Shown here piece by piece: positions 1-64,000 of a DNA stretch of 64,000 nt (position 1 is the stretch's first letter; every line of letters starts with the position of its first letter). Origin of the DNA: Ruminococcus sp. (GTDB lineage Bacteria > Bacillota > Clostridia > Oscillospirales > Ruminococcaceae); the NCBI GenBank assembly GCA_017542125.1, contig JAFXXU010000031.1, positions 1 to 64,000 of the forward strand, given 5' to 3'. The position numbers and the translations under genes were made by a program. The notes beneath the pieces are model-generated. The model saw only the letters and a list, made by a program, of their open reading frames with translations. It made no database searches and was not told the DNA's origin.

Positions 1-89
1 ACTTCCCCCATACAACATAGTTGTATGATACAGCCTCTGCTTTAAGTTTTATGATCCACCGAACTCAAATCCCTTTCATAATTCTATAG
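1..89. other. Left-edge intergenic sequence, no gene recognised
   Basis: I see no open reading frame with a ribosome site here. The stretch leads into a plus-strand terminator at 90-136, so it is probably the 3' end or trailer of a plus-strand transcript that begins outside the window. Confidence 0.4.
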
Positions 90-136
90 AAAACTAATGC
101 TTATTACAGCCGATAGTAGTAGGCATTAGTTTTTTA
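90..136 (+). terminator. Intrinsic terminator for a plus-strand transcript entering from the left
   Basis: An 11-base inverted repeat (90-100 with 123-133) ends in a run of six T on the plus strand. The stem is nearly symmetric, so it may also act on minus-strand transcripts. The gene it serves lies outside the window. Confidence 0.65.
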
Positions 137-144
137 TTTGCACG

Positions 145-174
145 AAAAAGCGGCGGGGATCTTTCCCCGCCGCT
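145..174 (-). terminator. Terminator of the yicC-spoVM operon
   Basis: A GC-rich 11-base stem (149-159 with 164-174) is followed on the minus strand by five T. It lies a few bases after the spoVM stop codon and closes the long minus-strand operon. Confidence 0.85.
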
Positions 175-178
175 CGGT

Positions 179-268
179 TCATTCTATGGGCTCCTCTTTT
201 TTGATGTGAAACACAAGCCTCAGCAGTCCCGACATCAGCCGGTTGCTTTTTACTACAACAACCTTCAT
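179..268 (-). CDS. spoVM: Stage V sporulation protein SpoVM
   Basis: This 29-residue peptide starts MKVVVVKSNR and continues as an amphipathic stretch ending in charged KKEEPIE. SpoVM is a tiny amphipathic helix that recognises the convex forespore membrane and anchors the coat protein SpoIVA. Length, basic-hydrophobic pattern and position immediately after thiN match the Bacillus and Clostridia arrangement. A GGAGGT ribosome site (276-281) sits seven bases before the ATG, and a strong terminator follows the stop. It is too short for normal gene callers. It is the only sporulation-specific gene in the window and is the best direct hint that the organism belongs to a spore-forming lineage. Confidence 0.85.
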   Translation of the reverse strand: MKVVVVKSNRLMSGLLRLVFHIKKEEPIE

Positions 269-324
269 AAGTATTACCTCCATTCATGTGATAATACATA
301 TTATGCATGTTTTAAAGCTTTTGC

Positions 325-948
325 TCACAGTTTTGAACGGATAGCCAGCAATCTGCCGCTTTTGAAGCCGATCTCGGCAATACCATCAGATACAGAATTG
401 GATACCCCGAGAGGAAATCCGGAGCTGAGTTCAACATCCTCGGCCTCATATTTCGCGCCGTGTACAGTCAGCCCCTCAACCTTATCGGAAAAAGCAAAGA
501 GTGAAAGCGTCATGCCCTCGGCAGCGGGATAAAAGTATTCTCCCCTGTCAAGGAGCTCTATCCTCTCGTTATCGGAGACGATAACTCCCTGGGCACCGTG
601 ATCGAGCAGATAAGCCAGTGACTGTATAGCAGCATAGGTATGATCCAGCCGTCCGCCGGTAGCACCATAGATCACAAAGCTGTCGCAGCCCCTTGCAAGA
701 CCCTCTTTTACCGCCAGCATCAGATCGGTGTCGTCCTTTTCCACGGGATAGACCTTGACATTTTTAAACTGCGGCTTCTCGGCAGAGTCAAAATCCCCGA
801 TGATGAGATCGAGGCTTATCCCCAGCCTTTGGGCAAGGAGATATCCGCTGTCGGCGGCAATATTGATATGCTCATCGGTATGGTCAAGTGAAACAGTCCC
901 GGAGGAGACCGGGTCACCGCCGCAAAAGATCGCACATTTACCGCTCAT
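325..948 (-). CDS. thiN: Thiamine pyrophosphokinase
   Basis: The 207-residue protein converts thiamine plus ATP to thiamine diphosphate and AMP in the cytosol. The family motifs are visible: the early AADSG, GDFDS near residue 50, the acidic KDDTDLMLA stretch near residue 70, and GATGGRLDH near residue 95. The C-terminal half is the beta-rich substrate-binding domain. Its start overlaps the rsgA stop by 11 bases, so the two are translationally coupled. The B. subtilis order is rsgA-rpe-thiN-spoVM; rpe is absent here. No thiamine riboswitch precedes it, which fits a kinase for salvaged thiamine carried within a housekeeping operon. Confidence 0.93.
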   Translation of the reverse strand: MSGKCAIFCGGDPVSSGTVSLDHTDEHINIAADSGYLLAQRLGISLDLIIGDFDSAEKPQFKNVKVYPVEKDDTDLMLAVKEGLARGCDSFVIYGATGGRLDHTYAAIQSLAYLLDHGAQGVIVSDNERIELLDRGEYFYPAAEGMTLSLFAFSDKVEGLTVHGAKYEAEDVELSSGFPLGVSNSVSDGIAEIGFKSGRLLAIRSKL

Positions 949-1825
949 TTTTATGCTCCCATTCCTTTATAAGACTAGCTTCCTCGTACATCTTAACGTA
1001 GCTCTCGTGCCGTGAAGGCGCAATCTCACCGTTAGATACAGCCTCTATGACTACGCAGCCCTTTTCGGCAATATGGCGGCAATCTGCAAAGCGGCACTTG
1101 CCCTCATACTTTGCAAACTCTATAAAGCAGGCAGCCAGCTCATCCTTGAAAATGATATCGTAGCGGTTGGTGTCAAAGCTTGAAAAACCCGGAGTATCCG
1201 CAACATAACCGCCGCCCTCCAGCTTGAATAGCTCTATATGCCGTGTAGTATGCCGTCCGCGGCCAAGCTTGCGGCTGATCTCGCCCGTCTCAAAATCACG
1301 GTCGGGGAAGATATGCTTCATCAACGAGGACTTCCCGACACCGGTATTGCCTGTAAATGCTGAAAGCTTCCCTGTGATCAGAGCTTTGACCTCTTCGCTG
1401 CCTCTGCCGGTGGTATTATCGACAGAGAGCGCAGTTATCCCCGCCTTATCGTAGATCTCGATAAACTCGGCAGGATCCTCCTTGTCTATCTTCGTAAAGA
1501 CAACAACGGGCTTGATCCTCTTATACTCTGCTATGGCAATAAATTTATCCAACAGAAGCATATTGGGTCTGGGCTCACAGGTGGAGGATACAAAGACCAG
1601 CAGATCCAGATTGGCAAGGGGCGGTCTTATCAGCAGAGAGCTTCGCTCTCCTATGCTGTCAATAACGCCTGTGCCATCCGTTTCAAGGGAGAACTCTACC
1701 CTGTCACCGCAGACGGGAGAGATGTTCCGCTTGCGGAAAACGCCCCTGGCCTTACATTCATATATACCTTCGGAGGCCTCTACGGTGTAGAGACCTCCGA
1801 TTGATTTAGTGATTAACCCTTGCAT
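938..1825 (-). CDS. rsgA: Ribosome small-subunit GTPase RsgA
   Basis: RsgA (YjeQ/YloQ) is a circularly permuted GTPase that checks late 30S assembly. The 295-residue protein has an N-terminal OB-fold, then the permuted GTPase motifs in the order G4 (VFTKID near residue 115), G1 (GNTGVGKSS near residue 160) and G3 (DTPGF near residue 210). A C-terminal zinc knuckle with the CRFADCRH pattern and a later cysteine is intact. It lies five bases after prkC and overlaps thiN, so it belongs to the same transcript. Linkage of prpC, prkC and rsgA is conserved in Firmicutes. Confidence 0.95.
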   Translation of the reverse strand: MQGLITKSIGGLYTVEASEGIYECKARGVFRKRNISPVCGDRVEFSLETDGTGVIDSIGERSSLLIRPPLANLDLLVFVSSTCEPRPNMLLLDKFIAIAEYKRIKPVVVFTKIDKEDPAEFIEIYDKAGITALSVDNTTGRGSEEVKALITGKLSAFTGNTGVGKSSLMKHIFPDRDFETGEISRKLGRGRHTTRHIELFKLEGGGYVADTPGFSSFDTNRYDIIFKDELAACFIEFAKYEGKCRFADCRHIAEKGCVVIEAVSNGEIAPSRHESYVKMYEEASLIKEWEHKNER

Positions 1826-1830
1826 AACGG

Positions 1831-4011
1831 TCAGTTACCGCCCTGGTTATCGTCGCCCTGGCCTTCTCCGCCCTGGTCAGGCTGAGAATCTACAGGTCCT
1901 GCCTGCGATGCAGGATCAGGCTGCGATACGGGATCAGGCTGCGATACAGGCTCGGGCTCAGAGCTCTCCGGAGGCGGCGGAGGCGGTTCGGTAGCCTTTG
2001 TAGTGATCTTATCCAGCAGCTCCTGGGTCTTTATGCCGCCGGAGACAGTTGCCTTGCCCTCGGAGTAATCGACCTCGAAGGTAGCATAGTTCTTGATCTC
2101 GCCCTTGTTGGTAGCAGCATAGATAACGATAGTCTCGGTCTTCTTGCCTCTTACGGTAACATTGGCAGTTCTGCCGGCAACAGCCTCGGCATCCTCGATA
2201 ATGAGGGATGCGATCTCAGTGCCGTCTCTCAGAGCTCTCAGCTTGATAAGTCCGGTAGCTCCGGAGGGTATCGGAACAGGGATCCTGAGGTCGGACTCTG
2301 CGACCTCACCGGTAGAAACGTAAATGGTTATCTCAGTCCCCTTGGGAACATAGGAGCCCTCGGGATTGCTCTGCTCGATCACCTTGCCCTTGTTTTCCTC
2401 CTGAGCGACCTCAGAGATCACAAATGCAAGCTTGTTTTCCTTCAGCAGCTTGATAGCCTTCTCCTGAGTCATACCTACCAGATCAGGTACTCTTACCTGG
2501 GTCTCGATAGGACCGCGGCTTATGAAGATGGTAACATCGGCGCCGGCAGCATACATAGTACCGGGTGCGGGCTCCATCTTGGTGACCATGCCCTCGGGAA
2601 CATCGTCGCTGAACTCGTCCTTAGTCTTGGGAACGAAGCCTGCGCTCTTTAGCTCACTCTCTGCAACCGACTGGGTCTTCTTAACCAGATCGGGTATCTC
2701 GATCATTCTGGGACCCTTACTTATTACGAGCTCGATAGTAGTACCCTGACGGACAGTCTTATTGGTAACAGACTGCTTGATGATAACGCCCTCGGGATAA
2801 ACGGTGCTCCATTCCTCGGAAACGGTGAATATGAGCTTCTCGCTGTATTCCTGACGTACTCTCTGGTAGTTCTGACCCACGAAGTTCTGAACAACAACGT
2901 TATCCGAATGGGTCTCCTTCGGGTCAAAGTTCTTGATAACGGAATATGCGATAACGATAGCAGCGATAACAACTACCGCAACAGTAACGGCAAGGAGTAT
3001 GGGGATGATGTAGGAGCGCTTCTTCTCCTCCTCATCATCGTCATCGTCCTCATCGTCGTAGTATTCATCGTCATCCTCGTACTCGTCCTCATCGTCATCG
3101 TAATCATCAACGACGGGCTTGAAAAACCTGGTGGAAGCAGCATCCTGAACAGGCTCTGCGTGACGGTAACCGAACACGATAGAGGGATTTACTTTGAAGG
3201 CGCTGATATCGTTTATCATCTCAGCAGCCGACTGATATCTTCTGGAGGGTGACCTCTCCATAGCGTGAAGGACGATCTCCTCCAGCGACTCGGGGATAGA
3301 GGGCATGATCTCTCTGGGAGCGACGGGGGTCTCCTGCATATGCTTTACAGCAATGGCAACGGGGTTCTCGCCGTCAAAAGGCTTTCTGCCGGTGAGCATC
3401 TCATAGAGCATAACGCCTACCGAGTAGATGTCAGACCTTTCATCGGTCATTTCGCCCTTTGCCTGCTCGGGAGAGATATAATGTACGGAGCCGATGGTCT
3501 TATCGGAAAGAGTCTTGCCGTCGATACGGGAGAATCTGGCGATACCGAAATCCATGACCTTGATGGTACCGTCGGGGAAAAGCATGATGTTCTGCGGCTT
3601 GATATCTCTGTGGACGATGCCCTTGTCGTGGGCGTGCTGCAGAGCCTTGAGTATCTGAGTAACGAACTTCAGCGCATCCTTCCAGCGGAGAACGCCCTGC
3701 TGCTCCAGCAGCTCCTTAAGAGTGATGCCGTCTATGTACTCCATAACGATGAACTGGATCTCATCAGTGAAGCCCACATCGTATATCTTAACGATATTCG
3801 GGTGAGAAAGCACCGCGATAGCCTTGCTCTCATTACGGAACCGCCTTAGAAATTCTTCGTTTTCGGAATACTCTGCCTTAAGGATCTTGACAGCGACGGT
3901 ACGGTTTTCCATAACGTCGGTAGCCTTGTAAACATCAGCCATGCCGCCTACACCGATCAGCTCGGTGATCTCATAGCGGCCGTCAAGCTTCCTGCCGATA
4001 TTAGAATCCAT
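1831..4011 (-). CDS. prkC: PASTA-domain Ser/Thr protein kinase PrkC
   Basis: This 726-residue membrane kinase senses peptidoglycan fragments and phosphorylates translation and cell-wall proteins. Residues about 1-275 are a Hanks-type kinase with the GVGGMADVY loop, HRDIKPQN catalytic loop and DFGIA motif. A linker of almost pure Asp/Glu/Tyr (about 300-335) precedes one transmembrane helix (about 338-362). Three PASTA repeats follow outside the cell. Beyond these is an extra beta-rich domain of roughly 120 residues and a proline-rich tail containing repeated Gln-Pro-Asp-Pro units. Three PASTA repeats are usual; the extra domain and tail are not standard. PrpC, its phosphatase, is encoded directly upstream. 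Confidence 0.95.
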   Translation of the reverse strand: MDSNIGRKLDGRYEITELIGVGGMADVYKATDVMENRTVAVKILKAEYSENEEFLRRFRNESKAIAVLSHPNIVKIYDVGFTDEIQFIVMEYIDGITLKELLEQQGVLRWKDALKFVTQILKALQHAHDKGIVHRDIKPQNIMLFPDGTIKVMDFGIARFSRIDGKTLSDKTIGSVHYISPEQAKGEMTDERSDIYSVGVMLYEMLTGRKPFDGENPVAIAVKHMQETPVAPREIMPSIPESLEEIVLHAMERSPSRRYQSAAEMINDISAFKVNPSIVFGYRHAEPVQDAASTRFFKPVVDDYDDDEDEYEDDDEYYDDEDDDDDEEEKKRSYIIPILLAVTVAVVVIAAIVIAYSVIKNFDPKETHSDNVVVQNFVGQNYQRVRQEYSEKLIFTVSEEWSTVYPEGVIIKQSVTNKTVRQGTTIELVISKGPRMIEIPDLVKKTQSVAESELKSAGFVPKTKDEFSDDVPEGMVTKMEPAPGTMYAAGADVTIFISRGPIETQVRVPDLVGMTQEKAIKLLKENKLAFVISEVAQEENKGKVIEQSNPEGSYVPKGTEITIYVSTGEVAESDLRIPVPIPSGATGLIKLRALRDGTEIASLIIEDAEAVAGRTANVTVRGKKTETIVIYAATNKGEIKNYATFEVDYSEGKATVSGGIKTQELLDKITTKATEPPPPPPESSEPEPVSQPDPVSQPDPASQAGPVDSQPDQGGEGQGDDNQGGN

Positions 4012-4052
4012 AATTTCAACTCCTATTTCTGATAATTCCTTTTTGTTCTACA

Positions 4053-4793
4053 TCAGTTTGCCACGAGCGCAACGGAGATGTTATCCTTTCCGCCCTGCTC
4101 GTTAGAATAATTTATAAGATCGTTTACGGCATTATCCAGGTTCTTGCCGAAGACAAAACCGTATATGATCTCATTTGAACAGTAATTGGACAAGCCGTCC
4201 GAGCAAAGCAGCAATGTGAAGTTGCCCTCCAGCTCGAACTCGAAGTAATCAACATCCACGTCCTGCTCAACGCCCACCGCACGGGTAATGACGTTTTTCA
4301 TCTGGTGGGTCTTCATCTCCTCCTCGGAGATCTGACCTTGCTCAAACAGCATCCGAACGTAGGTATGGTCGGTAGTTACCTGCCTGATCTTGCCCTCCTC
4401 CATCAGATAGCAGCGGCTGTCGCCAACGCTTACGATGTAACAGTGCTTGCCGCAGACCAGCGCCGCGACACAGGTGGTACCCATACCGTTTTTGTCGATA
4501 TCTTCCTTGCTCTTTTCATAAACGATCGTATTGGCTGCGTGAACTGCCGTCAGCATAAGGTTCCTCACCCTGTTGGGCTGGAAATCTGGACGGTAATTTG
4601 CAGCAATGCGGTCATAGATGACGTTTACGGCTTCTTCGCTGGCGACGCCGCCCGACAAGGCTCCGCCCATACCGTCGCAGACTATTGAAAGGGAGATATT
4701 CTCACCCAGAAATCCGCAGCGTACTCTGTCCTGATTCTCGTCGCGCTTGCGGCCGATATCGGTTTTGGAAGCTATGAACAAGCAGCTCACCAC
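4053..4793 (-). CDS. prpC: PP2C-family protein phosphatase PrpC
   Basis: The 246-residue PPM/PP2C phosphatase removes phosphate from PrkC and its targets, using two manganese or magnesium ions. Metal-binding motifs are present in order: the N-terminal RDENQD, CDGMGG near residue 40, GDSR near residue 120, SDGLSNY near residue 200 and the C-terminal DNISVAL. It lies between rlmN and prkC, with a 7-base gap to rlmN and a 41-base gap to prkC, as in Bacillus. Confidence 0.95.
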   Translation of the reverse strand: MVSCLFIASKTDIGRKRDENQDRVRCGFLGENISLSIVCDGMGGALSGGVASEEAVNVIYDRIAANYRPDFQPNRVRNLMLTAVHAANTIVYEKSKEDIDKNGMGTTCVAALVCGKHCYIVSVGDSRCYLMEEGKIRQVTTDHTYVRMLFEQGQISEEEMKTHQMKNVITRAVGVEQDVDVDYFEFELEGNFTLLLCSDGLSNYCSNEIIYGFVFGKNLDNAVNDLINYSNEQGGKDNISVALVAN

Positions 4794-4800
4794 CTTTCAG

Positions 4801-5877
4801 CTATATTTCATACTCCCGCCTGAGCTGACCGCACGCAGCGTCTATATCAGCTCCGAGAGTTCTCCTGACCGTCGCATTTATGCCCAGCTCTTCAAGATAA
4901 CCCCTGAATCGCTGTGCGCTGCGTCTGTCGGAGCGGTAATCTCTTTCTTTGATCTTGTTTACGGGGATGATGTTAACATGGCAGACGAAGTTTCCAAGCA
5001 GCTTTGCCAGCCTCTCCGCATCCTCACGGGAATCGTTGTGCCCGTCGATAAGGGCATACTCGAAGGATATCCTCCTGCCGGTTGCCTTGAAATAATCCCG
5101 GCAGGCTTTCAGCAACTCGTTGATATCATACCTGTCATTGACGGGCATTATCTCGCTGCGGGACTTGTTATCAGAGGCGTGGAGCGAGATCGAAAGGGTG
5201 ATAGCAAGATCAAGCTTTGCCAGCTCATAGATCTTTGGCACCAGCCCGCAGGTCGAAACTGAGACGTGCCGAAGCGACATATTCATTCCGTCTTTGCAGC
5301 TGAGAAGCTCCAGAAACCTGACTACATTATCGAAGTTATCCAGCGGTTCGCCTATCCCCATAAGGACGACGCCGCCGATCTTTCTCCCGCTTTCCCGCTC
5401 GGCTGTATATACCTGAGCGAGTATCTCGCTTGGGAGCAGATCGCGCTTGTAGCCTGCGATAGTCGAGGCGCAGAACCTGCACCCCATCTTGCAGCCCACC
5501 TGAGTGGAAACGCACACCGTATTGCCGTGCTCATATTCCATAAGCACCGATTCGATATGGTTCCCGTCGGAAAGCCTATAAAGATATTTTACAGTATTAT
5601 CACGTTTGGATTCAAGTCTTTTAACGACAAATAGTGATTTTATACAAAACTTTTCTTTGAGCCTGTCACGCAGTTGTGCAGAAATATCGGTCATAGAATC
5701 GAAATCCGTGACCCGTCTCTGGTGCAGCCATTTGTATATCTGCGAGGCTCTGAATTTCTTCTCGTTCATCTCCAGGATCTGAGCTTCAAGCTCCGGGAGG
5801 GTCAGCGAAAGAATATCTGTCTTGCCGTTTTCATCGGTAAAAAGCGTAGGATCACCTCGATCTGATAAACACTGCAA
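4801..5877 (-). CDS. rlmN: Dual-specificity 23S rRNA/tRNA methyltransferase RlmN
   Basis: RlmN is a radical-SAM enzyme that methylates C2 of A2503 in 23S rRNA and A37 of some tRNAs. The iron-sulfur cluster motif CKMGCRFC is intact, and the enzyme ends in the conserved methylated-cysteine region near AACGQL. The start is uncertain. The frame opens with TTG at 5877, which has a poor ribosome site and overlaps rsmB by 26 bases. A near-perfect anti-SD complement (GAGGTGAT, 5851-5858) sits about seven bases before an in-frame ACG codon at 5847 that has no canonical start nearby. The conserved part begins about residue 20. Confidence 0.93.
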   Translation of the reverse strand: MQCLSDRGDPTLFTDENGKTDILSLTLPELEAQILEMNEKKFRASQIYKWLHQRRVTDFDSMTDISAQLRDRLKEKFCIKSLFVVKRLESKRDNTVKYLYRLSDGNHIESVLMEYEHGNTVCVSTQVGCKMGCRFCASTIAGYKRDLLPSEILAQVYTAERESGRKIGGVVLMGIGEPLDNFDNVVRFLELLSCKDGMNMSLRHVSVSTCGLVPKIYELAKLDLAITLSISLHASDNKSRSEIMPVNDRYDINELLKACRDYFKATGRRISFEYALIDGHNDSREDAERLAKLLGNFVCHVNIIPVNKIKERDYRSDRRSAQRFRGYLEELGINATVRRTLGADIDAACGQLRREYEI

Positions 5878-7156
5878 TGTAAAAGCCGTCCGAACCGAAT
5901 CGCTCGGGGGTTATCGTTATATCGAAGCCTTCTCCGAGGATAGCGGGGAGGCCCCCCTTTTCAAACTCGGGATGCTCCGAGAGGAACCGCCCTGTGACCT
6001 CGTCATTCTCTGCTCTCGATAAAGTGCAGGTGGAATATACCAGGGTGCCGCCATCTTTTACATACCGCGAGGAGGTATCAAGAATGTCATACTGTATCTC
6101 CGGGAGCCTTTCAAACTCCGCAGGGGACTTGTACTTGATCTCGGGCTTTCTTCTTATAACACCCAGCCCGGAACAGGGAACATCGCACAGGACTCTGTCT
6201 GCGGCGGGGAGCTTATCATTGAACACCTTGCCGTTGTTGACCTCACCCTTGATGATCGTGAGTCCCAGGCGCTCCGCACCGGAGTTAATGAGCTTTACTC
6301 TGCTCGGGTGCAGGTCAAAGGCCAGGAGAGAGCCTTTGTTTTTCATCATCTCGGCTGCGGCGAAAGCCTTGCCACCGGGAGCGGAGCAGATATCCAGTAC
6401 CGTCTCACCTTCACAAGCGCCCAGCGCCAGACAGCAAAGCTGGCAAGATATATCCTGAACGTGTATGAGCCCTTCGCGGTAAGCTCTGCTCTTCTCAATA
6501 CCCGAGCCAGTAATCCTGATGCAATCGGGGATGTCCGGGACTGCCAAAGCGCCGAAGCCGTCGGCGTGAAGCATATCTATAATGGTGTCAAGGGGAGCCT
6601 TCAGCGTATTGGCTCTGACCGTTACGGGAGCCTGTCCCAATGAGGTCTCAAGCATACGCAGAGTCGTGTCCTCACCGTACTCATTAAGCCACTTATCGAC
6701 CAGCCACGGCGGGCAGGAGTATTCCAGAGCGAGGCTGTGAGTCTTATCGGCAGCTTCCGGCAGCTTTTTGCCGTCGCGGATAAAGCCCCTAAGTAAGCCG
6801 TTCACAAATCCCGAGACCGAAGGGTTGCGGTTCTTCTTCGCCAGTTTGACGCTTTCATCCACCGCCGCATTGTCAGGGACGGAATCCATATAAAGCAGCT
6901 GAAACAGCCCTGTTCTCAAGATGTTCCTGACCTCGGCAGAAAGCTTGTTATCGGGATTTGTAAGTCTCGAGCGAATGATCTCATCGAGGGTGTATCGCCT
7001 CTCAAGGGTGCCGTAAAACAGCGCCGAAGCGAACCTCTTGTCCTGCTCGTCAAGCTGAGAGCGCTCCAACGCCTCATCCAGCAGCAGATTAGAGTAAGCA
7101 CTGTCGGTGTCAAGCCTTGTGAGCAGCTTTACTGCCAGCTTCCTTGCGCCGGGCAT
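5852..7156 (-). CDS. rsmB: 16S rRNA m5C967 methyltransferase RsmB
   Basis: RsmB methylates C967 of 16S rRNA using SAM. The 434-residue protein has an N-terminal NusB-like RNA-binding domain and a C-terminal Rossmann methyltransferase. DICSAPGGK is the SAM-binding motif, PCSGLGVIRRKPE carries one catalytic cysteine and STCTLSRAEN the other. I place the start at 7156, where ATG follows the fmt stop by one base (TGATATG) and the protein begins MPGARKLAVK like its relatives. A longer frame reaching 7207 exists but would run deep into fmt. Confidence 0.92.
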   Translation of the reverse strand: MPGARKLAVKLLTRLDTDSAYSNLLLDEALERSQLDEQDKRFASALFYGTLERRYTLDEIIRSRLTNPDNKLSAEVRNILRTGLFQLLYMDSVPDNAAVDESVKLAKKNRNPSVSGFVNGLLRGFIRDGKKLPEAADKTHSLALEYSCPPWLVDKWLNEYGEDTTLRMLETSLGQAPVTVRANTLKAPLDTIIDMLHADGFGALAVPDIPDCIRITGSGIEKSRAYREGLIHVQDISCQLCCLALGACEGETVLDICSAPGGKAFAAAEMMKNKGSLLAFDLHPSRVKLINSGAERLGLTIIKGEVNNGKVFNDKLPAADRVLCDVPCSGLGVIRRKPEIKYKSPAEFERLPEIQYDILDTSSRYVKDGGTLVYSTCTLSRAENDEVTGRFLSEHPEFEKGGLPAILGEGFDITITPERFGSDGFYIAVFIRSR

Positions 7157-7157
7157 A

Positions 7158-8087
7158 TCAGCCGAAGACCTCGCTGCCGTCCAAGGGCTTACCCCTGAGA
7201 TAATCAACAGCCTTCATTCGCTTGCCGCCCTCCGCCTGTACCTCAACGAAACGGATAACACCGTCACCGCAGGCTATCTCAAAGCGGTCCTTGTCCACCA
7301 GCTCGCCGGGTTTCTTGGGCGAGGGCTTCTCGGAGGCTATTTCGGAGCGGTAGACCTTAAGCCTCTTGCCTCCGAAGTTAGTATATGCACAGGGCCAGTC
7401 GGAAAGACCGCATATCTGCTTATGCACTTTCCTGACGGGCTTGTTGAAATCTATTGGGCAAAGCTCCTTATCAAGCATAGAAGCGTAGCTTGCAAGGCTT
7501 TCATCCTGCTTTACGGGAGTGAGGGTCCCCTTTTCCAGCTCGTCCAGAGTATGGAGTATCAGCTCGCCGCCCAGGGCTGCAAGCCTGTCGAACAGCTCGG
7601 CAGAGGTCTCGTTCTCACCTATCTTTACCTTCGCCTGCTCCAGCATATCGCCGGTATCCAGGCCCTCGGCCATTAGCATTGTGGTAATACCCGTCTCATC
7701 ATCTCCGTTGAGAACAGACCACTGTATAGGAGCTGCACCTCTGTACTTCGGAAGCAGCGAGCCGTGGATATTGACACATCCCAGCCTGGGGATATCGAGC
7801 ACAGCCTTGGGAAGGATCTTTCCGTAAGCCGCCACCACTATACAGTCGGGTGCAAGCTTTCTGATCTCTTCAATGTATTCCTCGCCGTTGTTTTTCAGGC
7901 TTTTTGGCTGAAATACAGGTGTACCGTGTTTCAAAGCAAGCTCCTTCACAGGGGGAGGAGTCATGACATATCCCCTGCCCTTGGGTTTATCGGTCTGAGT
8001 GAATACCGCAAGGATATTGTGCTTCTCATAAAGCCTTTCTAAAGCTGCCACAGCAAAATCAGGCGATCCCATAAAGATTATATTCAA
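7158..8087 (-). CDS. fmt: Methionyl-tRNA formyltransferase
   Basis: Fmt formylates initiator Met-tRNA using 10-formyl-tetrahydrofolate. The 309-residue protein opens with the Rossmann-like MNIIFMGSPDFA and carries the catalytic region NIHGSLLPKYRGAAPIQW near residue 110. A C-terminal OB-like tRNA-binding domain follows. It sits 12 bases after def, whose product later removes the formyl group, so the two halves of the formylation cycle are co-expressed. Confidence 0.96.
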   Translation of the reverse strand: MNIIFMGSPDFAVAALERLYEKHNILAVFTQTDKPKGRGYVMTPPPVKELALKHGTPVFQPKSLKNNGEEYIEEIRKLAPDCIVVAAYGKILPKAVLDIPRLGCVNIHGSLLPKYRGAAPIQWSVLNGDDETGITTMLMAEGLDTGDMLEQAKVKIGENETSAELFDRLAALGGELILHTLDELEKGTLTPVKQDESLASYASMLDKELCPIDFNKPVRKVHKQICGLSDWPCAYTNFGGKRLKVYRSEIASEKPSPKKPGELVDKDRFEIACGDGVIRFVEVQAEGGKRMKAVDYLRGKPLDGSEVFG

Positions 8088-8099
8088 GTGACAGCACCT

Positions 8100-8579
8100 C
8101 TATTCCTGCTCCATCTCGGAAGGATCAATAAACTCGACCACCTGCTCCAGGAACAGATGCCCGTCGAGGTGATCAAGCTCGTGGCATACTGCCTGAGCGA
8201 AAAGATCCTCAGCTTCATCCTCATACCACTCGCCTTTTCTGTTCTGAGCTTTGAACTTTACCTTCTTGGGTCTGATGGTATAACCCCATTCTCCGGGACA
8301 GGAGAGGCAGCCCTCCTGAACCCTCTGGGTCTCCTCCGACCTCCAGGTGATCTCAGGATTTATAAGCTCGTGGATGCCGTTGCCGTCGTAAATGTCGATA
8401 ATGACTACTCTTCTCAGCACTCCTACCTGGGGAGCTGCAAGCCCTACGCCGTTGGCTTTGGCAAGGGTCTCAGCCATATCGTCAAGGAGCAGGCAAAGCC
8501 TGTCGTTGAAGTCCTTTACCGGCTTGCAGACCTTGTGGAGCGCCTCATCTCTTTTGTTCAGGATATTTCTAACTGCCAT
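8100..8579 (-). CDS. def: Peptide deformylase
   Basis: This metalloenzyme removes the formyl group from nascent N-terminal methionine at the ribosome exit. All three motifs are intact in 159 residues: GVGLAAPQVG (44-53), EGCLSCPG with the metal-binding cysteine about residue 100, and QAVCHELDHLDG with the HExxH metal site near residue 140. Size and motif set fit the usual type 1 or type 2 bacterial enzymes. It is followed directly by fmt. Confidence 0.96.
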   Translation of the reverse strand: MAVRNILNKRDEALHKVCKPVKDFNDRLCLLLDDMAETLAKANGVGLAAPQVGVLRRVVIIDIYDGNGIHELINPEITWRSEETQRVQEGCLSCPGEWGYTIRPKKVKFKAQNRKGEWYEDEAEDLFAQAVCHELDHLDGHLFLEQVVEFIDPSEMEQE

Positions 8580-8598
8580 AAACTAACTCCTTCTGTCC

Positions 8599-11073
8599 TC
8601 AAAGCCCGATGTCGCCGTTGATATCGGCATAAATGCTTACCTGCCTGAACTCGGTGATCTTGTAGAAGCGAAGCAGCACCGACGAGATCATCTTTCGGAA
8701 CTCGGCATCATTGCGGCATTTGAGTATCAATCTGTATCTGTATTTATTGTTTATCCTGCCGAGGGTACAAGGCGCGGGGCCTATGGCTCTGATAAACATT
8801 TTTATCTTGTTCGGTATAACATAGCTGTTGATGTATACGCCCAGCTCACGGGCGAACCAATCCGAGGCTTCTATAGCCTTGCTCTCCATTGCCGCCGAGA
8901 ACCCGATAACGCATATATCGCAGAAGGGAGGGTAGATCAGCGACTGCCTCAGAGCAATCTCCTCACTGTAAAACTCATCGTAATCTTGCTTTGCTGCCAG
9001 GTTCAGCACGAAATGATCGGGAACAAAGGTCTGTAAGCAGGCGGATCCGGGCTTATCGCCTCTGCCGCTTCTGCCGGCGACCTGTGTCAGCAGCGAGAAC
9101 GTCCGCTCATAGCTCCTGAAATCCCCGGTAAACAGCGCCTTGTCAAGCGAGACAACGCCCACAAGAGTCACATTCGGGAAATTGAGCCCCTTGGCGATCA
9201 TCTGGGTGCCAAGCATTATATCATACTTGCCCTTCTCAAAATCATTGAAGCCCTGCTCATATGAATAGCGGGAGAAAGTGGTATCGGCATCCATACGGAG
9301 AACTCTTGCATCCGGGAATTCCGCAGCCAGCTCATCCTCCACCCTCTGGGTCCCGACACCGCTGTTATAAAGGCGATCGGAGCCGCACTCGGGGCATACG
9401 CTGACATTGTCCATGGAGAAGCCGCAGTAGTGGCACATCAGCTTGTTATTCTTTTTATGGTATGTAAGCGGGAGCGCACAGTTGGGGCAGCTCACCGGCT
9501 TCCGGCATTCAAGGCAGGAGATATAAGTGTGAAATCCTCTGCGGTTCAGAAGCAGGATAGCCTGCTCCTTCTTGTCGAGGGCCTCTCGGAGCTTTTCACG
9601 CAGCCTGGTGCTGAAAAGCTTCCCGCCCTCATAAGCCATATCTATGATCTCAACCTCCGGGAGCACCGCATCGGCATAGCGCTTGCGCAGCTCAAAGAGG
9701 TGGAACCTGCCCTTCTTAGCATAGTAAAATGTCTCCAGCGACGGCGTGGCGGATGCCATGACCAGCACGGCATTGTGATATCCGCAGCGCTGGATAGCCA
9801 CATCTCTGGCATGATAGCGGGGTGAACTTTCGGATTTGTAGGTGTGCTCGCCCTCCTCATCGATGATTATGACACCGATATCGGAAAGCGGGGCAAACAC
9901 AGCGCTCCTTGTACCTATGACTATCCTTGCATCGCCGGAGCGTATCCGCTTGAACTCATCATTTCGCTGACCCAGCGACAGCGAGGAATGGAGCACCGCT
10001 ATCCTGTTGCCGAAATATTTCTTGAACCTGCGCAGCATCTGCGGCGTAAGAGATATCTCCGGCACCAGCATAAGCGCGGTCTTGCCCAGCTTAAGCACGC
10101 TGTCGATGATACGGAAGAACACAGCGGTCTTTCCGCTGCCGGTAACTCCGTAAAGCAGCGAACCGGCAGGCTTGCCTTCGTTGATAAGAGACATTATGCC
10201 CTCATAGGCATTTGTCTGCTCATCATTGAGCTCAATGCTCTCCGGCGGGAGCTGCTCGGTGATCTCACCTATGGCATCCCGCAGGACGGTATTCTCAAAC
10301 TCGGTAATGACCTTATTCTTTTTCATACGGGTGAGGATAGCATCGGTGCAGCTGGTCATATATCTGACCTCTTTTGCAGCGGCGCATCCGCACTCCGTGA
10401 GCAGATCGACAATGCTTTTCTGCTTGGGAGTGAGCTTCGGTTCGGTCTTAGTACCCGCAGACGAGAGGTACTCATCGGAGAGGCGGAGCATCTTGACGCT
10501 CTCGTCCCCCACACGCCTTTTGAGCTGATCCTCCTGCTCCACATATCCCTTGTCGATCAGCGAGGCAAGTATGCCTTTGAGCTTGGGCTGCGCAGAAAGA
10601 TCCAGAAACTCGTCTATCTCTTTCTGGGAGCAGGCCTGTCTCATAAAACTGAGCACTCTTAGCTCCTGCTCGCTTAGCTCGCTCTCATTTACGGGGACAT
10701 TAGCGGGAACATATCTGCTGGAGAACTTATACCCGAAGCCCGAGGGAACGATGCTTCTGAACGCATCGAAATAGGTGCAGAAGGTATTCTCCTTGAGCCA
10801 GAATATGAGCCGGAGCATTTCCTCGTTTATAAGGGGCTCCTCGTCTGCAAGCTGCATCAGAGGCTTTACGGCATCATCAGGCTCGGGGATGGTCTTTAGC
10901 CTTGTAACAAGGCCTATGATCCTCCTGTTGCCGTTGCCGAAGGGGACGATAACTCTCATACCCGGCTTTATCCGGCTTCTCAGAGCCTCCGGAACGGAAT
11001 AACTGTATTCGCTGTCAAAGCTGTAAGCCGCAGCCGAGACCGCGACCTTTGCAATCAGAAAATCACTTCGCAC
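8599..11073 (-). CDS. priA: Primosomal replication-restart helicase PriA
   Basis: PriA is a 3'-5' DNA helicase that recognises stalled forks and reloads the replisome. The 824-residue protein has an N-terminal fork-binding domain, a Walker A (GVTGSGKTAVF near residue 308), a DEEG-type Walker B (IIDEEGEHTYK) and paired zinc-binding cysteine clusters (CLECRKPVSCPNC, then CHYCG and CPECGS) near residues 515-555. A C-terminal helicase lobe with QVAGRSGRG follows. In B. subtilis coaBC lies between rpoZ and priA; it is missing here, leaving a 21-base gap to rpoZ. Confidence 0.96.
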   Translation of the reverse strand: MRSDFLIAKVAVSAAAYSFDSEYSYSVPEALRSRIKPGMRVIVPFGNGNRRIIGLVTRLKTIPEPDDAVKPLMQLADEEPLINEEMLRLIFWLKENTFCTYFDAFRSIVPSGFGYKFSSRYVPANVPVNESELSEQELRVLSFMRQACSQKEIDEFLDLSAQPKLKGILASLIDKGYVEQEDQLKRRVGDESVKMLRLSDEYLSSAGTKTEPKLTPKQKSIVDLLTECGCAAAKEVRYMTSCTDAILTRMKKNKVITEFENTVLRDAIGEITEQLPPESIELNDEQTNAYEGIMSLINEGKPAGSLLYGVTGSGKTAVFFRIIDSVLKLGKTALMLVPEISLTPQMLRRFKKYFGNRIAVLHSSLSLGQRNDEFKRIRSGDARIVIGTRSAVFAPLSDIGVIIIDEEGEHTYKSESSPRYHARDVAIQRCGYHNAVLVMASATPSLETFYYAKKGRFHLFELRKRYADAVLPEVEIIDMAYEGGKLFSTRLREKLREALDKKEQAILLLNRRGFHTYISCLECRKPVSCPNCALPLTYHKKNNKLMCHYCGFSMDNVSVCPECGSDRLYNSGVGTQRVEDELAAEFPDARVLRMDADTTFSRYSYEQGFNDFEKGKYDIMLGTQMIAKGLNFPNVTLVGVVSLDKALFTGDFRSYERTFSLLTQVAGRSGRGDKPGSACLQTFVPDHFVLNLAAKQDYDEFYSEEIALRQSLIYPPFCDICVIGFSAAMESKAIEASDWFARELGVYINSYVIPNKIKMFIRAIGPAPCTLGRINNKYRYRLILKCRNDAEFRKMISSVLLRFYKITEFRQVSIYADINGDIGL

Positions 11074-11094
11074 AGCTCATACCCCCGTTGCAGC

Positions 11095-11304
11095 TTATCT
11101 GAGGCTGGGATCCTCGATTATCTTGTACTCGCCAGAAGCAAGCTCATCAACAGCCATCTTTACAGGCTTCTCGTTAAGAAGGCCCTTATCTCTGTTTTCA
11201 AGCGCCTCATCGGTGATCTGCCTTGCTCTCTTGGCAACGGCAAGGACGAGAGAATAATAGCTCTCATTGTTTTTCAGTATCTGTACTACTGCCGGTCTAA
11301 GCAT
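11095..11304 (-). CDS. rpoZ: RNA polymerase omega subunit
   Basis: Omega aids assembly and stability of RNA polymerase by clamping beta-prime. The 69-residue product begins [10 protein letters not shown] and contains the family stretch YSLVLAVAKRARQI. I chose ATG at 11304, which overlaps the gmk stop by eight bases; a frame opening at 11319 would add five atypical residues. Placement directly after gmk is the conserved Firmicutes order. Confidence 0.9.
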   Translation of the reverse strand: MLRPAVVQILKNNESYYSLVLAVAKRARQITDEALENRDKGLLNEKPVKMAVDELASGEYKIIEDPSLR

Positions 11305-11932
11305 TTTCAAGCACCTCATTTATCATATTGACTGTATCTTCGTTATCAGCCCTGAAACGGTCAGCTGAGCCGTCGCCGTTGCGGGCGGAATTATAGACTG
11401 TTTTAAAATCCTCGACAGCCTTTTCTAGCTCGTCGTTCATAATGACATAATCGTATTTAAAAGCCTTCTGTATCTCACCTGCGGCTTTGGAGACTCTGCC
11501 CTCGATGACATCCTCCGACTCGGTGGCACGCTTGAAGAGCCTGCGCCTTATCTCGGAAACAGAGGGGGCTAAAATGAATATAAGCACCGACTCGGGCATT
11601 TTCTCCTTGACCTGAAAGGCCCCCTGGGTCTCGATCTCAAGGATAACATCTCTGCCGGCTGCGAGGTTTTCCAGCACCGGAGCCTTCGGCGTCCCGTATT
11701 TATTCTCTACGAACTCGGCGTATTCAAGGAAGCCGTCCTCCTTGATGAGCTTATTGAATTTCCTCTTATCGACGAAGAAGTAATCCTTACCGTCCGCTTC
11801 GCCCTCACGGGGCTTTCTGGTAGTGCAGGAAACGGAGTAATACACGTCTATATCCTTGAACACTTCTTTAAGGATCGTACCCTTGCCGCAGCCCGAGGGT
11901 GCGGAAATGACAAACAGCCTGGCCTCACTCAT
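11297..11932 (-). CDS. gmk: Guanylate kinase
   Basis: Gmk converts GMP to GDP with ATP and is essential for guanine nucleotide supply. The 211-residue protein has the P-loop [10 protein letters not shown] near residue 10, the GMP-binding [11 protein letters not shown] region near residue 35, and YFVDKRKF with the following GMP-contact residues. It overlaps remA by eight bases upstream and rpoZ by eight bases downstream, a tightly coupled trio. Confidence 0.96.
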
Positions 11933-12185
11933 CGTCGTTCACCTCGCTGTCACCGTTCTCAAACCTGCCGCCCACCGTTTCGGGAGCAACTGCGGAAAGC
12001 ACGACGTGGTCGCTGTCCATTACCAGGACAGTTCTCGTTCTTCTGCCGCAGGTAGCGTCGATAAGAGCACCCTTATCCCTGGCTTCCTGGATTATCCTCT
12101 TAACGGGAGCCGACTCGGGAGTGACCAGAGCTATTAGTCTCGAAGCCGAGACCATATTACCGAAGCCGATATTTATCAAACGCAT
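11925..12185 (-). CDS. remA: RemA-family regulator (DUF370)
   Basis: RemA is a small DNA-binding protein that activates biofilm matrix genes in B. subtilis by wrapping DNA. The 86-residue product begins [17 protein letters not shown] and contains [19 protein letters not shown], both hallmark segments. Gene order yicC-remA-gmk-rpoZ is conserved in Firmicutes. The acidic C-terminal tail is slightly longer than in Bacillus. Which genes it controls in this organism cannot be told from the window. Confidence 0.92.
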
Positions 12186-12198
12186 TGGAGCACCTCCG

Positions 12199-13077
12199 TC
12201 ATTCGATGTTCTGTATCTGCTCTCTTATCTTCTCGATCTCGGATTTCATATCAACCACCATACGGGTGATCTCCAGCTCCTGAGCCTTAGAGCCGGTGGT
12301 GTTGACCTCGCGGTTCATCTCCTGAACAAGAAAATCCAGCTTCCTGCCCACAGGCTCGCCGCTCTTCAGCAGCTCTCTGAACTGGGCGATATGGCTGCGG
12401 AGCCTTACCGTTTCTTCATCGACAGCGATCTTGTCGGCAAATATGGCAGCCTCGGTGAGTATCCTTCCCTCGTCTATGTTCCTATCGCCGACCACCTCGG
12501 AGATCTTGTCATAAAGCCTCTGACGGTATGCCTCGACGGATGCGGGGCTGAGCTCTTCGATCCTGCCGACGGTCTGCTCGATCATATCAAGGCGGGAGGT
12601 TATGTCGGCATACATCTTCTCGCCCTCGGTAACTCTCATCTCAACAAATCTGTCAAGGGCAGCGGAAGCCACCTCACTCACCTGCTGCCAGATCTCCTCC
12701 TCATCGTCGATGACCTTGACAACGGTAAACACATCGGGGAGCCTCAGAACGTTTGAAAGCTTGAGATCATCCTCCAGCTCCAGCTCGGAGGCAGAATTTC
12801 TCAATGCGTCGAGATAGCCCTTTGCGATCTCCTTGTTGATCTCGATATTGGCATTAACGCCCTCCTGATTGTATATGGAGACCGAGACCTCAACCTTGCC
12901 GCGGGTGATAGCTCCGTGCATAAAGGCTTTGAGCTTTTCATCAAGATAGCCGTAGGCTCTGGGAGTCTTGGCGGTGAATTCGTAATATCTGTGGTTCACT
13001 GACCTGATCTCGACAAGGATCTCTCTGGTCGAGATGACCTTTCTTTCACGGCCGAAGCCGGTCATGCTCTTAATCAT
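12199..13077 (-). CDS. yicC: YicC/YloC family endoribonuclease-like protein
   Basis: The 292-residue protein starts [11 protein letters not shown], the family signature, and ends with a C-terminal domain containing [19 protein letters not shown]. coli YicC has been described as an RNase involved in small-RNA turnover; YloC in Bacillus is related. It is the first gene of the long minus-strand operon, with a sigma-A promoter 45 bases upstream. Confidence 0.92.
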
Positions 13078-13121
13078 ACGATCGTTCCTTTCAGAGAGGA
13101 TTTCGCTGTTATCATCTAATA

Positions 13122-13150
13122 ATTATACCATTTTTACGCTGTAAAGGCAA
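13122..13150 (-). promoter_or_regulatory. Sigma-A promoter of the yicC-spoVM operon
   Basis: TTGCCT (13145-13150) and TATAAT (13122-13127) are separated by 17 bases on the minus strand. No other strong promoter is seen until the end of the operon, so this may drive about 13 kb. Confidence 0.7.
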
Positions 13151-13179
13151 GGGTTGTTCATACAATATTAAATCTATTT

Positions 13180-13842
13180 TTACCCTATATTCTCAAAATG
13201 CTTTCTAAGCTCTCCGAGGGAGCCGCAGATGCAGATATGAGGGTAATCTTCAAACTCCGAGTCTGAGGTGGAGCCGGTTGTAACAGCAGCAAAATCCGCT
13301 CCTGCATTACGGGCTGTTTCGGCGTCGATAAAGCTGTCCCCCACATAGAGGACATCGCCTTTCTCTGCTCCCAGCCTTTCGGCTGCAATGAGGAGCCCGT
13401 CCGGCTCGGGCTTGGGCGCAGGCATATCGTGCAGACCGATTATCTCATCCACGGGTATCCTGCCGAAATGGAGCATAAAGGTCTCCTCGATGCGGTATTT
13501 CATCTTTGACGAAACGATGCCTGTTTTAACTCCCATATCCCGCAGGCTGTCAAGCATAGGGAGCGTATCGGGGTAAAAGACTGTATCGGCTGCCATGACC
13601 TCATCCGCTTTTGCAACATAGACCCTGCGCATCTCTTCCCTCTCGGGGTTATCCTTGATCCCGGTCAGGATATCAAAGGAATCCATAAGGGTCTTCCCTA
13701 TGGTATCGAAGATCTCCTTATCTGAGCGCGGCGGATAGCCGAAGTGTGAAAGCGTATGCTTGTAGCACTGGATTATAGCACCCGATGAATCGGCAAGGGT
13801 CAGGTCAAAGTCAAAAACAACAGCCTTGTATCTCATAGCCAC
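13180..13842 (-). CDS. HAD-superfamily phosphatase (phosphoglycolate phosphatase-like)
   Basis: The 220-residue protein has all HAD motifs: DFDLTLADSSG with the nucleophilic aspartate and general acid near residue 10, the SSK motif near residue 115, the lysine in APKPEPDG, and VGDSFIDAETARNAG with the last acidic pair. The helical cap between motifs one and two resembles Gph/PpaX. Substrate is unclear; phosphoglycolate, pyrophosphate or sugar phosphates are all handled by this group. It is transcribed divergently from the HD-domain gene. Confidence 0.85.
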   Translation of the reverse strand: MAMRYKAVVFDFDLTLADSSGAIIQCYKHTLSHFGYPPRSDKEIFDTIGKTLMDSFDILTGIKDNPEREEMRRVYVAKADEVMAADTVFYPDTLPMLDSLRDMGVKTGIVSSKMKYRIEETFMLHFGRIPVDEIIGLHDMPAPKPEPDGLLIAAERLGAEKGDVLYVGDSFIDAETARNAGADFAAVTTGSTSDSEFEDYPHICICGSLGELRKHFENIG

Positions 13843-13864
13843 CTCCGCATAACTGTACTATTAT

Positions 13865-13893
13865 ATTGTAACATATTTTATATTACAATTCAA
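13865..13893 (-). promoter_or_regulatory. Promoter of the HAD phosphatase gene
   Basis: TTGAAT (13888-13893) and TACAAT (13865-13870) lie 17 bases apart on the minus strand. A second TATAAT-like hexamer follows a few bases downstream. It is back to back with the plus-strand promoter at 13904-13932. Confidence 0.6.
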
Positions 13894-13903
13894 GGACAAA
13901 GTA

Positions 13904-13932
13904 TTGTCAAATTGCCGTCAATATGGTATAAT
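13904..13932 (+). promoter_or_regulatory. Promoter of the HD-domain gene
   Basis: TTGTCA (13904-13909) and a consensus TATAAT (13927-13932) are spaced by 17 bases. The start codon lies 21 bases further on with AAGGAG between. Confidence 0.75.
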
Positions 13933-13953
13933 GATCGGGAAGGAGTTGATACT

Positions 13954-14553
13954 ATGTCCGATACTAAAGCTTTAATGGATAAATTTACCGGTATTTACCG
14001 AGAGAACATCACCCGCCCCGGCTCGGAGCGTTTGCTTGAATACCTTCTTTCAGAGAACAGCGACTTCTTTACCGCCCCCGCTTCTACCAAGTATCACAGC
14101 TGCTATGAAGGCGGGCTCTGCCAGCACTCGATCAACGTCTATGAGTGCCTGAAAGCCTACTGCGAGCGGGAGAGAGTCCGGAACGAATACGGTCTCGCCA
14201 TTTCCGACGAGAGCATAGCCATAGTCGGGCTGCTTCATGATATCTGCAAGGTCAATATATACGAGACCAGCTTCCGCAACGCCAAGAACGATCAAGGCGT
14301 GTGGGAGAAGGTCCCGTATTACGCCTTTAATGACAATCTCCCCTACGGCCACGGAGAGAAATCGGTCTACATAATCAGCGGATTTATGCGCCTTACCCGC
14401 GAGGAAGCCTTTGCCATACGCTGGCATATGGGTTTCTCCGGCGAGGAAAATAAGAACACCATCGGCAAGGCTCTGGAGATGTTCCCGCTGGCACTAGCCG
14501 TCAACATCGCAGATATGGAGGCTACCTTCCTTATGGAGGGCGGCAAGGTCTGA
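13954..14553 (+). CDS. HD-domain hydrolase-like protein
   Basis: The 199-residue protein carries the metal-binding residues of an HD phosphohydrolase: a histidine in GLCQHSINVYE near residue 46, the HD pair in GLLHDICKV near residue 78, and a further histidine in AIRWHMG near residue 155. Such proteins hydrolyse nucleotides or act in RNA or signal turnover; the substrate is unknown. The start at ATG 13954 is chosen for its AAGGAG site eight bases upstream; the frame opens earlier but crosses the promoter. It is monocistronic between its own promoter and terminator. Confidence 0.82.
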   Translation: MSDTKALMDKFTGIYRENITRPGSERLLEYLLSENSDFFTAPASTKYHSCYEGGLCQHSINVYECLKAYCERERVRNEYGLAISDESIAIVGLLHDICKVNIYETSFRNAKNDQGVWEKVPYYAFNDNLPYGHGEKSVYIISGFMRLTREEAFAIRWHMGFSGEENKNTIGKALEMFPLALAVNIADMEATFLMEGGKV

Positions 14554-14563
14554 GAATAGCGAT

Positions 14564-14598
14564 AACACCCGCAGGCATAACGTCTGCGGGTGTTTTTT
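14564..14598 (+). terminator. Terminator after the HD-domain gene
   Basis: A perfect 11-base stem (14564-14574 with 14584-14594) is followed by T6. The convergent ECF gene ends at 14597, so the hairpin probably serves both strands. Confidence 0.85.
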
Positions 14599-17161
14599 AC
14601 TCAAAGAAACCGTATTTGACCCTGAGCCTTTCCATTTTTTTCAGCACAGCCGGAGCAAGCATGAACAGGAAGCCCAGTGATGCCGCACCGTGGATAAGGT
14701 CAAGGGGAAGCCCGGCTGCGTATGCAGCGGTCAATGACTCACGGTTGATCTCGTTGTGCATAATGAAAAGAGTTGAAGGATTCACTATTCCTCCGTAGAT
14801 GACTACGGCAGCAAAGAATCCGAACAAAGCGATTATCTCTCGTCTGCGGGGCAGTATCCCTCTCCCGAAGATCACCCCGGAGATCAGACCCACCAGCCCC
14901 ATTGAAAACATCTGCCAGGGGGTCCAGGGACCCTGCCCGAACATAAAGTTTGAGATCAGCATTGAGAAGGAGCCTACGATGAACCCCGCCTCACCTCCGA
15001 AGGAAGCACCTGCTATCACCACCACCGCAAGCACAGGCTTGAACTGGGGCAGCATATAGAAAGCTGCTCTGCCCGCCACGGCAGCCGCGATCATTACTGC
15101 TATCGCCGTCAGCTCACGGGCTTTCGGCTTTCTGCCCTCAAACATAAGATAAAAGGGCAATGACGCCTCCAGCATCACCACCAGAGAGACAAACAGGTAT
15201 TTGCCCGTGTTCATACAGGTGGCTCCGAACCAAACTGTAAAGGGTATCAGCAGCAGCATTACTGCCGAAGCAGCAGCCGAAAACACCGTCGGCTTACTGC
15301 GTTTACGCGGCTTTCCGTCAACGGTTCTCCCGTCCGAGAAGGAGAAGGCGATCATCACTGCCGAGGCAGCGAGCAGATAGTAGGGTATCATCTTGTTTTT
15401 ATCAAACATCTTTGGGATGATCTCCATACATCCCGCCGCCGATAACAACAGCATCAGCACCGAGAGCAGCTTAACACCTATTCTCAGCCTTGAGTGCTTG
15501 GCATCGTTCTCCTTTTTTGGGGGCAGGGCTGGTCGTTGATCGTCATTATGTCTTATCTCCGGTTTAACAGGCTTACTGCCGAGAGCTTTTATAAGATCAT
15601 CCGCTGTAACGGCTCCGTCAGCGATACCCTTTGACATTCTTGCAGCTGCGGTGGTGTAGAACATATTCTCGGTAAAGAACCTGTAAGAGTCGTCAAAGCC
15701 GATCAGACTCCCGCCGAACAGCATCGCGCACCTGTCGGCAAATTCAGCAGCAAATTCCACATCGTGAGTAACGGTGATGACTGTGACACCCCTGCTGCAA
15801 AGCTCCCGGATTAAGCAGCCCAGCCTGTATTTGAAAACAGCATCGATGCCCTTGGTAGGCTCATCAAGCAGCAGGATATCCGGCTCTGTGAGCAGCAGCT
15901 TGGCAAAGGCCGCACGCTGCAGCTCACCTCCCGAAAGATCGTAGGGATGCTTCTCTGTCAGATCATTCAGCTCGCAGAGGTTCAGTACCTCGGCGATACG
16001 GTCTTCGTCCTCGATGATATCCAGCATATCGTCGTAAAGTCTGTCGCAGACGAACAACGAGGCAGGCTCCTGCGGCATCATAACTGATTTCTTCCAGAAC
16101 AGCTCCACACTTCCTGACAAGGGCATCTTCAGCCCGCAAATGACCGAGAGCAGCGTACTCTTTCCGGAACCGTTTCCTCCGAGGATACACAGCGATGAGC
16201 CCTTGTTCACCTCAAAGGAAAGCCCGTCCAGTACATTCTTGGCGTTCTTTGAATACCTGAATGTGATGTTTTTCAGCTTAACGGCTTTTTCTCCCGAAAG
16301 CGGAGAAGGCTTGTGCTCTATCCGAGATAACGTGCTCTCCTCTGCCCTGTGGGAGAGCCATTCTCTCCCCTCGGAAACGCTTACGGGGCAGCTGCCCTCT
16401 CCCTTGCAGGCGAGCCAAACCCTTACCGGCACAGGCAGCATATGGTAAAGCTCACCCGTAAGCAGCTCGCTTCTGAGCTCCGAGGGCGTGGTATCCAGCA
16501 CTATCCTGCCCTTGTCAAGACATATCAGCCTGTCCGCTTTTGGGAGGACTTCTTCCAGCCTGTGTTCGGTAACTATCACCGTCGTTCCGAGCTCACGGTT
16601 GATGCGCTTGACAGCATCAAAGAATTCTTTGGCGGCTATGGGGTCGAGCCTCGCCGAGGGCTCATCGAGAAGCATGAGCTCAGGACGGGTCGTCATAGCG
16701 GAAGCCAGGGAAAGCAGCTGCTTCTGACCGCCGGAAAGTTCGGCGGTCGGCTTTTCAAGGCTGTCGGTCATCCCGAAGAATTCTGACATCTCCGCCGTCC
16801 TGCGGCGGATGGTCCCGTTATCGGCACTCAGGCTTTCAAGGCTGAATGCCAGCTCGTGCCACACCTTATCGGTGACGATCATACTCTCCGGGTCCTGCCC
16901 GACAAAGCCTATCAGCTCCGCAGCCTCCCGCTCGGTCAGCTCCGAGGAGCTCTTTGAAAATAGCAGAACGTTCCCTTTACTGATACCCTTCGGGGCAAGG
17001 GTCGGCTTGAGCTGACGCAGCAGAGTGCTTTTTCCGCTTCCCGATGCTCCGCAGATGAGAACCAGCTCGCCTCTGCTGACGGACAGATCTATCCCGTCCA
17101 AGGCAGGAGCATCGCTGCCGGGATATGTAAAGCTCAGTTTTTCAAGTCTGACGATCTCCAT
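14597..17161 (-). CDS. ECF transporter fusion: two ATPase domains plus S-component-like membrane domain
   Basis: This 854-residue protein joins three parts normally encoded separately. Residues about 1-225 form one ABC ATPase with CGASGSGKST, LSGGQKQ and DEPSARLD. Residues about 290-500 form a second ATPase with GGNGSGKST, LSGGELQRAAFAK and DEPTKGID. Residues about 575-850 hold roughly nine hydrophobic helices; the last six resemble an ECF S-component, the substrate-binding membrane unit. ATG 17161 is chosen because GGGAGG lies seven bases upstream; the frame opens at 17203, inside ecfT. It overlaps ecfT by 28 bases. Linked DUF4430 proteins and a cobalamin-type riboswitch suggest a corrinoid substrate (inference). 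Confidence 0.85.
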   Translation of the reverse strand: MEIVRLEKLSFTYPGSDAPALDGIDLSVSRGELVLICGASGSGKSTLLRQLKPTLAPKGISKGNVLLFSKSSSELTEREAAELIGFVGQDPESMIVTDKVWHELAFSLESLSADNGTIRRRTAEMSEFFGMTDSLEKPTAELSGGQKQLLSLASAMTTRPELMLLDEPSARLDPIAAKEFFDAVKRINRELGTTVIVTEHRLEEVLPKADRLICLDKGRIVLDTTPSELRSELLTGELYHMLPVPVRVWLACKGEGSCPVSVSEGREWLSHRAEESTLSRIEHKPSPLSGEKAVKLKNITFRYSKNAKNVLDGLSFEVNKGSSLCILGGNGSGKSTLLSVICGLKMPLSGSVELFWKKSVMMPQEPASLFVCDRLYDDMLDIIEDEDRIAEVLNLCELNDLTEKHPYDLSGGELQRAAFAKLLLTEPDILLLDEPTKGIDAVFKYRLGCLIRELCSRGVTVITVTHDVEFAAEFADRCAMLFGGSLIGFDDSYRFFTENMFYTTAAARMSKGIADGAVTADDLIKALGSKPVKPEIRHNDDQRPALPPKKENDAKHSRLRIGVKLLSVLMLLLSAAGCMEIIPKMFDKNKMIPYYLLAASAVMIAFSFSDGRTVDGKPRKRSKPTVFSAAASAVMLLLIPFTVWFGATCMNTGKYLFVSLVVMLEASLPFYLMFEGRKPKARELTAIAVMIAAAVAGRAAFYMLPQFKPVLAVVVIAGASFGGEAGFIVGSFSMLISNFMFGQGPWTPWQMFSMGLVGLISGVIFGRGILPRRREIIALFGFFAAVVIYGGIVNPSTLFIMHNEINRESLTAAYAAGLPLDLIHGAASLGFLFMLAPAVLKKMERLRVKYGFFE

Positions 17162-18024
17162 TTCAGATCCTCCCATATCCCGTAGAATGTCGGCAGAAAA
17201 CAAAGCAGCCCGAAAGCCGCGATCTCTGCCGCCGCACCTATCCCGAACTCAGAAATATATATCTTCGGATAAAAACGAAACTCCGAAAAGCCTACGAACA
17301 GTCCCGCAAGGCTTATCCCGCCGAAGAGCAGAGTCAGAGCTATAACTGCCGCATCCTTTACTCCGAACCGGAAAAGGTCGTAAGCCGTCCTGTGCGGGAG
17401 CCCGTAGCCCCGGCTTTTCATTGAGTCAGCTGTCTCAACAGAGCTTTCCAACGACCGGGATATCAGTATCGAAAACACCGAAGCCAGGTTTTTAAGGCGC
17501 TGCTTCAAACTGCCCTGCCTTATACCCTTGCCGAGCTGACGCCGTGAATCGGCTATCTCCCGAAACCTGGTGATAAACAACGGTAAGAACCGAAGCGTCA
17601 TTGAGAGCACCAGCGTAAGCGAGGGGAAAGCCTTGCCCGTCAGGCAAATGAGCTTGTCAGACGAGAACACCTTCCCGAAGCAAAAGCACCATACTATCAC
17701 AGCGCTCACCATAACTCCCGATGCTGCACCGTAGATCAACGCCTCCAGCGTCAAAGCATTGCCTGTGGGGAAGTATGCCAGTATCACCGTACCGCGGTGA
17801 TTGAAAAGCACATTTATCAGCGCAGCTATCAGAGCCGGGATAAGCAGCAGCTTCCAATGGCGGAATATCTCCCTTCCCGAAAGCCTCACGGCGAAGCAGA
17901 GGGCTCCGATAAAAGAGAGCACAATAAAGCAGGGGTGCATCGTAAATGCACCCGTGATCAGCAATATAAGAAAATATAACGCAATGCTTACAGGATGAAG
18001 CCTTTCAAATGCGTCTCTGACCAT
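17134..18024 (-). CDS. ecfT: ECF transporter transmembrane subunit EcfT
   Basis: The 296-residue CbiQ/EcfT-family membrane protein couples the ATPases to the S-component. Five or six hydrophobic helices occupy the N-terminal two thirds. The coupling-helix region near residues 190-210 contains SILISRSLESSVETADSMKSRGYG, whose ARS-like and SRGYG motifs contact the ATPases. It lies two bases after the small DUF4430 gene and overlaps the ATPase fusion, so stoichiometric production is likely. Confidence 0.9.
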   Translation of the reverse strand: MVRDAFERLHPVSIALYFLILLITGAFTMHPCFIVLSFIGALCFAVRLSGREIFRHWKLLLIPALIAALINVLFNHRGTVILAYFPTGNALTLEALIYGAASGVMVSAVIVWCFCFGKVFSSDKLICLTGKAFPSLTLVLSMTLRFLPLFITRFREIADSRRQLGKGIRQGSLKQRLKNLASVFSILISRSLESSVETADSMKSRGYGLPHRTAYDLFRFGVKDAAVIALTLLFGGISLAGLFVGFSEFRFYPKIYISEFGIGAAAEIAAFGLLCFLPTFYGIWEDLKWRSSDLKN

Positions 18025-18026
18025 AA

Positions 18027-18821
18027 CTAACCTGCCTTAGTGAAATAATCGTCCCCTACATCGACACCGATATTGCAGGAATAGACTACCTCTATAACGT
18101 CGCCGCTCTTTACAGTAACCTGAGAGGTGCTTAGCTGCGGGAACTTACCGTTAACCGAATACATCCACCCCGACAGATTGCCTGCATCGAACTCATAAAG
18201 ATTTGCTATGCCCTCGATATACCGGTTATTGGTCATAGCTATATTCGAGCTTTCCATCGGAATACCGTTTTTGCGGCAGATCTCTGAGATAAGATCAAAC
18301 ACAGTCTCACCCTCTCTGATCTCTACCTCGCTGCGGGGGAAAATGATACCGTCCTTAGGAATGACGTCTATCACTCCTGCGCGGAGCTTGTCCAGATTGT
18401 CGAATACTGTGGCGCAGGAGATCATAAATGTGCAGGTCTCAGCCTTGACAGGCGGCTCCGTGACCTTTTCCGTGGTCGTTACCGTCTCTGTACGGGTGAC
18501 GGTCTCGGTCTGTGTTGCCTTTTGCTCGGATACAGAGGTCTGAGTTTCCGGCGGAGCAGTTTCGGTCGGCACAGATGTTTCTGAGGGCGCCTCAGTAACG
18601 GCAGACGTATCCGGAGGGGCAGTAACGCTCTCCGGAACAGTCTGCTCTGTCAGGGGTATTGACGTAACAACAGCCGTTAAAGTGACCGTAGTTGTCTGTG
18701 TTGTTTCAGGAGTCTTATCGGAAGTAACATCGCTGCCCGAAAAGTATGCAGCCGTCAGCGCACCGGCGATAATGACTACCGCCAGCGCAGACTTTATCAG
18801 CTTTTTGAGCTTCTCGGACAT
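18027..18821 (-). CDS. Membrane-anchored DUF4430 (transcobalamin C-terminal-like) protein
   Basis: The 264-residue protein has a short basic N-terminus and one hydrophobic segment (about 9-28), then a Thr/Pro/Glu/Val-rich linker of about 100 residues that would span the wall. The C-terminal 125 residues match the DUF4430 pattern: ETVFDLISEICRKNG, a central GWMYSVNGKFP and the closing VKSGDVIEVVYS. DUF4430 shares its fold with the beta domain of transcobalamin and intrinsic factor, where it covers one face of vitamin B12. No lipobox is visible, so the hydrophobic segment probably stays as an anchor. Ligand capture close to the ECF transporter is my inference. Confidence 0.82.
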   Translation of the reverse strand: MSEKLKKLIKSALAVVIIAGALTAAYFSGSDVTSDKTPETTQTTTVTLTAVVTSIPLTEQTVPESVTAPPDTSAVTEAPSETSVPTETAPPETQTSVSEQKATQTETVTRTETVTTTEKVTEPPVKAETCTFMISCATVFDNLDKLRAGVIDVIPKDGIIFPRSEVEIREGETVFDLISEICRKNGIPMESSNIAMTNNRYIEGIANLYEFDAGNLSGWMYSVNGKFPQLSTSQVTVKSGDVIEVVYSCNIGVDVGDDYFTKAG

Positions 18822-18840
18822 AGGATGCCTCCGTTATTAC

Positions 18841-20739
18841 TTATTTTCTCTTTCTGCTTGCTGCAGCTGCTGCTCCGGCAAGAAGTATCATTACCATACC
18901 TGCTGCCGCACCTGTAGGAGGATTGGAGCCCTCTTCCTCGGTGTAAGGAACCAGCTTATCAGCAGTGAAATCATATATAGCAGACATATTGTTGGTGAGC
19001 CTGTAATAAGAGGTCAGCGCCAGGAATGCCTGCTCTGTGGACATCGAATCAGCTGTGCCGCCCTTAAGATGTGCGAACTCGCCGCTGCCGAGATAGTATG
19101 CAGCTATGCCGTCCATAAGCGAAACGCCGTTCTTAATGAAGCGCTCATCCTCGGCACCGTTGATGCCTGCGGAGGAAAGAGCGATCATTACCTGTGCGGT
19201 AGACTCACAGTTGCCGTAGGAACCGTCCTCGCCCTGCTTGGAGGAGAGCCATTCAACAGCCTTTGCAACAGCATCGGCAGTCGACTCATCTCCGGCAAGT
19301 GCGGTGATGCACATAGCAGTGATATCAACGTCCTCGGTCTGACCGTCAAAGGAGAATGCGCCGCTTTCGAGCTGTGCATCAAGAAGGTCGGCAGTATGTA
19401 CTCCCTCGGCGCCTACTCCGGTAAGAGCGATATTAGCCCAGATGTCACCGGTTATGCCCTGGATGGATGTGAAGTCCTCATCCTTTACAGCCGTGAGCAT
19501 ATCGGTTCCTGCATACTTAGTGGGGTCATAGCCCAGAGCAGCCGCAGCAACGGACTCCTTTGAGTTCTCGGTAGAACGTCTGTCGTTGAGCTTGCCGTCC
19601 TTGGCGGTCTTTGCATATTCGGCAAGAGCCTTGGCGAATGCAGCCTTGCTCTTTTCGGAGAGCTTGCCTGCTCTTGCAAGGCCTATCATTTTCCACTCCG
19701 CACCGATGGCGGGTTCTGTCTCGGAAAGCTTCTCGGCAGTTTCCTCAAACATCTTGTTGAAGGAAGCGTCTACTTCTTTCTTTTTCAGCTCTTTGAGCTT
19801 TGCAACAGCCGCTTCCAGAACATCGGCGTTGCCTACGAGCTGCTTCTGAGTATCGTTCAGCCTGAGATAAGCGGTCTCAGCATCGGTGACAGTCTTCTCA
19901 TTCTCGAGAGTTACCTCTCCGATAGCGTCGATCAGTTCTTCGACTTCCTTTGCAGCAACGAGAGCATCACCGGTGATATCCGAAACAATATTCAGAGTAT
20001 AAACGGTCTCGGTCTGGCCGTAGTTCGTCGAAGGCCATGCGGGATCTCCGCAGCCGATTATGAGCTTATCGCCGTCTACTACTTCAATAGCATCGCCCCG
20101 TCTGTAATCAGCCGAGGACTCAGGAGCGTATTCATTCTTGTATGTTCTTACCTGGAAATTCTTGTTCAAAGCTGTGGGCAGAACGCTTACCTCGGAAACA
20201 CCTGAAAGGGTGAGAGTGTACTCTGTCACCTCGGGGGAGAACTCCTTGTCAAGAGTACCGGCCGAAACAGTAAGAGCTGAAAGCGAGGTATCGGTGCCGA
20301 GCCAGTCGCTGCCTATATCGGAGCCCCAGTCCAGAGTGTACTGAACGTCGATGACATCTCCTGCGGTAACGCCGCCGTTGGCAACGGTATAACTTGAAGC
20401 GACCTCCGTAGTGAACCAATCGTTGAGGGTCAGCATCCAGGAGCCGTTCAGGTCAGCAACGGTGTCAAAACCGCCCCAGGAAGACAGTTCATATGTCTTG
20501 CCCTCAGCAGTAAGCGCATCGCAGACTACGGTGAGCATATCGGAGTCTGCCTTGAGGGGCACCTCTGTTTCGATAAGCACGCCCGACCAGGCTGCACCCT
20601 TATCCTTTGACAGTGTGTTGTTTTCCACGATGACCTTAACGGTCGCCGCCTCTGTGTCGGCAGCAAAAGCAGCAGCGGGCAGTACGCCCAATGCCAGCAG
20701 AGCTGCAGCCGATACCGAGATGATTCTTTTTGCGATCAT
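18841..20739 (-). CDS. Wall-anchored DUF4430 plus alpha-toroid (transcobalamin-like) surface protein
   Basis: The 632-residue protein has a signal peptide (1-26), a DUF4430 domain (about 30-150, containing GSWMLTLNDWF), a cadherin-like beta domain (about 155-255, opening LSALTVSAGTLDKEFSPEV), a helical FIVAR-like linker (about 260-330) and a C-terminal alpha-alpha barrel (about 335-600) with squalene-cyclase-like repeats such as QGEDGSYG. The end is NPPTG followed by a hydrophobic helix and RKRK, a sortase-type signal of the NPxTG kind. Animal transcobalamin and intrinsic factor combine the same two folds, barrel first and beta domain second; here the order is reversed. I infer corrinoid capture at the cell surface. 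The gene overlaps its upstream neighbour by four bases (ATGA). Confidence 0.82.
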   Translation of the reverse strand: MIAKRIISVSAAALLALGVLPAAAFAADTEAATVKVIVENNTLSKDKGAAWSGVLIETEVPLKADSDMLTVVCDALTAEGKTYELSSWGGFDTVADLNGSWMLTLNDWFTTEVASSYTVANGGVTAGDVIDVQYTLDWGSDIGSDWLGTDTSLSALTVSAGTLDKEFSPEVTEYTLTLSGVSEVSVLPTALNKNFQVRTYKNEYAPESSADYRRGDAIEVVDGDKLIIGCGDPAWPSTNYGQTETVYTLNIVSDITGDALVAAKEVEELIDAIGEVTLENEKTVTDAETAYLRLNDTQKQLVGNADVLEAAVAKLKELKKKEVDASFNKMFEETAEKLSETEPAIGAEWKMIGLARAGKLSEKSKAAFAKALAEYAKTAKDGKLNDRRSTENSKESVAAAALGYDPTKYAGTDMLTAVKDEDFTSIQGITGDIWANIALTGVGAEGVHTADLLDAQLESGAFSFDGQTEDVDITAMCITALAGDESTADAVAKAVEWLSSKQGEDGSYGNCESTAQVMIALSSAGINGAEDERFIKNGVSLMDGIAAYYLGSGEFAHLKGGTADSMSTEQAFLALTSYYRLTNNMSAIYDFTADKLVPYTEEEGSNPPTGAAAGMVMILLAGAAAAASRKRK

Positions 20740-21008
20740 GATTCTTCCTCCGTCTTTAAAGATTTTTTCAGGAGCTTTCTACGTTCTGCCGCACGCCTGC
20801 GCTTCTGCTTGCTGAGCAATGCCGCAGGAGGCTTTACCGCCTCTTTGAGACCTGCCTTTTCAAGCGCCCTGGGAAAAGGCCCCAGCTTCTGCTTGATAAA
20901 GCAGACTTCTTCAGGAGTAAAATCGCTGCGCTTGGGCAGCCTCCCCAGCTCTGCCTGCTTGCTTATAAGGAGTGTGAGCGCGCGCTTAAGCTTGTCATCT
21001 TCAGCCAC
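20736..21008 (-). CDS. Small basic protein with an HNH-repeat-like motif
   Basis: This 90-residue protein is the first gene behind the riboswitch. It starts with GTG after a GGGGGGAT ribosome site. The middle (LGRLPKRSDFTPEEV to ALEKAGLKE) resembles the homing-endonuclease-associated helical repeat found in small DNA-binding proteins, though only one copy is present and no nuclease motif is seen. The C-terminal third is very basic (KQKRRRAAERRK). It overlaps the surface-protein start by four bases. Function unknown; a regulator of the operon or an RNA/DNA-binding protein is possible. Confidence 0.65.
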   Translation of the reverse strand: MAEDDKLKRALTLLISKQAELGRLPKRSDFTPEEVCFIKQKLGPFPRALEKAGLKEAVKPPAALLSKQKRRRAAERRKLLKKSLKTEEES

Positions 21009-21042
21009 GGCTTATCCCCCCTCTACAGACATTCGGCACAAC

Positions 21043-21070
21043 AAAAAAGCTCCCTCCGTCCCAAACGGAG
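21043..21070 (-). terminator. Terminator between cobalamin riboswitch and first gene
   Basis: A 6-base stem with a 5-base loop (21054-21070) is followed on the minus strand by GGAG and then six T. It lies 35 bases before the GTG of the 90-residue protein and after the aptamer, which suits transcription attenuation by the riboswitch. The stem alone is modest, and GGAG adjoining it may extend it. Confidence 0.6.
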
Positions 21071-21221
21071 AAAGCACAGCAAAACAAACCGTATCGCCTG
21101 CATTTGTTTTTGGGTACAGCAAAGCTGAGCCCTGCAAATTCATCGGGCAAAACAGTTTATTGGCTGCACTTCTTCTTGTCCAAGACGGCGATACCGTTCA
21201 AGCCCGTTTAAAAGACGGACC

Positions 21222-21320
21222 AAGCCTGCGGGAGTATTCTGACTTTGACAGTAATGACAGTTGTGACGGGATCCCACCGCGCTTCCCAATTACAGACCCT
21301 TTCGGGACGACCGCAGACTT
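21222..21320 (-). promoter_or_regulatory. Cobalamin (short AdoCbl-type) riboswitch
   Basis: Read on the minus strand, the element contains GGGAAGCGCGGTG, then ACAACTGTCATTACTGT and the AGTCAGAATACTC box, all close to conserved segments of B12-sensing aptamers. The outer P1 stem is present: AAGTCTGCGG at the 5' end pairs with CCGCAGGCTT at the 3' end, with one G-U pair. It lacks the long P7-P10 insert of the classic class, so I place it with the compact variants. It lies 18 bases after the promoter -10 box, upstream of the ECF/DUF4430 operon, with a terminator downstream. Cobalamin would be expected to reduce expression. Confidence 0.82.
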
Positions 21321-21338
21321 ATATTCGGTTGTACTTTC

Positions 21339-21367
21339 AGTATATTACAGATTTCGTCAATTGTCAA
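21339..21367 (-). promoter_or_regulatory. Promoter of the cobalamin riboswitch and ECF operon
   Basis: A consensus TTGACA (21362-21367) and TATACT (21339-21344) are 17 bases apart. The -35 box begins inside the U-tract of the upstream GH3 terminator, so the two units are packed without spacer. Confidence 0.8.
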
Positions 21368-21370
21368 GAG

Positions 21371-21408
21371 AAAAGCTCCCCGGTGCCGAAAATAGCACCG
21401 GGGAGCTT
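21371..21408 (-). terminator. Terminator of the first GH3 gene
   Basis: A 14-base perfect stem (21373-21386 with 21395-21408) with an 8-base loop is followed on the minus strand by TTCTC. The stem begins a few bases after the GH3 stop codon. Confidence 0.85.
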
Positions 21409-21412
21409 AGTA

Positions 21413-23656
21413 TTATTTGTTTGCTGCTTCGTTGAGCCTTTCGACCAGCTTCTCAAAGAAAGCGCGGTCAAAGCGGGACTCGTCGCTGAACCCCACAACT
21501 GCTCTGAGAGCGAGCTCTCCTGAGATATTCTCGCAGATGTCCTTGACTCTCTGCTCGTTATTGTCGCACTTGCCGTCAGGGTCGGTATTCCTGATAAGCT
21601 CCTCAACGATCTCCTTAAGACCGGATACCTGCCTTATATCGCTGAAATTGCTGTTGACCGTGAAATGCACAGGCAGCTTCTTGCCTGTATTTACATATAC
21701 GGTATCTTTAAGCCTGATATCGCGGGAGGATGCGCCGATCAGTATATCGTATGCGCCGTACTCCACATACCAATCCTCGATTGCAGGCTCATAATAAGCG
21801 AATGCGCGGGAATCCAGCCTGAACACTACCTTCTTGCTCTCGCCCGGCTTAAGGAAGACCTTCTCGAAACCCTTGAGCTCCTTTACAGGTCTGATGACTG
21901 AGCTCTCGCGGTCGGAGACATAGAGCTGGACTGCCTCTTTACCCTCACACTTGCCGGTATTAGTGATTGTGACCTCAACGGAGAGCGTCTTGCTGTCATC
22001 AAGCTCGGTATGGGAAAGGCGCAGATCCGAATACTCAAAGGTGGTATAGCTGAGTCCGAAGCCGAAGGGGAACAGGGGCTCCAGTTCCTTCTTATCGTAG
22101 TAACGGTAGCCGACAAAGAGATCCTCGGCATAATTCACCTCATCGCCCACACCCGGGAAGTTAAGGAAAGAGGGGTTATCCCGGAGCTTCTTGGGGAAGG
22201 TCTCAGCCAGCTTGCCGCTGGGGTTTACCTTTCCGAACAGTACATCGCAGACCGCTCCGCCTGAGCCGTCGCCGCAGAGATAGGCTTCAAGTATGGCAGA
22301 GACCTTATCGGCAAAGGGCATCTCGATGGGAGCACCGTTATGCAGAACTACTGCTATATTTTTATTTACCTTGCAGATCTCGTCGATAAGCTGCAGCTGG
22401 CACTCGGGCATCCTCATATGGGTGCGGTCAAAGCCCTCAGACTCAAAAGCATCGGGCAGACCGGCAAAAATAACAACGGTATCAGCAGCCTTTGCGGTCT
22501 CTATGGCCTCGGCAAGGAGCTTATCGTCAGTCCTGTCCTCATCGGTGACATAGCCCTGGGCATATGATACCTCGGCATACTCCTTAACGCATTTAACAGC
22601 TGAATCCACAACAGGAGAATTGATATGGGAGCTTCCGCCACCCTGGAACCGTGGCTTATCCGCAAACTGACCGATGAATGCCAGCTTCTTCTTGGCATTG
22701 AGTGGCAGCAGACCGCCCTCGTTTTTCAGGAGGACGATACACTCCGAAGCAAGACGTCTGGCAAGCTCGTGATCCTTTTCTTTATTCCAGACGGTATCAG
22801 GTCTGGAACCCTCCTGGGCTCTTTCAATAAGCTCAAGAACACGCCTTGCGCAGGCATCCACCTCTTCCATCGAGAGCTCACCGCTGTTGACGGCGTCAAC
22901 GATGCGCTTGTCGTTCTTGCCCATGCTGGCGGGCATTTCAAGATCAAGGCCGGCTCTTACGCCTTCTACTCTGTCATCGACAGCGCCCCAGTCGCTCATT
23001 ACAAGACCGTCAAAGCCCCACTCGTCCCGGAGGACATTGGTGAGCAGCCACTTGTTCTGAGAGGAATGAACTCCGTTGATCCTGTTATAGGAGCACATTA
23101 CCGTCCAGGGCTTGCTTTCCTTTATAACAGTCTCAAAGGGCGCGAGATAGATCTCGCGGAGGGCTCTATCGCTGATCTTAGCTGAGACAGAGAATCGTCT
23201 GGTCTCCTGATTGTTGGCGGCAAAGTGCTTGATGCAGGCGCCTACGCCCTTGCTCTGCACACCCTTGATATGAGCTGAAGCCATCTGCCCTGCCAGATAG
23301 GGATCCTCGGAGAAATACTCAAAGTTGCGTCCGCAGAGAGGCGAGCGCTTGATATTGCAGCCGGGGCCGAGGATAACAGCGATCTGCTCGCTCTGGCATT
23401 CATTGCCTATGGCCTTGCCAAGCTCTTCAAGCAGACCTCTGTCGAATGAGCAGGCTGAGGCGGAGGCTGTGGGGAAGCAGACTGCCTCGATAGTCTCCCA
23501 GCCGATATTCTTTCTTAGTCCGTGAGGGCCGTCAGAGACCATTATCTGCTCCAGATCAAGCCTTTCAACTGCCTTGGTATGCCAGAAATCCGCACCGGAA
23601 CAAAGGGATGCTTTTTCCTCCAGGGTCATTTCCGACAGTATCCTATCAATATTCAT
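21413..23656 (-). CDS. Glycoside hydrolase family 3 beta-glucosidase-like enzyme
   Basis: The 747-residue enzyme has the standard three-part GH3 layout: an N-terminal TIM-type barrel with the nucleophile aspartate in GLVMSDWGAVDDR near residue 220, an alpha/beta sandwich domain with the NxxGxxxPL-like GGLLPLNAKKK start near residue 315, and a C-terminal fibronectin-III-like domain. There is no signal peptide, so it acts inside the cell, presumably on imported beta-linked oligosaccharides. The -10 TATAAT upstream (23697-23702) lacks a clear -35 box, which hints at an activator. Exact sugar specificity cannot be read from the sequence. Confidence 0.92.
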   Translation of the reverse strand: MNIDRILSEMTLEEKASLCSGADFWHTKAVERLDLEQIMVSDGPHGLRKNIGWETIEAVCFPTASASACSFDRGLLEELGKAIGNECQSEQIAVILGPGCNIKRSPLCGRNFEYFSEDPYLAGQMASAHIKGVQSKGVGACIKHFAANNQETRRFSVSAKISDRALREIYLAPFETVIKESKPWTVMCSYNRINGVHSSQNKWLLTNVLRDEWGFDGLVMSDWGAVDDRVEGVRAGLDLEMPASMGKNDKRIVDAVNSGELSMEEVDACARRVLELIERAQEGSRPDTVWNKEKDHELARRLASECIVLLKNEGGLLPLNAKKKLAFIGQFADKPRFQGGGSSHINSPVVDSAVKCVKEYAEVSYAQGYVTDEDRTDDKLLAEAIETAKAADTVVIFAGLPDAFESEGFDRTHMRMPECQLQLIDEICKVNKNIAVVLHNGAPIEMPFADKVSAILEAYLCGDGSGGAVCDVLFGKVNPSGKLAETFPKKLRDNPSFLNFPGVGDEVNYAEDLFVGYRYYDKKELEPLFPFGFGLSYTTFEYSDLRLSHTELDDSKTLSVEVTITNTGKCEGKEAVQLYVSDRESSVIRPVKELKGFEKVFLKPGESKKVVFRLDSRAFAYYEPAIEDWYVEYGAYDILIGASSRDIRLKDTVYVNTGKKLPVHFTVNSNFSDIRQVSGLKEIVEELIRNTDPDGKCDNNEQRVKDICENISGELALRAVVGFSDESRFDRAFFEKLVERLNEAANK

Positions 23657-23769
23657 AGTTTTTTAACTCCCTTCGGGTTATTTATAGTACAAATTCATTA
23701 TAGCATATCAATTATCAAAAAGCTAGTACATTTAGAATTATTTTTATGAAAAATTCTATACTCAAAAGC

Positions 23770-23798
23770 TTGAAATCGATTGAATTATGTGATATAAT
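23770..23798 (+). promoter_or_regulatory. Promoter of the CapA-like lipoprotein gene
   Basis: TTGAAA (23770-23775) and TATAAT (23793-23798) have a 17-base spacer. The start codon follows at 23844. Confidence 0.75.
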
Positions 23799-23843
23799 AT
23801 TTATTTGTGGAACAGTTTGAGTTTCTATGAAAGGAAGGAACAA

Positions 23844-25262
23844 ATGAACAAAAAGCTTAAAAAGAAGCTGTCGGTGATAGCTGCGGCCACTGCTGCTGCG
23901 GTAATACTTGCCTCCTGCGGCACACCGATAATCGATACAGACAAGGTGGGGGACACTAATCTGAGTGTTCTCAGCAGGCTTGACAGGGATTCCTCGGCTG
24001 AAGAAAAGCATACAGAGGCTCCCGAGAGCAAGTCCGAGCCGGTAGAGACCGCCGAAAGCAAGGATGATCCCTCCACAAGTGAGGATATCCCCGACACCAG
24101 CAGCTCCGAGCCCGATGAGAGCAAGAGCGAGCCTGCCGAGAGCAGCCTGGTACAGACAGACAGCAGCATACCCGTCCGCGAGGATAACGGAACCGGCAAG
24201 GTAAAGGCTCACCTGGTATGCGCTGGCGATAACCTCATCCACGATAACATCTATGTCGATGCCCAGAACCCTGACGGGACATATGATTTCTCAAAGTGCT
24301 ATGCACCCTGCAAGAAGCTTATGGAGGGAGCCGATGTTGCGATACTCAATCAGGAGACGCTGGTAAACGATGCCTTCGCGCCCTCGACTTTCCCACTCTT
24401 CTCGACGCCTACGGCCTGCGGCGATGCAGTAGTTGACTTCGGCTTCAACGTTATCTCCATGAGCAACAACCACGTTCTCGACAAGGGATCGGCAGGACTT
24501 ATCAGCTCCCTTGATTACTGGGACACCAAGGATGTTGTTCACTACGGAGCTTACCGCTCCACCGAGGACTCGGAGAACATCAGAACGATGACCGTCAACA
24601 ATATCACATTTGCGTTCCTCGGGTATATGGAGCACACCAACGGCCTGTCTCTGAACCCAGGCGAACCCGGTAAGGTCATACTGCTCTCCGATGAAGACAC
24701 TATCAGAAGGCAGATAGAGTACGCTGACAAGATCGCCGATGTAGTAGTGGTTTCCTGCCATTACGGCACCGAGATCATGAACGAGCTCAACGCTCAGCAG
24801 CTCACACTTACTCCCAAGCTTGTATCCTGGGGCGCCGATCTTATAATCGGTACTCAGGCTCACGCTCTTTCGACCTGCGGTTATCTTGACAAGCCGGACG
24901 GCGGTCAGGCTTTTGTTTACTACGGTCTGGGCAATTTCCTGAACACCATGTACGATGCCGACAACCCTGACGGTCACTACGGCAAGTCTCTGGTAGGTAT
25001 TTTCGGATCCCTGGATGTTGTCAAGGACTACGACAACAACAAGAAGATAACCTTTGAGAACGTAAAGGCTATCCCCGTTATCTCTCACTACGAGGGCGAG
25101 ACCTGGACATCTATGTGGTACAACTGCCGCATCTATCCCTACGCCGACTACACCGACGATCTGCTTGCAAAGCATATGATGCACTGGAGAAGCGGTGTCG
25201 GGCGCAGCGATTTCAACAGATGTATCTCATACATTCCCAAGGAATTCTTAGCCTGGGAATAA
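23844..25262 (+). CDS. CapA-family (PGA_cap) lipoprotein
   Basis: The 472-residue lipoprotein starts at ATG 23844 after GGAAGGAAC; the frame opens 39 bases earlier without a ribosome site. A signal peptide ends in the lipobox ILASC. A low-complexity linker rich in Glu, Ser, Pro and Lys (about 45-115) precedes a CapA domain of about 330 residues, a calcineurin-like metallophosphoesterase fold with GDNLIHD, SMSNNHVLDKG and SCHYGTE. CapA proteins take part in poly-gamma-glutamate capsule handling, but no capB or capC is nearby, so the role may differ. It stands alone between its own promoter and terminator. Confidence 0.87.
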   Translation: MNKKLKKKLSVIAAATAAAVILASCGTPIIDTDKVGDTNLSVLSRLDRDSSAEEKHTEAPESKSEPVETAESKDDPSTSEDIPDTSSSEPDESKSEPAESSLVQTDSSIPVREDNGTGKVKAHLVCAGDNLIHDNIYVDAQNPDGTYDFSKCYAPCKKLMEGADVAILNQETLVNDAFAPSTFPLFSTPTACGDAVVDFGFNVISMSNNHVLDKGSAGLISSLDYWDTKDVVHYGAYRSTEDSENIRTMTVNNITFAFLGYMEHTNGLSLNPGEPGKVILLSDEDTIRRQIEYADKIADVVVVSCHYGTEIMNELNAQQLTLTPKLVSWGADLIIGTQAHALSTCGYLDKPDGGQAFVYYGLGNFLNTMYDADNPDGHYGKSLVGIFGSLDVVKDYDNNKKITFENVKAIPVISHYEGETWTSMWYNCRIYPYADYTDDLLAKHMMHWRSGVGRSDFNRCISYIPKEFLAWE

Positions 25263-25278
25263 TATTTCAGAGCACAGC

Positions 25279-25311
25279 GGCTCCCGTCAGAAGATGACGG
25301 GAGCCTTTTTC
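25279..25311 (+). terminator. Terminator after the CapA-like gene
   Basis: A perfect 11-base stem (25279-25289 with 25295-25305) has a 5-base loop and is followed by T5. Confidence 0.88.
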
Positions 25312-25343
25312 TATCGCCGCAATAATTGTTAATAGAATACCCG

Positions 25344-25372
25344 TTGACATTTTTCGCGGCAGAAGGTATAAT
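25344..25372 (+). promoter_or_regulatory. Promoter of nadA
   Basis: TTGACA (25344-25349) and TATAAT (25367-25372) match the consensus exactly, with a 17-base spacer. Confidence 0.85.
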
Positions 25373-25422
25373 AAATATGTATAGGCATTGCCGTAAAACT
25401 CACGATTCGGAGGGTGTCAGGT

Positions 25423-26352
25423 ATGATAAAGGATATACAGCAGGAGATACTCAGGCTCAAAGCAGAGAACGACGTATGTATTCTTGCCCACAGCTATCAG
25501 GCTCACGAGATCCTGGAGGTGGCTGATTTTACGGGAGACAGCTACAAGCTGAGCGTTGACGCCTCCAAGGTGACTAACAAGAACATCCTGTTCTGCGGCG
25601 TTCATTTTATGGCTGAGACCGCCAAGATGCTCTCGCCTGACAAGAGGGTATATCTTGCAAATCCCATTGCCGGCTGCCCAATGGCGGAGCAGATGGATCC
25701 CGAGATGATCTCTAAGATCAAGGAGAAGGAACCCGGCAGAAAGGTCGTAGCCTACATAAACACCACGGCAGCACTTAAGACGGTCTGCGATGTATGCGTA
25801 ACATCTGCCTCGGCTGTAAAGATAGTCAAGGCGATGGAGGACAAGAAGCTGCTGTTCATCCCCGACTGCAATCTCGGCTCTTATGTTCAGAAGCAATGCC
25901 CGGACAAGGACATTATGCTGCTAAACGGCGGCTGCCCTGTACACGCGGCGGTCACAGCCGAAGAAGCCCGCGAAGCCAAAGCTTTGCACCCCGATGCTCC
26001 GCTGCTGGTTCATCCCGAATGCAAACCGGCTGTTGTAGAGCTTGCTGATCATGTCGGTTCCACCAGCGGGATAGTCAAGTTTGCAAAGGAGTCCTCTGCG
26101 AAGGAGTTCATCATCGGAACTGAGATAAGCATAGCTGAGCATTTACAGTACGAATGCCCCGACAAGAGATTTTACATTCTTTCCAAAAAGATCATATGCC
26201 CGAATATGAAGCTGACGACGCTTATGGATGCCTACAACAGCCTGGTTTCCATCTCTAGGGATGACGGTGAGGCTTGCGAGATACTTATGGATGATGAGCT
26301 TATTGCTAAGGCCAGAGTCTGTATTGACGAGATGCTGCGTTTGGGCGGCTAG
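25423..26352 (+). CDS. nadA: Quinolinate synthase A
   Basis: NadA condenses iminoaspartate with dihydroxyacetone phosphate to quinolinate, using a 4Fe-4S cluster, in de novo NAD synthesis. The 309-residue protein has the substrate-binding AHSYQAHE near the N-terminus and the expected cluster cysteines in FCGVHFMAE, DVCVTSASA and KIICPNMK. ATG 25423 lies eight bases after GGAGGG; a GTG nine bases earlier falls inside that site. No nadB or nadC adjoins it, but nadE lies 2.7 kb downstream on the same strand with its own promoter. Confidence 0.95.
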   Translation: MIKDIQQEILRLKAENDVCILAHSYQAHEILEVADFTGDSYKLSVDASKVTNKNILFCGVHFMAETAKMLSPDKRVYLANPIAGCPMAEQMDPEMISKIKEKEPGRKVVAYINTTAALKTVCDVCVTSASAVKIVKAMEDKKLLFIPDCNLGSYVQKQCPDKDIMLLNGGCPVHAAVTAEEAREAKALHPDAPLLVHPECKPAVVELADHVGSTSGIVKFAKESSAKEFIIGTEISIAEHLQYECPDKRFYILSKKIICPNMKLTTLMDAYNSLVSISRDDGEACEILMDDELIAKARVCIDEMLRLGG

Positions 26353-26400
26353 CACCCGCCCAAACTCCGCCCAAACAGAAAAAAATATCCTACCTGCAAT

Positions 26401-26414
26401 TGTAAACGTTTTCA
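26401..26414 (+). promoter_or_regulatory. CcpA (cre)-like catabolite operator
   Basis: TGTAAACGTTTTCA matches the degenerate cre consensus TGWAANCGNTNWCA at every position. It lies 210 bases upstream of the GH31 gene and about 28 bases before a TATAAT (26442-26447). The position fits repression of a glycosidase when better sugars are available. A LacI-family local regulator could bind the same palindrome. Confidence 0.5.
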
Positions 26415-26451
26415 CAGCTACCCGATATTATTATATTTTACTATAATACAC

Positions 26452-26481
26452 TTGATAATATCTATTCTCCCCTGCTAAAAT
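26452..26481 (+). promoter_or_regulatory. Candidate promoter of the GH31 gene
   Basis: TTGATA (26452-26457) and TAAAAT (26476-26481) are 18 bases apart. Alternatives are the TATAAT at 26442, whose -35 region is poor, and TTGATT/TACACT further down. The true start is unclear. The untranslated leader would be about 120 bases and shows nothing recognisable. Confidence 0.35.
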
Positions 26482-26611
26482 ACCAACAATGAGCATAAAG
26501 TTTATATTGATTTTTCCGTGCATTTGCTGTACACTTAATTCAAGGACATAGGCAGTATCGGCTGCATTAAAATATTTATATCAACACATCATACTAACGG
26601 AGGTAATGCTA

Positions 26612-28954
26612 ATGAAATTCGCTGACGGATTTTGGCTCAATCAGAGAGGCTACGAGGTCAATTATATGACCCAGGCTTATGAGATCAAGGAGATCGAGAA
26701 CGGCTTCCTTGTTGTCGCTACCCCCTTCTTCGGCAGAGAGAGATATAAGCTCCTCGGCAGCGCCAATCTGGAGATCGCTTATACTTCTACCCAGGAAAAC
26801 TGCATTAAGGTCAGCATCGTCCACCATAAGGGCTATGCAGACCACGGCCCCCATTTCGTGCTGAACGAGGGCAGCTTCAAGCCGAAGGTAACGATCACCG
26901 AGGGAGAGGCTGTTCTTGAAGCCGGCGATACAAAGGTTGTCGTTTCCAGATACAGCTGGAACGTTACCTACTATTATAAGGATAAAAAGCTCACCTCCGG
27001 CGGCTGGAGATCTACCGGTGTTATCAAGGAGAGTGCCTTCAAGCAGCAGACCAGGCTGGCTGTTCAGGCTGACGACACCTTCTGGAGCTTCCCTGCCGAT
27101 GAGCACCGCACATACATCCGCGAGCAGCTGGATACTACCGTAGGCGAGTATTTCTACGGCTTCGGCGAGAAGTTCACCACCTTCACCAAGAACGGCCAGA
27201 ATGTGGAGATCTGGAACGGCGACGGCGGCACCTGCTCCGATCAGAGCTATAAGTCCGTGCCTTTCTATGTTTCCTCCAGAGGCTACGGAATATTTGTAAA
27301 CAGCACTGATAAGGTCAGCTTTGAGGTATGCTCGGATACGGTTTCCAAGGTCAGCTTTACACTCCCCGGCGAGGCTCTTGAATACTTCGTATTCGGCGGT
27401 GAGAACCTCACCGAGGTACTGAAGGGCTATACCGATCTTACCGGCAAACCCTCACTGCCTCCCGCTTTCACCTTTGGGCTGTGGCTCACCTCCTCATTTA
27501 CAACCAGCTATGATGAGGAGACTATCTCAGGGTTTATCGATGGTATGGCTGAGAGAGATATCCCCCTGCAGGTGTTCCACTTTGATTGCTTCTGGATGAA
27601 GGGCCTCGAATGGTGCAACTTTGAGTGGGACAAGGAACAGTTCCCCGACCCCGAGGGTCTGCTTAAGCGCCTCCACGAGAAGAAGGGCTTAAAGACCTGT
27701 GTGTGGATCAATCCCTATGTGGGTCAGCGCTCCAGACTTTTTGACGAGGGTATGGCAGGCGGATACTTCATCAAGAACAAGGACGGCTCAGTATTCCAGT
27801 GCGACGAGTGGCAGCCCGGTATGGCTATCGTAGACTTCACCAATCCCGCCGCCTGCGAGTGGTACGCCGGGTACCTGAGAATGCTCTGCGAGATGGGCGT
27901 TGATACATTCAAGACCGATTTCGGTGAGCGCATCCCCACCCGCGACGTAGTCTACTTCGACGGCTCCGACCCCATAAAGATGCATAACTTCTACACCTAT
28001 CTCTACAACCAGACGGTGTTCAATGTCCTGAAAGAATACTACGGCGAGAACAAGGCTTGCCTGTTCGCCCGTTCTGCAACAGCCGGCGGTCAGAAGTTCC
28101 CCGTTCACTGGGGCGGCGACTGCTCCGGCAACTACAACTCCATGGCAGAGGTCGTCAGAGGCTGCCTGAGCCTGTGTATCTCCGGCTTCGGTTATACCAG
28201 CCACGATATGGCCGGCTTTGAAGCTACCGCAACTCCCGATATCTACAAGCGCTGGGCTGCCTTCGGTCTCCTCTCCACCCATTCCAGGCTCCACGGCAAT
28301 CAGAGCTACCGCGTGCCCTGGCTGTTTGATGAGGAGAGCTGCGACGTGCTCCGCTTCTTCACCAACACCAAGGGCAAGCTGATGCCTTATCTCTGGGCTC
28401 AGGCCATTAAGACCCACGAAGTGGGCGTTACGATGATGAGAGCTATGGTCATCGACTATGCCGACGATCCCGCCTGCCTCACTCTAGACAGACAGTATAT
28501 GCTGGGCGATAATCTGCTGGTGGCTCCCGTGCTCAATGAGGAAGGCATTGCACAGTATTATCTTCCCGAGGGCAAGTGGACTGATATCATCACCGGAAAG
28601 GTATTTGAGGGCGGCAAGTGGTACACCCACAAGTGCAGCTATTTTGAGATTCCCGCGCTGGCTAAGCCCAACAGCATACTCCCCTTCGGTAACTTCACCA
28701 GAGATTTTGAGTATGACTACCTGGACGGCACCACCTTTAAGATCTACGAGCTTGAAGACGGCAAGAACGCCGTATGCCCGATCTATAACGTTGAGGGCGA
28801 GAAGGTATTCGAGCTCAAGGCTGTCAGAAAGGGCAATATGATCGAGTGCGAATACACAGCGGCAAAGGCCTCCTTCCGCATCGAGATCGCATCCACCGAC
28901 AAGGCTGTAGACGTCACCCCGACTACCGCGGGCAAGGTCATTATTGAGCTTTAA
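26612..28954 (+). CDS. GH31 alpha-xylosidase-like enzyme
   Basis: The 780-residue enzyme resembles E. coli YicI, which releases alpha-linked xylose from xyloglucan fragments. It has an N-terminal beta domain, a TIM-type barrel with the nucleophile in FKTDFGERIP near residue 430 and the likely acid/base aspartate in SHDMAGFE near residue 525, and C-terminal beta domains. No signal peptide is present, so it acts on imported sugars. ATG 26612 is chosen because GGAGG is eight bases upstream; the ATG at 26606 is only two bases from it. A cre-like site upstream suggests catabolite control. Confidence 0.9.
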   Translation: MKFADGFWLNQRGYEVNYMTQAYEIKEIENGFLVVATPFFGRERYKLLGSANLEIAYTSTQENCIKVSIVHHKGYADHGPHFVLNEGSFKPKVTITEGEAVLEAGDTKVVVSRYSWNVTYYYKDKKLTSGGWRSTGVIKESAFKQQTRLAVQADDTFWSFPADEHRTYIREQLDTTVGEYFYGFGEKFTTFTKNGQNVEIWNGDGGTCSDQSYKSVPFYVSSRGYGIFVNSTDKVSFEVCSDTVSKVSFTLPGEALEYFVFGGENLTEVLKGYTDLTGKPSLPPAFTFGLWLTSSFTTSYDEETISGFIDGMAERDIPLQVFHFDCFWMKGLEWCNFEWDKEQFPDPEGLLKRLHEKKGLKTCVWINPYVGQRSRLFDEGMAGGYFIKNKDGSVFQCDEWQPGMAIVDFTNPAACEWYAGYLRMLCEMGVDTFKTDFGERIPTRDVVYFDGSDPIKMHNFYTYLYNQTVFNVLKEYYGENKACLFARSATAGGQKFPVHWGGDCSGNYNSMAEVVRGCLSLCISGFGYTSHDMAGFEATATPDIYKRWAAFGLLSTHSRLHGNQSYRVPWLFDEESCDVLRFFTNTKGKLMPYLWAQAIKTHEVGVTMMRAMVIDYADDPACLTLDRQYMLGDNLLVAPVLNEEGIAQYYLPEGKWTDIITGKVFEGGKWYTHKCSYFEIPALAKPNSILPFGNFTRDFEYDYLDGTTFKIYELEDGKNAVCPIYNVEGEKVFELKAVRKGNMIECEYTAAKASFRIEIASTDKAVDVTPTTAGKVIIEL

Positions 28955-28963
28955 TATGTATTT

Positions 28964-28998
28964 AACCCGGCATTCCCTTAAATGGGGATGTCGGGTTT
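28964..28998 (+). terminator. Terminator after the GH31 gene
   Basis: A 14-base near-perfect stem (28964-28977 with 28984-28997) with a short loop ends in T4. Confidence 0.8.
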
Positions 28999-29032
28999 TA
29001 CACATAAGTACACGGTAACTGAGCGATAGGCC

Positions 29033-29061
29033 TTGACCTCTCGCTCAAAATATAGTATAAT
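29033..29061 (+). promoter_or_regulatory. Promoter of nadE
   Basis: TTGACC (29033-29038) and TATAAT (29056-29061) have a 17-base spacer. Confidence 0.8.
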
Positions 29062-29085
29062 AAGAAAAAACGGAGGGATATGCCT

Positions 29086-29838
29086 ATGTATCAATTTGAT
29101 GTGAAGCAAACCACCAAGGACATTGTAGCCTGGGTCAAGGATCAGTTTGAAAAGACCGCTACCCCGGAGACCAAGGCTGTTATCGGGATCTCAGGCGGCA
29201 AGGACAGCTCTGTTGCTGCGGCAGTATGCGTTGAGGCGCTGGGCAAGGACAGAGTTATCGGCGTGCTGATGCCCCAGGGCGAGCAGGCTGATATCGATTG
29301 CGCCAGGCTGCTGATGGACCATCTCGGGATCAAGAGCTATGAGATAAACGTGGGTGAGAGCGTTGAAGCTGTAAAGAAAGCCGTCGGCGGAGCTATGGAG
29401 CTTGCCGAGGGCGCGAAGATCAACACCCCTCCCCGTATCAGGATGACGGTGCTTTATGCCGTAGCTGCGTGTGTAAACGGAAGAGTCTGCAACACCTGCA
29501 ATGCCTCGGAGGATTATGTGGGCTACTCCACCAAGTACGGTGATGCTGCCGGCGACTTCTCTCCCCTTTCCGACCTGACCGTTACCGAGGTCATTGCCAT
29601 AGGCGACGAGTTGGGTCTGCCCTACGAGCTGACCCACAAGGTGCCCATCGACGGTCTCTGCGGCAAGACGGACGAGGACAATCTTGGCTTCACCTATGCT
29701 ATGCTTGACCAATATATCCGCGGGCTTACCGATCTTTCCGATCAGCCGGAGATCAGGGACAACATCGAGCGCCGCCACCGCGCAAATCTCCACAAGCTGA
29801 GGCTTATGCCAAAGTTCGTTTACGAGCCGGAGAAATAA
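29086..29838 (+). CDS. nadE: NH3-dependent NAD+ synthetase
   Basis: NadE amidates nicotinate adenine dinucleotide to NAD, the last step of the pathway. The 250-residue protein contains the ATP-pyrophosphatase loop GISGGKDSSVAA near residue 40 and VCNTCNASED near residue 140. There is no glutaminase domain, so ammonia is the likely direct nitrogen source. ATG 29086 is eight bases after GGAGGG; the ATG at 29080 is only two bases away. It has its own promoter and terminator. Confidence 0.94.
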   Translation: MYQFDVKQTTKDIVAWVKDQFEKTATPETKAVIGISGGKDSSVAAAVCVEALGKDRVIGVLMPQGEQADIDCARLLMDHLGIKSYEINVGESVEAVKKAVGGAMELAEGAKINTPPRIRMTVLYAVAACVNGRVCNTCNASEDYVGYSTKYGDAAGDFSPLSDLTVTEVIAIGDELGLPYELTHKVPIDGLCGKTDEDNLGFTYAMLDQYIRGLTDLSDQPEIRDNIERRHRANLHKLRLMPKFVYEPEK

Positions 29839-29841
29839 GAT

Positions 29842-29876
29842 AAAAAATCGCATCACTGCCCAAGCGGTGATGCGAT
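29842..29876. terminator. Bidirectional terminator between nadE and the YegP-like gene
   Basis: A 10-base perfect stem (29847-29856 with 29867-29876) is followed by T6 on the minus strand. On the plus strand the tail is weaker. It therefore serves mainly the minus-strand YegP-like gene and probably nadE too. Confidence 0.75.
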
Positions 29877-29892
29877 CTCCTTTGTACGGGGT

Positions 29893-30276
29893 TTACTTAG
29901 CAGCCTCGGGAAGCTCGATAGGAGCATCAGCTGCGTTCTTCTTGACGCTTTCGATACCGTTCTTGCAGGCAGCCTTGGTGGTGTAGCCCTCGGAAGCGCA
30001 GATGACCTGACCGTTGGTAGCCTTCAGACGGAAGCGGAACTCGCCCTTCTTGTCGTTGTAGATCTCAAATTTCGGGCACTTTTCGGTGGTGTAGCCTTCA
30101 ACTGTCTGATCCTCAACGTTTGCAACGGGTGCATTTTTGGAAACGCTTTCGCAGCCGTTCTTGCAGCTTGCAAGAGAATTATATACCTCGCCGCCGATAG
30201 CAATGATCTCGCCGTTGCCTGCCTTCAGACTAAAGGTATAACCCGTCTTGGTTTCCTTGATAACAAACTTGCCCAT
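29893..30276 (-). CDS. YegP-family (DUF1508) tandem-repeat protein
   Basis: The 127-residue protein consists of two DUF1508 repeats of about 45 residues, one starting KFVIKETKTGYTFSLKAGNGEII and the other KFEIYNDKKGEFRFRLKATNGQVI, each with a following ACKNG-type helix. The fold is a small beta-alpha unit of unknown function, sometimes induced by stress. The start at 30276 follows an AAAGG site and begins MGKFVIKE as in relatives; the frame opens further upstream in non-coding AT-rich sequence. Confidence 0.85.
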   Translation of the reverse strand: MGKFVIKETKTGYTFSLKAGNGEIIAIGGEVYNSLASCKNGCESVSKNAPVANVEDQTVEGYTTEKCPKFEIYNDKKGEFRFRLKATNGQVICASEGYTTKAACKNGIESVKKNAADAPIELPEAAK

Positions 30277-30321
30277 AATAATTGACCTGCCTTTCAAATA
30301 AAAATATATTTGTCTGAGTAT

Positions 30322-30350
30322 ATTATAATACAATCCGCAGGATTTGTCAA
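30322..30350 (-). promoter_or_regulatory. Promoter of the YegP-like gene
   Basis: TTGACA (30345-30350) and TATAAT (30322-30327) are exact consensus boxes 17 bases apart. Confidence 0.82.
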
Positions 30351-30414
30351 GAATTTTTAAAAAAATGCTTGTTTTTTATTCCAAATCCACAAAGATTATT
30401 ATCTCATTTCTGTG

Positions 30415-30452
30415 AAAAAAGCATCTTCCCCGGTTTGGCGGGAAAGATGCTT
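30415..30452 (-). terminator. Terminator of the glycosylase-membrane protein-unknown operon
   Basis: A 9-base stem (30419-30427 with 30444-30452), extended by a C/G stretch after one bulge, is followed by T6 on the minus strand. It sits directly after the stop of the 400-residue protein. Confidence 0.78.
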
Positions 30453-30460
30453 TATCTGTA

Positions 30461-31663
30461 TCAATCAAGTATATAATCCGCGGGGTATCGGAATTTAAGC
30501 TCCTTGATAAAGATGTCATTGATCTCAGCGCCGTTCTGGACAGCTTCGTTGACCGCAGAGAAAAGAGAGCTCATCCTGAGGATATTCATCGAGAGATCGT
30601 TTGTGGGAGCCTTCTCGTTGAGATACATCCCTACGCCCTGCTCGATATACCCGAAGATGCGAAGCTGAGACTTTTTCAGAGTGATCTCGGCATCACCCAG
30701 CATAAGCTTAAGGTCATCACCCTGGCGAAGCCCAAGCAGACGGCAGGTATAGATCTCGGGTATCATAGCGCGGAGCTCGTGGGCGAGTGTTGCGTGAGGC
30801 ATACAAAGCTCGCGGATGTTCTTCATAGCAATATCATGGGTGCGTTCGCTTGTGACCTTCCCCAGCAGCTCGATAGACTTGCAGGCAAGGGAAATGACCT
30901 TCTCCGGCGGGACGGGAGTGTTTGTGGACTCTCTGTCCTCATCCAGCAGGAGAATGAACTGCTTCTCGGAATGGAAGCGCTGCCTGTTCTGCCAGAGCTC
31001 GGTATAGGCGTAGAGCCTCTTGCTCAGCTCGGGCATTACCGCGCCGTTGATCCTTACCTCGCAGCTGACCTCATCGTTGTAGCATACGGCATAAAGCTTT
31101 AACCAATAGGCTTTCTTTGCACCGAGATATTCCGGCAGCTGCTTTTCTATGATACTGAACAGATCCACCTGTTCGTGGTCGCAGGCACCGATAGAATAAG
31201 TGAGCGCCGTGCAGGAGCGGCGAAAGGTTCTGTCCCTGCCGCCGTATTCTGCGGTAACGGTATGATCCCCCTCACAGCCGAAGGCTGTCAGCACGCTGTA
31301 AAGCACCACAGTTATGAACTGTTCGGTACAGCTTGCCACAGCAGCGGAGGCATCGGGGCCCATTCCCTGTGAATACTCGCAGAGTGGCTCGTCAAACAGG
31401 TCGTGGGTGATGAAAAACAGCATCTCTGCGGAATATGTGGTCTTGGTCTCCTCCAGGCGCTGGAGCGTGCAGGATATGATAAGCCCGAACTTACCCAGCT
31501 CGATACGGTCGTTGAAGCGGCAGGGCTCGAATTCATCACTGAGTTTATTGATTATCGTATCATATGCGACAGATGCAAACTCATCGCTGGTATCGCCGTT
31601 TATAACCTGCTCGCCGTCATATCTGGCAGAGGAAAGGCTGCGCAGCTTCGACAAGCTCATCAC
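30461..31663 (-). CDS. Unknown 400-residue cytosolic protein
   Basis: I do not recognise this protein. It has no signal peptide or membrane segment and is mixed alpha/beta with scattered cysteines. A segment near residues 95-135 (QGMGPDASAAVASCTEQF) looks like a helix cap in a compact domain, and the C-terminal half is helical. The start is ambiguous: GTG 31663 and ATG 31660 overlap the GGGAG site, whereas TTG 31654 lies eight bases after it. It is the last gene of a likely three-gene operon with a DNA glycosylase and a membrane protein. Confidence 0.75.
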   Translation of the reverse strand: MMSLSKLRSLSSARYDGEQVINGDTSDEFASVAYDTIINKLSDEFEPCRFNDRIELGKFGLIISCTLQRLEETKTTYSAEMLFFITHDLFDEPLCEYSQGMGPDASAAVASCTEQFITVVLYSVLTAFGCEGDHTVTAEYGGRDRTFRRSCTALTYSIGACDHEQVDLFSIIEKQLPEYLGAKKAYWLKLYAVCYNDEVSCEVRINGAVMPELSKRLYAYTELWQNRQRFHSEKQFILLLDEDRESTNTPVPPEKVISLACKSIELLGKVTSERTHDIAMKNIRELCMPHATLAHELRAMIPEIYTCRLLGLRQGDDLKLMLGDAEITLKKSQLRIFGYIEQGVGMYLNEKAPTNDLSMNILRMSSLFSAVNEAVQNGAEINDIFIKELKFRYPADYILD

Positions 31664-31672
31664 TCCCTTCGG

Positions 31673-32206
31673 TCATTGGATAAATGTCTTTACAAGCCAG
31701 TCCCTCAGAGGACTTGAAATGGCAAATACAAGGAAATACACCAGCAGGACACATAGCAGTATCCGTTTGGCAAGTGTGATCTTCGGGGTATCCTCACGCT
31801 CGCTGTTATGGAGCGAATAGGCGATAATTAGCAGGAACCCGGGAATGATCAGAAACAAGGGCTTTTTCATCAGTACAACTACATTCTCAAAGCCCCTCCC
31901 GATATACGGTGAGATCACCGGCATCAGAGCTGTGGTGACAAGCAGCATTATTATCAGAGGCAGGAAATAGTATCTAAGCTTGAAGCCAGCCTCTTTCCAC
32001 CGCGGTATAAGAAAAATGCTGACCAGTATCATCCACACAAGCAGACCGTTGGCGGCGATAAAAGCCGCAGGAGTGGTGATCAGCAGGAAGGAAAGCTCAG
32101 CTACTATCAGAAACCGTATGTATATAGCGATTATCTCCTTGCGGGCTTTTGGTATATCGTAGGAGGTGGAAAGGTAAAGCTCCAGCAGCCGGATATGCTT
32201 TATCAA
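31673..32206 (-). CDS. Membrane protein of unknown function, about five helices
   Basis: The 177-residue protein has hydrophobic segments at about 29-50, 53-68, 78-98, 113-130 and 147-165, with basic loops. No family signature is recognised. It lies 12 bases after the glycosylase gene and nine bases before the unknown 400-residue gene, so the three are probably one transcript. Confidence 0.72.
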   Translation of the reverse strand: MIKHIRLLELYLSTSYDIPKARKEIIAIYIRFLIVAELSFLLITTPAAFIAANGLLVWMILVSIFLIPRWKEAGFKLRYYFLPLIIMLLVTTALMPVISPYIGRGFENVVVLMKKPLFLIIPGFLLIIAYSLHNSEREDTPKITLAKRILLCVLLVYFLVFAISSPLRDWLVKTFIQ

Positions 32207-32218
32207 CTGTCTCCCCTC

Positions 32219-32716
32219 CTATTTCAAGTCGTCAAGGATAACGCTCCACGCCTTCAAGAGCTTTTCAAAGCTCCAGGCGGCATTAGCCGGGCTGGTGGAG
32301 GGCAGCTTGACCGCCTCCCTGCCTGTGATCGGCTTCTGCCAGCGCTCATAGATATCGAAAGCCTTGCTGCCGTTCAGGAATATCCTGCGGATATCCGCAT
32401 TATCCAGGATCAGCGATAGCTGCGTGGGGGTCACGTTCCGTATGGAAGCATCGCTGGAGCCGGAGATATCACATTCGGCTATAACGTCCCAGACAGCTAT
32501 CCTGTTTGAGAGCAGCAGGAGCTTTTTATCCTCTGTCGTCTCAGGCAGGGGGCTTTTGCAGAGAGATGAGATGACTCTCCAGAAGCGGTTCTGCGGGTGG
32601 CCGTAATAGAAGCTCTGCTCTCTTGACTTTACACTGGGCAGGCTGCCGAGTATAAGGATCCTGCTGTTTTTATCATAGACAGGCTCAAATTCGTGTTTGA
32701 TACGGATACGCTCCAT
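32219..32716 (-). CDS. DNA-deoxyinosine (hypoxanthine-DNA) glycosylase, UDG superfamily
   Basis: The 165-residue protein has the UDG-like motif ILILGSLPSVKS near residue 20, the YYGHPQNRFW segment near residue 40 and a C-terminal STSPANA motif. These mark the small family-6 UDG enzymes that remove hypoxanthine arising from adenine deamination. GSLPS replaces the GxDPY-type water-activating motif of UDG proper. The ribosome site GGAGG lies in the U-tract of the upstream prepilin terminator, so little room exists for a separate promoter. Confidence 0.82.
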   Translation of the reverse strand: MERIRIKHEFEPVYDKNSRILILGSLPSVKSREQSFYYGHPQNRFWRVISSLCKSPLPETTEDKKLLLLSNRIAVWDVIAECDISGSSDASIRNVTPTQLSLILDNADIRRIFLNGSKAFDIYERWQKPITGREAVKLPSTSPANAAWSFEKLLKAWSVILDDLK

Positions 32717-32724
32717 CGTTCCTC

Positions 32725-32757
32725 CAAAAAAAGCCGAAGCGTTAAAGCTTCGGCTTT
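32725..32757 (-). terminator. Terminator between the prepilin and glycosylase genes
   Basis: An 11-base perfect stem (32730-32740 with 32747-32757) is followed by a T-run on the minus strand that merges with the next gene's ribosome site. Some readthrough is probably needed to express the downstream operon. Confidence 0.82.
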
Positions 32758-32761
32758 CTGC

Positions 32762-33259
32762 TTATGTTAAGCTCGGTCGGTTATCGTCTGACCACTTATC
32801 GCTGTTGAGCAGCGAACCCAGCTTCACCATCGCTACATCCGGATTGTCGGCAGGATTGGGATACTGCCCGACGATCGTATCGCTGTCCTTATCCTCTGCC
32901 CACTGAGCACAGGCGATCTTCTTCTCGGGAGTGATATCCCAGCAGACATAGCCGGTGTTGATACCGTTATCACCGAGAGCGATCAGCGCAGCCTTCTCAA
33001 GATCATTATCTTCATCAAGAGATTTAACGGCTACAGGCGTATGCTTGGCTATGTCAGAGATCTGGCCGTCACTTGTAAGGGACGTTGCAGCATTGTTGAG
33101 AGCATTGTAGGCGTTCTTCGCATTGAAATTAGCCGCCCTCAGCTTAGACTTCTTGACATACCCGATCATAGACGGAATAAGGATCGCAGCAAGGATGCCA
33201 ACGATCGCAATGACAACTATGAGCTCTACCAAAGTAAAGCCTTTTTGATTGATTTTCAT
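32762..33259 (-). CDS. Type IV prepilin-like protein
   Basis: The 165-residue protein has a class III signal: a short basic leader, the cleavage site before GFTLVELIVVIAIVG and the conserved Glu at mature position five. The rest is a small globular domain with CWDITPEKKIACAQW, two cysteines that could form a disulfide. No prepilin peptidase, pilus ATPase or other pilin genes are nearby, so it is an orphan minor pilin or pseudopilin. It has its own promoter and terminator. Confidence 0.85.
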   Translation of the reverse strand: MKINQKGFTLVELIVVIAIVGILAAILIPSMIGYVKKSKLRAANFNAKNAYNALNNAATSLTSDGQISDIAKHTPVAVKSLDEDNDLEKAALIALGDNGINTGYVCWDITPEKKIACAQWAEDKDSDTIVGQYPNPADNPDVAMVKLGSLLNSDKWSDDNRPSLT

Positions 33260-33286
33260 AATATTACCTCCTCACTTCCCGCTTAT

Positions 33287-33315
33287 ATTATATCAGCTTT
33301 AAATGTATTTGTCAA
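33287..33315 (-). promoter_or_regulatory. Promoter of the prepilin gene
   Basis: TTGACA (33310-33315) and TATAAT (33287-33292) are consensus boxes with a 17-base spacer. A GGAGG site follows. Confidence 0.82.
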
Positions 33316-33380
33316 TATATTACTCTAATCGTTTTTAACTACATTGAAATTTTACAAAATATTAATATATGGCAGGAAGC

Positions 33381-33409
33381 AAAAAAGCATCTGCGAAATG
33401 CAGATGCTT
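33381..33409 (-). terminator. Terminator of the carA-carB/dapF operon
   Basis: A 10-base perfect stem (33385-33394 with 33400-33409) with a 5-base loop ends in T6 on the minus strand. Confidence 0.85.
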
Positions 33410-33421
33410 CTTTTACTATAA

Positions 33422-36400
33422 TCAAACGATAATGCTTCCTGAATAAACCGTTACCGCGTCGCCAGACATATAGACTGCGTCATCGGAATACCTGACTACA
33501 AGGTCGCCGCCCTTCAGCTTGACGATGATATCGGTATCCTTCTTGCAGTAGCCGTTGAGGACAGCTGCAACTGTGGCAGCGCAGGCACCTGTTCCGCAGG
33601 CCCAGGTCTCGCCGGAGCCGCGCTCCCATACTCTCATCTTGAGAGTTCTGTCGTCAATGACCTTGATGAACTCGGTATTGACTCTCTCGGGGAAAATGCT
33701 GTCGAACTCAAACTTGGGTCCGAGCTTTTCGATGTCAATGCCGTCGATGTTGTTCATAAAGACTACCGCGTGAGGATTGCCCATTGATACGCAGGTGATC
33801 TTATACTCCTCGTCGGCGATATTTACCCAGCGGTCAACAACTGCGCCGTTGTTGTTGGGTTCCAGAGCCACGGGGATCTGCTTGGGATCGAGCACCGGCT
33901 TGCCCATATTGACTACAGCGCCGTTTACCTCGCCGTAATGACGGGTGAGGTCGATCTTCATTATGCCGCTGAGGGTCTCAATGGTGAAACTGTCGCTGTC
34001 AACGAGGCCGTTGTCTCTCATAAACTTGGCTACGCAGCGGATGCCGTTGCCGCACATCTTGCCCTCGGAGCCGTCGAGGTTGAATATCCTCATCTTTCCT
34101 GCTGCAACATCCGATCTCTCGATAAGGATAACTCCGTCGCCGCCGATGCCGAAATGCCTGTCGGAAAGCTTGAGAGCCAGACCTTCAGGATTGTCGATCT
34201 TCTGATCGAAGCAGTTGAAGTAGATATAGTCGTTGCCGCAGCCCTGCATCTTGGTGAAATCAAGGCGCTTCTTCTCGGTGCGCATATTGTTGATGTCAAC
34301 GATCTCGGTATTATCCTCGGTGAACTTGCTCCTGATGGAGGATGCGATAGCGTTGGCAGTATCGATAGAGGTCAGGCAGGGGATGTTTCTCTCGACAGTC
34401 TTTCTTCTGATCTTTACGGAATCCCTGGTGGGGATACGGCCCTTGGAGGAGGTGGAGATAACATAAGCGATCTTACCGCTCTCGATAAGGGTGAGGGTGT
34501 TCTCGTCAGCCTCGTGAATCTTGGCTACTGCCTCGCAGGGAACGCCGTGCTCGGAGAGCACCTGAGCAGTGCCCTTGGTAGCATAGATCTTGAAGCCCAG
34601 GTCATAGAATGCCTTGGCGGTCTGGGGGATCTCACGCTTATCGGTATCTCTTACGGTGATGAGAACTCCGCCCTTGTTGCCGAGCTTATAGCCGGCAGCA
34701 GTCAGACCCTTATAGAGGGACTCTTCCAGAGTGGAAGCTACTGCAAGCACCTCACCGGTGGACTTCATCTCGGGGCCCAGGTGGTTATCAACGTCGATGA
34801 GCTTCTCGAAGGAGAATACCGGCACCTTGACAGCCACATAAGGCGAATTGGGATAGAGTCCGGTACCGAAGCCCATATCGGCAAGCTTTTCACCCAGCAT
34901 AGCTCTGGTGGCGAGATCTACCATGGGAACGCCCGTTACCTTTGAGATATAAGGAATGGTTCTGGACGAGCGGGGATTTACCTCAATAACATAAAGCTCG
35001 TCCTGATAGATAAGATACTGGATGTTTACAAGTCCCTTGGTGTTTAAGGAGACCGCCAGCTTCTTAGAGCAGTCGATGATGCGCTCGATCATCTTGTCGG
35101 AAACGTTCCAGGCGGGATATACGGCGATAGAGTCACCGGAATGAATGCCTGCACGCTCGATATGCTCCATGATACCGGGGATAAGGATATCCTCGCCGTC
35201 GCAGATCGCATCTACCTCCAGCTCGGGACCCATAAGGTACTTATCAATGAGCACAGGGTTCTCGATGCCCTGATTGAGGATGATAGCCATATACTCCTTG
35301 ATATCGGCATCGTTAAAGGCGATGATCATGTTCTGACCGCCGAGAACGTAGGAGGGTCTCATCAGCACGGGATACTCGATCCTGTTGGCTACCTCGAGAG
35401 CTTCCTCGGTAGTCATAACGGTGAAGCCCTGGGGACGCTTGATCTTGTGGAGCTCCAGCAGCTCGTCGAAACGCTCTCTGTCCTCCGCAGCGTCGATGGA
35501 ATCGGGGGGAGTACCCAGGATGTTAACGCCCTGAGCGGCAAGATACTTGGTCAGCTTGATAGCTGTCTGTCCGCCGAAGGCCACTACAACGCCGTAGGGC
35601 TTCTCAATGCGGATGATATTCATAACGTCCTCATTGGTGAGGGGCTCGAAATAAAGTCTGTCTGCGGTATCGAAGTCGGTGGAAACGGTCTCGGGGTTGT
35701 TGTTTACGATAACAACGTCGAAGCCTCTCTCCTTAAGAGCCCATACGCAGTGAACGGAGGCGTAGTCGAACTCGATGCCCTGGCCTATTCTGATAGGACC
35801 GGAACCGAATACGATAACGGTCTTGTTGCCGGTATGAACCGACTTGATGAACTCCTCAGCTTCGTCCTCGCTGTCATAGGTGGAGTAGAAGTAAGGGGTC
35901 TGAGCTGCGAACTCAGCAGCACAGGTATCAACCATTTTATATACAGCGTGGAGGGGCTTGGTAACAGCCTCGCCGGAAAGCTTCTCGATGACCTTATCGG
36001 GGAAGCCCAGCTTCTTTGCCTGATGGTAGGTCTCATAGGAGACATTACCCTTTTCAAGCTCTCTCTCCATAGCGATGAGGTTCAGCAGCTTATAGGTGAA
36101 CCACTTGTCGATCTTGGTGATATCGAAGATCTCCTCGGGAGTAACACCGCGGCGGAGAGCCTCATATACAACGAACAGACGCTCATCGTTGCAATCGTGG
36201 AGCTTGGCTCTGATCTCATCGTCGGACATAGCCTCGTGCTTGGGAGAGCGGAGACTGTCGTGGCCGATCTCGGCACCTCTTACAGCCTTCATCATAGCCT
36301 GCTCAAAGGATGTACCGATGGACATTACCTCACCGGTAGCCTTCATCTGGGTACCCAGTTCACGCTTTGCGTAAACAAACTTATCAAAGGGCCACTTGGG

Positions 36401-37477
36401 CAGCTTAACAACGATGTAGTCGATAGAGGGCTCAAAGCAGGCATAGGTCTTGCCGGTAACGGCATTGATGATCTCATCCAGCCTGTAACCGATAGCGATC
36501 TTGGTAGCCACCTTTGCGATAGGATAGCCCGTCGCCTTGGAGGCCAGCGCCGAAGAACGGGAAACTCTGGGGTTTACCTCGATAACGGCATATTCAAAGC
36601 TGTCGGGATTGAGTGCGAACTGGCAGTTGCAGCCGCCCTCTACCTCAAGAGCATCAACGATCCTGATAGCTGCGGTGCGGAGCATCTGGAACTCCTTATC
36701 CGCAAGGGTCACGCAGGGAGCCACAACGATCGAGTCACCGGTATGTACGCCGACGGGGTCAACGTTCTCCATAGAGCAGATGGTGATAACGTTGCCTGCG
36801 GAGTCACGCATTACCTCAAACTCGATCTCCTTCCAGCCGGAGACGCACTTCTCAACGAGCACCTGAGTGATAGGCGAGAGATAGAGACCGTTTCTGGTGA
36901 TCTCGCGGAGCTCTTCCTCATTATGAACGATACCGCCGCCGGTACCGCCGAGAGTGAAAGCAGGACGGATGATAAGGGGATAGCCTACATCCTCCCTGTT
37001 GGCGAAGTCAACGGCATCCTCAACGGTATTAACTACGATAGAGGGGATACAGGGCTGACCGATAGCCTCCATAGTCTCCTTGAACATAAGCCTGTCCTCG
37101 GCCTTGTCGATAGTAAGGGGCTTGGCGCCGAGGAGCTTAACGCCGTACTTATCAAGGAAGCCGGACTTTGCGAGCTGCATCGAAAGAGTAAGGCCTGTCT
37201 GACCGCCCAGGGTGGAAAGCACGCTGTCGGGGCGTTCCTTCTTGATAACTCTCTTGACTGTCTCGAGAGTAAGCGGCTCGATATAGATCTTATCAGCCAT
37301 AGCCTTATCGGTCATTATGGTAGCGGGGTTGGAATTGATGAGGATGACCTCAAGCCCTTCCTCCTTTAAAGCGCGGCAAGCCTGAGTACCTGCATAGTCG
37401 AACTCGGCAGCCTGACCGATAACGATAGGACCGGAGCCGATGACGAGCACGCGCTTGATATCTTTATTCAAAGGCAT
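33422..37477 (-). CDS. carB-dapF: Carbamoyl-phosphate synthase large chain fused to diaminopimelate epimerase
   Basis: This 1351-residue frame joins two enzymes. Residues 1 to about 1064 are a full CarB: two ATP-grasp halves starting RVLVIGSGPIVIGQ and TVIVFGSGPIRIGQ, and the C-terminal MGS-like allosteric domain. CarB makes carbamoyl phosphate for pyrimidine and arginine synthesis. Residues about 1065-1351 are a complete DapF, with both catalytic cysteines in MCGNGIRC and ACGTGACA and the MQGCGNDYIYF start region. DapF converts LL- to meso-diaminopimelate for lysine and peptidoglycan. The junction ATG (34285) has no ribosome site before it, which favours a true fusion. A lost stop by sequencing error is the alternative. 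Confidence 0.9.
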   Translation of the reverse strand: MPLNKDIKRVLVIGSGPIVIGQAAEFDYAGTQACRALKEEGLEVILINSNPATIMTDKAMADKIYIEPLTLETVKRVIKKERPDSVLSTLGGQTGLTLSMQLAKSGFLDKYGVKLLGAKPLTIDKAEDRLMFKETMEAIGQPCIPSIVVNTVEDAVDFANREDVGYPLIIRPAFTLGGTGGGIVHNEEELREITRNGLYLSPITQVLVEKCVSGWKEIEFEVMRDSAGNVITICSMENVDPVGVHTGDSIVVAPCVTLADKEFQMLRTAAIRIVDALEVEGGCNCQFALNPDSFEYAVIEVNPRVSRSSALASKATGYPIAKVATKIAIGYRLDEIINAVTGKTYACFEPSIDYIVVKLPKWPFDKFVYAKRELGTQMKATGEVMSIGTSFEQAMMKAVRGAEIGHDSLRSPKHEAMSDDEIRAKLHDCNDERLFVVYEALRRGVTPEEIFDITKIDKWFTYKLLNLIAMERELEKGNVSYETYHQAKKLGFPDKVIEKLSGEAVTKPLHAVYKMVDTCAAEFAAQTPYFYSTYDSEDEAEEFIKSVHTGNKTVIVFGSGPIRIGQGIEFDYASVHCVWALKERGFDVVIVNNNPETVSTDFDTADRLYFEPLTNEDVMNIIRIEKPYGVVVAFGGQTAIKLTKYLAAQGVNILGTPPDSIDAAEDRERFDELLELHKIKRPQGFTVMTTEEALEVANRIEYPVLMRPSYVLGGQNMIIAFNDADIKEYMAIILNQGIENPVLIDKYLMGPELEVDAICDGEDILIPGIMEHIERAGIHSGDSIAVYPAWNVSDKMIERIIDCSKKLAVSLNTKGLVNIQYLIYQDELYVIEVNPRSSRTIPYISKVTGVPMVDLATRAMLGEKLADMGFGTGLYPNSPYVAVKVPVFSFEKLIDVDNHLGPEMKSTGEVLAVASTLEESLYKGLTAAGYKLGNKGGVLITVRDTDKREIPQTAKAFYDLGFKIYATKGTAQVLSEHGVPCEAVAKIHEADENTLTLIESGKIAYVISTSSKGRIPTRDSVKIRRKTVERNIPCLTSIDTANAIASSIRSKFTEDNTEIVDINNMRTEKKRLDFTKMQGCGNDYIYFNCFDQKIDNPEGLALKLSDRHFGIGGDGVILIERSDVAAGKMRIFNLDGSEGKMCGNGIRCVAKFMRDNGLVDSDSFTIETLSGIMKIDLTRHYGEVNGAVVNMGKPVLDPKQIPVALEPNNNGAVVDRWVNIADEEYKITCVSMGNPHAVVFMNNIDGIDIEKLGPKFEFDSIFPERVNTEFIKVIDDRTLKMRVWERGSGETWACGTGACAATVAAVLNGYCKKDTDIIVKLKGGDLVVRYSDDAVYMSGDAVTVYSGSIIV

Positions 37478-37489
37478 ATTCTACACTCC

Positions 37490-38563
37490 TTACTTGTTTT
37501 GGTCTATCAAATCAACAAATCTGTCAAACAAGAAACCGGGATCCTTGGGACCGCCGCAGGCCTCGGGGTGGAACTGTACCGAGAACGCCTTTTCACCTAT
37601 GTACTTAACGCCCTCGCAGGTGCCGTCGTTGGTATTTACAAAGGAGACCTTTGCATAGTCGCCTATGGAGTCATTGACTACTGCGTAGCCGTGGTTCTGG
37701 CTGGTGATATATACCCTGCCAGTCTCGGTATCGGTAACAGGCTGGTTGGCGCCTCTGTGACCGTATTTGAGCTTCTGGGTCTTGGCGCCGTGGGCAAGAG
37801 CATAGAGCTGATGACCGAGGCAGATCGCAAAGGTGGGGATATCCATCTTGATGAGCTTCTTGAGCTCCTCGATGATCTCCTTATTCTCAGCCGGATCTCC
37901 GGGGCCGTTGGAGAGCATGATGCCGTCGGGAGCAAGCTCCGCCACACGTTCAGCTTTGGTATAAGCAGGAACGACCGTTACCTCGCAGCCTCTGTTAACG
38001 AGCTGCTTGGCAATGCTCCTCTTGGTGCCGAAGTCGAAGAGGACGATCTTCCTCTTAGTCTCACCATTTGCGGGTATCACATATTCCTTATCGCAGGTGG
38101 TATTCTTAACGGCGTCAACAATAGTATAGTTCTTCAGGTCATCGAAGCTGAAGCCCGCACCCTCGGAAACTATCTTGCCATTCATAACGCCCGATTCACG
38201 GACGATCTTAGTGAGCTGCCTGGTATCTATGCCGCAGAGGCCTACGATATTGTTCTCTTTTAAAAAAGTGTCAAGATCACCCTCACAACGGAAGTTGCTG
38301 GGCTCCTGACACCATTCTCGAACAATATAAGCCTTGACCTGCGGACGGTCTGATTGAAAATCAGACTTCATAATACCATAATTACCGATAAGAGGGAATG
38401 TTTGAACAACGATCTGCCCGTAATAGCTCGGATCGGTAAGTGTTTCAACATATCCCGTCATTGAGGTGGTAAAAACGATCTCGCCGACAGCCTCGCCGGA
38501 AGCGCCGAAGCTTTTGCCTTCAAAAATCGTGCCGTTTTCCAAAATCAAGTACGCTTTCTGCAC
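37490..38563 (-). CDS. carA: Carbamoyl-phosphate synthase small chain
   Basis: CarA is the glutaminase that feeds ammonia to CarB through an internal channel. The 357-residue protein carries the catalytic cysteine in TFAICLGHQL near residue 245 and the His-Glu pair in VQFHPEACGGPKD near the C-terminus. The N-terminal CPSase small-subunit domain starts MQKAYLILENGT. It starts with GTG after a GGAGGAG site and lies 12 bases before the carB-dapF gene. No PyrR-type attenuator is visible in the short leader. Confidence 0.95.
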   Translation of the reverse strand: MQKAYLILENGTIFEGKSFGASGEAVGEIVFTTSMTGYVETLTDPSYYGQIVVQTFPLIGNYGIMKSDFQSDRPQVKAYIVREWCQEPSNFRCEGDLDTFLKENNIVGLCGIDTRQLTKIVRESGVMNGKIVSEGAGFSFDDLKNYTIVDAVKNTTCDKEYVIPANGETKRKIVLFDFGTKRSIAKQLVNRGCEVTVVPAYTKAERVAELAPDGIMLSNGPGDPAENKEIIEELKKLIKMDIPTFAICLGHQLYALAHGAKTQKLKYGHRGANQPVTDTETGRVYITSQNHGYAVVNDSIGDYAKVSFVNTNDGTCEGVKYIGEKAFSVQFHPEACGGPKDPGFLFDRFVDLIDQNK

Positions 38564-38599
38564 TTAAAACTCCTCCTTTGACTCAATTTTATCTTATAT

Positions 38600-38628
38600 A
38601 TTATATCACGACTGCGCTCGTTTGTAAA
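38600..38628 (-). promoter_or_regulatory. Promoter of carA-carB/dapF
   Basis: TTTACA (38623-38628) and TATAAT (38600-38605) have a 17-base spacer on the minus strand, 37 bases before the GTG start. Confidence 0.75.
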
Positions 38629-38700
38629 GTGGTAATTATGTTAATTTTCTTTAACAGCCACTACATCTTGTAAACTATATGCTTCATACCGCGCAGATAC

Positions 38701-38738
38701 GCGAAAAGAAGCCTCCGCCCGATCGAGACGGAGGCTTC
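38701..38738 (-). terminator. Terminator of the Glu/Thr-rich lipoprotein gene
   Basis: A 10-base perfect stem (38708-38717 with 38729-38738) is followed on the minus strand by TTTTCGC. Confidence 0.72.
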
Positions 38739-38759
38739 CTTCTATATATGATATATATA

Positions 38760-39572
38760 TCACACGAGCGCCGCTCGATCGGCAGGGTCACCGAGATCGG
38801 GCTCGAGGGTGTCGGGGAACAAAGCTGTCAGTGCCTCATAGACGGCCTCCCCGCTCTCACTGTCCTTCATTGCTATCATCAGGTTCAGACCGCCATCATA
38901 TCTGACACTGACGTCGCATCTGTTTCCGTTGTTGAAACCTGTGAAGGCTTTGAAATAATCCTTATCCTCATCGCAGCTTATACTGAAGCCCTCTTCTCCC
39001 TCTTCGAGGCTCAGGATATATGCAATAGGGAGTTCATCAGACAGAGCAAAAGCAGCGTTTATGACGACGACCCTGCCGTCCTCCACCGCAAATGCCTGCA
39101 TCTTGCCCGTAAACATCTGTATACGGGCGCTCTCGCTCCAGCTTCCGCCGCCGTTAACTGTGTAGTAGCAATCAAAGTAAACATTTCCCGCACCGCCGCC
39201 GTTGGGTATGACGCAGAAGGCTCTGCCGTCACCGGTAACATTTCCAAAGCCTGCATCGAGGCGCTCGCCGAATGTGACCTCACCGTTCGGGGTCTCAAAC
39301 TCATAGCTCCTGTCAACGGTAGCGAGGAGCTCCTCATAGGTCTCCGGATCCTCAGGCTCCGGGAGCTCGGTCTCGGTAACAGTTTCGGTCTCCTCCGAAG
39401 ATACTGCCTCGGTGACGGTCTCAGTCTCGGGTTCGGCAGCGGCCTCCGTGACCGTATCGGAAACGGGTGCAGAGGTCACGGTGTTTACGGGATCGGCTTT
39501 CGAACTGCCGGCACTGCCGCAGGAGCAGAGCATCAGTGCAGCTGCAAGAGCCGCAGTATATCTTTTAAGCAT
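38760..39572 (-). CDS. Lipoprotein of unknown function
   Basis: The 270-residue protein begins MLKRYTAALAAALMLCSCGS, a lipoprotein signal with cysteine at residue 16 or 18. An acidic Thr/Glu/Val-rich linker (about 35-90) resembling the linkers of other exported proteins in this window follows, then a globular domain of about 180 residues with several acidic loops. No family is recognised. ATG 39572 follows AAGGAG by five bases; the frame opens 18 bases earlier. It has its own promoter and terminator. Confidence 0.8.
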   Translation of the reverse strand: MLKRYTAALAAALMLCSCGSAGSSKADPVNTVTSAPVSDTVTEAAAEPETETVTEAVSSEETETVTETELPEPEDPETYEELLATVDRSYEFETPNGEVTFGERLDAGFGNVTGDGRAFCVIPNGGGAGNVYFDCYYTVNGGGSWSESARIQMFTGKMQAFAVEDGRVVVINAAFALSDELPIAYILSLEEGEEGFSISCDEDKDYFKAFTGFNNGNRCDVSVRYDGGLNLMIAMKDSESGEAVYEALTALFPDTLEPDLGDPADRAALV

Positions 39573-39612
39573 AGTATTCTCCTTGATCATTCATTTCTCC
39601 CCTGATGCTTAA

Positions 39613-39641
39613 ATTGTATCACGGCAGGAACGCAAAATCAA
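39613..39641 (-). promoter_or_regulatory. Promoter of the lipoprotein gene
   Basis: TTGATT (39636-39641) and TACAAT (39613-39618) are 17 bases apart on the minus strand. Confidence 0.6.
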
Positions 39642-39700
39642 TATATAAATAATGACAATATCCGATGCAGGATTACACTTCAATTACAAATATTTCCGAA

Positions 39701-39744
39701 ATAAACAAAGCCGAAGCTTTTCGGCAGCTGCGGAAAGCTTCGGC
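39701..39744 (-). terminator. Terminator of the nhaC gene
   Basis: An 11-base perfect stem (39710-39720 with 39734-39744) is followed on the minus strand by TTTGTTTATTT. Confidence 0.75.
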
Positions 39745-39775
39745 GTAACCGTTATGTAAGCATTATGCTCCGGAA

Positions 39776-41293
39776 CTAGATCACGGAGTCCTTCTTTTCG
39801 TCATCCGCGGATGAGTCTTTTGAATTCCTGAAAGCATAGTTCAGGATGCCGACAGTGAGCAGAGTTACGGCAACTCCTATTACAAGGCAGATGATCCAGT
39901 TCTTGACAAATCCCGCGACGATATACATAATGAATGAGATCAGCGCTACTGTTACGGCATAGGGCAGCTGTGTCGCAACGTGTTCGACGTGGACGCATTT
40001 GGCTCCTGCCGAAGCCATAATGGTGGTATCGGAGATAGGCGAGCAATGGTCGCCGCATACCGAACCGGCCATGCAGGCGGAGATAGCTATTATCATCATA
40101 GTCCTGTCGGTGCCTGCAAAGACATCTACCACTATCGGGATAAGGATGCCGAAGGTGCCCCAGGAGGTGCCTGTGGCGAATGAGAGCATAGCCGCTATAA
40201 TAAAGATTATCGCCGGCAGGAAGGAAGCAAAGCCGTCAGCGCTGCCCTTAACAAGATCGGCAACATACTCGGCGGCGCCTAGGCTGTCGGTCATAGCCTT
40301 GAGGGTCCAGGCGAAGGTGAGTATCAGGATGGCAGGCACCATGGCCTTGAAGCCCTCGGGGAGGCAGGCCATAGCAGACTTAAAGCTGATCACTCTGCGG
40401 CAGAGGTAGAAGATAACGGTAACTATCAGCGCAGCCATAGAGCCGATGACCAGTCCCTTTGAAGCATCGCAGTCAGCGAAGGCATCAATGAAATTCACGC
40501 CGTCAAAGAAGCCGCCTGTATAGATCATCCCGACAATGCAGGAGCCTATAAGCACAACGATCGGGAACACAAGGTCTATGACCTTGCCCTTGGTATTGCG
40601 CTCTTCACCCTTGACAGCCAGCTCGTTAGCCTTCATAGCCATAACTTCGTACTTCTTCATCGGGCCGTAATCCACCTTGAGCAGCACAACAGCAAGCATA
40701 AACACGATGGTCAGGAGAGCGTAATAGTTGTATGGTATAGCACGGACAAACAGCGAAAAGCCATCCTCGTCCTTTACAAAGCCGGTTACTGCGGCAGCCC
40801 AGGAGGAAACGGGAGCGATTATACATACAGGTGCAGCTGTGGCGTCGATGAGGTACGCAAGCTTCTCCCTGGAGACATTATGTCTTGAAGCAACGGGAGA
40901 CATAACGCTGCCCACGGTAAGGCAGTTGAAATAATCGTCAATGAAGATCAGCATCCCGAGTGCGATGGTGGCAAGCTGTGCCCCGGCTCGGGTCTTGATA
41001 TGCTTCTGAGCCCATTCTCCGAAGGCTGCCGAGCCGCCCGCCTTGTTCATCAGCGCCACGATAGTACCGAGAATAACGAGGAAAATGATTATCCCCACAT
41101 TACCGGCGCTGGTGAGAGAAGCGGTAAAGCCGTCGTCGATGATATGGTTCATTGCTTTGACGGGGTTGAAATCCGCAAAGAACAGACCGCCCATTACAAT
41201 GCCGATAAAGAGAGAGCTGTAGACCTCCTTGGTCAGCAGGGCGAGTAGGATAGCGATTATAGGCGGGACAAGTGCCCAGAAGGTACCTATCAT
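39776..41293 (-). CDS. nhaC: NhaC-family Na+/H+ antiporter
   Basis: The 505-residue membrane protein has about twelve hydrophobic helices. Family features include the GTSWGTFGILIPI stretch near residue 370, the charged MIFIDDYFNCLTVGSVMSP segment near residue 115 and GDHCSPISDTTIMAS near residue 410. NhaC exchangers expel sodium or other substrates; some members are annotated as malate or lysine antiporters, so the ligand is not certain. I chose ATG 41293 because the protein then begins MIGTFWALVPPIIAI as in relatives and GGATGTG precedes it. Confidence 0.88.
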   Translation of the reverse strand: MIGTFWALVPPIIAILLALLTKEVYSSLFIGIVMGGLFFADFNPVKAMNHIIDDGFTASLTSAGNVGIIIFLVILGTIVALMNKAGGSAAFGEWAQKHIKTRAGAQLATIALGMLIFIDDYFNCLTVGSVMSPVASRHNVSREKLAYLIDATAAPVCIIAPVSSWAAAVTGFVKDEDGFSLFVRAIPYNYYALLTIVFMLAVVLLKVDYGPMKKYEVMAMKANELAVKGEERNTKGKVIDLVFPIVVLIGSCIVGMIYTGGFFDGVNFIDAFADCDASKGLVIGSMAALIVTVIFYLCRRVISFKSAMACLPEGFKAMVPAILILTFAWTLKAMTDSLGAAEYVADLVKGSADGFASFLPAIIFIIAAMLSFATGTSWGTFGILIPIVVDVFAGTDRTMMIIAISACMAGSVCGDHCSPISDTTIMASAGAKCVHVEHVATQLPYAVTVALISFIMYIVAGFVKNWIICLVIGVAVTLLTVGILNYAFRNSKDSSADDEKKDSVI

Positions 41294-41324
41294 AACAACA
41301 CATCCTTTTTGTATGTAATAAAAC

Positions 41325-41346
41325 AGGTGATCGCAAAGGATCACCT
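41325..41346 (-). promoter_or_regulatory. Hairpin at the 5' end of the nhaC transcript
   Basis: Perfect 8-base arms AGGTGATC (41325-41332) and GATCACCT (41339-41346) flank a 6-base loop, about three bases after the -10 box, so the transcript would begin within or at the stem. On the minus strand it is followed by GTTTTATT. It could stabilise the mRNA, act as an operator, or be a weak attenuator. Confidence 0.5.
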
Positions 41347-41348
41347 AT

Positions 41349-41377
41349 ATATTAACAAATTCTGACGAAAATGTCAA
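41349..41377 (-). promoter_or_regulatory. Promoter of nhaC
   Basis: TTGACA (41372-41377) and TAATAT (41349-41354) are 17 bases apart. Confidence 0.75.
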
Positions 41378-41461
41378 TGAGGTCGGAGAATTCATACTTA
41401 ATACTGTAATACCAGACAAAGTGCAAAGTTCTGCCACGGATAAAATGACGGAGCAGGCATC

Positions 41462-41959
41462 TCATTTGAACCTGCCGCCAAGCGCCCTGACACTGTACTG
41501 AGCGCAGAGCCCAGTAAACAGCCCCGCAGCACACCCGGTGAGCATAAGAAACGGCAGATACACCAGTACAGAAGCTGTCCCCATGACCAGCATCGCAGCC
41601 GCCGTCTGACCCAAATTATGGAGGACTGCACCGAGAACACTGCATACCCAGATATGCTGCTTGTCTATCACTCTGCATAGCAGCAGCATACCGGCAAGGC
41701 AGAGGAAGCCTCCGCTGAGGCTCATTATCAGAGATATGGGGCTGCCGGCTATAAGAGTCCCCAGCAGGATGCGGGCGGTAAGTATCATTGCCGATTCTGC
41801 TGGCCTGAGGGTATAGACAGCAAATACCGTTACTATGTTCGCAAGCCCCAGCTTTGCTCCGGGAATGGGAAACAGCGGCGGTATCTGCAGCTCTATAACA
41901 AAGATTATCAGAGCCATAGCCGTCAGCAGGGACATATAGGTGAGCTTTTTTGTGTTCAT
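41462..41959 (-). CDS. Gx transporter family membrane protein
   Basis: The 165-residue protein has five to six hydrophobic helices and starts MNTKKLTYMSLLTAMALIIF. The segment PGAKLGLANIVTVFAVY is the family signature of proteins once annotated as heptaprenyl diphosphate synthase component I. It is an ECF S-component-like fold with unknown cargo. It lies four bases after the NusG-domain-II gene and completes the apbE operon. A role in flavin- or quinone-linked redox at the membrane is inferred from context only. Confidence 0.82.
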   Translation of the reverse strand: MNTKKLTYMSLLTAMALIIFVIELQIPPLFPIPGAKLGLANIVTVFAVYTLRPAESAMILTARILLGTLIAGSPISLIMSLSGGFLCLAGMLLLCRVIDKQHIWVCSVLGAVLHNLGQTAAAMLVMGTASVLVYLPFLMLTGCAAGLFTGLCAQYSVRALGGRFK

Positions 41960-41963
41960 AGGC

Positions 41964-42335
41964 TCACCTCGCTACGCCGTCGAGCTGACTGTCGGCGGGC
42001 TCGATGACAAGTCTGTTTGGGAGGCAGATGATGGGCAGCAGAGAGCCTTCCTCGCCCCAGCCCTGACTTATACAGTAATGGTCGGGGCAATCGGCATAGG
42101 TAACTCTGATCCTGCCGCTTTTGATAGTGATGATGTTCTTCCTGCCCTCATATTCGACGGTAATCTCCCGGTCGGGCTCCTTGCTGAGGTCGATGGTATA
42201 TAGCACCTTGCCATCGCTGATGATATTGACGGTGCTGCCGCTGTCCCAGAAGCGGAGAGTCAGGTACGACCAAACCGCCGAGCCAATAATAACAAGCAAA
42301 GCAACAGCCACCCAGAATTTCTGTGAGCGTATCAT
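41964..42335 (-). CDS. NusG domain II-containing membrane-anchored protein
   Basis: The 123-residue protein has one N-terminal transmembrane helix (about 8-27) and an extracytoplasmic beta domain of NusG-domain-II type, with YEGRKNIITIKSGRIRV and the cysteine-containing ADCPDHYCISQGW and IICLPNRLVIE. It is not a transcription factor; this domain recurs next to Gx transporters and ApbE in Clostridia. Its start overlaps the apbE stop by four bases (ATGA). Confidence 0.85.
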   Translation of the reverse strand: MIRSQKFWVAVALLVIIGSAVWSYLTLRFWDSGSTVNIISDGKVLYTIDLSKEPDREITVEYEGRKNIITIKSGRIRVTYADCPDHYCISQGWGEEGSLLPIICLPNRLVIEPADSQLDGVAR

Positions 42336-43357
42336 TTCACCACACTCACTTTCTCACCGAAGCCGGGCTCAAAGGTTATAAGCCCTGATACTCCCTCTGA
42401 CATAATGACCTCGCCGCTGTCGGTAACAAGGATATAGTCAAAATCATGTCTGGAGCGGTAAAGCTGCTCTGCGCCCTTGGCACCGAGGACGAACAGCGAG
42501 GTGGAAAGAGCATCGCAAAGCCTGCCGTCGCTGCCTATGACGGTAGCGGAGGCAATACCGCTCTCGGCGGGTCTGCCTGTATTGGGGTCGATGATATGGT
42601 GATAGGTCTTGCCATCCTGCTCAAAGAAACGCTCATAGGCGCCGGAGGTGACGATGTTGGTCTCCCCTACATCAAGGGTGGCATAGATACCCTCGGAGAA
42701 TGGATCTCGGAGGCCGATCTTCCACTTTGAGCCGTCAGGCTTGGTCCCGAGTGTGCGGATGTTGCCACCAAGATCAAGCACCGCGGAGGTGACGCCGCAT
42801 TCCTTCATCAGATCAGCGCAGATATCCCCTGCTCTGCCCTTTGCCACGGCTCCCAGGTCGAGCTTTGATCCGGTGGGGAGGGTGATCTCGCTGCCGCTGA
42901 CCGTGATCTTATCAGAGCCCACAACTTCCAGCAGCTCGTTGAGTCTTTCCTCCGAGGGGACACTGTGTTCCCCGGTGGTGAAGCCCCAGGCCTCGACTAT
43001 GGGGTAAACGGTGATATCGAAAGCCCCGCCTGTCTGTGAGGACATCTCCTTGGCAAAAGAGATCAGTGAGGCGGTCTCATCGCTGACGGACACAGGCTTG
43101 CCCTCGGAGCTGTTGACCGCAAATATCTCGCTGCCGCTTTCGGTGGCAGACCAGAGCTTATCCAGCTCGTTCAGCTTTTCGGAGGCTTTCTTTATGCCCT
43201 CCTCGGCGGAGGAGCCGTAGGCGGTGAGGGACATATATGTATCCATAGCGAATACGGAGCCCTGATGCTTTTCACTGCTCCCGCAGGAACAAAGCATCAT
43301 CGCCGCTGCAGCGCATACCGCAAGCCTTTTGAACAATGACCTCACCCCTCTCATCAT
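42332..43357 (-). CDS. apbE: FAD:protein FMN transferase (ApbE)
   Basis: ApbE attaches FMN covalently to threonine of exported redox proteins. The 341-residue lipoprotein has a lipobox MMLCSC, the MDTYMSL start of the mature domain, DLGAVAKGRAGD, VLDLGGNIRTLG and HHIIDPNTGRPA near residue 235. The frame opens at ATG 43357, only seven bases after the -10 box, so that start would give a leaderless mRNA. TTG 43336 has a GGGGTGA site eight bases upstream and gives a more typical signal peptide (334 residues). No FMN-bind substrate protein lies in the window. Confidence 0.9.
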   Translation of the reverse strand: MMRGVRSLFKRLAVCAAAAMMLCSCGSSEKHQGSVFAMDTYMSLTAYGSSAEEGIKKASEKLNELDKLWSATESGSEIFAVNSSEGKPVSVSDETASLISFAKEMSSQTGGAFDITVYPIVEAWGFTTGEHSVPSEERLNELLEVVGSDKITVSGSEITLPTGSKLDLGAVAKGRAGDICADLMKECGVTSAVLDLGGNIRTLGTKPDGSKWKIGLRDPFSEGIYATLDVGETNIVTSGAYERFFEQDGKTYHHIIDPNTGRPAESGIASATVIGSDGRLCDALSTSLFVLGAKGAEQLYRSRHDFDYILVTDSGEVIMSEGVSGLITFEPGFGEKVSVVK

Positions 43358-43364
43358 CTATACA

Positions 43365-43393
43365 ATTATAGCATATCCCGCCGGAAATGTCAA
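43365..43393 (-). promoter_or_regulatory. Promoter of the apbE operon
   Basis: Consensus TTGACA (43388-43393) and TATAAT (43365-43370) are 17 bases apart. The -35 box abuts the preceding terminator. Confidence 0.82.
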
Positions 43394-43424
43394 AAGCCGA
43401 CTCAACGAGCCGGCTTTTTGTTTG
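43394..43424 (-). terminator. Terminator overlapping the end of the DUF3789 gene
   Basis: A stem of nine base pairs with one mismatch (AGCCG.CTC type arms, about 43396-43417) contains the stop codon of the DUF3789-like gene, and its U-tract runs into the apbE -35 box. It separates the CheX/CheY unit from apbE. Confidence 0.6.
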
Positions 43425-43560
43425 TTTCATCGGTATCAAAGGGACGGTCAGACCCGCCGCCTTCAAGATACCTGTCAGCGCGGGAAGCAGCAGTGCACAG
43501 GCAAACCGTCGTGACTCCGACAGTACCGCCCAGCAGAGCTCCCACAAAAAAACCTATCAT
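43402..43560 (-). CDS. DUF3789-like 52-residue membrane protein
   Basis: The peptide begins MIGFFVGALLGGTVGVTTVC and has one hydrophobic glycine-rich helix (2-24), then ASRADRYLEGGG and a hydrophilic tail. This matches the short DUF3789 family of Clostridia, of unknown function. GGAG lies nine bases before the ATG. The gene lies 52 bases after the CheX-like gene on the same strand, and its stop codon is inside the terminator stem. It is below the usual length cut-off and easily missed. Confidence 0.72.
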   Translation of the reverse strand: MIGFFVGALLGGTVGVTTVCLCTAASRADRYLEGGGSDRPFDTDETNKKPAR

Positions 43561-43612
43561 AGCTATCCACTCCGTTCGGAAACAGTATTCCCGAAACGAA
43601 GCGGATAATACA

Positions 43613-44497
43613 TCACTTGATGGAGATAACGAACTCTACCTCACCGAATGCAAATGCAACAGGGATGTTGAAAGCATTGCTTTCATACTTAACGACGCCG
43701 TTGTGGATGTACTGCTGAGGATCAAGGCTGAGCTCGATACCGAGCTGGTTAGACTCATTTACAACGAACAGACCGTTGTTAACATTCAGGAACTCACCGA
43801 CGATCTCGTTTACATACTCGTCTGCTTCGGTAAGATCCTCCTTGGCAAAGCGCTCCGCAAAGGCGATATACTCGTCCTTCGGGCAGGCAATGCAGATCTC
43901 TGCATTATACTTGCCGTGGATGGTCTGGCAAACGATATACTCGGCGTCAGCCTCCTTGACAACGCTGGACTCCAAAGGAGTGAAGTCGTCGCCGATAAAT
44001 CTGATGATATTCTTGAACAGCAGGGTAACATACTCGGTATAGATACGGGCATTCTCAGCGGTATTGAAATGGAAGAAATCCTTTACGATAGCCGAGAGCT
44101 TCTCATTCTGATTGTTGGAGATATCGTCATCGGAGAGCTGATACTGGTTCTTGTAAGCGGTGATAGCCGCCTCAAAATCGGAATTGGAAAGAGAGCCGTT
44201 GTTAACAAGGGTCTGACCCAGCAGCAGGTAGTCGGTGGGCTGCTCGGAAAGGAGCCTGTCAACATCTGCAGAGGTGAGGTAGCCCAGGTCTACGCAGAGG
44301 TCGCCGAAACGCTTATCAACGCTCTGCTGAGCTACATTGACGTGTTCAACCTGATCGGCGGTCATAAGGCCGGCATTGATAGCCAGCACACCTAGACGCA
44401 TACGGGTGTTCTTCTTATCGTCGATAGCCTGCGCCAGAGTCTCGGGAGAGACCAGCTTGTTATTGAGCAGGAAAGCTCCGAAAAATTGTGCAAACAT
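43613..44497 (-). CDS. CheX-like phosphatase with N-terminal GspE/PilB-like repeats
   Basis: The 294-residue protein has about 120 N-terminal residues resembling the helical GspE/PilB N-terminal domain, with repeated LGxxLVxxGxLxxxxxxxAL patterns. The C-terminal 160 residues resemble CheX/CheC CheY-P phosphatases; the E-x-x-N motif (E235, N238 in VGEFLNVNNG) is present. It would dephosphorylate the response regulator encoded 20 bases upstream. No chemotaxis or flagellar genes are seen, so the pair probably works in another output, perhaps surface or pilus control (inference). Confidence 0.75.
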   Translation of the reverse strand: MFAQFFGAFLLNNKLVSPETLAQAIDDKKNTRMRLGVLAINAGLMTADQVEHVNVAQQSVDKRFGDLCVDLGYLTSADVDRLLSEQPTDYLLLGQTLVNNGSLSNSDFEAAITAYKNQYQLSDDDISNNQNEKLSAIVKDFFHFNTAENARIYTEYVTLLFKNIIRFIGDDFTPLESSVVKEADAEYIVCQTIHGKYNAEICIACPKDEYIAFAERFAKEDLTEADEYVNEIVGEFLNVNNGLFVVNESNQLGIELSLDPQQYIHNGVVKYESNAFNIPVAFAFGEVEFVISIK

Positions 44498-44517
44498 TTA
44501 TATGTATCTCCTTTCGG

Positions 44518-44889
44518 TCACTTCATGGCGTTGCGGATTATCTTCTCGACCTGAGCATCGTCGATAGGCTTCTGAACGAAGTCATAGGCGCCCAGAACGA
44601 TAGCCTGCTTCAGGTGGCTCTGGGTACCGACAGATGAGGCCATTACGACCTTAGCGTTCTTATCGAATTCCTTTATCGCCTTGAGAGCGTCTATTCCTGT
44701 CAGTTTAGGCATTACTATGTCCATAAACACCAGATCGGGTGCAAACTCCTTATACTTGACAACGGCCTCTTCACCGTCGGCAGCCTCGGCGATATTCACG
44801 ATGCCCAGCGAAGACAGGAACATGCCCAGCTTCTTGCGTGCAAACATTGAATCATCGCAAAGAAGTATTTTAATATCCTTGAATTCCAT
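44518..44889 (-). CDS. CheY-like single-domain response regulator
   Basis: The 123-residue protein is a receiver domain alone. The acidic pair D12/D13, phosphoacceptor D57 in FMDIVMP, S85/S86 and K107 in VQKP are all in place. With no output domain it must act by protein contact. It is transcribed with the CheX-like gene, a natural phosphatase partner. No histidine kinase is nearby. A promoter and a leader of about 80 bases precede it. Confidence 0.9.
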   Translation of the reverse strand: MEFKDIKILLCDDSMFARKKLGMFLSSLGIVNIAEAADGEEAVVKYKEFAPDLVFMDIVMPKLTGIDALKAIKEFDKNAKVVMASSVGTQSHLKQAIVLGAYDFVQKPIDDAQVEKIIRNAMK

Positions 44890-44967
44890 CTTTGATTCCT
44901 CCCATATAACAAAGCTGCTGCGCGGAAATAATTACCTTTTTTCCAAACACAGTTTTATACAAATAAT

Positions 44968-44996
44968 ATTTTACCACAAAAATGATAAAAAATCAA
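44968..44996 (-). promoter_or_regulatory. Promoter of the CheY/CheX-like operon
   Basis: TTGATT (44991-44996) and TAAAAT (44968-44973) have a 17-base spacer in AT-rich sequence. Confidence 0.6.
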
Positions 44997-45064
44997 TACC
45001 CTGAAAATATTTTTTTGTCGTAATTGTGCATAAATTTTCAGCCCGTTTTTTTTGCGCTTTGCCC

Positions 45065-45093
45065 TTGACTTTAAACATCCGATATGCTATAAT
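45065..45093 (+). promoter_or_regulatory. Promoter of tRNA-Leu
   Basis: TTGACT (45065-45070) and TATAAT (45088-45093) are 17 bases apart, 19 bases before the mature tRNA 5' end. Confidence 0.82.
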
Positions 45094-45111
45094 TTTATTT
45101 GTTATAAAACT

Positions 45112-45198
45112 GCCGGTGTGATGGAATTGGCAGACGTGACGGACTCAAAATCCGTTGCCAGCGATGGCGTACCGGTTCGACCCCGGTCACCGGCACCA
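45112..45198 (+). tRNA. tRNA-Leu (anticodon CAA)
   Basis: The 87-base gene folds as a class II tRNA. The acceptor GCCGGTG pairs with CACCGGC, the anticodon stem ACGGA/TCCGT holds the loop CTCAAAA with CAA at 34-36, a long variable arm follows, and the T-arm ACCGG/CCGGT contains TTCGACC. The 3' CCA is encoded. It reads UUG. It has its own promoter and terminator. Confidence 0.97.
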
Positions 45199-45199
45199 A

Positions 45200-45230
45200 A
45201 AAAGCCTCAGCGCGAAGCTGAGGCTTTTTT
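45200..45230. terminator. Bidirectional terminator between tRNA-Leu and the second GH3 gene
   Basis: A 12-base perfect stem (45200-45211 with 45217-45228) carries T-runs on both strands, ending the tRNA on plus and the convergent GH3 gene on minus. Confidence 0.88.
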
Positions 45231-45233
45231 ATG

Positions 45234-47981
45234 TTAAGAAAGCTCGATATCGAACAGGCAGCAATCGCCGGGGAGAGATACAGTGAGGGTATCTCCGTCT
45301 ATCCCCTCGGGGAGATCTGCCGTATAGACCTTCCGTTCATCGTAGCGATCGGAGGGGGTGAGGGGGAGCTTAATCTCCTTATCACCGCAGAGGGCGGTAA
45401 GCTCTCTGAAACCCATAAGCGAGCTTACACCGAAGGAGATCTGCTTGTACGCCGGGAAGTCAACGCCTTCATAGGTCAGCTTCCCGCTCCAGCCGGCGAT
45501 ATGGGCATAGCTCTTCTTCTCGCGCTTGGAGTAGAGCAGTTCGGCACCCTTGAAGCTCTCGCAGGTGACTGCATCAAAACTGGCGGGGCGCTTCGAGAGC
45601 TTTTCACCGCTCATACGCAGCTGAGCCTCGCACTTGATATCCGCAGAGGAAGATCCCGCCATAAAGGTGCAGAGGCATTCCTCTACGATCATCTTACCTG
45701 CACGAAGATCGTAGATCCTGAATATGTGGGAGGGTGCTTTCAGCTCCACCGATCTGCTCTCCCCTGCCTTGACGTGGACTCTCTCAAAGGCACAGAGCTT
45801 TTTCAGAGGTCTTGAAGCTTTGGAATCCTCGGCTCTGAAATAGAGCTGGACTACCTCGTCGCTGTCATACTGTGAGGTATTGGTAACGGTAATACGAGCA
45901 GATATCCCGTCATCGGTCTGAGCGACGGTAAGTCCGCTGTATGAAAACTCGCCGTAGGTGAGACCGTGCCCGAAGGGGAACTGAGGCTTTCCGGTGAAGT
46001 ACATATATGTGGTGCCGCTGTTCTCGATATCGTAATCCTCGATATCGGGCAGCTCCAACTCGGAGGAATACCAGGTCAGCGCCAGACGGCCTGCCGGGGG
46101 ATTCTTTCCCCTGACCGTCTCAGCCACCGCTGTTCCGAGGAACTCTCCCGCGTGAGATGTCCAAAGGGAGGCTCCGCAGTATTCCTCGCCGCCGTCAAGG
46201 GCGAAGGGATAGCTTGAAATGAGAACAAGCAAAGTGTTGGGATTATGCATCGAAAGCTTGAAAGTCATACCCTTCTGGATGTTCAGAGAGAGGGTCTTTC
46301 TGTCGTAGCATTCCTTGGCTACCTGAACGGGGTAATTACCGACACAGTAGACCACCAGATCATTCCTGTCGGCGATCTCGGCGGCACGCTGCTCCCCGGA
46401 GCTCTCGATAACTATCTTATAGAGCATATCCTCGGAGATGTTTCGCTTGGGGGAGATCGAAAGGCTCCCGTCATCGGCGCAGACAACTCTGCCGTGGTTC
46501 AGGAATTCCTCGATGAGCACCTTACCGTCCTTCTCAAAGAGATTGAAGGTCTCGCGGGTGAACCAATCGTAGATACGGCGGTTGTGGAGCTTTAGTGTTC
46601 CCTCCTCAGTAAGGCGAACATAGCGCTGATACTTCAATGAGAAAAGGTTCTTCCAGTTTTCGCCCCAATCCTGGAGCTCAAACAGCTCGCTGTCACCCAC
46701 ACGCTCGGCATCGGCGATGACAGATCCGTCCTCCTTGGCAGAGAGGTATTTTCCGTTGGGACAGAGTACGGAAACTCTATCCCATAGAGTATCGTACTCC
46801 ACATTTGAACCCTGGTATTCGTTCCTGATGCCATCCAGCACGGAAATATTCCCCGATGAATAACCGGTGTACCAATCCATCAGGTTCTCATCGGCGAGGG
46901 GGCCTACCACAGCGATATCCTCCGGGGTCTCCTCGATGGGAAGGAGGCCTCTGTTAGTCAGCATCACCACCTGCTCCTTAGCAGCGCGGAGGTTGAGCTC
47001 GCGGTGCTCGTGGCAGTCGATGACACTTTCGTCTATCTTATCAAAATCTGTCTGATCCAGCTGACCGAGACGGATACGCGCTTCTATCGTGCGGCAAAGA
47101 GAACGGTCGATCTCGTCCCAGGTGAGGATGCCGTCAGCCAGAGCCTTCTTTGCAGCCTCACGGACGATGACCTCCATATCGGTCATAACGTCGCAGCCTC
47201 CCTCAAGAGTGAGCTTATAGGCCTCGGAGAGCGATTCGGTGAACTCATGGGCGGTAACGTTCTGGGAGTAATCGCCGCCGTCGCTGACAACGAACCACAG
47301 CCCCCATACATCCTTCAACAGGGTGTTGAGTTCCGGGTTCATAACAGCGGGCAGACCGTTGATCTCATTGTAGGCTGCCATTACGCTGCGTGCACCGCCC
47401 CATCTGATAGAGTTCTCAAAGGCGGCATAGTAATACTCGTATTTCAGCCTCAGGGGGAGAACAGCGTTGCAGTTCCCGCGGGAGGCTTCATTATTGTTGG
47501 CACAGAAATGCTTCAGCGTCGGAACAGTTAGATAATACCCGTTCTGCTCGCCTGCCATGCCCTTGGTATAGGCGGCGGTCAGCTCACCTGCAAGGAAAAC
47601 ATCCTCACCGTAGGCTTCCTCTGTCCTACCCCAGCGGGGATCCCTTACCATATCAACGGTAGGCCCCCAAAGGCAGAGCCCGCCCCGCTTATCCTTATTA
47701 TAATAAGCTCTTGCCTCAACTCCGGCGATGCGGCCGAGGCCCTCCATAAGCTCACGGTCAAAGGTCGCGGCAAGACCTACGGGCTGCGGGAACACCGTTG
47801 AGATCTTCTCCTTCTCTCTGCCCACATAGCCCCTGGCTACTTCGGTGCCGATATAGAATTCATCAAGTCCGAGACGGGTAACTGCGTTGTGGTGAGTGGA
47901 GAGCAATCCCAGCTTCTCCTCTTCGGTCATAGCGCCTACGAGCGCCTTTGCACGCTCGGCAAAAGAATTACTGTCAGTCAT
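45234..47981 (-). CDS. GH3-family beta-glycosidase with an inserted beta-trefoil-like domain
   Basis: The 915-residue enzyme has a GH3 barrel with the nucleophile aspartate in WFVVSDGGDY near residue 250, an alpha/beta sandwich and a C-terminal fibronectin-III-like domain. Between sandwich halves, about residues 390-515, lies an insert with repeated GKYLSAKEDGSV-like and YVRLTEEGTLKLHN-like beta motifs, resembling a fascin or ricin-type trefoil rather than the PA14 insert usual in GH3. A further C-terminal stretch of about 170 residues is beta-rich. No signal peptide is present. ATG 47981 follows GGAGG by six bases; the frame opens 30 bases earlier. Confidence 0.88.
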   Translation of the reverse strand: MTDSNSFAERAKALVGAMTEEEKLGLLSTHHNAVTRLGLDEFYIGTEVARGYVGREKEKISTVFPQPVGLAATFDRELMEGLGRIAGVEARAYYNKDKRGGLCLWGPTVDMVRDPRWGRTEEAYGEDVFLAGELTAAYTKGMAGEQNGYYLTVPTLKHFCANNNEASRGNCNAVLPLRLKYEYYYAAFENSIRWGGARSVMAAYNEINGLPAVMNPELNTLLKDVWGLWFVVSDGGDYSQNVTAHEFTESLSEAYKLTLEGGCDVMTDMEVIVREAAKKALADGILTWDEIDRSLCRTIEARIRLGQLDQTDFDKIDESVIDCHEHRELNLRAAKEQVVMLTNRGLLPIEETPEDIAVVGPLADENLMDWYTGYSSGNISVLDGIRNEYQGSNVEYDTLWDRVSVLCPNGKYLSAKEDGSVIADAERVGDSELFELQDWGENWKNLFSLKYQRYVRLTEEGTLKLHNRRIYDWFTRETFNLFEKDGKVLIEEFLNHGRVVCADDGSLSISPKRNISEDMLYKIVIESSGEQRAAEIADRNDLVVYCVGNYPVQVAKECYDRKTLSLNIQKGMTFKLSMHNPNTLLVLISSYPFALDGGEEYCGASLWTSHAGEFLGTAVAETVRGKNPPAGRLALTWYSSELELPDIEDYDIENSGTTYMYFTGKPQFPFGHGLTYGEFSYSGLTVAQTDDGISARITVTNTSQYDSDEVVQLYFRAEDSKASRPLKKLCAFERVHVKAGESRSVELKAPSHIFRIYDLRAGKMIVEECLCTFMAGSSSADIKCEAQLRMSGEKLSKRPASFDAVTCESFKGAELLYSKREKKSYAHIAGWSGKLTYEGVDFPAYKQISFGVSSLMGFRELTALCGDKEIKLPLTPSDRYDERKVYTADLPEGIDGDTLTVSLPGDCCLFDIELS

Positions 47982-48038
47982 GGTATTCCTCCGTTCACAG
48001 CCCGAAAGCATCAGAGCTTCAGGGAAAATGTTGTATAA

Positions 48039-48067
48039 AGTATAGCATATAGCGCAGGGCTTGTAAA
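48039..48067 (-). promoter_or_regulatory. Promoter of the second GH3 gene
   Basis: TTTACA (48062-48067) and TATACT (48039-48044) are 17 bases apart on the minus strand. Confidence 0.68.
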
Positions 48068-48106
48068 TGAATTATATTATTCTATTTATGATAAAACCCA
48101 ACAATA

Positions 48107-48844
48107 TCACCACATAAAATCCCGGTCAGGCGCCTTGGGCATCTCGGGAGCGGACGGTTCGGAGGCGGCAGCCTTTGCTGCCAGCTTTTCAGCATCAGCC
48201 TGGAGGGCAAACTCATCGAACATATCGTTTACCGGCAGCAGCTGTCTGAATACCTTTCCGATATACTTTGCAAGCTCAGGCTTGTAGAGTATATCGCTGT
48301 CAACGGGGAGGGTCATAGTAATACTCAGAGCCTTCTTCTGATAGAACCTCCGCGCCTCATCAGATTCGCAGGGCTTCTGGCGCTTATATTCATCCCCTCC
48401 GATAACCATACCGGCTCGTTCCAGCTTTTTGACCAGCTTAATGAACTCTCCCCCGTCGGAAACGATCCTCTGACGGAACTTCTCCATTACCGGGGCGGCA
48501 GGATGGGTGATCTTAAACCCGAGGACAGCTCCGTCACCTGTAAGATCAAAGAAAAGCGATGGGGTCTTGCTCCAATCCCAGGCCTCGTGCCTGACCACGA
48601 ACCACATATTATCCCGGTACTTGCGGTAGGGCGGAAAATTGGGGTCGGTGTAGATCCTGCCTGTCTTGCTCATCATAAAGTATTTCTTTGAAAACGGTGC
48701 CGCGACCTCTGCGCAGAGCTCCTTCATCGGGTGATAGAGCTTGTCCGTATAGGTCTTCTTGTGAGCCTCGAACCAATCCTTATCATCGTGGATCCTGATA
48801 TCTCTGAGAAAGGCTATCGCATCTTCTGAAAATCCTGTGAACAT
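48107..48844 (-). CDS. DUF2461 family protein
   Basis: The 245-residue protein opens with the family pattern FTGFSEDAIAFLRDIRIHDDKDWFEAHKK-type sequence, split here as FTGFSEDAIAFL and DKDWFEAHKKTY. It continues with the conserved RIYTDPNFPPYRKYRDNM region. The function of DUF2461 is unknown. The last 25 residues are Ala/Pro-rich and end in PDRDFMW. It has its own promoter; no clear terminator separates it from the GH3 gene. Confidence 0.88.
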   Translation of the reverse strand: MFTGFSEDAIAFLRDIRIHDDKDWFEAHKKTYTDKLYHPMKELCAEVAAPFSKKYFMMSKTGRIYTDPNFPPYRKYRDNMWFVVRHEAWDWSKTPSLFFDLTGDGAVLGFKITHPAAPVMEKFRQRIVSDGGEFIKLVKKLERAGMVIGGDEYKRQKPCESDEARRFYQKKALSITMTLPVDSDILYKPELAKYIGKVFRQLLPVNDMFDEFALQADAEKLAAKAAASEPSAPEMPKAPDRDFMW

Positions 48845-48876
48845 CCTATTCCTCCATAGTTAAGTGATACAAGGAA

Positions 48877-48905
48877 ATTATACTATGAACGCCCTGGGAT
48901 GTCAA
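48877..48905 (-). promoter_or_regulatory. Promoter of the DUF2461 gene
   Basis: Consensus TTGACA (48900-48905) and TATAAT (48877-48882) are spaced by 17 bases. Confidence 0.82.
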
Positions 48906-48971
48906 GGGAACGAAATCGTTATCTTGACATTTGAGACAAACAGCACCCCTCAAAGTTAGCAGAAATAACGA

Positions 48972-49000
48972 TTGAAACCCCCGGTCTTTTATGGTATGAT
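48972..49000 (+). promoter_or_regulatory. Promoter of the CotH lipoprotein gene
   Basis: TTGAAA (48972-48977) and TATGAT (48995-49000) have a 17-base spacer. It is divergent from the DUF2461 promoter. Confidence 0.65.
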
Positions 49001-49038
49001 AATATTTGGTGTTATACTTTGTTTTGGAGGAAAGTAAA

Positions 49039-51108
49039 ATGACAAAAAAGATAAGCGCGATACTCTGCGCCGCTCTGATCGCTTTGAGCGTGGCAGGGTG
49101 CAAGGGCATCGCTCCCAGCGGTGACAGCTCGGCCTCATCGGCAGCATCGCAGGCTGACGGTTCAAATCAGCCGGGGGATACCTCCGGCGGCAGTACTGAC
49201 AGACCCGAGGTCAAGCCGGTTAAATACGATGGCAGCGTCTCCGAAGTTGCCCCCGACCGCAGCAGCGGCTTTTACGGCAGCGAGTTTGATCTTACGCTGA
49301 CCACCGCCGAGCCGGACTGCTACATCTACTACACTACCGACGGCTCAGACCCGGATATGAACTCCGAGCTCTATACGGGAGCAATCCATATCCGAAACAG
49401 ATCAGCGGATGCAAACGTGCTGGCAAGCAAAAAAGATATCAGCGCTTCAAATGACTATATTCCCGGCAATATCGTCCGCAAGGGAACTGTCATCAAGGCT
49501 GCTGCCTTCAAGGCTGACGGCTCCCGAGGCGACATCTTCTGCGGAACTTACTTCGTAGGCATTGACCGCGAAAAGCATTACGCAGATGTCCCCATAATAT
49601 CCATAGTAACCGATGAGGATAATCTCTTCGACTATGAAACGGGTATTTATGTTCTCGGCAAGCGCCACGACGAATGGCTTGCAGAGGACAAGAACAACAA
49701 AAAACTTGACGGCTGGCAGCATCAGGGCAACTACTCCCTGCGCGGCAAGGAGTGGGAGCGTCCTGCAAACGTGGAGATCATCGAGGCTGACGGCACCATT
49801 GGATTCTCTCAGGTGCTGGGTGTGAGGATCAAGGGCGGAGCCTCCAGGAACGACTCCCAGAAATCCCTGAAATTCACAGCCCGTGAGGAATTCGGCAAGA
49901 AGAATGTAAAGTACACCCTCATCCCCGGCAATGAGCGTTCCGACGGCACGGGGATCGTTGACAAGTACAAGTCCTTTGCTCTCCGCAACGGCGGTAACGA
50001 CAACCTCAACGCCAAGATACGCGATCCCCTGCTTCAGGATCTGGTAGCCGATCGCGATTTTGAGACAATGCAGCACCGTCCCTGCGTGGCGTTCATCAAC
50101 GGCGAATACTGGGGGCTCTACACCATAATCGAGGACTACACCGACAATTACTTCGAGAACAACTATCCCATCGAGAGCGATAACGTTGTTCTTGTTAAAA
50201 GAGGCGAGATAGAGGACGGCCGGGAGGAGGATATCGAGTTATATAACAATATGCTGGAGTTCATCAACGGCAGCGATATGAGCGACCCGGAGAACTACAA
50301 GAAAGCCTCGGAGATGCTTGATATGCAGAGCTTTGCCGACTACTGCGCCTTTGAGCTTTACATCCATAACGAGGACAGCCTCTTTAAGAACGACAACAAC
50401 TGGAGGATGTGGAGAGCCCGTACTCCCGTTGAAGGCTGCGAGGAGACCGACGGCAAATGGCGTATGGTGGTCTACGACGTTGATTACTCCCTGGGTATTT
50501 ACGGTGCCGGGGCAAACAGCTCCTTCCTGCCCCAGGCAATGAGCGGAAAGGGCTTTGAGGACGATCAGATCGCTAAAATGGTAAGCTCGCTCTGCGCCAA
50601 CGATGAGTTCCGAAAGCTGTTTGCCAATTCCCTGCTGGACACCCGCAACATCAACTTCGATCGCAAACACGTTAAGGAGGCAATAGCCGAGATCTCGCCC
50701 ATCTACATCAAGCTGACCACCGAGACAGCTTCCAGATTCGGCCCCGATTACGTCAGGATGCCCAAGTTTATCGACAACAAGATCGACGAGGTACAGAGCT
50801 TCCTGCTCAAACGCTTCGACTCTTTTGCCAATATCGTTCAGAAGAATCTCGATCTGGGCGAGCTGCACCGCGTCATACTGAGAACAGGAGAAGGAACTGT
50901 CAGGGTCAATACGACTATGACAGAATCGGGCAAGGAGTATTACACCTCCTACCTGTCCGAATGCCCCATCACTCTGACCGCTGTTGCCCCCGAGGGGAAG
51001 AAATTCGTCCGCTGGGATACTGTTGATCTCACCCTGCCCGATCCGACGGCTGAAACTATCGAGTTCGCTGCCACCGCAGATTGCGAGATCAACGCCGTAT
51101 TTGAATGA
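49039..51108 (+). CDS. CotH-kinase family surface lipoprotein
   Basis: The 689-residue lipoprotein starts at ATG 49039, six bases after GGAGGAAA. A lipobox ALSVAGC precedes a short Ser/Gly-rich linker. Residues about 70-145 look like the chitobiase C-terminal type beta domain with YYTTDGSDPDMNSELYTG. The CotH domain (about 175-560) contains LGVRIKGGASRNDSQKS, LVKRGEIEDG and VVYDVDYSLGIYG. CotH proteins are atypical kinases, first known from spore coat CotH; in gut Clostridia they also occur on cellulosome or cell-surface proteins. The final 80 residues form an InlB-type beta repeat (GKKFVRWDTVDL). No dockerin is seen. Confidence 0.87.
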   Translation: MTKKISAILCAALIALSVAGCKGIAPSGDSSASSAASQADGSNQPGDTSGGSTDRPEVKPVKYDGSVSEVAPDRSSGFYGSEFDLTLTTAEPDCYIYYTTDGSDPDMNSELYTGAIHIRNRSADANVLASKKDISASNDYIPGNIVRKGTVIKAAAFKADGSRGDIFCGTYFVGIDREKHYADVPIISIVTDEDNLFDYETGIYVLGKRHDEWLAEDKNNKKLDGWQHQGNYSLRGKEWERPANVEIIEADGTIGFSQVLGVRIKGGASRNDSQKSLKFTAREEFGKKNVKYTLIPGNERSDGTGIVDKYKSFALRNGGNDNLNAKIRDPLLQDLVADRDFETMQHRPCVAFINGEYWGLYTIIEDYTDNYFENNYPIESDNVVLVKRGEIEDGREEDIELYNNMLEFINGSDMSDPENYKKASEMLDMQSFADYCAFELYIHNEDSLFKNDNNWRMWRARTPVEGCEETDGKWRMVVYDVDYSLGIYGAGANSSFLPQAMSGKGFEDDQIAKMVSSLCANDEFRKLFANSLLDTRNINFDRKHVKEAIAEISPIYIKLTTETASRFGPDYVRMPKFIDNKIDEVQSFLLKRFDSFANIVQKNLDLGELHRVILRTGEGTVRVNTTMTESGKEYYTSYLSECPITLTAVAPEGKKFVRWDTVDLTLPDPTAETIEFAATADCEINAVFE

Positions 51109-51115
51109 TTTAAAG

Positions 51116-51146
51116 TATCGCCGCAAGCCCTGCGGCGATATTTTTT
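51116..51146 (+). terminator. Terminator after the CotH gene
   Basis: A 10-base perfect stem (51116-51125 with 51131-51140) is followed by T6. Confidence 0.87.
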
Positions 51147-51154
51147 ATCCGCTC

Positions 51155-51183
51155 TTGCATTGTGAGAACAAATGTGGTATAAT
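51155..51183 (+). promoter_or_regulatory. Promoter of metA
   Basis: TTGCAT (51155-51160) and TATAAT (51178-51183) have a 17-base spacer. No SAM riboswitch or T-box is present in the 33-base leader. Confidence 0.72.
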
Positions 51184-51216
51184 AGTTGTAAGCTAATACG
51201 GAAAAGGAGACCTTAA

Positions 51217-52140
51217 ATGCCGATCAAGATACCAAACAACCTGCCGGCGTATTCCACGCTGGAGGCGGAGAAGATATTCGTTATGCCCGAGGACAGGGCG
51301 GCTCATCAGGATATACGCGACCTGAAGATCGCCATAGTCAACCTGATGCCCGATAAGATCACCACCGAGACCCAGATACTCCGTCTGCTCTCGAACACCC
51401 CTCTGCACGTTGATATTGACCTTGTGCAGATGAACCATATTTCCAAAAACACCCCCCAGGAGCATATGCTCACCTTCTACAAGCCCTTTGACGAGGTGAA
51501 GGAGAACCGCTACGACGGTCTCATCATCACCGGGGCGCCGGTGGAGCAGATACCCTACACCGATGTGGATTACTGGGATGAACTCTGCGAGGTCTTTGAG
51601 TGGTCAAAGACAAATGTTTACTCCACCATACACATCTGCTGGGGTGCGCAGGCGGCACTGTATTACCATTACGGCATACCCAAGTATGAGCTGATGCACA
51701 AGATGTTCGGTAATTTCAAACACCACATCACCTATTCCTCCTGCTCGCTGCTCAAAGGCTTCGGAGATGTTTTCCATTGCCCCCACTCCCGCCATACGGA
51801 GGTAAGGCGCGCCGACATCGAGAAGATACCCGAGCTGGTCATCTGTGCAGAAAGCTATGAGGCAGGCGTCCACGTTGTTTCGGACAGGACAGAGCGGCAG
51901 TTCTTCCTGCTGGGGCATTGGGAGTACGATCGGGAGACTCTGGCGAAGGAGTACTTCCGGGATAAGAATAAGGGGCTGGATATTGCCGTCCCCTATAACT
52001 ACTTCCCCAACGATGACCCGAAGCAGATGCCCATATTCAACTGGAGCTGCTCGGCAAACCTGATGTATGCCAACTGGCTGAACTACTGCGTATATCAGGA
52101 GACCCCCTACGACCTCAACGAGCTTGTTCCCCTTGGATAA
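51217..52140 (+). CDS. metA: Homoserine O-acetyltransferase (MetA type)
   Basis: MetA acylates homoserine, the first step of methionine synthesis. The 307-residue protein has the nucleophilic cysteine C141 in [10 protein letters not shown], and the His/Glu partners in the later LGHWEYDR segment. Residue 110 is glutamate in TGAPVEQ; in this family glutamate at the equivalent of position 111 goes with acetyl-CoA use and glycine with succinyl-CoA, so acetyl transfer is expected. It has its own promoter and terminator. Confidence 0.95.
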
Positions 52141-52149
52141 TAAAAAGAC

Positions 52150-52183
52150 ACGACCCGGAAAGCTGCTGTGCTTTTCGGGTCGT
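52150..52183. terminator. Bidirectional terminator between metA and clpX
   Basis: A 13-base near-perfect stem (52150-52162 with 52171-52183) has a short T tail on plus and TTTTTA on minus, so it ends both convergent genes. Confidence 0.75.
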
Positions 52184-52196
52184 TTGCTGTTATCAG

Positions 52197-53471
52197 TTAT
52201 GCGCCCTGCTGCTCGCTCTGTCTACGGATGATGACAGGCTCGGCTTCGCCCTTTACGGCTTCTGCGGTAATGGTGATGCCGGTAATGCTCTCATCCGAGG
52301 GGGAGTCGAACATCAGCTTGGTGAGTATCCTCTCAACTATGGAGCGGAGGCCGCGTGCGCCGGTCTTCTGCGCAATGGTCATACGGGCGATCTCTCTCTG
52401 AGCCTCTTCGGTAACGGTGAACTCAATGCCGTCCAGCTTGAAGAGCTTAGTGTACTGCCTGATCAGCGAGTTCTTGGGCTCGGTAAGGATGCGGCAGAGA
52501 GCGTCCTCGTCAAGCTCGTCAAGGACGGTGACTACCGGCAGTCTTCCCACCAGCTCGGGAACGATGCCGAACTTGACAAGATCCTGAGGGAGCACCTTCT
52601 TCATAACATTGGTCTCGGAGTTCTTGTTCTTGATATTGCCGCCGAAGCCCATCGAGGAGGAATCGGTGCGCTTTTTGATCACGCCCTCCAGCCCCTCAAA
52701 TGCACCGCCGCAGATAAAGAGGATATTCTTGGTGTCGATCTGGATGAATTCCTGATGGGGATGCTTTCTACCGCCCTGGGGAGGAACGTTGGAGACTGTA
52801 CCCTCAACGATCTTAAGCAGAGCCTGCTGAACACCCTCGCCGCTTACATCTCTGGTGATAGATGTGTTCTCGGACTTGCGGGCGATCTTATCTATCTCGT
52901 CGATATAGATAATGCCCTTGGAAGCAGCCTCAACATCATAGTCGGCTGCCTGGATAAGCCTGGTGAGGACGTTCTCAACGTCGTCGCCCACATAACCCGC
53001 CTCGGTAAGAGTGGTAGCATCTGCGATAGCAAAAGGAACGTTCAGCAGCTTCGCCAGGGTCTGAGCCATAAGCGTCTTGCCGGTACCGGTGGGACCCAGC
53101 AGGAGGACGTTGGATTTCTGTATCTCCACATCGTCGTCCTTTTCGAGGGAGAGTATTCTCTTATAGTGGTTGTAAACAGCGACTGCAAGGGTGATCTTGG
53201 CATCCTCCTGCCCGATGACATATTCATCCAGCACAGCCTTGATCTCTGCGGGCTTTTTGAGCGATACGCCGCTGCTGTCCTTGGTGATCTCGGGCATTTC
53301 ATGCTCGGAGGCAGAGCTGCCCATAGGCACCATGCCCTGATCTGCAAGGATATCGTAGCAATACATGACACATTCATCGCAGATGCTGTAAGCTCCCGCG
53401 GTGAACATATTCTTTACCTTAGCTTCGCTCTTGCCGCAGAAATTGCAGCGCTTGTAAACGTCGTTTGCCAT
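52197..53471 (-). CDS. clpX: ATP-dependent Clp protease ATP-binding subunit ClpX
   Basis: ClpX is the AAA+ unfoldase that feeds proteins to ClpP. The 424-residue protein has an N-terminal zinc domain ([11 protein letters not shown] and CDECVMYC), Walker [13 protein letters not shown] near residue 120, the pore loop GYVGDD, Walker [10 protein letters not shown] and the RKH loop in GGRKHPHQ. It is 21 bases downstream of clpP, with tig ahead of both, the standard tig-clpP-clpX order. Confidence 0.97.
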
Positions 53472-53492
53472 TTCAATCTCCTTTCGGAAGGA

Positions 53493-54083
53493 TCATCTGT
53501 GAGCGATGACCTGATCCACGAGCCCATACTCCTTAGCCTCGTCGGCGGTGAGATAATTGTCGCGCTCGGTATCGGCTGCGATCTGCTCGATAGACTTGCC
53601 TGTGTTCTCGGCAAGGATCTTGTTCATCTTATCTCTGGTCCTGACCAGATGATCCGAGTGGATCTTGATATCGGTGCACTGACCCGAGAGCCCGCCTCCG
53701 CCGATGAGCGGCTGGTGGATCATTATCTCGGCGTTGGGGAGCGCAAAGCGCTTGCCCTTGGCACCGCTGGAGAGCAGGAATGCTCCCATAGAAGCAGCCA
53801 TACCTATGCAGATCGTCGAAACGTCGCACTTGATATACTGCATCGTGTCATAGATAGCCATGCCTGCGGTGATAGAACCGCCGGGGCTGTTGATATAGAG
53901 GTCTATATCCTTTTCGGGGTCCTGGCTTTCAAGGTACAGGAGCTGTGCTACCACCACGCTGGCGACTGCGTCGTCAATGGGGTCGGATAACATAATGATC
54001 CTGTCGTTGAGGAGCCTTGAATAGATATCATAGCTTCTCTCGCCTCTGCCTGTCTGTTCCACTACATAAGGAATAAGTGCCAT
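53493..54083 (-). CDS. clpP: ATP-dependent Clp protease proteolytic subunit ClpP
   Basis: The 196-residue protease subunit has the catalytic serine in [12 protein letters not shown] near residue 98, histidine in [10 protein letters not shown] near residue 123 and an aspartate further on. [22 protein letters not shown] is the conserved processed N-terminus (split: [21 protein letters not shown]). I place the start at ATG 54083, seven bases after GGGAGG; the frame opens 36 bases earlier. It lies between tig and clpX. Confidence 0.96.
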
Positions 54084-54160
54084 ATTGCTGCCTCCCTTTG
54101 ATATGCTTTTCGCCCGCAAGTATATACTGCGAGCGAAAGCGATGTTATTCGACTTGGTTC

Positions 54161-55441
54161 TTACTTGATCACTGCGCTGGACTTGACAAGCTCAACAGCC
54201 TTGCCGACTGCGATATCCTTGCCCACATCAGCCTCAGAAACGTACTTCTTGACCTCGTCAGCGGTGATGTTGTTCTGCTGAGCGATGGTGTTGATCTCAG
54301 ACTCGATCTCCTCTGCAGTAGCCTCGATGCCCTCGTTCTTTACTACCTGCTCGAGAGCGAGACGCAGCTTCACCTGCTTCTCAGCCTGCTCGCGGTAGGT
54401 CTTCTTAAGAGTCTCAGCGGTCTGACCGGTATACTGCATATACATATCAATGGAGATGCCCTGCTGACGGAGTCTCATAGCCAGCTCGTTGACCATCTCA
54501 TTGGTGCGGTTGTCGTACATGACCTCGGGGATCTCAGCCTTCATATTCTCAACCAGCTTGTCGAGCAGATAGGTCTCAACAGCGTTGTCGGCTGCCTTCT
54601 CGTTAGTCTCCTCCAACTTCTTTCTGGCGTCAGCCTTGAACTCTTCAAGGGTATCGAAATCAGAGGTCTCGGCTACGAGATCGTCGTCAGCCTCGGGGTA
54701 CTCCTTCTTGGTGATAGCCTTGAGGTTGATCTTGAATACTGCGGGAGCGCCTGCAAGATCAGCTACCTGATACTGCTCAGGGAAGGTAACGTTGATATCG
54801 AACTGCTCGCCGGTGCTGTGACCTACGATAGCATCCTCAAAGCCGGGGATGAACTGGCCGGAGCCCAGCTCAAGGTCGAAGTCCTCGCCCTTGCCGCCGT
54901 CAAAAGCAACGTCATCCTTGAAGCCCTCAAAGTCGATGGTAACGGTATCGCCCAGCTCTGCGGCTCTGTCGTCAACGGTAACGATGCGGACGTTCTTCTC
55001 CTGGAGCTTCTTGATCTCGCGGTCGATGTCCTCATCCTCAACGGGCTTAACGGTCTTCTCCACCTCAATGCCCTTGTAATTCTCGACCTCTACCTCAGGC
55101 TTGGTGATGCAGGTAGCCTTCATAGCTACACCGGTAGCCTTATCAACAGCGGTGATCTCAACGTCAGGTCTGGCGACCAGCTCAAGGCCGGCCTCCTTGA
55201 CAGCCTCATCAACAGCCTCACCGTAGATGAGGTTTACAGCTTCCTCATAGAAGAAGCCCTCGCCGTACTCTTTCTCGATGAGCTTTCTGGGAGCCTTGCC
55301 CTTTCTGAAACCGGGGACCTGGATCCTGCTCTTGTTCTTCAGGAATGCCTGCTGGCAAGCCTGCTCAAAAGCCTCTGCACCGATCTCTATCTCGAGCTCG
55401 ACCTTATTAGTATCGACCTTGTTTGTTGACTTTAAACTCAT
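54161..55441 (-). CDS. tig: Trigger factor
   Basis: Trigger factor is the ribosome-bound chaperone and prolyl isomerase that first meets nascent chains. The 426-residue protein has the ribosome-docking signature in [16 protein letters not shown] near residue 45, an FKBP-type isomerase domain (about 150-245) with [11 protein letters not shown], and a helical C-terminal cradle. It leads the tig-clpP-clpX operon. Confidence 0.96.
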
Positions 55442-55501
55442 TTTTTATTCCTCCATAATAATGCCCGGGATAAATCCGCAGACAAATAATCTATCTTAAC
55501 A

Positions 55502-55530
55502 ATTATACCACAAACTGATCTGCATTTCAA
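55502..55530 (-). promoter_or_regulatory. Promoter of tig-clpP-clpX
   Basis: TTGAAA (55525-55530) and TATAAT (55502-55507) are 17 bases apart. The -35 box lies just before the stop codon of the metallophosphoesterase gene on the same strand. No HrcA or CtsR operator is evident. Confidence 0.78.
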
Positions 55531-55537
55531 GCATATT

Positions 55538-56251
55538 TCAAAATTCGTCACATTGCACAATATCAGTTATGTCCAATGGGTCAAATTGCAGATGATCTGC
55601 CGAGATCAGCCTGAGTTCTACCCCCTCATACTGCCCGGTAACGGCATTTGTGTGGGCTGCCCTACCGTGAAGATGCCCGTAGAAGCAGAGCTTTATGCCG
55701 TGGCTTTTCAGCACATCGAATATGGGCTTGTTTACAGATCCCGAAAACACCGGCGGGTAATGCAGGAACACCACAGGTCTCAGCCCCTGCTTTTCGGCAC
55801 AGAGAATGGATGCCTCCAGCCTGATAGCCTCACGGTTGATGACCTTGTCATCCTCCGGCTTACCGGTCTCGTTGATCCAGCCTCTGCTGCCGCAGATGCC
55901 TATGCCTTCGTACTCATAGCAATTATTGTGGAGTATGTTCAGTGTCGTGAAGCCATTCTCTTCAAAGAAACGGTCCATCTTGGAGGCGGTGTTCCACCAG
56001 TAATCGTGGTTGCCCTTTGAGATCAGCTTCCGTCCCGGGAGCTCGTTGATGAAACGCATATCCTCATAGCTCTGTTCCAGCGACATCGCCCAGGATATAT
56101 CTCCCGGCAGGACGACGGTATCCTCCGGTTTTATCTTTCTTTTCCAATTATATTCAAGCCTCTGCACATAATCCTCCCAGCCGCCGAAAACATCCATAGG
56201 CTTATCGACCGAGAGGGGCAGATGAAGATCGGCGATAACGTAAAGGCTCAT
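55538..56251 (-). CDS. Calcineurin-like metallophosphoesterase
   Basis: The 237-residue protein carries the metal ligands of the fold: ADLH at the N-terminus, LPGDISWAM near residue 50, KGNHDYWW near residue 80, a histidine in LHYPP near residue 165 and YGHLHG near residue 190. The group includes UDP-sugar hydrolases, nucleases and cyclic-nucleotide phosphodiesterases; this type is often annotated only as metallophosphoesterase. No clear promoter or terminator is seen close by. Confidence 0.87.
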   Translation of the reverse strand: MSLYVIADLHLPLSVDKPMDVFGGWEDYVQRLEYNWKRKIKPEDTVVLPGDISWAMSLEQSYEDMRFINELPGRKLISKGNHDYWWNTASKMDRFFEENGFTTLNILHNNCYEYEGIGICGSRGWINETGKPEDDKVINREAIRLEASILCAEKQGLRPVVFLHYPPVFSGSVNKPIFDVLKSHGIKLCFYGHLHGRAAHTNAVTGQYEGVELRLISADHLQFDPLDITDIVQCDEF

Positions 56252-56332
56252 GCTTCACTTCCCTTCCGTATATGAATAAATGCTGTCAGCGCTGTCAATA
56301 ATATGAGCAGTCCAATGAAAGGAGTTGCCAGT

Positions 56333-56500
56333 ATGTCAGACAGCAGAACTTTAAGATCGGTAAAATGTGATGTAGAAAGCTGCATCCACAACGTAGGCGG
56401 CAAGGAATGCAGTGCCGACGGTATCAAGGTATGCAGCACCTGCTCCCAGCCCGACTGCGCCGACGAGACCCAGTGCAAGACCTTCAGCGCAAGGCAGTGA
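56333..56500 (+). CDS. DUF1540 small cysteine-rich protein
   Basis: The 55-residue protein has the DUF1540 layout: VKCDVESCIHN, then C in GKECSADGIKV, a CSTC pair and a final cysteine pair in QPDCADETQCKTF. The cysteines suggest metal binding. Such proteins are common in Clostridia, often several per genome, with unknown function; some are sporulation-linked. ATG 56333 follows AAAGGAG by eight bases. A convergent terminator separates it from thrC. Confidence 0.85.
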   Translation: MSDSRTLRSVKCDVESCIHNVGGKECSADGIKVCSTCSQPDCADETQCKTFSARQ

Positions 56501-56512
56501 GCCCGTTCAAAA

Positions 56513-56548
56513 AAGCGCCTGTGGCAGCGACCGCAGGCGCTTTATCTT
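56513..56548. terminator. Bidirectional terminator between the DUF1540 gene and thrC
   Basis: A 9-base stem (56513-56521 with 56534-56542) has T6 on the minus strand and TTTATCTTTT on plus. Confidence 0.8.
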
Positions 56549-56554
56549 TTGAGC

Positions 56555-58051
56555 TTACTCCTTTATTCCGAGAGTACGGAACACATAGCCCTTCATATCG
56601 CTCTTGTCGATAGTCTCGGAGAAGCGGATCTCCTTGTTTTTAAGAGCTGCAAGGGATGCGGGTATCGGCAGCTTGGAGGCATCGGCGAGCCTGTCAACCA
56701 GGGCGAACTCGTCAGCATCGGTATCAACGCCGATAGCAGAGAGCACCGAGCCGGAGAATTTATAGGGGCTTGCGGTGGAGGCGATGACCGTCTTGGTGGT
56801 ATCGCCGGTGGCAGCCTTGTAGTCCTCATAGACCTTTACAGCTACAGCGGTATGTGTATCGCAGGTGTAAGAATACTTGTCGTAGATCTCCTTGATGCAA
56901 GCCTTGGTCTGCTCGTCATCGCAGCAGCCTGCATAGAATTCCTCGGAGAGCACCTTCTTGACATCCTCGCTTACCTCATATCTGCCCTCGGAAGCCAGCT
57001 TGCCGAACCACTCTCTGATAGTGGAGTCATTTTCGCCGCAGAGATGATAGAGCAGTCTCTCCAGGTTGGAGGAGATAAGGATATCCATAGAAGGAGAAAT
57101 GGTGGTATAGAACTTTCTGTTGCGGTCATAGACGCCGGTGTTGATGAAATCGGTGAGGACGTTGTTGGCATTGGAAGCACAGATCAGCTTGTTTACCGGA
57201 ACGCCCATCTTCTTGGCATAGTAGCCTGCAAGGATGTTGCCGAAGTTACCGGTGGGGACTACAATGTTGATCTTATCGCCCGCATTGATCTCACCGTCGG
57301 CAACCAGCTGAGCGTAGGTGGAAACGTAGTAGATGATCTGGGGAGCAAGTCTGCCCCAGTTGATGGAGTTGGCCGAGGAGAACTGCATACCGTTCTTTGC
57401 AAGGGCATCGGCGATCTCAGCATTGGTGAAGATTGCCTTTACGCCGTTCTGAGCATCGTCAAAGTTGCCCTTGATGGCGCAAACACCTACATTGGCACCC
57501 TCCTGAGTGGTCATCTGCTTCTTCTGCATAGCGGAAACACCGTCGTCGGGGTAGAATACAAGTATCTCGGTATCGGGAACGTCCTTGAAGCCCTCGAGAG
57601 CGGCCTTGCCCGTATCTCCGGAGGTAGCAACGAGTATAACTATCTTCTTGCCGAGATCCAGCTTCTTGGCAGAGGTGGTGAGCAGGTAGGGCAGGATCTG
57701 CAGCGCCATATCCTTGAATGCGCAGGTGGGACCGTGCCACAGTTCCAGCATAAAGGTGCCGTCGAAGAGATGGGCAAGCTCGGCGATGTTGTCGGTATCG
57801 AAATTCTTATCGTTATAAGCATTGTCAACGCAGTAACGGATCTCCGCCTCAGTGAAGTCGGTGAGGTACTTGGAGAATACGAAGAAGGCTCTCTCGGCAT
57901 AGGTCATCTTTCCGAGAGCCTTGATGTCATCCATGGACAGCGAGGGTATCTCGGAGGGAACGAACAGGCCGCCGTCCTTGGAAATGCCCTGGGCGATAGC
58001 CTGAGCTGAGGTAACATTCACACTGCTGTTTCTTGTGCTTTTGTAAAACAT
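56555..58051 (-). CDS. thrC: Threonine synthase
   Basis: ThrC converts O-phosphohomoserine to threonine with pyridoxal phosphate. The 498-residue length and the MFYKSTRNSSVNVTSAQAI start mark the long (class I) type. The PLP lysine is in GPTCAFKDMALQ near residue 113. The phosphate-binding GDTGKAALEGF and VPTGNFGNILAG motifs are intact. It lies 50 bases after yraN on the same strand; no strong promoter is visible in the gap, so it may be transcribed with the rnhB-yraN unit. Confidence 0.95.
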   Translation of the reverse strand: MFYKSTRNSSVNVTSAQAIAQGISKDGGLFVPSEIPSLSMDDIKALGKMTYAERAFFVFSKYLTDFTEAEIRYCVDNAYNDKNFDTDNIAELAHLFDGTFMLELWHGPTCAFKDMALQILPYLLTTSAKKLDLGKKIVILVATSGDTGKAALEGFKDVPDTEILVFYPDDGVSAMQKKQMTTQEGANVGVCAIKGNFDDAQNGVKAIFTNAEIADALAKNGMQFSSANSINWGRLAPQIIYYVSTYAQLVADGEINAGDKINIVVPTGNFGNILAGYYAKKMGVPVNKLICASNANNVLTDFINTGVYDRNRKFYTTISPSMDILISSNLERLLYHLCGENDSTIREWFGKLASEGRYEVSEDVKKVLSEEFYAGCCDDEQTKACIKEIYDKYSYTCDTHTAVAVKVYEDYKAATGDTTKTVIASTASPYKFSGSVLSAIGVDTDADEFALVDRLADASKLPIPASLAALKNKEIRFSETIDKSDMKGYVFRTLGIKE

Positions 58052-58101
58052 AATGATTTCACCTTTCCTGTTGGGTTAGTATATATCACGGGTCTCCCCG
58101 C

Positions 58102-58464
58102 TTATTTACTTGCATCAAAGGCCGAGACATAGTATTTCAGGCTCAGCCTGCCGTTTTTCTGCTGCTCGACAACGGCGACATCAAAACGGGCGCTCTTATC
58201 CTCGCTGATACTGAGAAGATAACGCTCCGCGGCGGTGATGAGGCAGCGCTTCTTGGCGGGAGTGATAGCCTCCTCCCCGGAGACAGCAGCTCCCTGCTTG
58301 CGCAGCTTCACCTCAACGAAGGCTATGATATCGTTCTTCTCGGCAATAATATCTATCTCCCCGCCCTTGACCGTGTAATTACGGTCCCGGACGGTGTAGC
58401 CGTTCTTTTGCAGGAACGCGCATACCGCGTCCTCGCCTATATTGCCTATCTCACGCCTGTTCAT
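58102..58464 (-). CDS. yraN: YraN family (UPF0102) endonuclease-like protein
   Basis: The 120-residue protein has the family start GEDAVCAFLQKNGY, the nuclease-fold acidic residues in KGGEIDIIAEKND and the FVEVKLR motif near residue 50. UPF0102 members look like Holliday-junction-type endonucleases, but activity is unproven for most. It overlaps rnhB by 14 bases; the rnhB-yraN pairing is common in Firmicutes. Confidence 0.9.
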   Translation of the reverse strand: MNRREIGNIGEDAVCAFLQKNGYTVRDRNYTVKGGEIDIIAEKNDIIAFVEVKLRKQGAAVSGEEAITPAKKRCLITAAERYLLSISEDKSARFDVAVVEQQKNGRLSLKYYVSAFDASK

Positions 58465-59077
58465 CGGTCAGCTCCGCCTTCTTGGCGTAATACTTTTTCA
58501 AAAAGCTCTTTCTGTGAACAGGGCTCTCTCCGTACATATCCAGCATCTGATAATGGAGCTTGGTGCCGTAGCCCTTGTGCTTGTCAAACTTCCACTCGGG
58601 ATACTCGGCTGCCAGCTGCTTCATATATCTGTCCCTGGCCACCTTTGCAAGCACGGATGCGGCTGCTATGGCCTGGCTCTTGCCGTCCCCCTTGACAACT
58701 GCCTCATAGGGCACGGGGAACTCCGGCGGCATATTGCCGTCCACAAGGATTATATCGGGGACGCCTTTGAGCCCGGCTACGGCTCTCTTCATCGCCAGCT
58801 TTGCGGCCTCAAGGATGTTTATCTCCTCAATCTCGGCAACCGAGGCGGTGGCTATGCACCAGGTCAGAGCCTTTTCTTTTATCTCGTCAAAAAGCTGCTC
58901 ACGCTTTTTCTCGGTGAGCTTTTTGCTGTCGTTGAGCCCCTCGATGACAACATCCTCGGGGAAAATGACGGCAGCGGCATAAACATCCCCGGCAAGGGGG
59001 CCTCTGCCAGCCTCATCGGTGCCGCAGACCAGCTTGTATCTGTCTCTGTACTGAGCGTCAAATTCGTTAAGTGTCAT
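58451..59077 (-). CDS. rnhB: Ribonuclease HII
   Basis: RNase HII cuts RNA in RNA-DNA hybrids and removes ribonucleotides misplaced in DNA. The 208-residue protein has the catalytic acidic pair in CGTDEAGRGPLAGDVY near residue 18, LVDGNMPPEF near residue 115 and the later acidic residue in KVARDRYMKQLA. It starts five bases after the unknown 103-residue gene and overlaps yraN. Confidence 0.95.
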   Translation of the reverse strand: MTLNEFDAQYRDRYKLVCGTDEAGRGPLAGDVYAAAVIFPEDVVIEGLNDSKKLTEKKREQLFDEIKEKALTWCIATASVAEIEEINILEAAKLAMKRAVAGLKGVPDIILVDGNMPPEFPVPYEAVVKGDGKSQAIAAASVLAKVARDRYMKQLAAEYPEWKFDKHKGYGTKLHYQMLDMYGESPVHRKSFLKKYYAKKAELTDEQA

Positions 59078-59081
59078 AGCT

Positions 59082-59393
59082 TTACGGGTATACCCTTTCG
59101 CAGTTTTCTATTTCGGCGCAGTCTTCCTCGGAGATATAGACCTCGGCGGACTCGGAGAGGTCGTTGTCGCAGAAACGCTCGCTCTTCATCAGCTCGATGA
59201 CCTTCTTAGCATTCGCTGCTGCGTCCTCTGTCTCCAGCCAGACGGCGATAACGTCGTCACTGAGATAGTCAAAGCCGTTGTCAGAAACGGCATTATCGGT
59301 GTATTCCTCTGCTCTTACGGGCAGATAGGAGATGATATCCAGATCGGGGTTTCTGAGCCTTGCAGAATCAAGCTTGATGATTATGGTCTGCAT
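59082..59393 (-). CDS. Unknown 103-residue protein in the rbgA-rnhB operon
   Basis: I do not recognise this small acidic protein. It begins MQTIIIKLDSARLRNPDLDI, is predicted alternating alpha/beta, and ends with an acidic stretch containing two cysteines (EDCAEIENCERVYP). It sits four bases from each neighbour, rbgA and rnhB, so it is translated with them. Confidence 0.78.
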   Translation of the reverse strand: MQTIIIKLDSARLRNPDLDIISYLPVRAEEYTDNAVSDNGFDYLSDDVIAVWLETEDAAANAKKVIELMKSERFCDNDLSESAEVYISEEDCAEIENCERVYP

Positions 59394-59397
59394 AGTA

Positions 59398-60300
59398 TCA
59401 CCTCTTGCGGTCTGACGGCCTTTCGAGAGTTATCCTCCCCAGCTTGCCGCTGCGAAACTCATCAAGGACGGTAATAGCCGCTCTTTCAGTGTTGATATCT
59501 CCCCCGGAGACCAGGAACCCGCGCTTGCGGCCTATACGCTCCAATATCTCAAAGCCCTGGACGCAGCCAATGGTGTCCTCGTCATTATCGGGGATGTCAT
59601 CGGTCTCTATGCCGTAGCGCTCATTGATAATGCCCTTGTAATCGCTGTTGAGCAGCTCCAGAAAGCGGCAGGCAAGGTATTCCGTATCGAGGATATCGTC
59701 CTTTACGGCACCGGTAAATGCCAGCATCTCCCCCACCTGCTTATCCTCAAACTTAGGCCAGAGGACACCGGGCATATCCAGCAGCTCCATATCGCTGCCC
59801 AGGGACACCCACTGCTTTCCGCGGGTGACGCCGGGTCTGTCCTCCACCCTGGCACGCTTGGCACCGGCAAGGCGGTTTATAAACGAGCTCTTGCCCACAT
59901 TCGGTATCCCTACTATCATGAGCCTGATGGGTCTGCCGGCCATGCCGTGAGCCTCCCAGGCGGCCAGCTTGTCCTTCATTATCTCTTTGAGAGCGCCCTG
60001 AAATCTGTTAACGTTCTTGCCGCTGCGGCAGTCGGTGGCGATGGCGGTAATGCCCATACGCTTATAGTGGTCGAGCCACTGGGAGGTAACCGTCTCGTCG
60101 GCGGAATCGGCCTTGTTCAGCAGCAGGAGCCTGGGCTTTGAGCCCACGAGCCTGTCCATTTCGGGATTGCGGCTGGAGTAGGGAATGCGTGCATCGGTTA
60201 TCTCGACGACGACGTCAACGAGCTTGAGGTTTGACTGCATTATCCTGCGGGTCTTTGCCATATGGCCCGGGAACCACTGTACGCTTGCCTGCTCGCTCAT
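59398..60300 (-). CDS. rbgA: Ribosome biogenesis GTPase RbgA (YlqF)
   Basis: RbgA is needed for late assembly of the 50S subunit. The 300-residue protein has permuted motifs: G5/G4 first (LLLNKADSAD near residue 62), then G1 GIPNVGKSS near residue 130 and G3 LLDMPGVLWP near residue 175. The N-terminal QWFPGHMAKTRR is the family mark. It follows the tandem lepB genes and precedes rnhB, matching the rplS-rbgA-rnhB linkage seen in Bacillus. Confidence 0.95.
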   Translation of the reverse strand: MSEQASVQWFPGHMAKTRRIMQSNLKLVDVVVEITDARIPYSSRNPEMDRLVGSKPRLLLLNKADSADETVTSQWLDHYKRMGITAIATDCRSGKNVNRFQGALKEIMKDKLAAWEAHGMAGRPIRLMIVGIPNVGKSSFINRLAGAKRARVEDRPGVTRGKQWVSLGSDMELLDMPGVLWPKFEDKQVGEMLAFTGAVKDDILDTEYLACRFLELLNSDYKGIINERYGIETDDIPDNDEDTIGCVQGFEILERIGRKRGFLVSGGDINTERAAITVLDEFRSGKLGRITLERPSDRKR

Positions 60301-60312
60301 TTTTCCTCTCCT

Positions 60313-60885
60313 TTACTCAATGCTGCCCCTGGGATTACCGCTGGGGGAGCTGTATCTGAACACGACGCGGCCCAGTATCTCATCACGGGTAACAAACCCG
60401 AAGATACGCCCGTCGGTGGAATGGTTGCGGTTATCACCGAGGATAAAATACTTGTCAAAAGGAACGGTGTAGATATAACGCCCTGTCTTTTCGTCACGGA
60501 AGGTCGGGGCAAAGGAATCGCGCTCGGTCATAGGCTCACGGACATATGGCTCACTGAGCTTCTCACCGTTGACATAGACTGCATTCTCCTTATAGTCTAT
60601 CTCGATGCGGTCGCCAGAGACTCCGATTATCCGCTTGATGATGACCTCTTTCATATTCTCGGAATTGACCACAACGATATCGCCGCGCTTGGGGGTATAC
60701 ATAAACCGCAGCGCCACCAGCTTATCGCCGTCGGAAAGGGTCTGCTCCATGCTCTCACCCACAACGGTGATATTCCTCAGCACGAATGTGAATATGCAGA
60801 CGAAAGCAAACACCGCAAGCATAGCGGTGCTGATCATATCCAGCGCATTGTCCACACGTTCGGAGAGCTTGCTCTTTCCTTCCAT
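60313..60885 (-). CDS. lepB: Type I signal peptidase (second copy)
   Basis: The 190-residue membrane protease cleaves signal peptides. One transmembrane helix (about 20-37) precedes the catalytic serine S45 in VVGESMEQT and lysine K84 in VIIKRIIG. GDNRNHSTDGR is box D. The start ATG overlaps the stop of the upstream lepB by one base (TGATG), so translation is coupled. Two copies in tandem is unusual but seen in Clostridia. Confidence 0.92.
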   Translation of the reverse strand: MEGKSKLSERVDNALDMISTAMLAVFAFVCIFTFVLRNITVVGESMEQTLSDGDKLVALRFMYTPKRGDIVVVNSENMKEVIIKRIIGVSGDRIEIDYKENAVYVNGEKLSEPYVREPMTERDSFAPTFRDEKTGRYIYTVPFDKYFILGDNRNHSTDGRIFGFVTRDEILGRVVFRYSSPSGNPRGSIE

Positions 60886-61499
60886 CAGTTAAGGCTGCCG
60901 AAGCCGCTGAAGGGCAGGAAGCGGAAGATGGCCTTGCCCAGCAGATCCTCCACCTTTACGAAGCCCACTGCTTTAGCGCGGCTATCGGTGGAATGGTTGC
61001 GGTTATCGCCCATAGTGAACACACAGCCCTCGGGAACTACATAGGTGTACTCGTTCTCGCCGGTGCGGTAGGTATCGTCAAAGATGGACTGCACTCTCAT
61101 ATCAGCTTCGTTTATATAGCTCTGATCGTAGTACTGACCGTTGACCATAACAGTATCGTTGTCATAGTTGACTACAACGGTATCCCCTGCAACGCCGATA
61201 ACTCTCTTGATAAGGCACTTGTTCAGCCCCTCGGAGTTGAACACAACGATGTCCTCACGCTCAGGAGTGTAGTTGAGGTGAGTAACGATGATCCTGTCCT
61301 TGTCAGTAAGGGTGGAATTCATCGAAGGCCCCGAGACCTCCACAACACGCAGGATGAATATGAAAACCAGCACAACAACAAAAAGCGCAACTACAAAAGC
61401 CTCTACCCATTCAAGGAACTCGTCAAACAGCGAGAAATCATCCTCAAGGGCAGCTTCACCCTCTGCTGCATTTTTGATCAGCTCTTTTTCTTCGCTCAT
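60885..61499 (-). CDS. lepB: Type I signal peptidase (first copy)
   Basis: The 204-residue protein has an acidic N-terminal stretch, one helix (about 33-50), catalytic serine S59 in SGPSMNSTL, lysine K98 in CLIKRVIG and box D GDNRNHSTDSR. It is the first gene after the promoter at 61536-61564. The two copies differ in N-terminus and in the loop after the serine, so they are old paralogues rather than a recent duplication. Confidence 0.92.
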   Translation of the reverse strand: MSEEKELIKNAAEGEAALEDDFSLFDEFLEWVEAFVVALFVVVLVFIFILRVVEVSGPSMNSTLTDKDRIIVTHLNYTPEREDIVVFNSEGLNKCLIKRVIGVAGDTVVVNYDNDTVMVNGQYYDQSYINEADMRVQSIFDDTYRTGENEYTYVVPEGCVFTMGDNRNHSTDSRAKAVGFVKVEDLLGKAIFRFLPFSGFGSLN

Positions 61500-61535
61500 A
61501 AGTAATTACCCCTCACGAAAAATCTATTCTTTTAT

Positions 61536-61564
61536 ATTATAACAAAAACCCGTCGGTTTTTCAA
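61536..61564 (-). promoter_or_regulatory. Promoter of the lepB-lepB-rbgA-rnhB-yraN operon
   Basis: TTGAAA (61559-61564) and TATAAT (61536-61541) are 17 bases apart, 37 bases before the first lepB. Confidence 0.78.
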
Positions 61565-61620
61565 GTGCAAAAACAGAAAAATCGCCAAATCACCTGTTAA
61601 TTTTTTGTGCATTATACAAC

Positions 61621-61768
61621 ACGGCTGTCCCTTGCGCCGGCTTTCTGCGGGGTACCATATCCTGTTAAAGCTATTTGGGGGGATCCCTTTTCAGAAGAAA
61701 TGCTTTCCCCCGGCGAAGATACACAAAGTACGATATCCCGCAGAAATCTGGCGCAGGGGACACAGACA
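61621..61768 (+). ncRNA. Candidate structured RNA with a 28-base-pair closing stem
   Basis: Arms 61627-61654 and 61734-61761 are complementary over 28 positions with four imperfections; as plus-strand RNA three of these are G-U pairs, whereas as minus-strand RNA they are A-C mismatches. That asymmetry points to a functional plus-strand transcript. The 79-base apical part contains further G-rich and C-rich segments. A TTATAC box (61612-61617) lies just before the left arm, with no clear -35 box. I see no ORF. A 6S-like RNA, another small RNA or a degenerate inverted-repeat element are all possible. Confidence 0.4.
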
Positions 61769-61779
61769 GGACGGATAAC

Positions 61780-61809
61780 AAAAAAGGCATCGCGGTGGGC
61801 GATGCCTTT
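61780..61809 (-). terminator. Terminator of rplS
   Basis: A 10-base perfect stem (61783-61792 with 61800-61809) with a 7-base loop is followed by T6 on the minus strand. It could also end a plus-strand transcript from 61621. Confidence 0.83.
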
Positions 61810-61820
61810 AGTGCGGTCGA

Positions 61821-62165
61821 TTACTTGATCATTTCCTTGATCTTAGCAGCCTTGCCGACTCTCTTTCTCAGATAGTACAGCTTAGCGCGGCGAACCTTAC
61901 CCGAGCGAACGAGCTCTACCTTCTCAACTACGGGAGAATGAACGGGGAATACTCTCTCGATGCCGCAGCCGTGAGCTACACGGCGAACGGTAAAGGTCTC
62001 GTTGATACCGCCGTGCTTCTTGGCGATAACGGTACCCTCGAAGATCTGGATCCTCGACTTGTCACCCTCAGCGATTCTGACGTGAACCTTAACGGTATCA
62101 CCGATGTTGACTACGGGTGCATTCTCCTTCATGCTTGAGCTTTCGATCAGTTTTAAAGCGTCCAC
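61821..62165 (-). CDS. rplS: 50S ribosomal protein L19
   Basis: L19 lies at the 30S-50S interface. The 114-residue protein shows the family run [20 protein letters not shown] (split: [19 protein letters not shown]), [18 protein letters not shown] and a basic end [18 protein letters not shown]. It starts with GTG after AGGAGG. It is a single-gene unit with promoter, leader and terminator. Confidence 0.96.
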
Positions 62166-62320
62166 TTTAATAACCTCCTGTTGTTTTCAGATGTTCATAC
62201 ACTTTACGGCGAAGCGCAGCGCTTCACAAAGCCAGAGGACTATCCGCTTTAATGTCGTCCCGATGAAACACGGGGTTTGGCATTAACTCTCGTCGGCGAA
62301 ACCGACGGATATTCAAATGC
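62166..62320 (-). promoter_or_regulatory. Structured leader of rplS (possible L19 autoregulatory leader)
   Basis: The untranslated leader is about 155 bases, unusually long for this genome. It contains a CCGTCGG/CCGACG hairpin near its 5' end, a CCCCGTGTTTCATCGGG hairpin in the middle and GAAGCGCTGCGCTTC near 62200-62215 before the ribosome site. L19 autoregulatory leaders are known in low-GC Gram-positive bacteria. Whether this belongs to that family I cannot confirm by eye. Confidence 0.5.
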
Positions 62321-62326
62321 TTAAAT

Positions 62327-62355
62327 ATTATACCACATCTTCGTCTGTATTTCAA
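62327..62355 (-). promoter_or_regulatory. Promoter of rplS
   Basis: TTGAAA (62350-62355) and TATAAT (62327-62332) are 17 bases apart, just after the DUF2344 gene stop. Confidence 0.8.
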
Positions 62356-62362
62356 GTGAGTG

Positions 62363-63079
62363 TCAGATAAAATTTTCAAGCGATCTGGTCAGTATCTTTG
62401 TGCGTTTTGTATATATCATATCTATCCTGCCGCCGAAAAAGGCTTCAAAGGCCTCAAAGACCACATTGGTGTTAAGGTTGAACTCGCTGCCTGCGGGCAG
62501 TCTGAGAGACACCCTGGCATACTCCCCCTCCGAAGAGATGGAGAGCAGGTTTATGTGGGGCTTTATATCAACGAGATTGGCTCCCCGCTTCTTGGAGCGC
62601 TTTTCCACCTCTATCTTCTCCTGAGAGAGGAAATCTGAAAAGCACCGGGCGGTCTCATCGCCGGTCTGCCCCTTAACGCTGAAATCTACCTCATACTCCG
62701 CAAAGACTATCTCCGTATGCTTCATTACGGGCTCCCCTGCCGAGACGATACGCAGCCCCTCGGGCATACTGGTATTCATCTTATCCCGTAGCTCATCAAA
62801 GGGCAGCTGCTCGGTAAGGGCTATGTCAAGTATCTCAACACTGGAATCCGTACCGAGTGAGAGTGCCAGCGGGAACATCAGATAGGCGTGGGGGTTGAAT
62901 CCCTGTGTGTACCAAAGAGGGATCCCCGCCCTCTTGAAGGCTCGCTGAAAGCAGCGCATAAGGTCAAGGTGGGAAATGTATTTGGCTCTGCCCGTCTTTT
63001 CAAAGACCAAGCGGTATTCGTATTTCGTCAGACGGAGATTCTGGTTCTTCGGCTGGAGCATTTCAGCCACAGTAAACAC
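62363..63079 (-). CDS. DUF2344 radical-SAM-associated protein
   Basis: The 238-residue protein contains the DUF2344 opening YRLVFEKTGRAKYISHLDLM near residue 22 and PLWYTQGFNPHAYLMFPLALSLG near residue 55 (split: PLWYTQGFNPH, MFPLALSLG). The function is unknown; it always accompanies the radical-SAM protein encoded just upstream and may bind its substrate. GTG 63079 has AAGGA eight bases upstream and overlaps the partner gene by 17 bases. ATG 63061, one base after the partner's stop, is the alternative start. Confidence 0.88.
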   Translation of the reverse strand: MFTVAEMLQPKNQNLRLTKYEYRLVFEKTGRAKYISHLDLMRCFQRAFKRAGIPLWYTQGFNPHAYLMFPLALSLGTDSSVEILDIALTEQLPFDELRDKMNTSMPEGLRIVSAGEPVMKHTEIVFAEYEVDFSVKGQTGDETARCFSDFLSQEKIEVEKRSKKRGANLVDIKPHINLLSISSEGEYARVSLRLPAGSEFNLNTNVVFEAFEAFFGGRIDMIYTKRTKILTRSLENFI

Positions 63080-64000
63080 CCCCGCATTCCTTTTTTATCC
63101 CGCAGCCGGAGCAACCCTCGGCACAGTTGCGGGTGGTCTTGCCCTCATGGGCTTTCTTGTTCTCCCGGACAAAGAATTCGTGGGACACCAGATAATCCAG
63201 GTGAGACCAGGGCGCCACCTCCTCATAAGAGCGGCGGCGGTTGGCGTAGAAGGCCGTGTCGGTATGACATTCCTCAAAGGCCTCCTGCCAAAGGTCAAAA
63301 CGGAAATGCTCGTCCCAGCTGTCGAGGGTGCAGCCCTTTTTCCAGGCACAGTATATCGTGTCGGCCAGGCGGCGGTCGCCCCTCGCAAGGACGCCCTCCA
63401 GGATAGAAACATTCATCTGGTGGTAGCTTATCTTGATCTTCTTGGACTTGATGCAGTCAAGCAGATGCCCCTGGCGGTGCTTGATCTGCTCGGGGGTAGC
63501 CTGAGGCTCGAATTCAAAGGGCGTAAAGGGCTTCGGCACGAAGGTCGCGCAGGATACCGACACCTGAACACTCTTGCCCCGAAGGTTCTTGGGGGTCTCG
63601 TAGTAGAGATCGACCACCTTCTGAGCCAGATCGGCTATGCCCTCGATGTCCTCATCCGTCTCGTCGGGGAGGCCCAGCATAAAGTAGAGCTTCACCGCCT
63701 GATAGCCCTCGGAGAAGGCAAGACGGCAGGTGCGCATGATCTCTTCCTCGGTGATGTTCTTGTTTATAACGTCCCGCAGGCGCTGAGTTCCGGCCTCGGG
63801 TGCGAAGGTAAGGCCGCTCTTTCTGACAGCGGCGAGCCTGTCAACTATCTCCTTGCTCATTGTGTCGATACGCAGCGAGGGCAGGGAGAGGTTGATGTTC
63901 TCCTTGTCTGTGTAGTCTGAAAGGCGGGTGAGCAGCTCGATTATCTTGGTATGGTCGCTGGTGGAGAGAGATGAAAGGGATACCTGCTCATAGCCTGTCT
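63063..64000 (-). CDS. B12-binding-domain radical SAM protein (TIGR03960-like), 3' part
   Basis: Only the C-terminal 312 residues are inside the window; the reading frame is open to the right edge, with TGYEQVSLSSLSTSDHTKI encoded before the first internal ATG at 63860. The radical-SAM barrel segments LTFAPEAGTQRLRDV and VKLYFMLGLPDETDED are present. The end carries a cysteine cluster (NCAEGCSGCGIKKECGGVYCG), likely an auxiliary iron-sulfur or zinc site. Full-length members have an N-terminal cobalamin-binding domain and the CxxxCxxC motif, both outside the window. The physiological reaction is unknown. It is coupled to the DUF2344 gene. Confidence 0.87.
   Translation of the reverse strand, partial: TGYEQVSLSSLSTSDHTKIIELLTRLSDYTDKENINLSLPSLRIDTMSKEIVDRLAAVRKSGLTFAPEAGTQRLRDVINKNITEEEIMRTCRLAFSEGYQAVKLYFMLGLPDETDEDIEGIADLAQKVVDLYYETPKNLRGKSVQVSVSCATFVPKPFTPFEFEPQATPEQIKHRQGHLLDCIKSKKIKISYHQMNVSILEGVLARGDRRLADTIYCAWKKGCTLDSWDEHFRFDLWQEAFEECHTDTAFYANRRRSYEEVAPWSHLDYLVSHEFFVRENKKAHEGKTTRNCAEGCSGCGIKKECGGVYCG

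Follow-up and report, generated by a model that had tools for sequence, protein, structure and literature searches.

The animal carriers of vitamin B12, transcobalamin, intrinsic factor and haptocorrin, are built from an alpha toroid followed by a beta domain. Among bacteria, BtuCDF with its binding protein BtuF relies on extracytoplasmic capture followed by ATP-driven import, as we propose below for an operon whose proteins are unrelated to it. The closest solved system is ECF-CbrT of Lactobacillus delbrueckii (PDB 6FNP): CbrT is described as binding cobalamin and cobinamide with nanomolar Kd, as encoded in an nrdJ-cbrS-cbrT-pduO cluster and as sharing its ECF module (PMC5997447). DUF4430 has been reported in the C-terminus of TCN (PMC4350170), and DUF4430 proteins of Lactobacillales adjoin a B12-dependent ribonucleotide reductase, likewise a B12-related setting, with one table entry reading "Additional lipoprotein component of putative cobalamin ECF transporter"; the portions of that report dealing with these systems mention no toroid, wall anchor or HNH gene (PMC9963975). 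How B12 is transported by the bacteria behind numerous human-gut genomes has been called an open problem (PMC6593275), and in the open-licence literature that we searched we found no description of a bacterial toroid-DUF4430-ECF system or of a link between HNH_repeat and riboswitches.

Here we describe an operon from Ruminococcus sp. (Oscillospirales, Ruminococcaceae; GCA_017542125.1, contig JAFXXU010000031.1, positions 1-64,000; this whole 64-kb stretch is the window). Like ECF-CbrT, it encodes EcfA, EcfA', EcfT and an S domain that is a sequence relative of CbrT, but the ATPases and S are fused in one chain, with an EcfT of their own, both in the window and in its closest relatives, and the operon adds a riboswitch and two large extracellular proteins. 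The vertebrate carriers share their toroid-then-DUF4430 order with fused relatives of these surface proteins, whereas in the window's toroid protein a DUF4430-like domain precedes the toroid, with another DUF4430 protein encoded separately; moreover, the vertebrate carriers are soluble while the bacterial proteins are predicted to be membrane- and wall-anchored, with a toroid below the PF01122 cut-off and a carrier role predicted from sequence. We think it very probable that the operon is dedicated to acquiring corrinoid (vitamin B12) under the control of a cobalamin riboswitch, pairing surface capture with CbrT-like ECF import.

Results

On the minus strand, from 21367 to 14597, a promoter is followed by a compact cobalamin aptamer, then by a terminator and then by five close-set genes. 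A sequence-only reading of this DNA had listed the promoter, the aptamer with its P1 stem, the terminator and the five gene products, and we confirm all of them; its description of one overlapping operon is nearly right, in that all genes share a strand and are tightly packed with overlaps of 4 and 28 bases, but two junctions are gaps of 19 and 2 bases. The promoter is of the sigma-70 type (TTGACA-17-TATACT; 21339-21367, minus strand; 11/12 consensus positions). A PADLOC scan returned nothing.

The aptamer (21213-21330, minus strand) matches the AdoCbl-II family RF01689 at 21298-21223(-), where it scores 23.4 bits (E 0.0048 in a search of 471 bases), below the gathering score of 36.5, so that it is not called by Rfam itself. 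A model built from nine Rfam-passing relatives with the window excluded (R1) matches 21330-21213(-) with 52.3 bits (E 6.7e-10), the sole match at E<=1 in the 64 kb. P1 is a 10-bp stem (21320-21311 with 21231-21222), and the core, GGGAA..GGTG..CC..CATTACTGT..AGTCAGAATAC, has columns that are invariant among relatives. At the same operon position the Rfam gathering score is passed in relatives L052, L053 (as L024), L019 and L055 and in the genus members G162 and G229; the genomes of G162, G229 and G282 each contain a single RF00174 match (E<=0.001), located at this operon and, in G282, below the Rfam cut-off. Relative to Rfam clan CL00101, then, the window falls short of the gathering score but has a conserved core homologous to relatives that pass, and the original call of a cobalamin-type aptamer stands by R1 and these relatives though not by the Rfam cut-off for the aptamer itself. 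RF00174 and RF01689 searches of the window's own genome do not list this riboswitch, so such searches can miss variants of this kind and the riboswitch density is a lower bound. The sequence-only reading had also allowed for another vitamin's riboswitch ahead of homologous operons; in Rfam scans of the toroid loci only cobalamin families passed. Matches near the leader to PyrG, PyrR and miRNA families were below cut-off and were dismissed as chance.

Beyond the aptamer, a conserved strip, GAAGTGCAGC (21172-21163, minus strand), pairs at 10/10 positions with 21080-21071, the 5' part of the terminator region, and this partner overlaps an intrinsic terminator stem at 21075-21049 (together 21049-21080, minus strand). 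Thirteen leaders, which include near relatives and are not independent, were examined; full pairing is found in 10 of the 11 that have the strip, and it is kept though the bases vary. We infer that the cobalamin riboswitch attenuates transcription: at low cobalamin the putative antiterminator strip would pair with the terminator's 5' part and allow read-through, and when cobalamin is bound the terminator would form. The sensed corrinoid is probably methyl- or hydroxocobalamin, because the two adenosyltransferase families tested, BtuR-type and PduO-type, were not found in the genome. MetH is present and CbiD was likewise not found, absences that are not firm because the genome is 90.5% complete and CbiD was the only biosynthesis marker sought; on this gene content, this Ruminococcus seems to need B12 and to be unable to make it.

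The first gene (20736-21008, minus strand) encodes the 90-residue protein of the sequence-only reading, to which we can now give an identity: HNH_repeat (PF18780; 31.4 bits against a gathering score of 26), with a basic tail. PF18780 is its only Pfam domain, and 26/26 aligned homologues match it at E<=0.01. A cobalamin riboswitch immediately precedes the gene at 22 of 23 loci in the family and at 35 of 39 examined loci in the order, and the genes after it serve mostly uptake and sometimes biosynthesis. In the family set, the riboswitch was linked through Rfam at L073-L076 (under other locus names) and 14 of L077-L092, and through a core pattern at L070-L072 and L087, a near-identical version of which never occurred in base-shuffled loci totalling 654,962 strand-bases; L082, without a riboswitch, is the single exception. 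The search of the order gave 57 matches in 55 genomes, and neighbourhoods were examined for 40 of them (3 of the 17 left out belong to the family set); one weak match, L182, has no HNH ORF, which leaves the 39. At 35 of these R1 matches upstream on the same strand, from a 61-base overlap (with long alternative starts) to 299 bases away; at L175 the R1 riboswitch is divergent to the HNH_repeat gene, and L144, L168 and L172 have no R1 match beside it. R1 was trained on loci other than those counted, but it may favour an HNH-linked subtype, since L009 is the only one of its 9 training sequences from outside HNH loci and the other 8 are from such loci.

Could this gene be a homing-element leftover stranded behind the riboswitch, with no B12 role? 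We regard this as unlikely. Its sole Pfam domain is indeed a homing-endonuclease-associated repeat, and at L093 the next gene is xylose-isomerase-like, which is not a recognised B12 function. In the converse count, HNH_repeat is downstream of only 8 of 20 R1 matches in 148 family genomes (some loci are cut short by the end of a contig), which makes it frequent without being obligatory. A remnant would be expected to decay, however, and here a short gene recurs across the order directly behind cobalamin riboswitches and ahead of differing B12 genes. At L097 a Peripla_BP_2 (BtuF-type) gene lies beside it, and at L205 a BtuF-type binding protein of the same family follows a riboswitch of the window's type. 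Judged by this linkage, the HNH_repeat protein belongs regularly to the B12 regulon, where it is most likely a putative nucleic-acid binder that would tune the leader or the regulon.

At the other end of the operon, two ATPases, EcfT and an S component are all present and make up an ECF transporter. EcfT (17134-18024, minus strand; 296 aa) is a CbiQ-type transmembrane coupling subunit (PF02361), and the remaining parts form a single EcfA-EcfA'-S chain of 854 aa (14597-17161, minus strand), a fusion found in the window and its closest relatives, S being a separate gene in many others. The chain starts at ATG 17161, with a longer frame opening at TTG 17203; the stretch analysed, 14597-17164, is one codon longer than the 854-aa frame. 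The S domain (14597-15262) has an extra N-terminal hydrophobic stretch beside a part whose best solved relative is CbrT (6fnp_A; family profile E 1.5e-20, next ECF chain 4hzu_S at 1.1e-3; window sequence alone E 4.7e-6), which by sequence places it among CbrT-type S components. The proposal of an ECF S domain that imports B12 is thereby supported at the level of sequence, the predicted type being that of cobalamin, and this match is the evidence that weighs most in our reading of the operon.

A B12-related but different substrate, such as cobinamide, a lower-ligand base or cobalt, bound also by the extracellular proteins, is a further possibility, and we consider it decidedly improbable. EcfT matches the CbiQ cobalt family PF02361 (NCBIfam CbiQ 22.2 against 111.8 bits), CbrT is reported to take cobinamide too (PMC5997447), and a cobalt ECF operon of C. 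difficile is described as sitting behind a cobalamin riboswitch (PMC11477304). The S domain nevertheless matches CbrT, and CbiM-type cobalt families are absent from its Pfam matches; since CbiD was not found, cobalt taken up by the cell would be of little use for building the corrin ring, and surface capture domains of such size would be surprising if cobalt were the substrate.

Two surface proteins lie between the HNH_repeat gene and EcfT. The first (18841-20739, minus strand; 632 aa) has a signal peptide assigned by eye, a DUF4430-like domain at about residues 28-150, a cadherin-like domain at 153-251 (match below cut-off), an alpha/alpha toroid at about 345-600 and a putative NPPTG wall anchor. 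Profile comparison identifies its N-terminal domain, which has no Pfam match, as DUF4430-like (98.8%, E 6e-17); the NPPTG-helix-RKRK anchor scores 22.0 bits against a cut-off of 23.5 for NF033846, the NCBIfam NPXTG anchor, and relatives L051 and L052 have LPDTG and LPNTG, respectively, plus a tail. The second (18027-18821, minus strand; 264 aa) is a DUF4430 protein (PF14478, E 4e-15) with an N-terminal membrane anchor assigned by eye. The earlier assignments of a surface location and of DUF4430 beta domains are supported, and that toroid and DUF4430 are co-operating parts gains support from alignment A2, where they share one chain in 15 relatives with PF14478 after the toroid in 15/15; in the window this order is not within one chain. 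A specific kinship of the toroid with the transcobalamin alpha domain was not supported by profile searches: PF01122 gives 12.2 bits against a cut-off of 25, too low to class it as a Transcobalamin-family alpha domain, squalene-cyclase/prenyltransferase toroid families score better, and among the fused relatives PF01122 reaches E<=0.1 in 1 of 15 (E 0.017). Against the PDB, the toroid profile finds squalene-hopene cyclase and prenyltransferase toroids best and thioester proteins weakly, the DUF4430 profiles find nothing meaningful, and no sequence profile of either matched transcobalamin or intrinsic factor chains; we therefore do not claim toroid-transcobalamin homology.

Of 297 sampled family genomes, 65 have matches to the toroid protein, and we carried out the co-occurrence survey proposed in the sequence-only reading. 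A cobalamin riboswitch lies upstream on the same strand at 21 of 35 toroid loci, 18 to 5426 bases away (at the other 14, some at contig ends, it was undetected by the methods used), and among the 31 loci whose downstream sequence reaches 3 kb or more, 26 have EcfT, EcfA and S on the same strand within 9 kb and 5 lack the full set. Four further toroid loci (L108, L109, L110 and L112) have neither riboswitch nor ECF genes, so such a toroid alone does not mean B12. An enzyme or adhesin, squalene-cyclase/prenyltransferase-like or thioester-domain-like, that only travels with the transporter is a very unlikely identity for the toroid protein: the profile ranking and the loci lacking both riboswitch and ECF genes speak for this, but the toroid stands beside CbrT-like ECF genes at 26/31 loci, is fused in 15 relatives to DUF4430, which has been reported at the C-terminus of vertebrate transcobalamin (PMC4350170), and carries a signal peptide and a putative wall anchor; terpene cyclisation is not expected outside the cell.

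In many relatives a secreted protein of about 265-280 aa lies near the toroid; two examples were tested as a further DUF4430 protein, and this was unsupported. Separately, a match in a plasmid collection, from Vescimonas fastidiosa, is a giant DUF4430/toroid protein with no annotated ECF genes nearby.

Discussion

The riboswitch, the gene content, the kinship with CbrT, the conserved operon and a genome with MetH and no detected CbiD are computational observations, and corrinoid capture plus ECF import is a well-supported prediction. In the model that we favour, the wall-anchored toroid/DUF4430 protein and the membrane-anchored DUF4430 protein would together retain a corrinoid on the outer side of the membrane. 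The ECF importer, made complete by EcfT and the single-chain EcfA-EcfA'-S, would take it over through its CbrT-related S domain. Both the binding of corrinoid by toroid and DUF4430 and its hand-over from the surface proteins to the S domain are suggested by this architecture. Competition with the host's B12 carrier, proposed in the sequence-only reading, would be an extrapolation, because the closest named relative (L004) comes from sheep rumen. We speculate, tentatively and at somewhat less than even chances for the two ideas jointly, that there is a Clostridial class of surface B12 scavengers (toroid, DUF4430 clamp and CbrT-type ECF transporter) that is an architectural counterpart, perhaps an ancestor, of the animal carriers, and that HNH_repeat works together with the riboswitch as a protein-based second tier of B12 control.

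The HNH_repeat small protein can now be named as a frequent companion of cobalamin riboswitches. The operon itself is a concrete candidate for B12 transport in many Clostridia, and it allows a direct test of whether bacteria and animals use the same two-lobed clamp for B12.

Results

The minus-strand operon described in the sequence-only reading is present between 21367 and 14597: a promoter at the start of this span (TTGACA-17-TATACT), a leader carrying the aptamer and a terminator, and then five genes, with neighbours overlapping or separated by no more than 28 bases. In order, these encode a 90-aa HNH_repeat protein (20736-21008), a secreted 632-aa protein with an alpha/alpha toroid, a 264-aa DUF4430 protein, EcfT, and an 854-aa EcfA-EcfA'-S fusion that starts with an ATG at 17161 and ends in a 221-residue S domain (14597-15262), all on the minus strand. 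The nearest named relative, locus L004, comes from a sheep rumen metagenome genome of a Ruminococcus sp. and by its gene content corresponds to G282 of the same genus. By itself, the aptamer falls below the Rfam cut-off in a scan of the window (RF01689, 23.4 versus 36.5 bits), but aptamers at the same place in relatives (L019, L023/L052, L024/L053 and L055) pass gathering as RF00174. We aligned nine passing relatives (alignment A6), a set that includes neither the window nor L004 and L051, the two relatives closest to it. The resulting model, R1, finds the window site as its only match at E ≤ 1 in the 64 kb (52.3 bits, E 6.7e-10). Because a model made from relatives only detects this site, the aptamer does score as a cobalamin riboswitch once its relatives are considered, and much of its core is invariant over 13 loci, the window among them.

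The leader folds into a P1 of 10 bp and a terminator of 12 pairs. Behind the aptamer lies a strip, RAAGYRCAGC, all 10 bases of which pair with GYTGYGCTTT; in the window 21172-21163 pairs with 21080-21071, and the terminator stem opens with the same five bases that end the partner. A pattern search found the strip in 11 of 13 leaders, several of them from close relatives; the leaders of L019 and L147 lack the pattern. Ten of the 11 have a fully paired partner, an equally good one arising in 0 to 3.3% of shuffled versions of these leaders; in the L008 leader 9 of 10 bases pair, and 8.3% of shuffles do as well. Since this pairing recurs, we infer that the operon is controlled by attenuation with an antiterminator, whereby the strip would pair with a partner overlapping the terminator stem.

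The S domain matches ECF S families in Pfam. With a profile of 23 relatives, the best ECF match is CbrT (E 1.5e-20 for chain A of 6FNP), followed by 4hzu_S at 1.1e-3, and the window S domain alone matches CbrT at E 4.7e-6. According to PMC5997447, 6FNP is ECF-CbrT, and CbrT binds cobalamin with a Kd of about 9 nM and cobinamide with one of 36 nM. No other single observation bears as strongly on the probable substrate as this likeness to CbrT. By eye, an extra hydrophobic stretch of about 50 residues, common to relatives, precedes the CbrT-like part of the S domain (14597-15262, minus strand) and lies outside the CbrT chain match. At L054, a relative's toroid operon, a second EcfT-like gene (9351-10229) follows the S gene.

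On the surface side, the toroid protein begins with a signal peptide, as read from its sequence, and its N-terminal domain matches the DUF4430 alignment in a profile comparison (98.8%, E 6e-17). It also has a sub-threshold cadherin-like domain, a toroid that profile searches place in the cyclase/prenyltransferase superfamily, and an anchor, NPPTG, that comes near the NPXTG model of NCBIfam; the separate DUF4430 protein is anchored by a hydrophobic segment at its N-terminus. A single chain carries the toroid and then DUF4430 in 15 relatives; the two domains are linked through a pair of hydrophobic stretches that flank a basic loop, and by our reading this linker would put both domains outside the cell. 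Transcobalamin has the same order, a toroid followed by a beta domain. PMC4350170 reports a DUF4430 domain at the C-terminus of TCN. The toroid itself does not reach the PF01122 cut-off in domain searches of the window protein and its relatives; for this reason we suggest that the toroid may work like a transcobalamin, without saying that it is one.

The 632-aa protein is matched at E ≤ 1e-10 in 65 of 297 sampled Ruminococcaceae genomes. We collected 35 toroid loci with their neighbourhoods (16 and 19 from two genome sets, omitting the duplicate contig L050). At 21 of the 35, the strand of the toroid gene carries a cobalamin riboswitch 18 to 5426 bases upstream, these methods finding none at the other 14. 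Of the 31 loci with at least 3 kb downstream, 26 have EcfT, EcfA and S within 9 kb, all in the orientation of the toroid gene, the rest lacking the full set. Rfam scans at gathering, covering 34 loci whole and L053 in part (as L024), returned cobalamin riboswitches and one tRNA, and no riboswitch for any other vitamin. Four further toroid loci (L108, L109, L110 and L112) lack both a riboswitch and ECF genes; the first three encode lone toroid proteins of 319-329 aa, so the toroid family has other settings too. Elsewhere, a giant 2200-aa DUF4430/toroid protein (L213, 4705-11307) is encoded on an 861-kb replicon of Vescimonas fastidiosa (pMM35_01) with no ECF genes annotated nearby. In many relatives the toroid operon has a recurrent companion (L149:6863-7660, L152:6861-7673, L178:4154-4996, L204, L211), a secreted protein about 265-300 aa long whose N-terminal pattern is shared between loci; two examples gave sub-threshold carboxypeptidase-regulatory matches only, and none to DUF4430. 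Within the genus, RF00174 has 8 matches at E ≤ 0.001 in 16 genomes, five of which have one above the cut-off. In G162, G229 and G282 the genome's only match is at this operon, and in the window's own genome and G071 this search finds none.

Discussion

The first gene of the operon went unidentified in the sequence-only reading. Its product consists of one HNH_repeat domain plus a basic tail, and PF18780 matches all 26 aligned homologues. Such proteins occur in 23 of 297 family genomes, with a cobalamin riboswitch directly upstream at 22 of the 23 loci (by Rfam gathering, or by core pattern in the case of L070-L072 and L087). Only L082 differs, with an apparent transposase fragment upstream and BtuF/BtuC-like genes downstream. 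Proteins of this kind occur in 55 of 394 sampled genomes of the order, where R1, not trained on these loci, finds a riboswitch immediately ahead of the gene and in its orientation at 35 of 39 examined loci with the HNH ORF, and 17 of 20 scanned loci pass Rfam gathering. In the genus RF00174 has roughly one match per 4.6 Mb (at least 8 across some 37 Mb), which makes chance adjacency negligible. Across the order (L070-L092, L143-L181), uptake genes mostly come next, and also CbiD-first biosynthesis, as at L095 and L096 of the family set. Toroid, DUF4430 or ECF genes lie within four downstream ORFs at 33 of the 39 loci by BLAST, and Pfam adds a DUF4430 protein at L145 and L162. L168 leads into CobT, CobU and CobS, with no riboswitch detected, and L093, of the family set, into a xylose-isomerase-like protein, not a recognised B12 gene. 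L169, L172 and L174 lead into no genes that we could place; a gene for porphobilinogen synthase lies 2 kb further along at L172, and L174 ends. The gene is not obligatory behind these riboswitches, being downstream of only 8 of 20 in 148 family genomes. Our best guess is that its product binds nucleic acid and regulates the leader or the regulon; the rival explanation is a decayed homing element. Some arrangements differ: cobalamin riboswitches both precede and follow the gene at L148 (8238-8109 and 7676-7527, minus strand) and at L120, the same genome place with the same two riboswitches (2040-1912 and 1477-1330, minus strand); two stand in tandem ahead of it at L090 (654-792 and 874-1078, minus strand); and at L175 the riboswitch is divergent from it (268-480, minus; 672-872, plus), and none was found in the orientation of the DUF4430-ECF genes that come next.

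The placing of DUF4430 near cobalamin ECF genes was partly anticipated, since PMC9963975 notes that DUF4430 is encoded next to the rtpR reductase gene and has a table entry, "lipoprotein component of putative cobalamin ECF transporter", and PMC5997447 places CbrT in an nrdJ-cbrS-cbrT-pduO cluster. The titles and abstract openings of the six papers found to contain DUF4430 mention no bacterial B12 capture, and our literature search did not find the toroid clamp, its wall anchoring, an A-A'-S fusion with a riboswitch, or the HNH_repeat companion.

Why would this cell invest in such a system? Its genome (90.5% complete) encodes a MetH with homocysteine methyltransferase, pterin-binding and B12-binding domains, and searches for CbiD, BtuR/CobA and a PduO-type adenosyltransferase found none of them. 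This combination is in keeping with a cell that depends on imported B12, perhaps using it as methylcobalamin alone. Just past the window end, a second, sub-threshold B12-binding match (22 bits; contig positions 64386-64601, minus strand) lies in a 646-codon frame. PMC11477304 describes class IIa riboswitches as preferring methyl- or hydroxocobalamin; from the possible methylcobalamin-only metabolism, we would guess that the compact aptamer has the same preference. The system is real, conserved and functionally coherent: a cobalamin ECF importer in a new form, equipped with a probable surface capture device resembling transcobalamin, together with an unexplained riboswitch companion gene.
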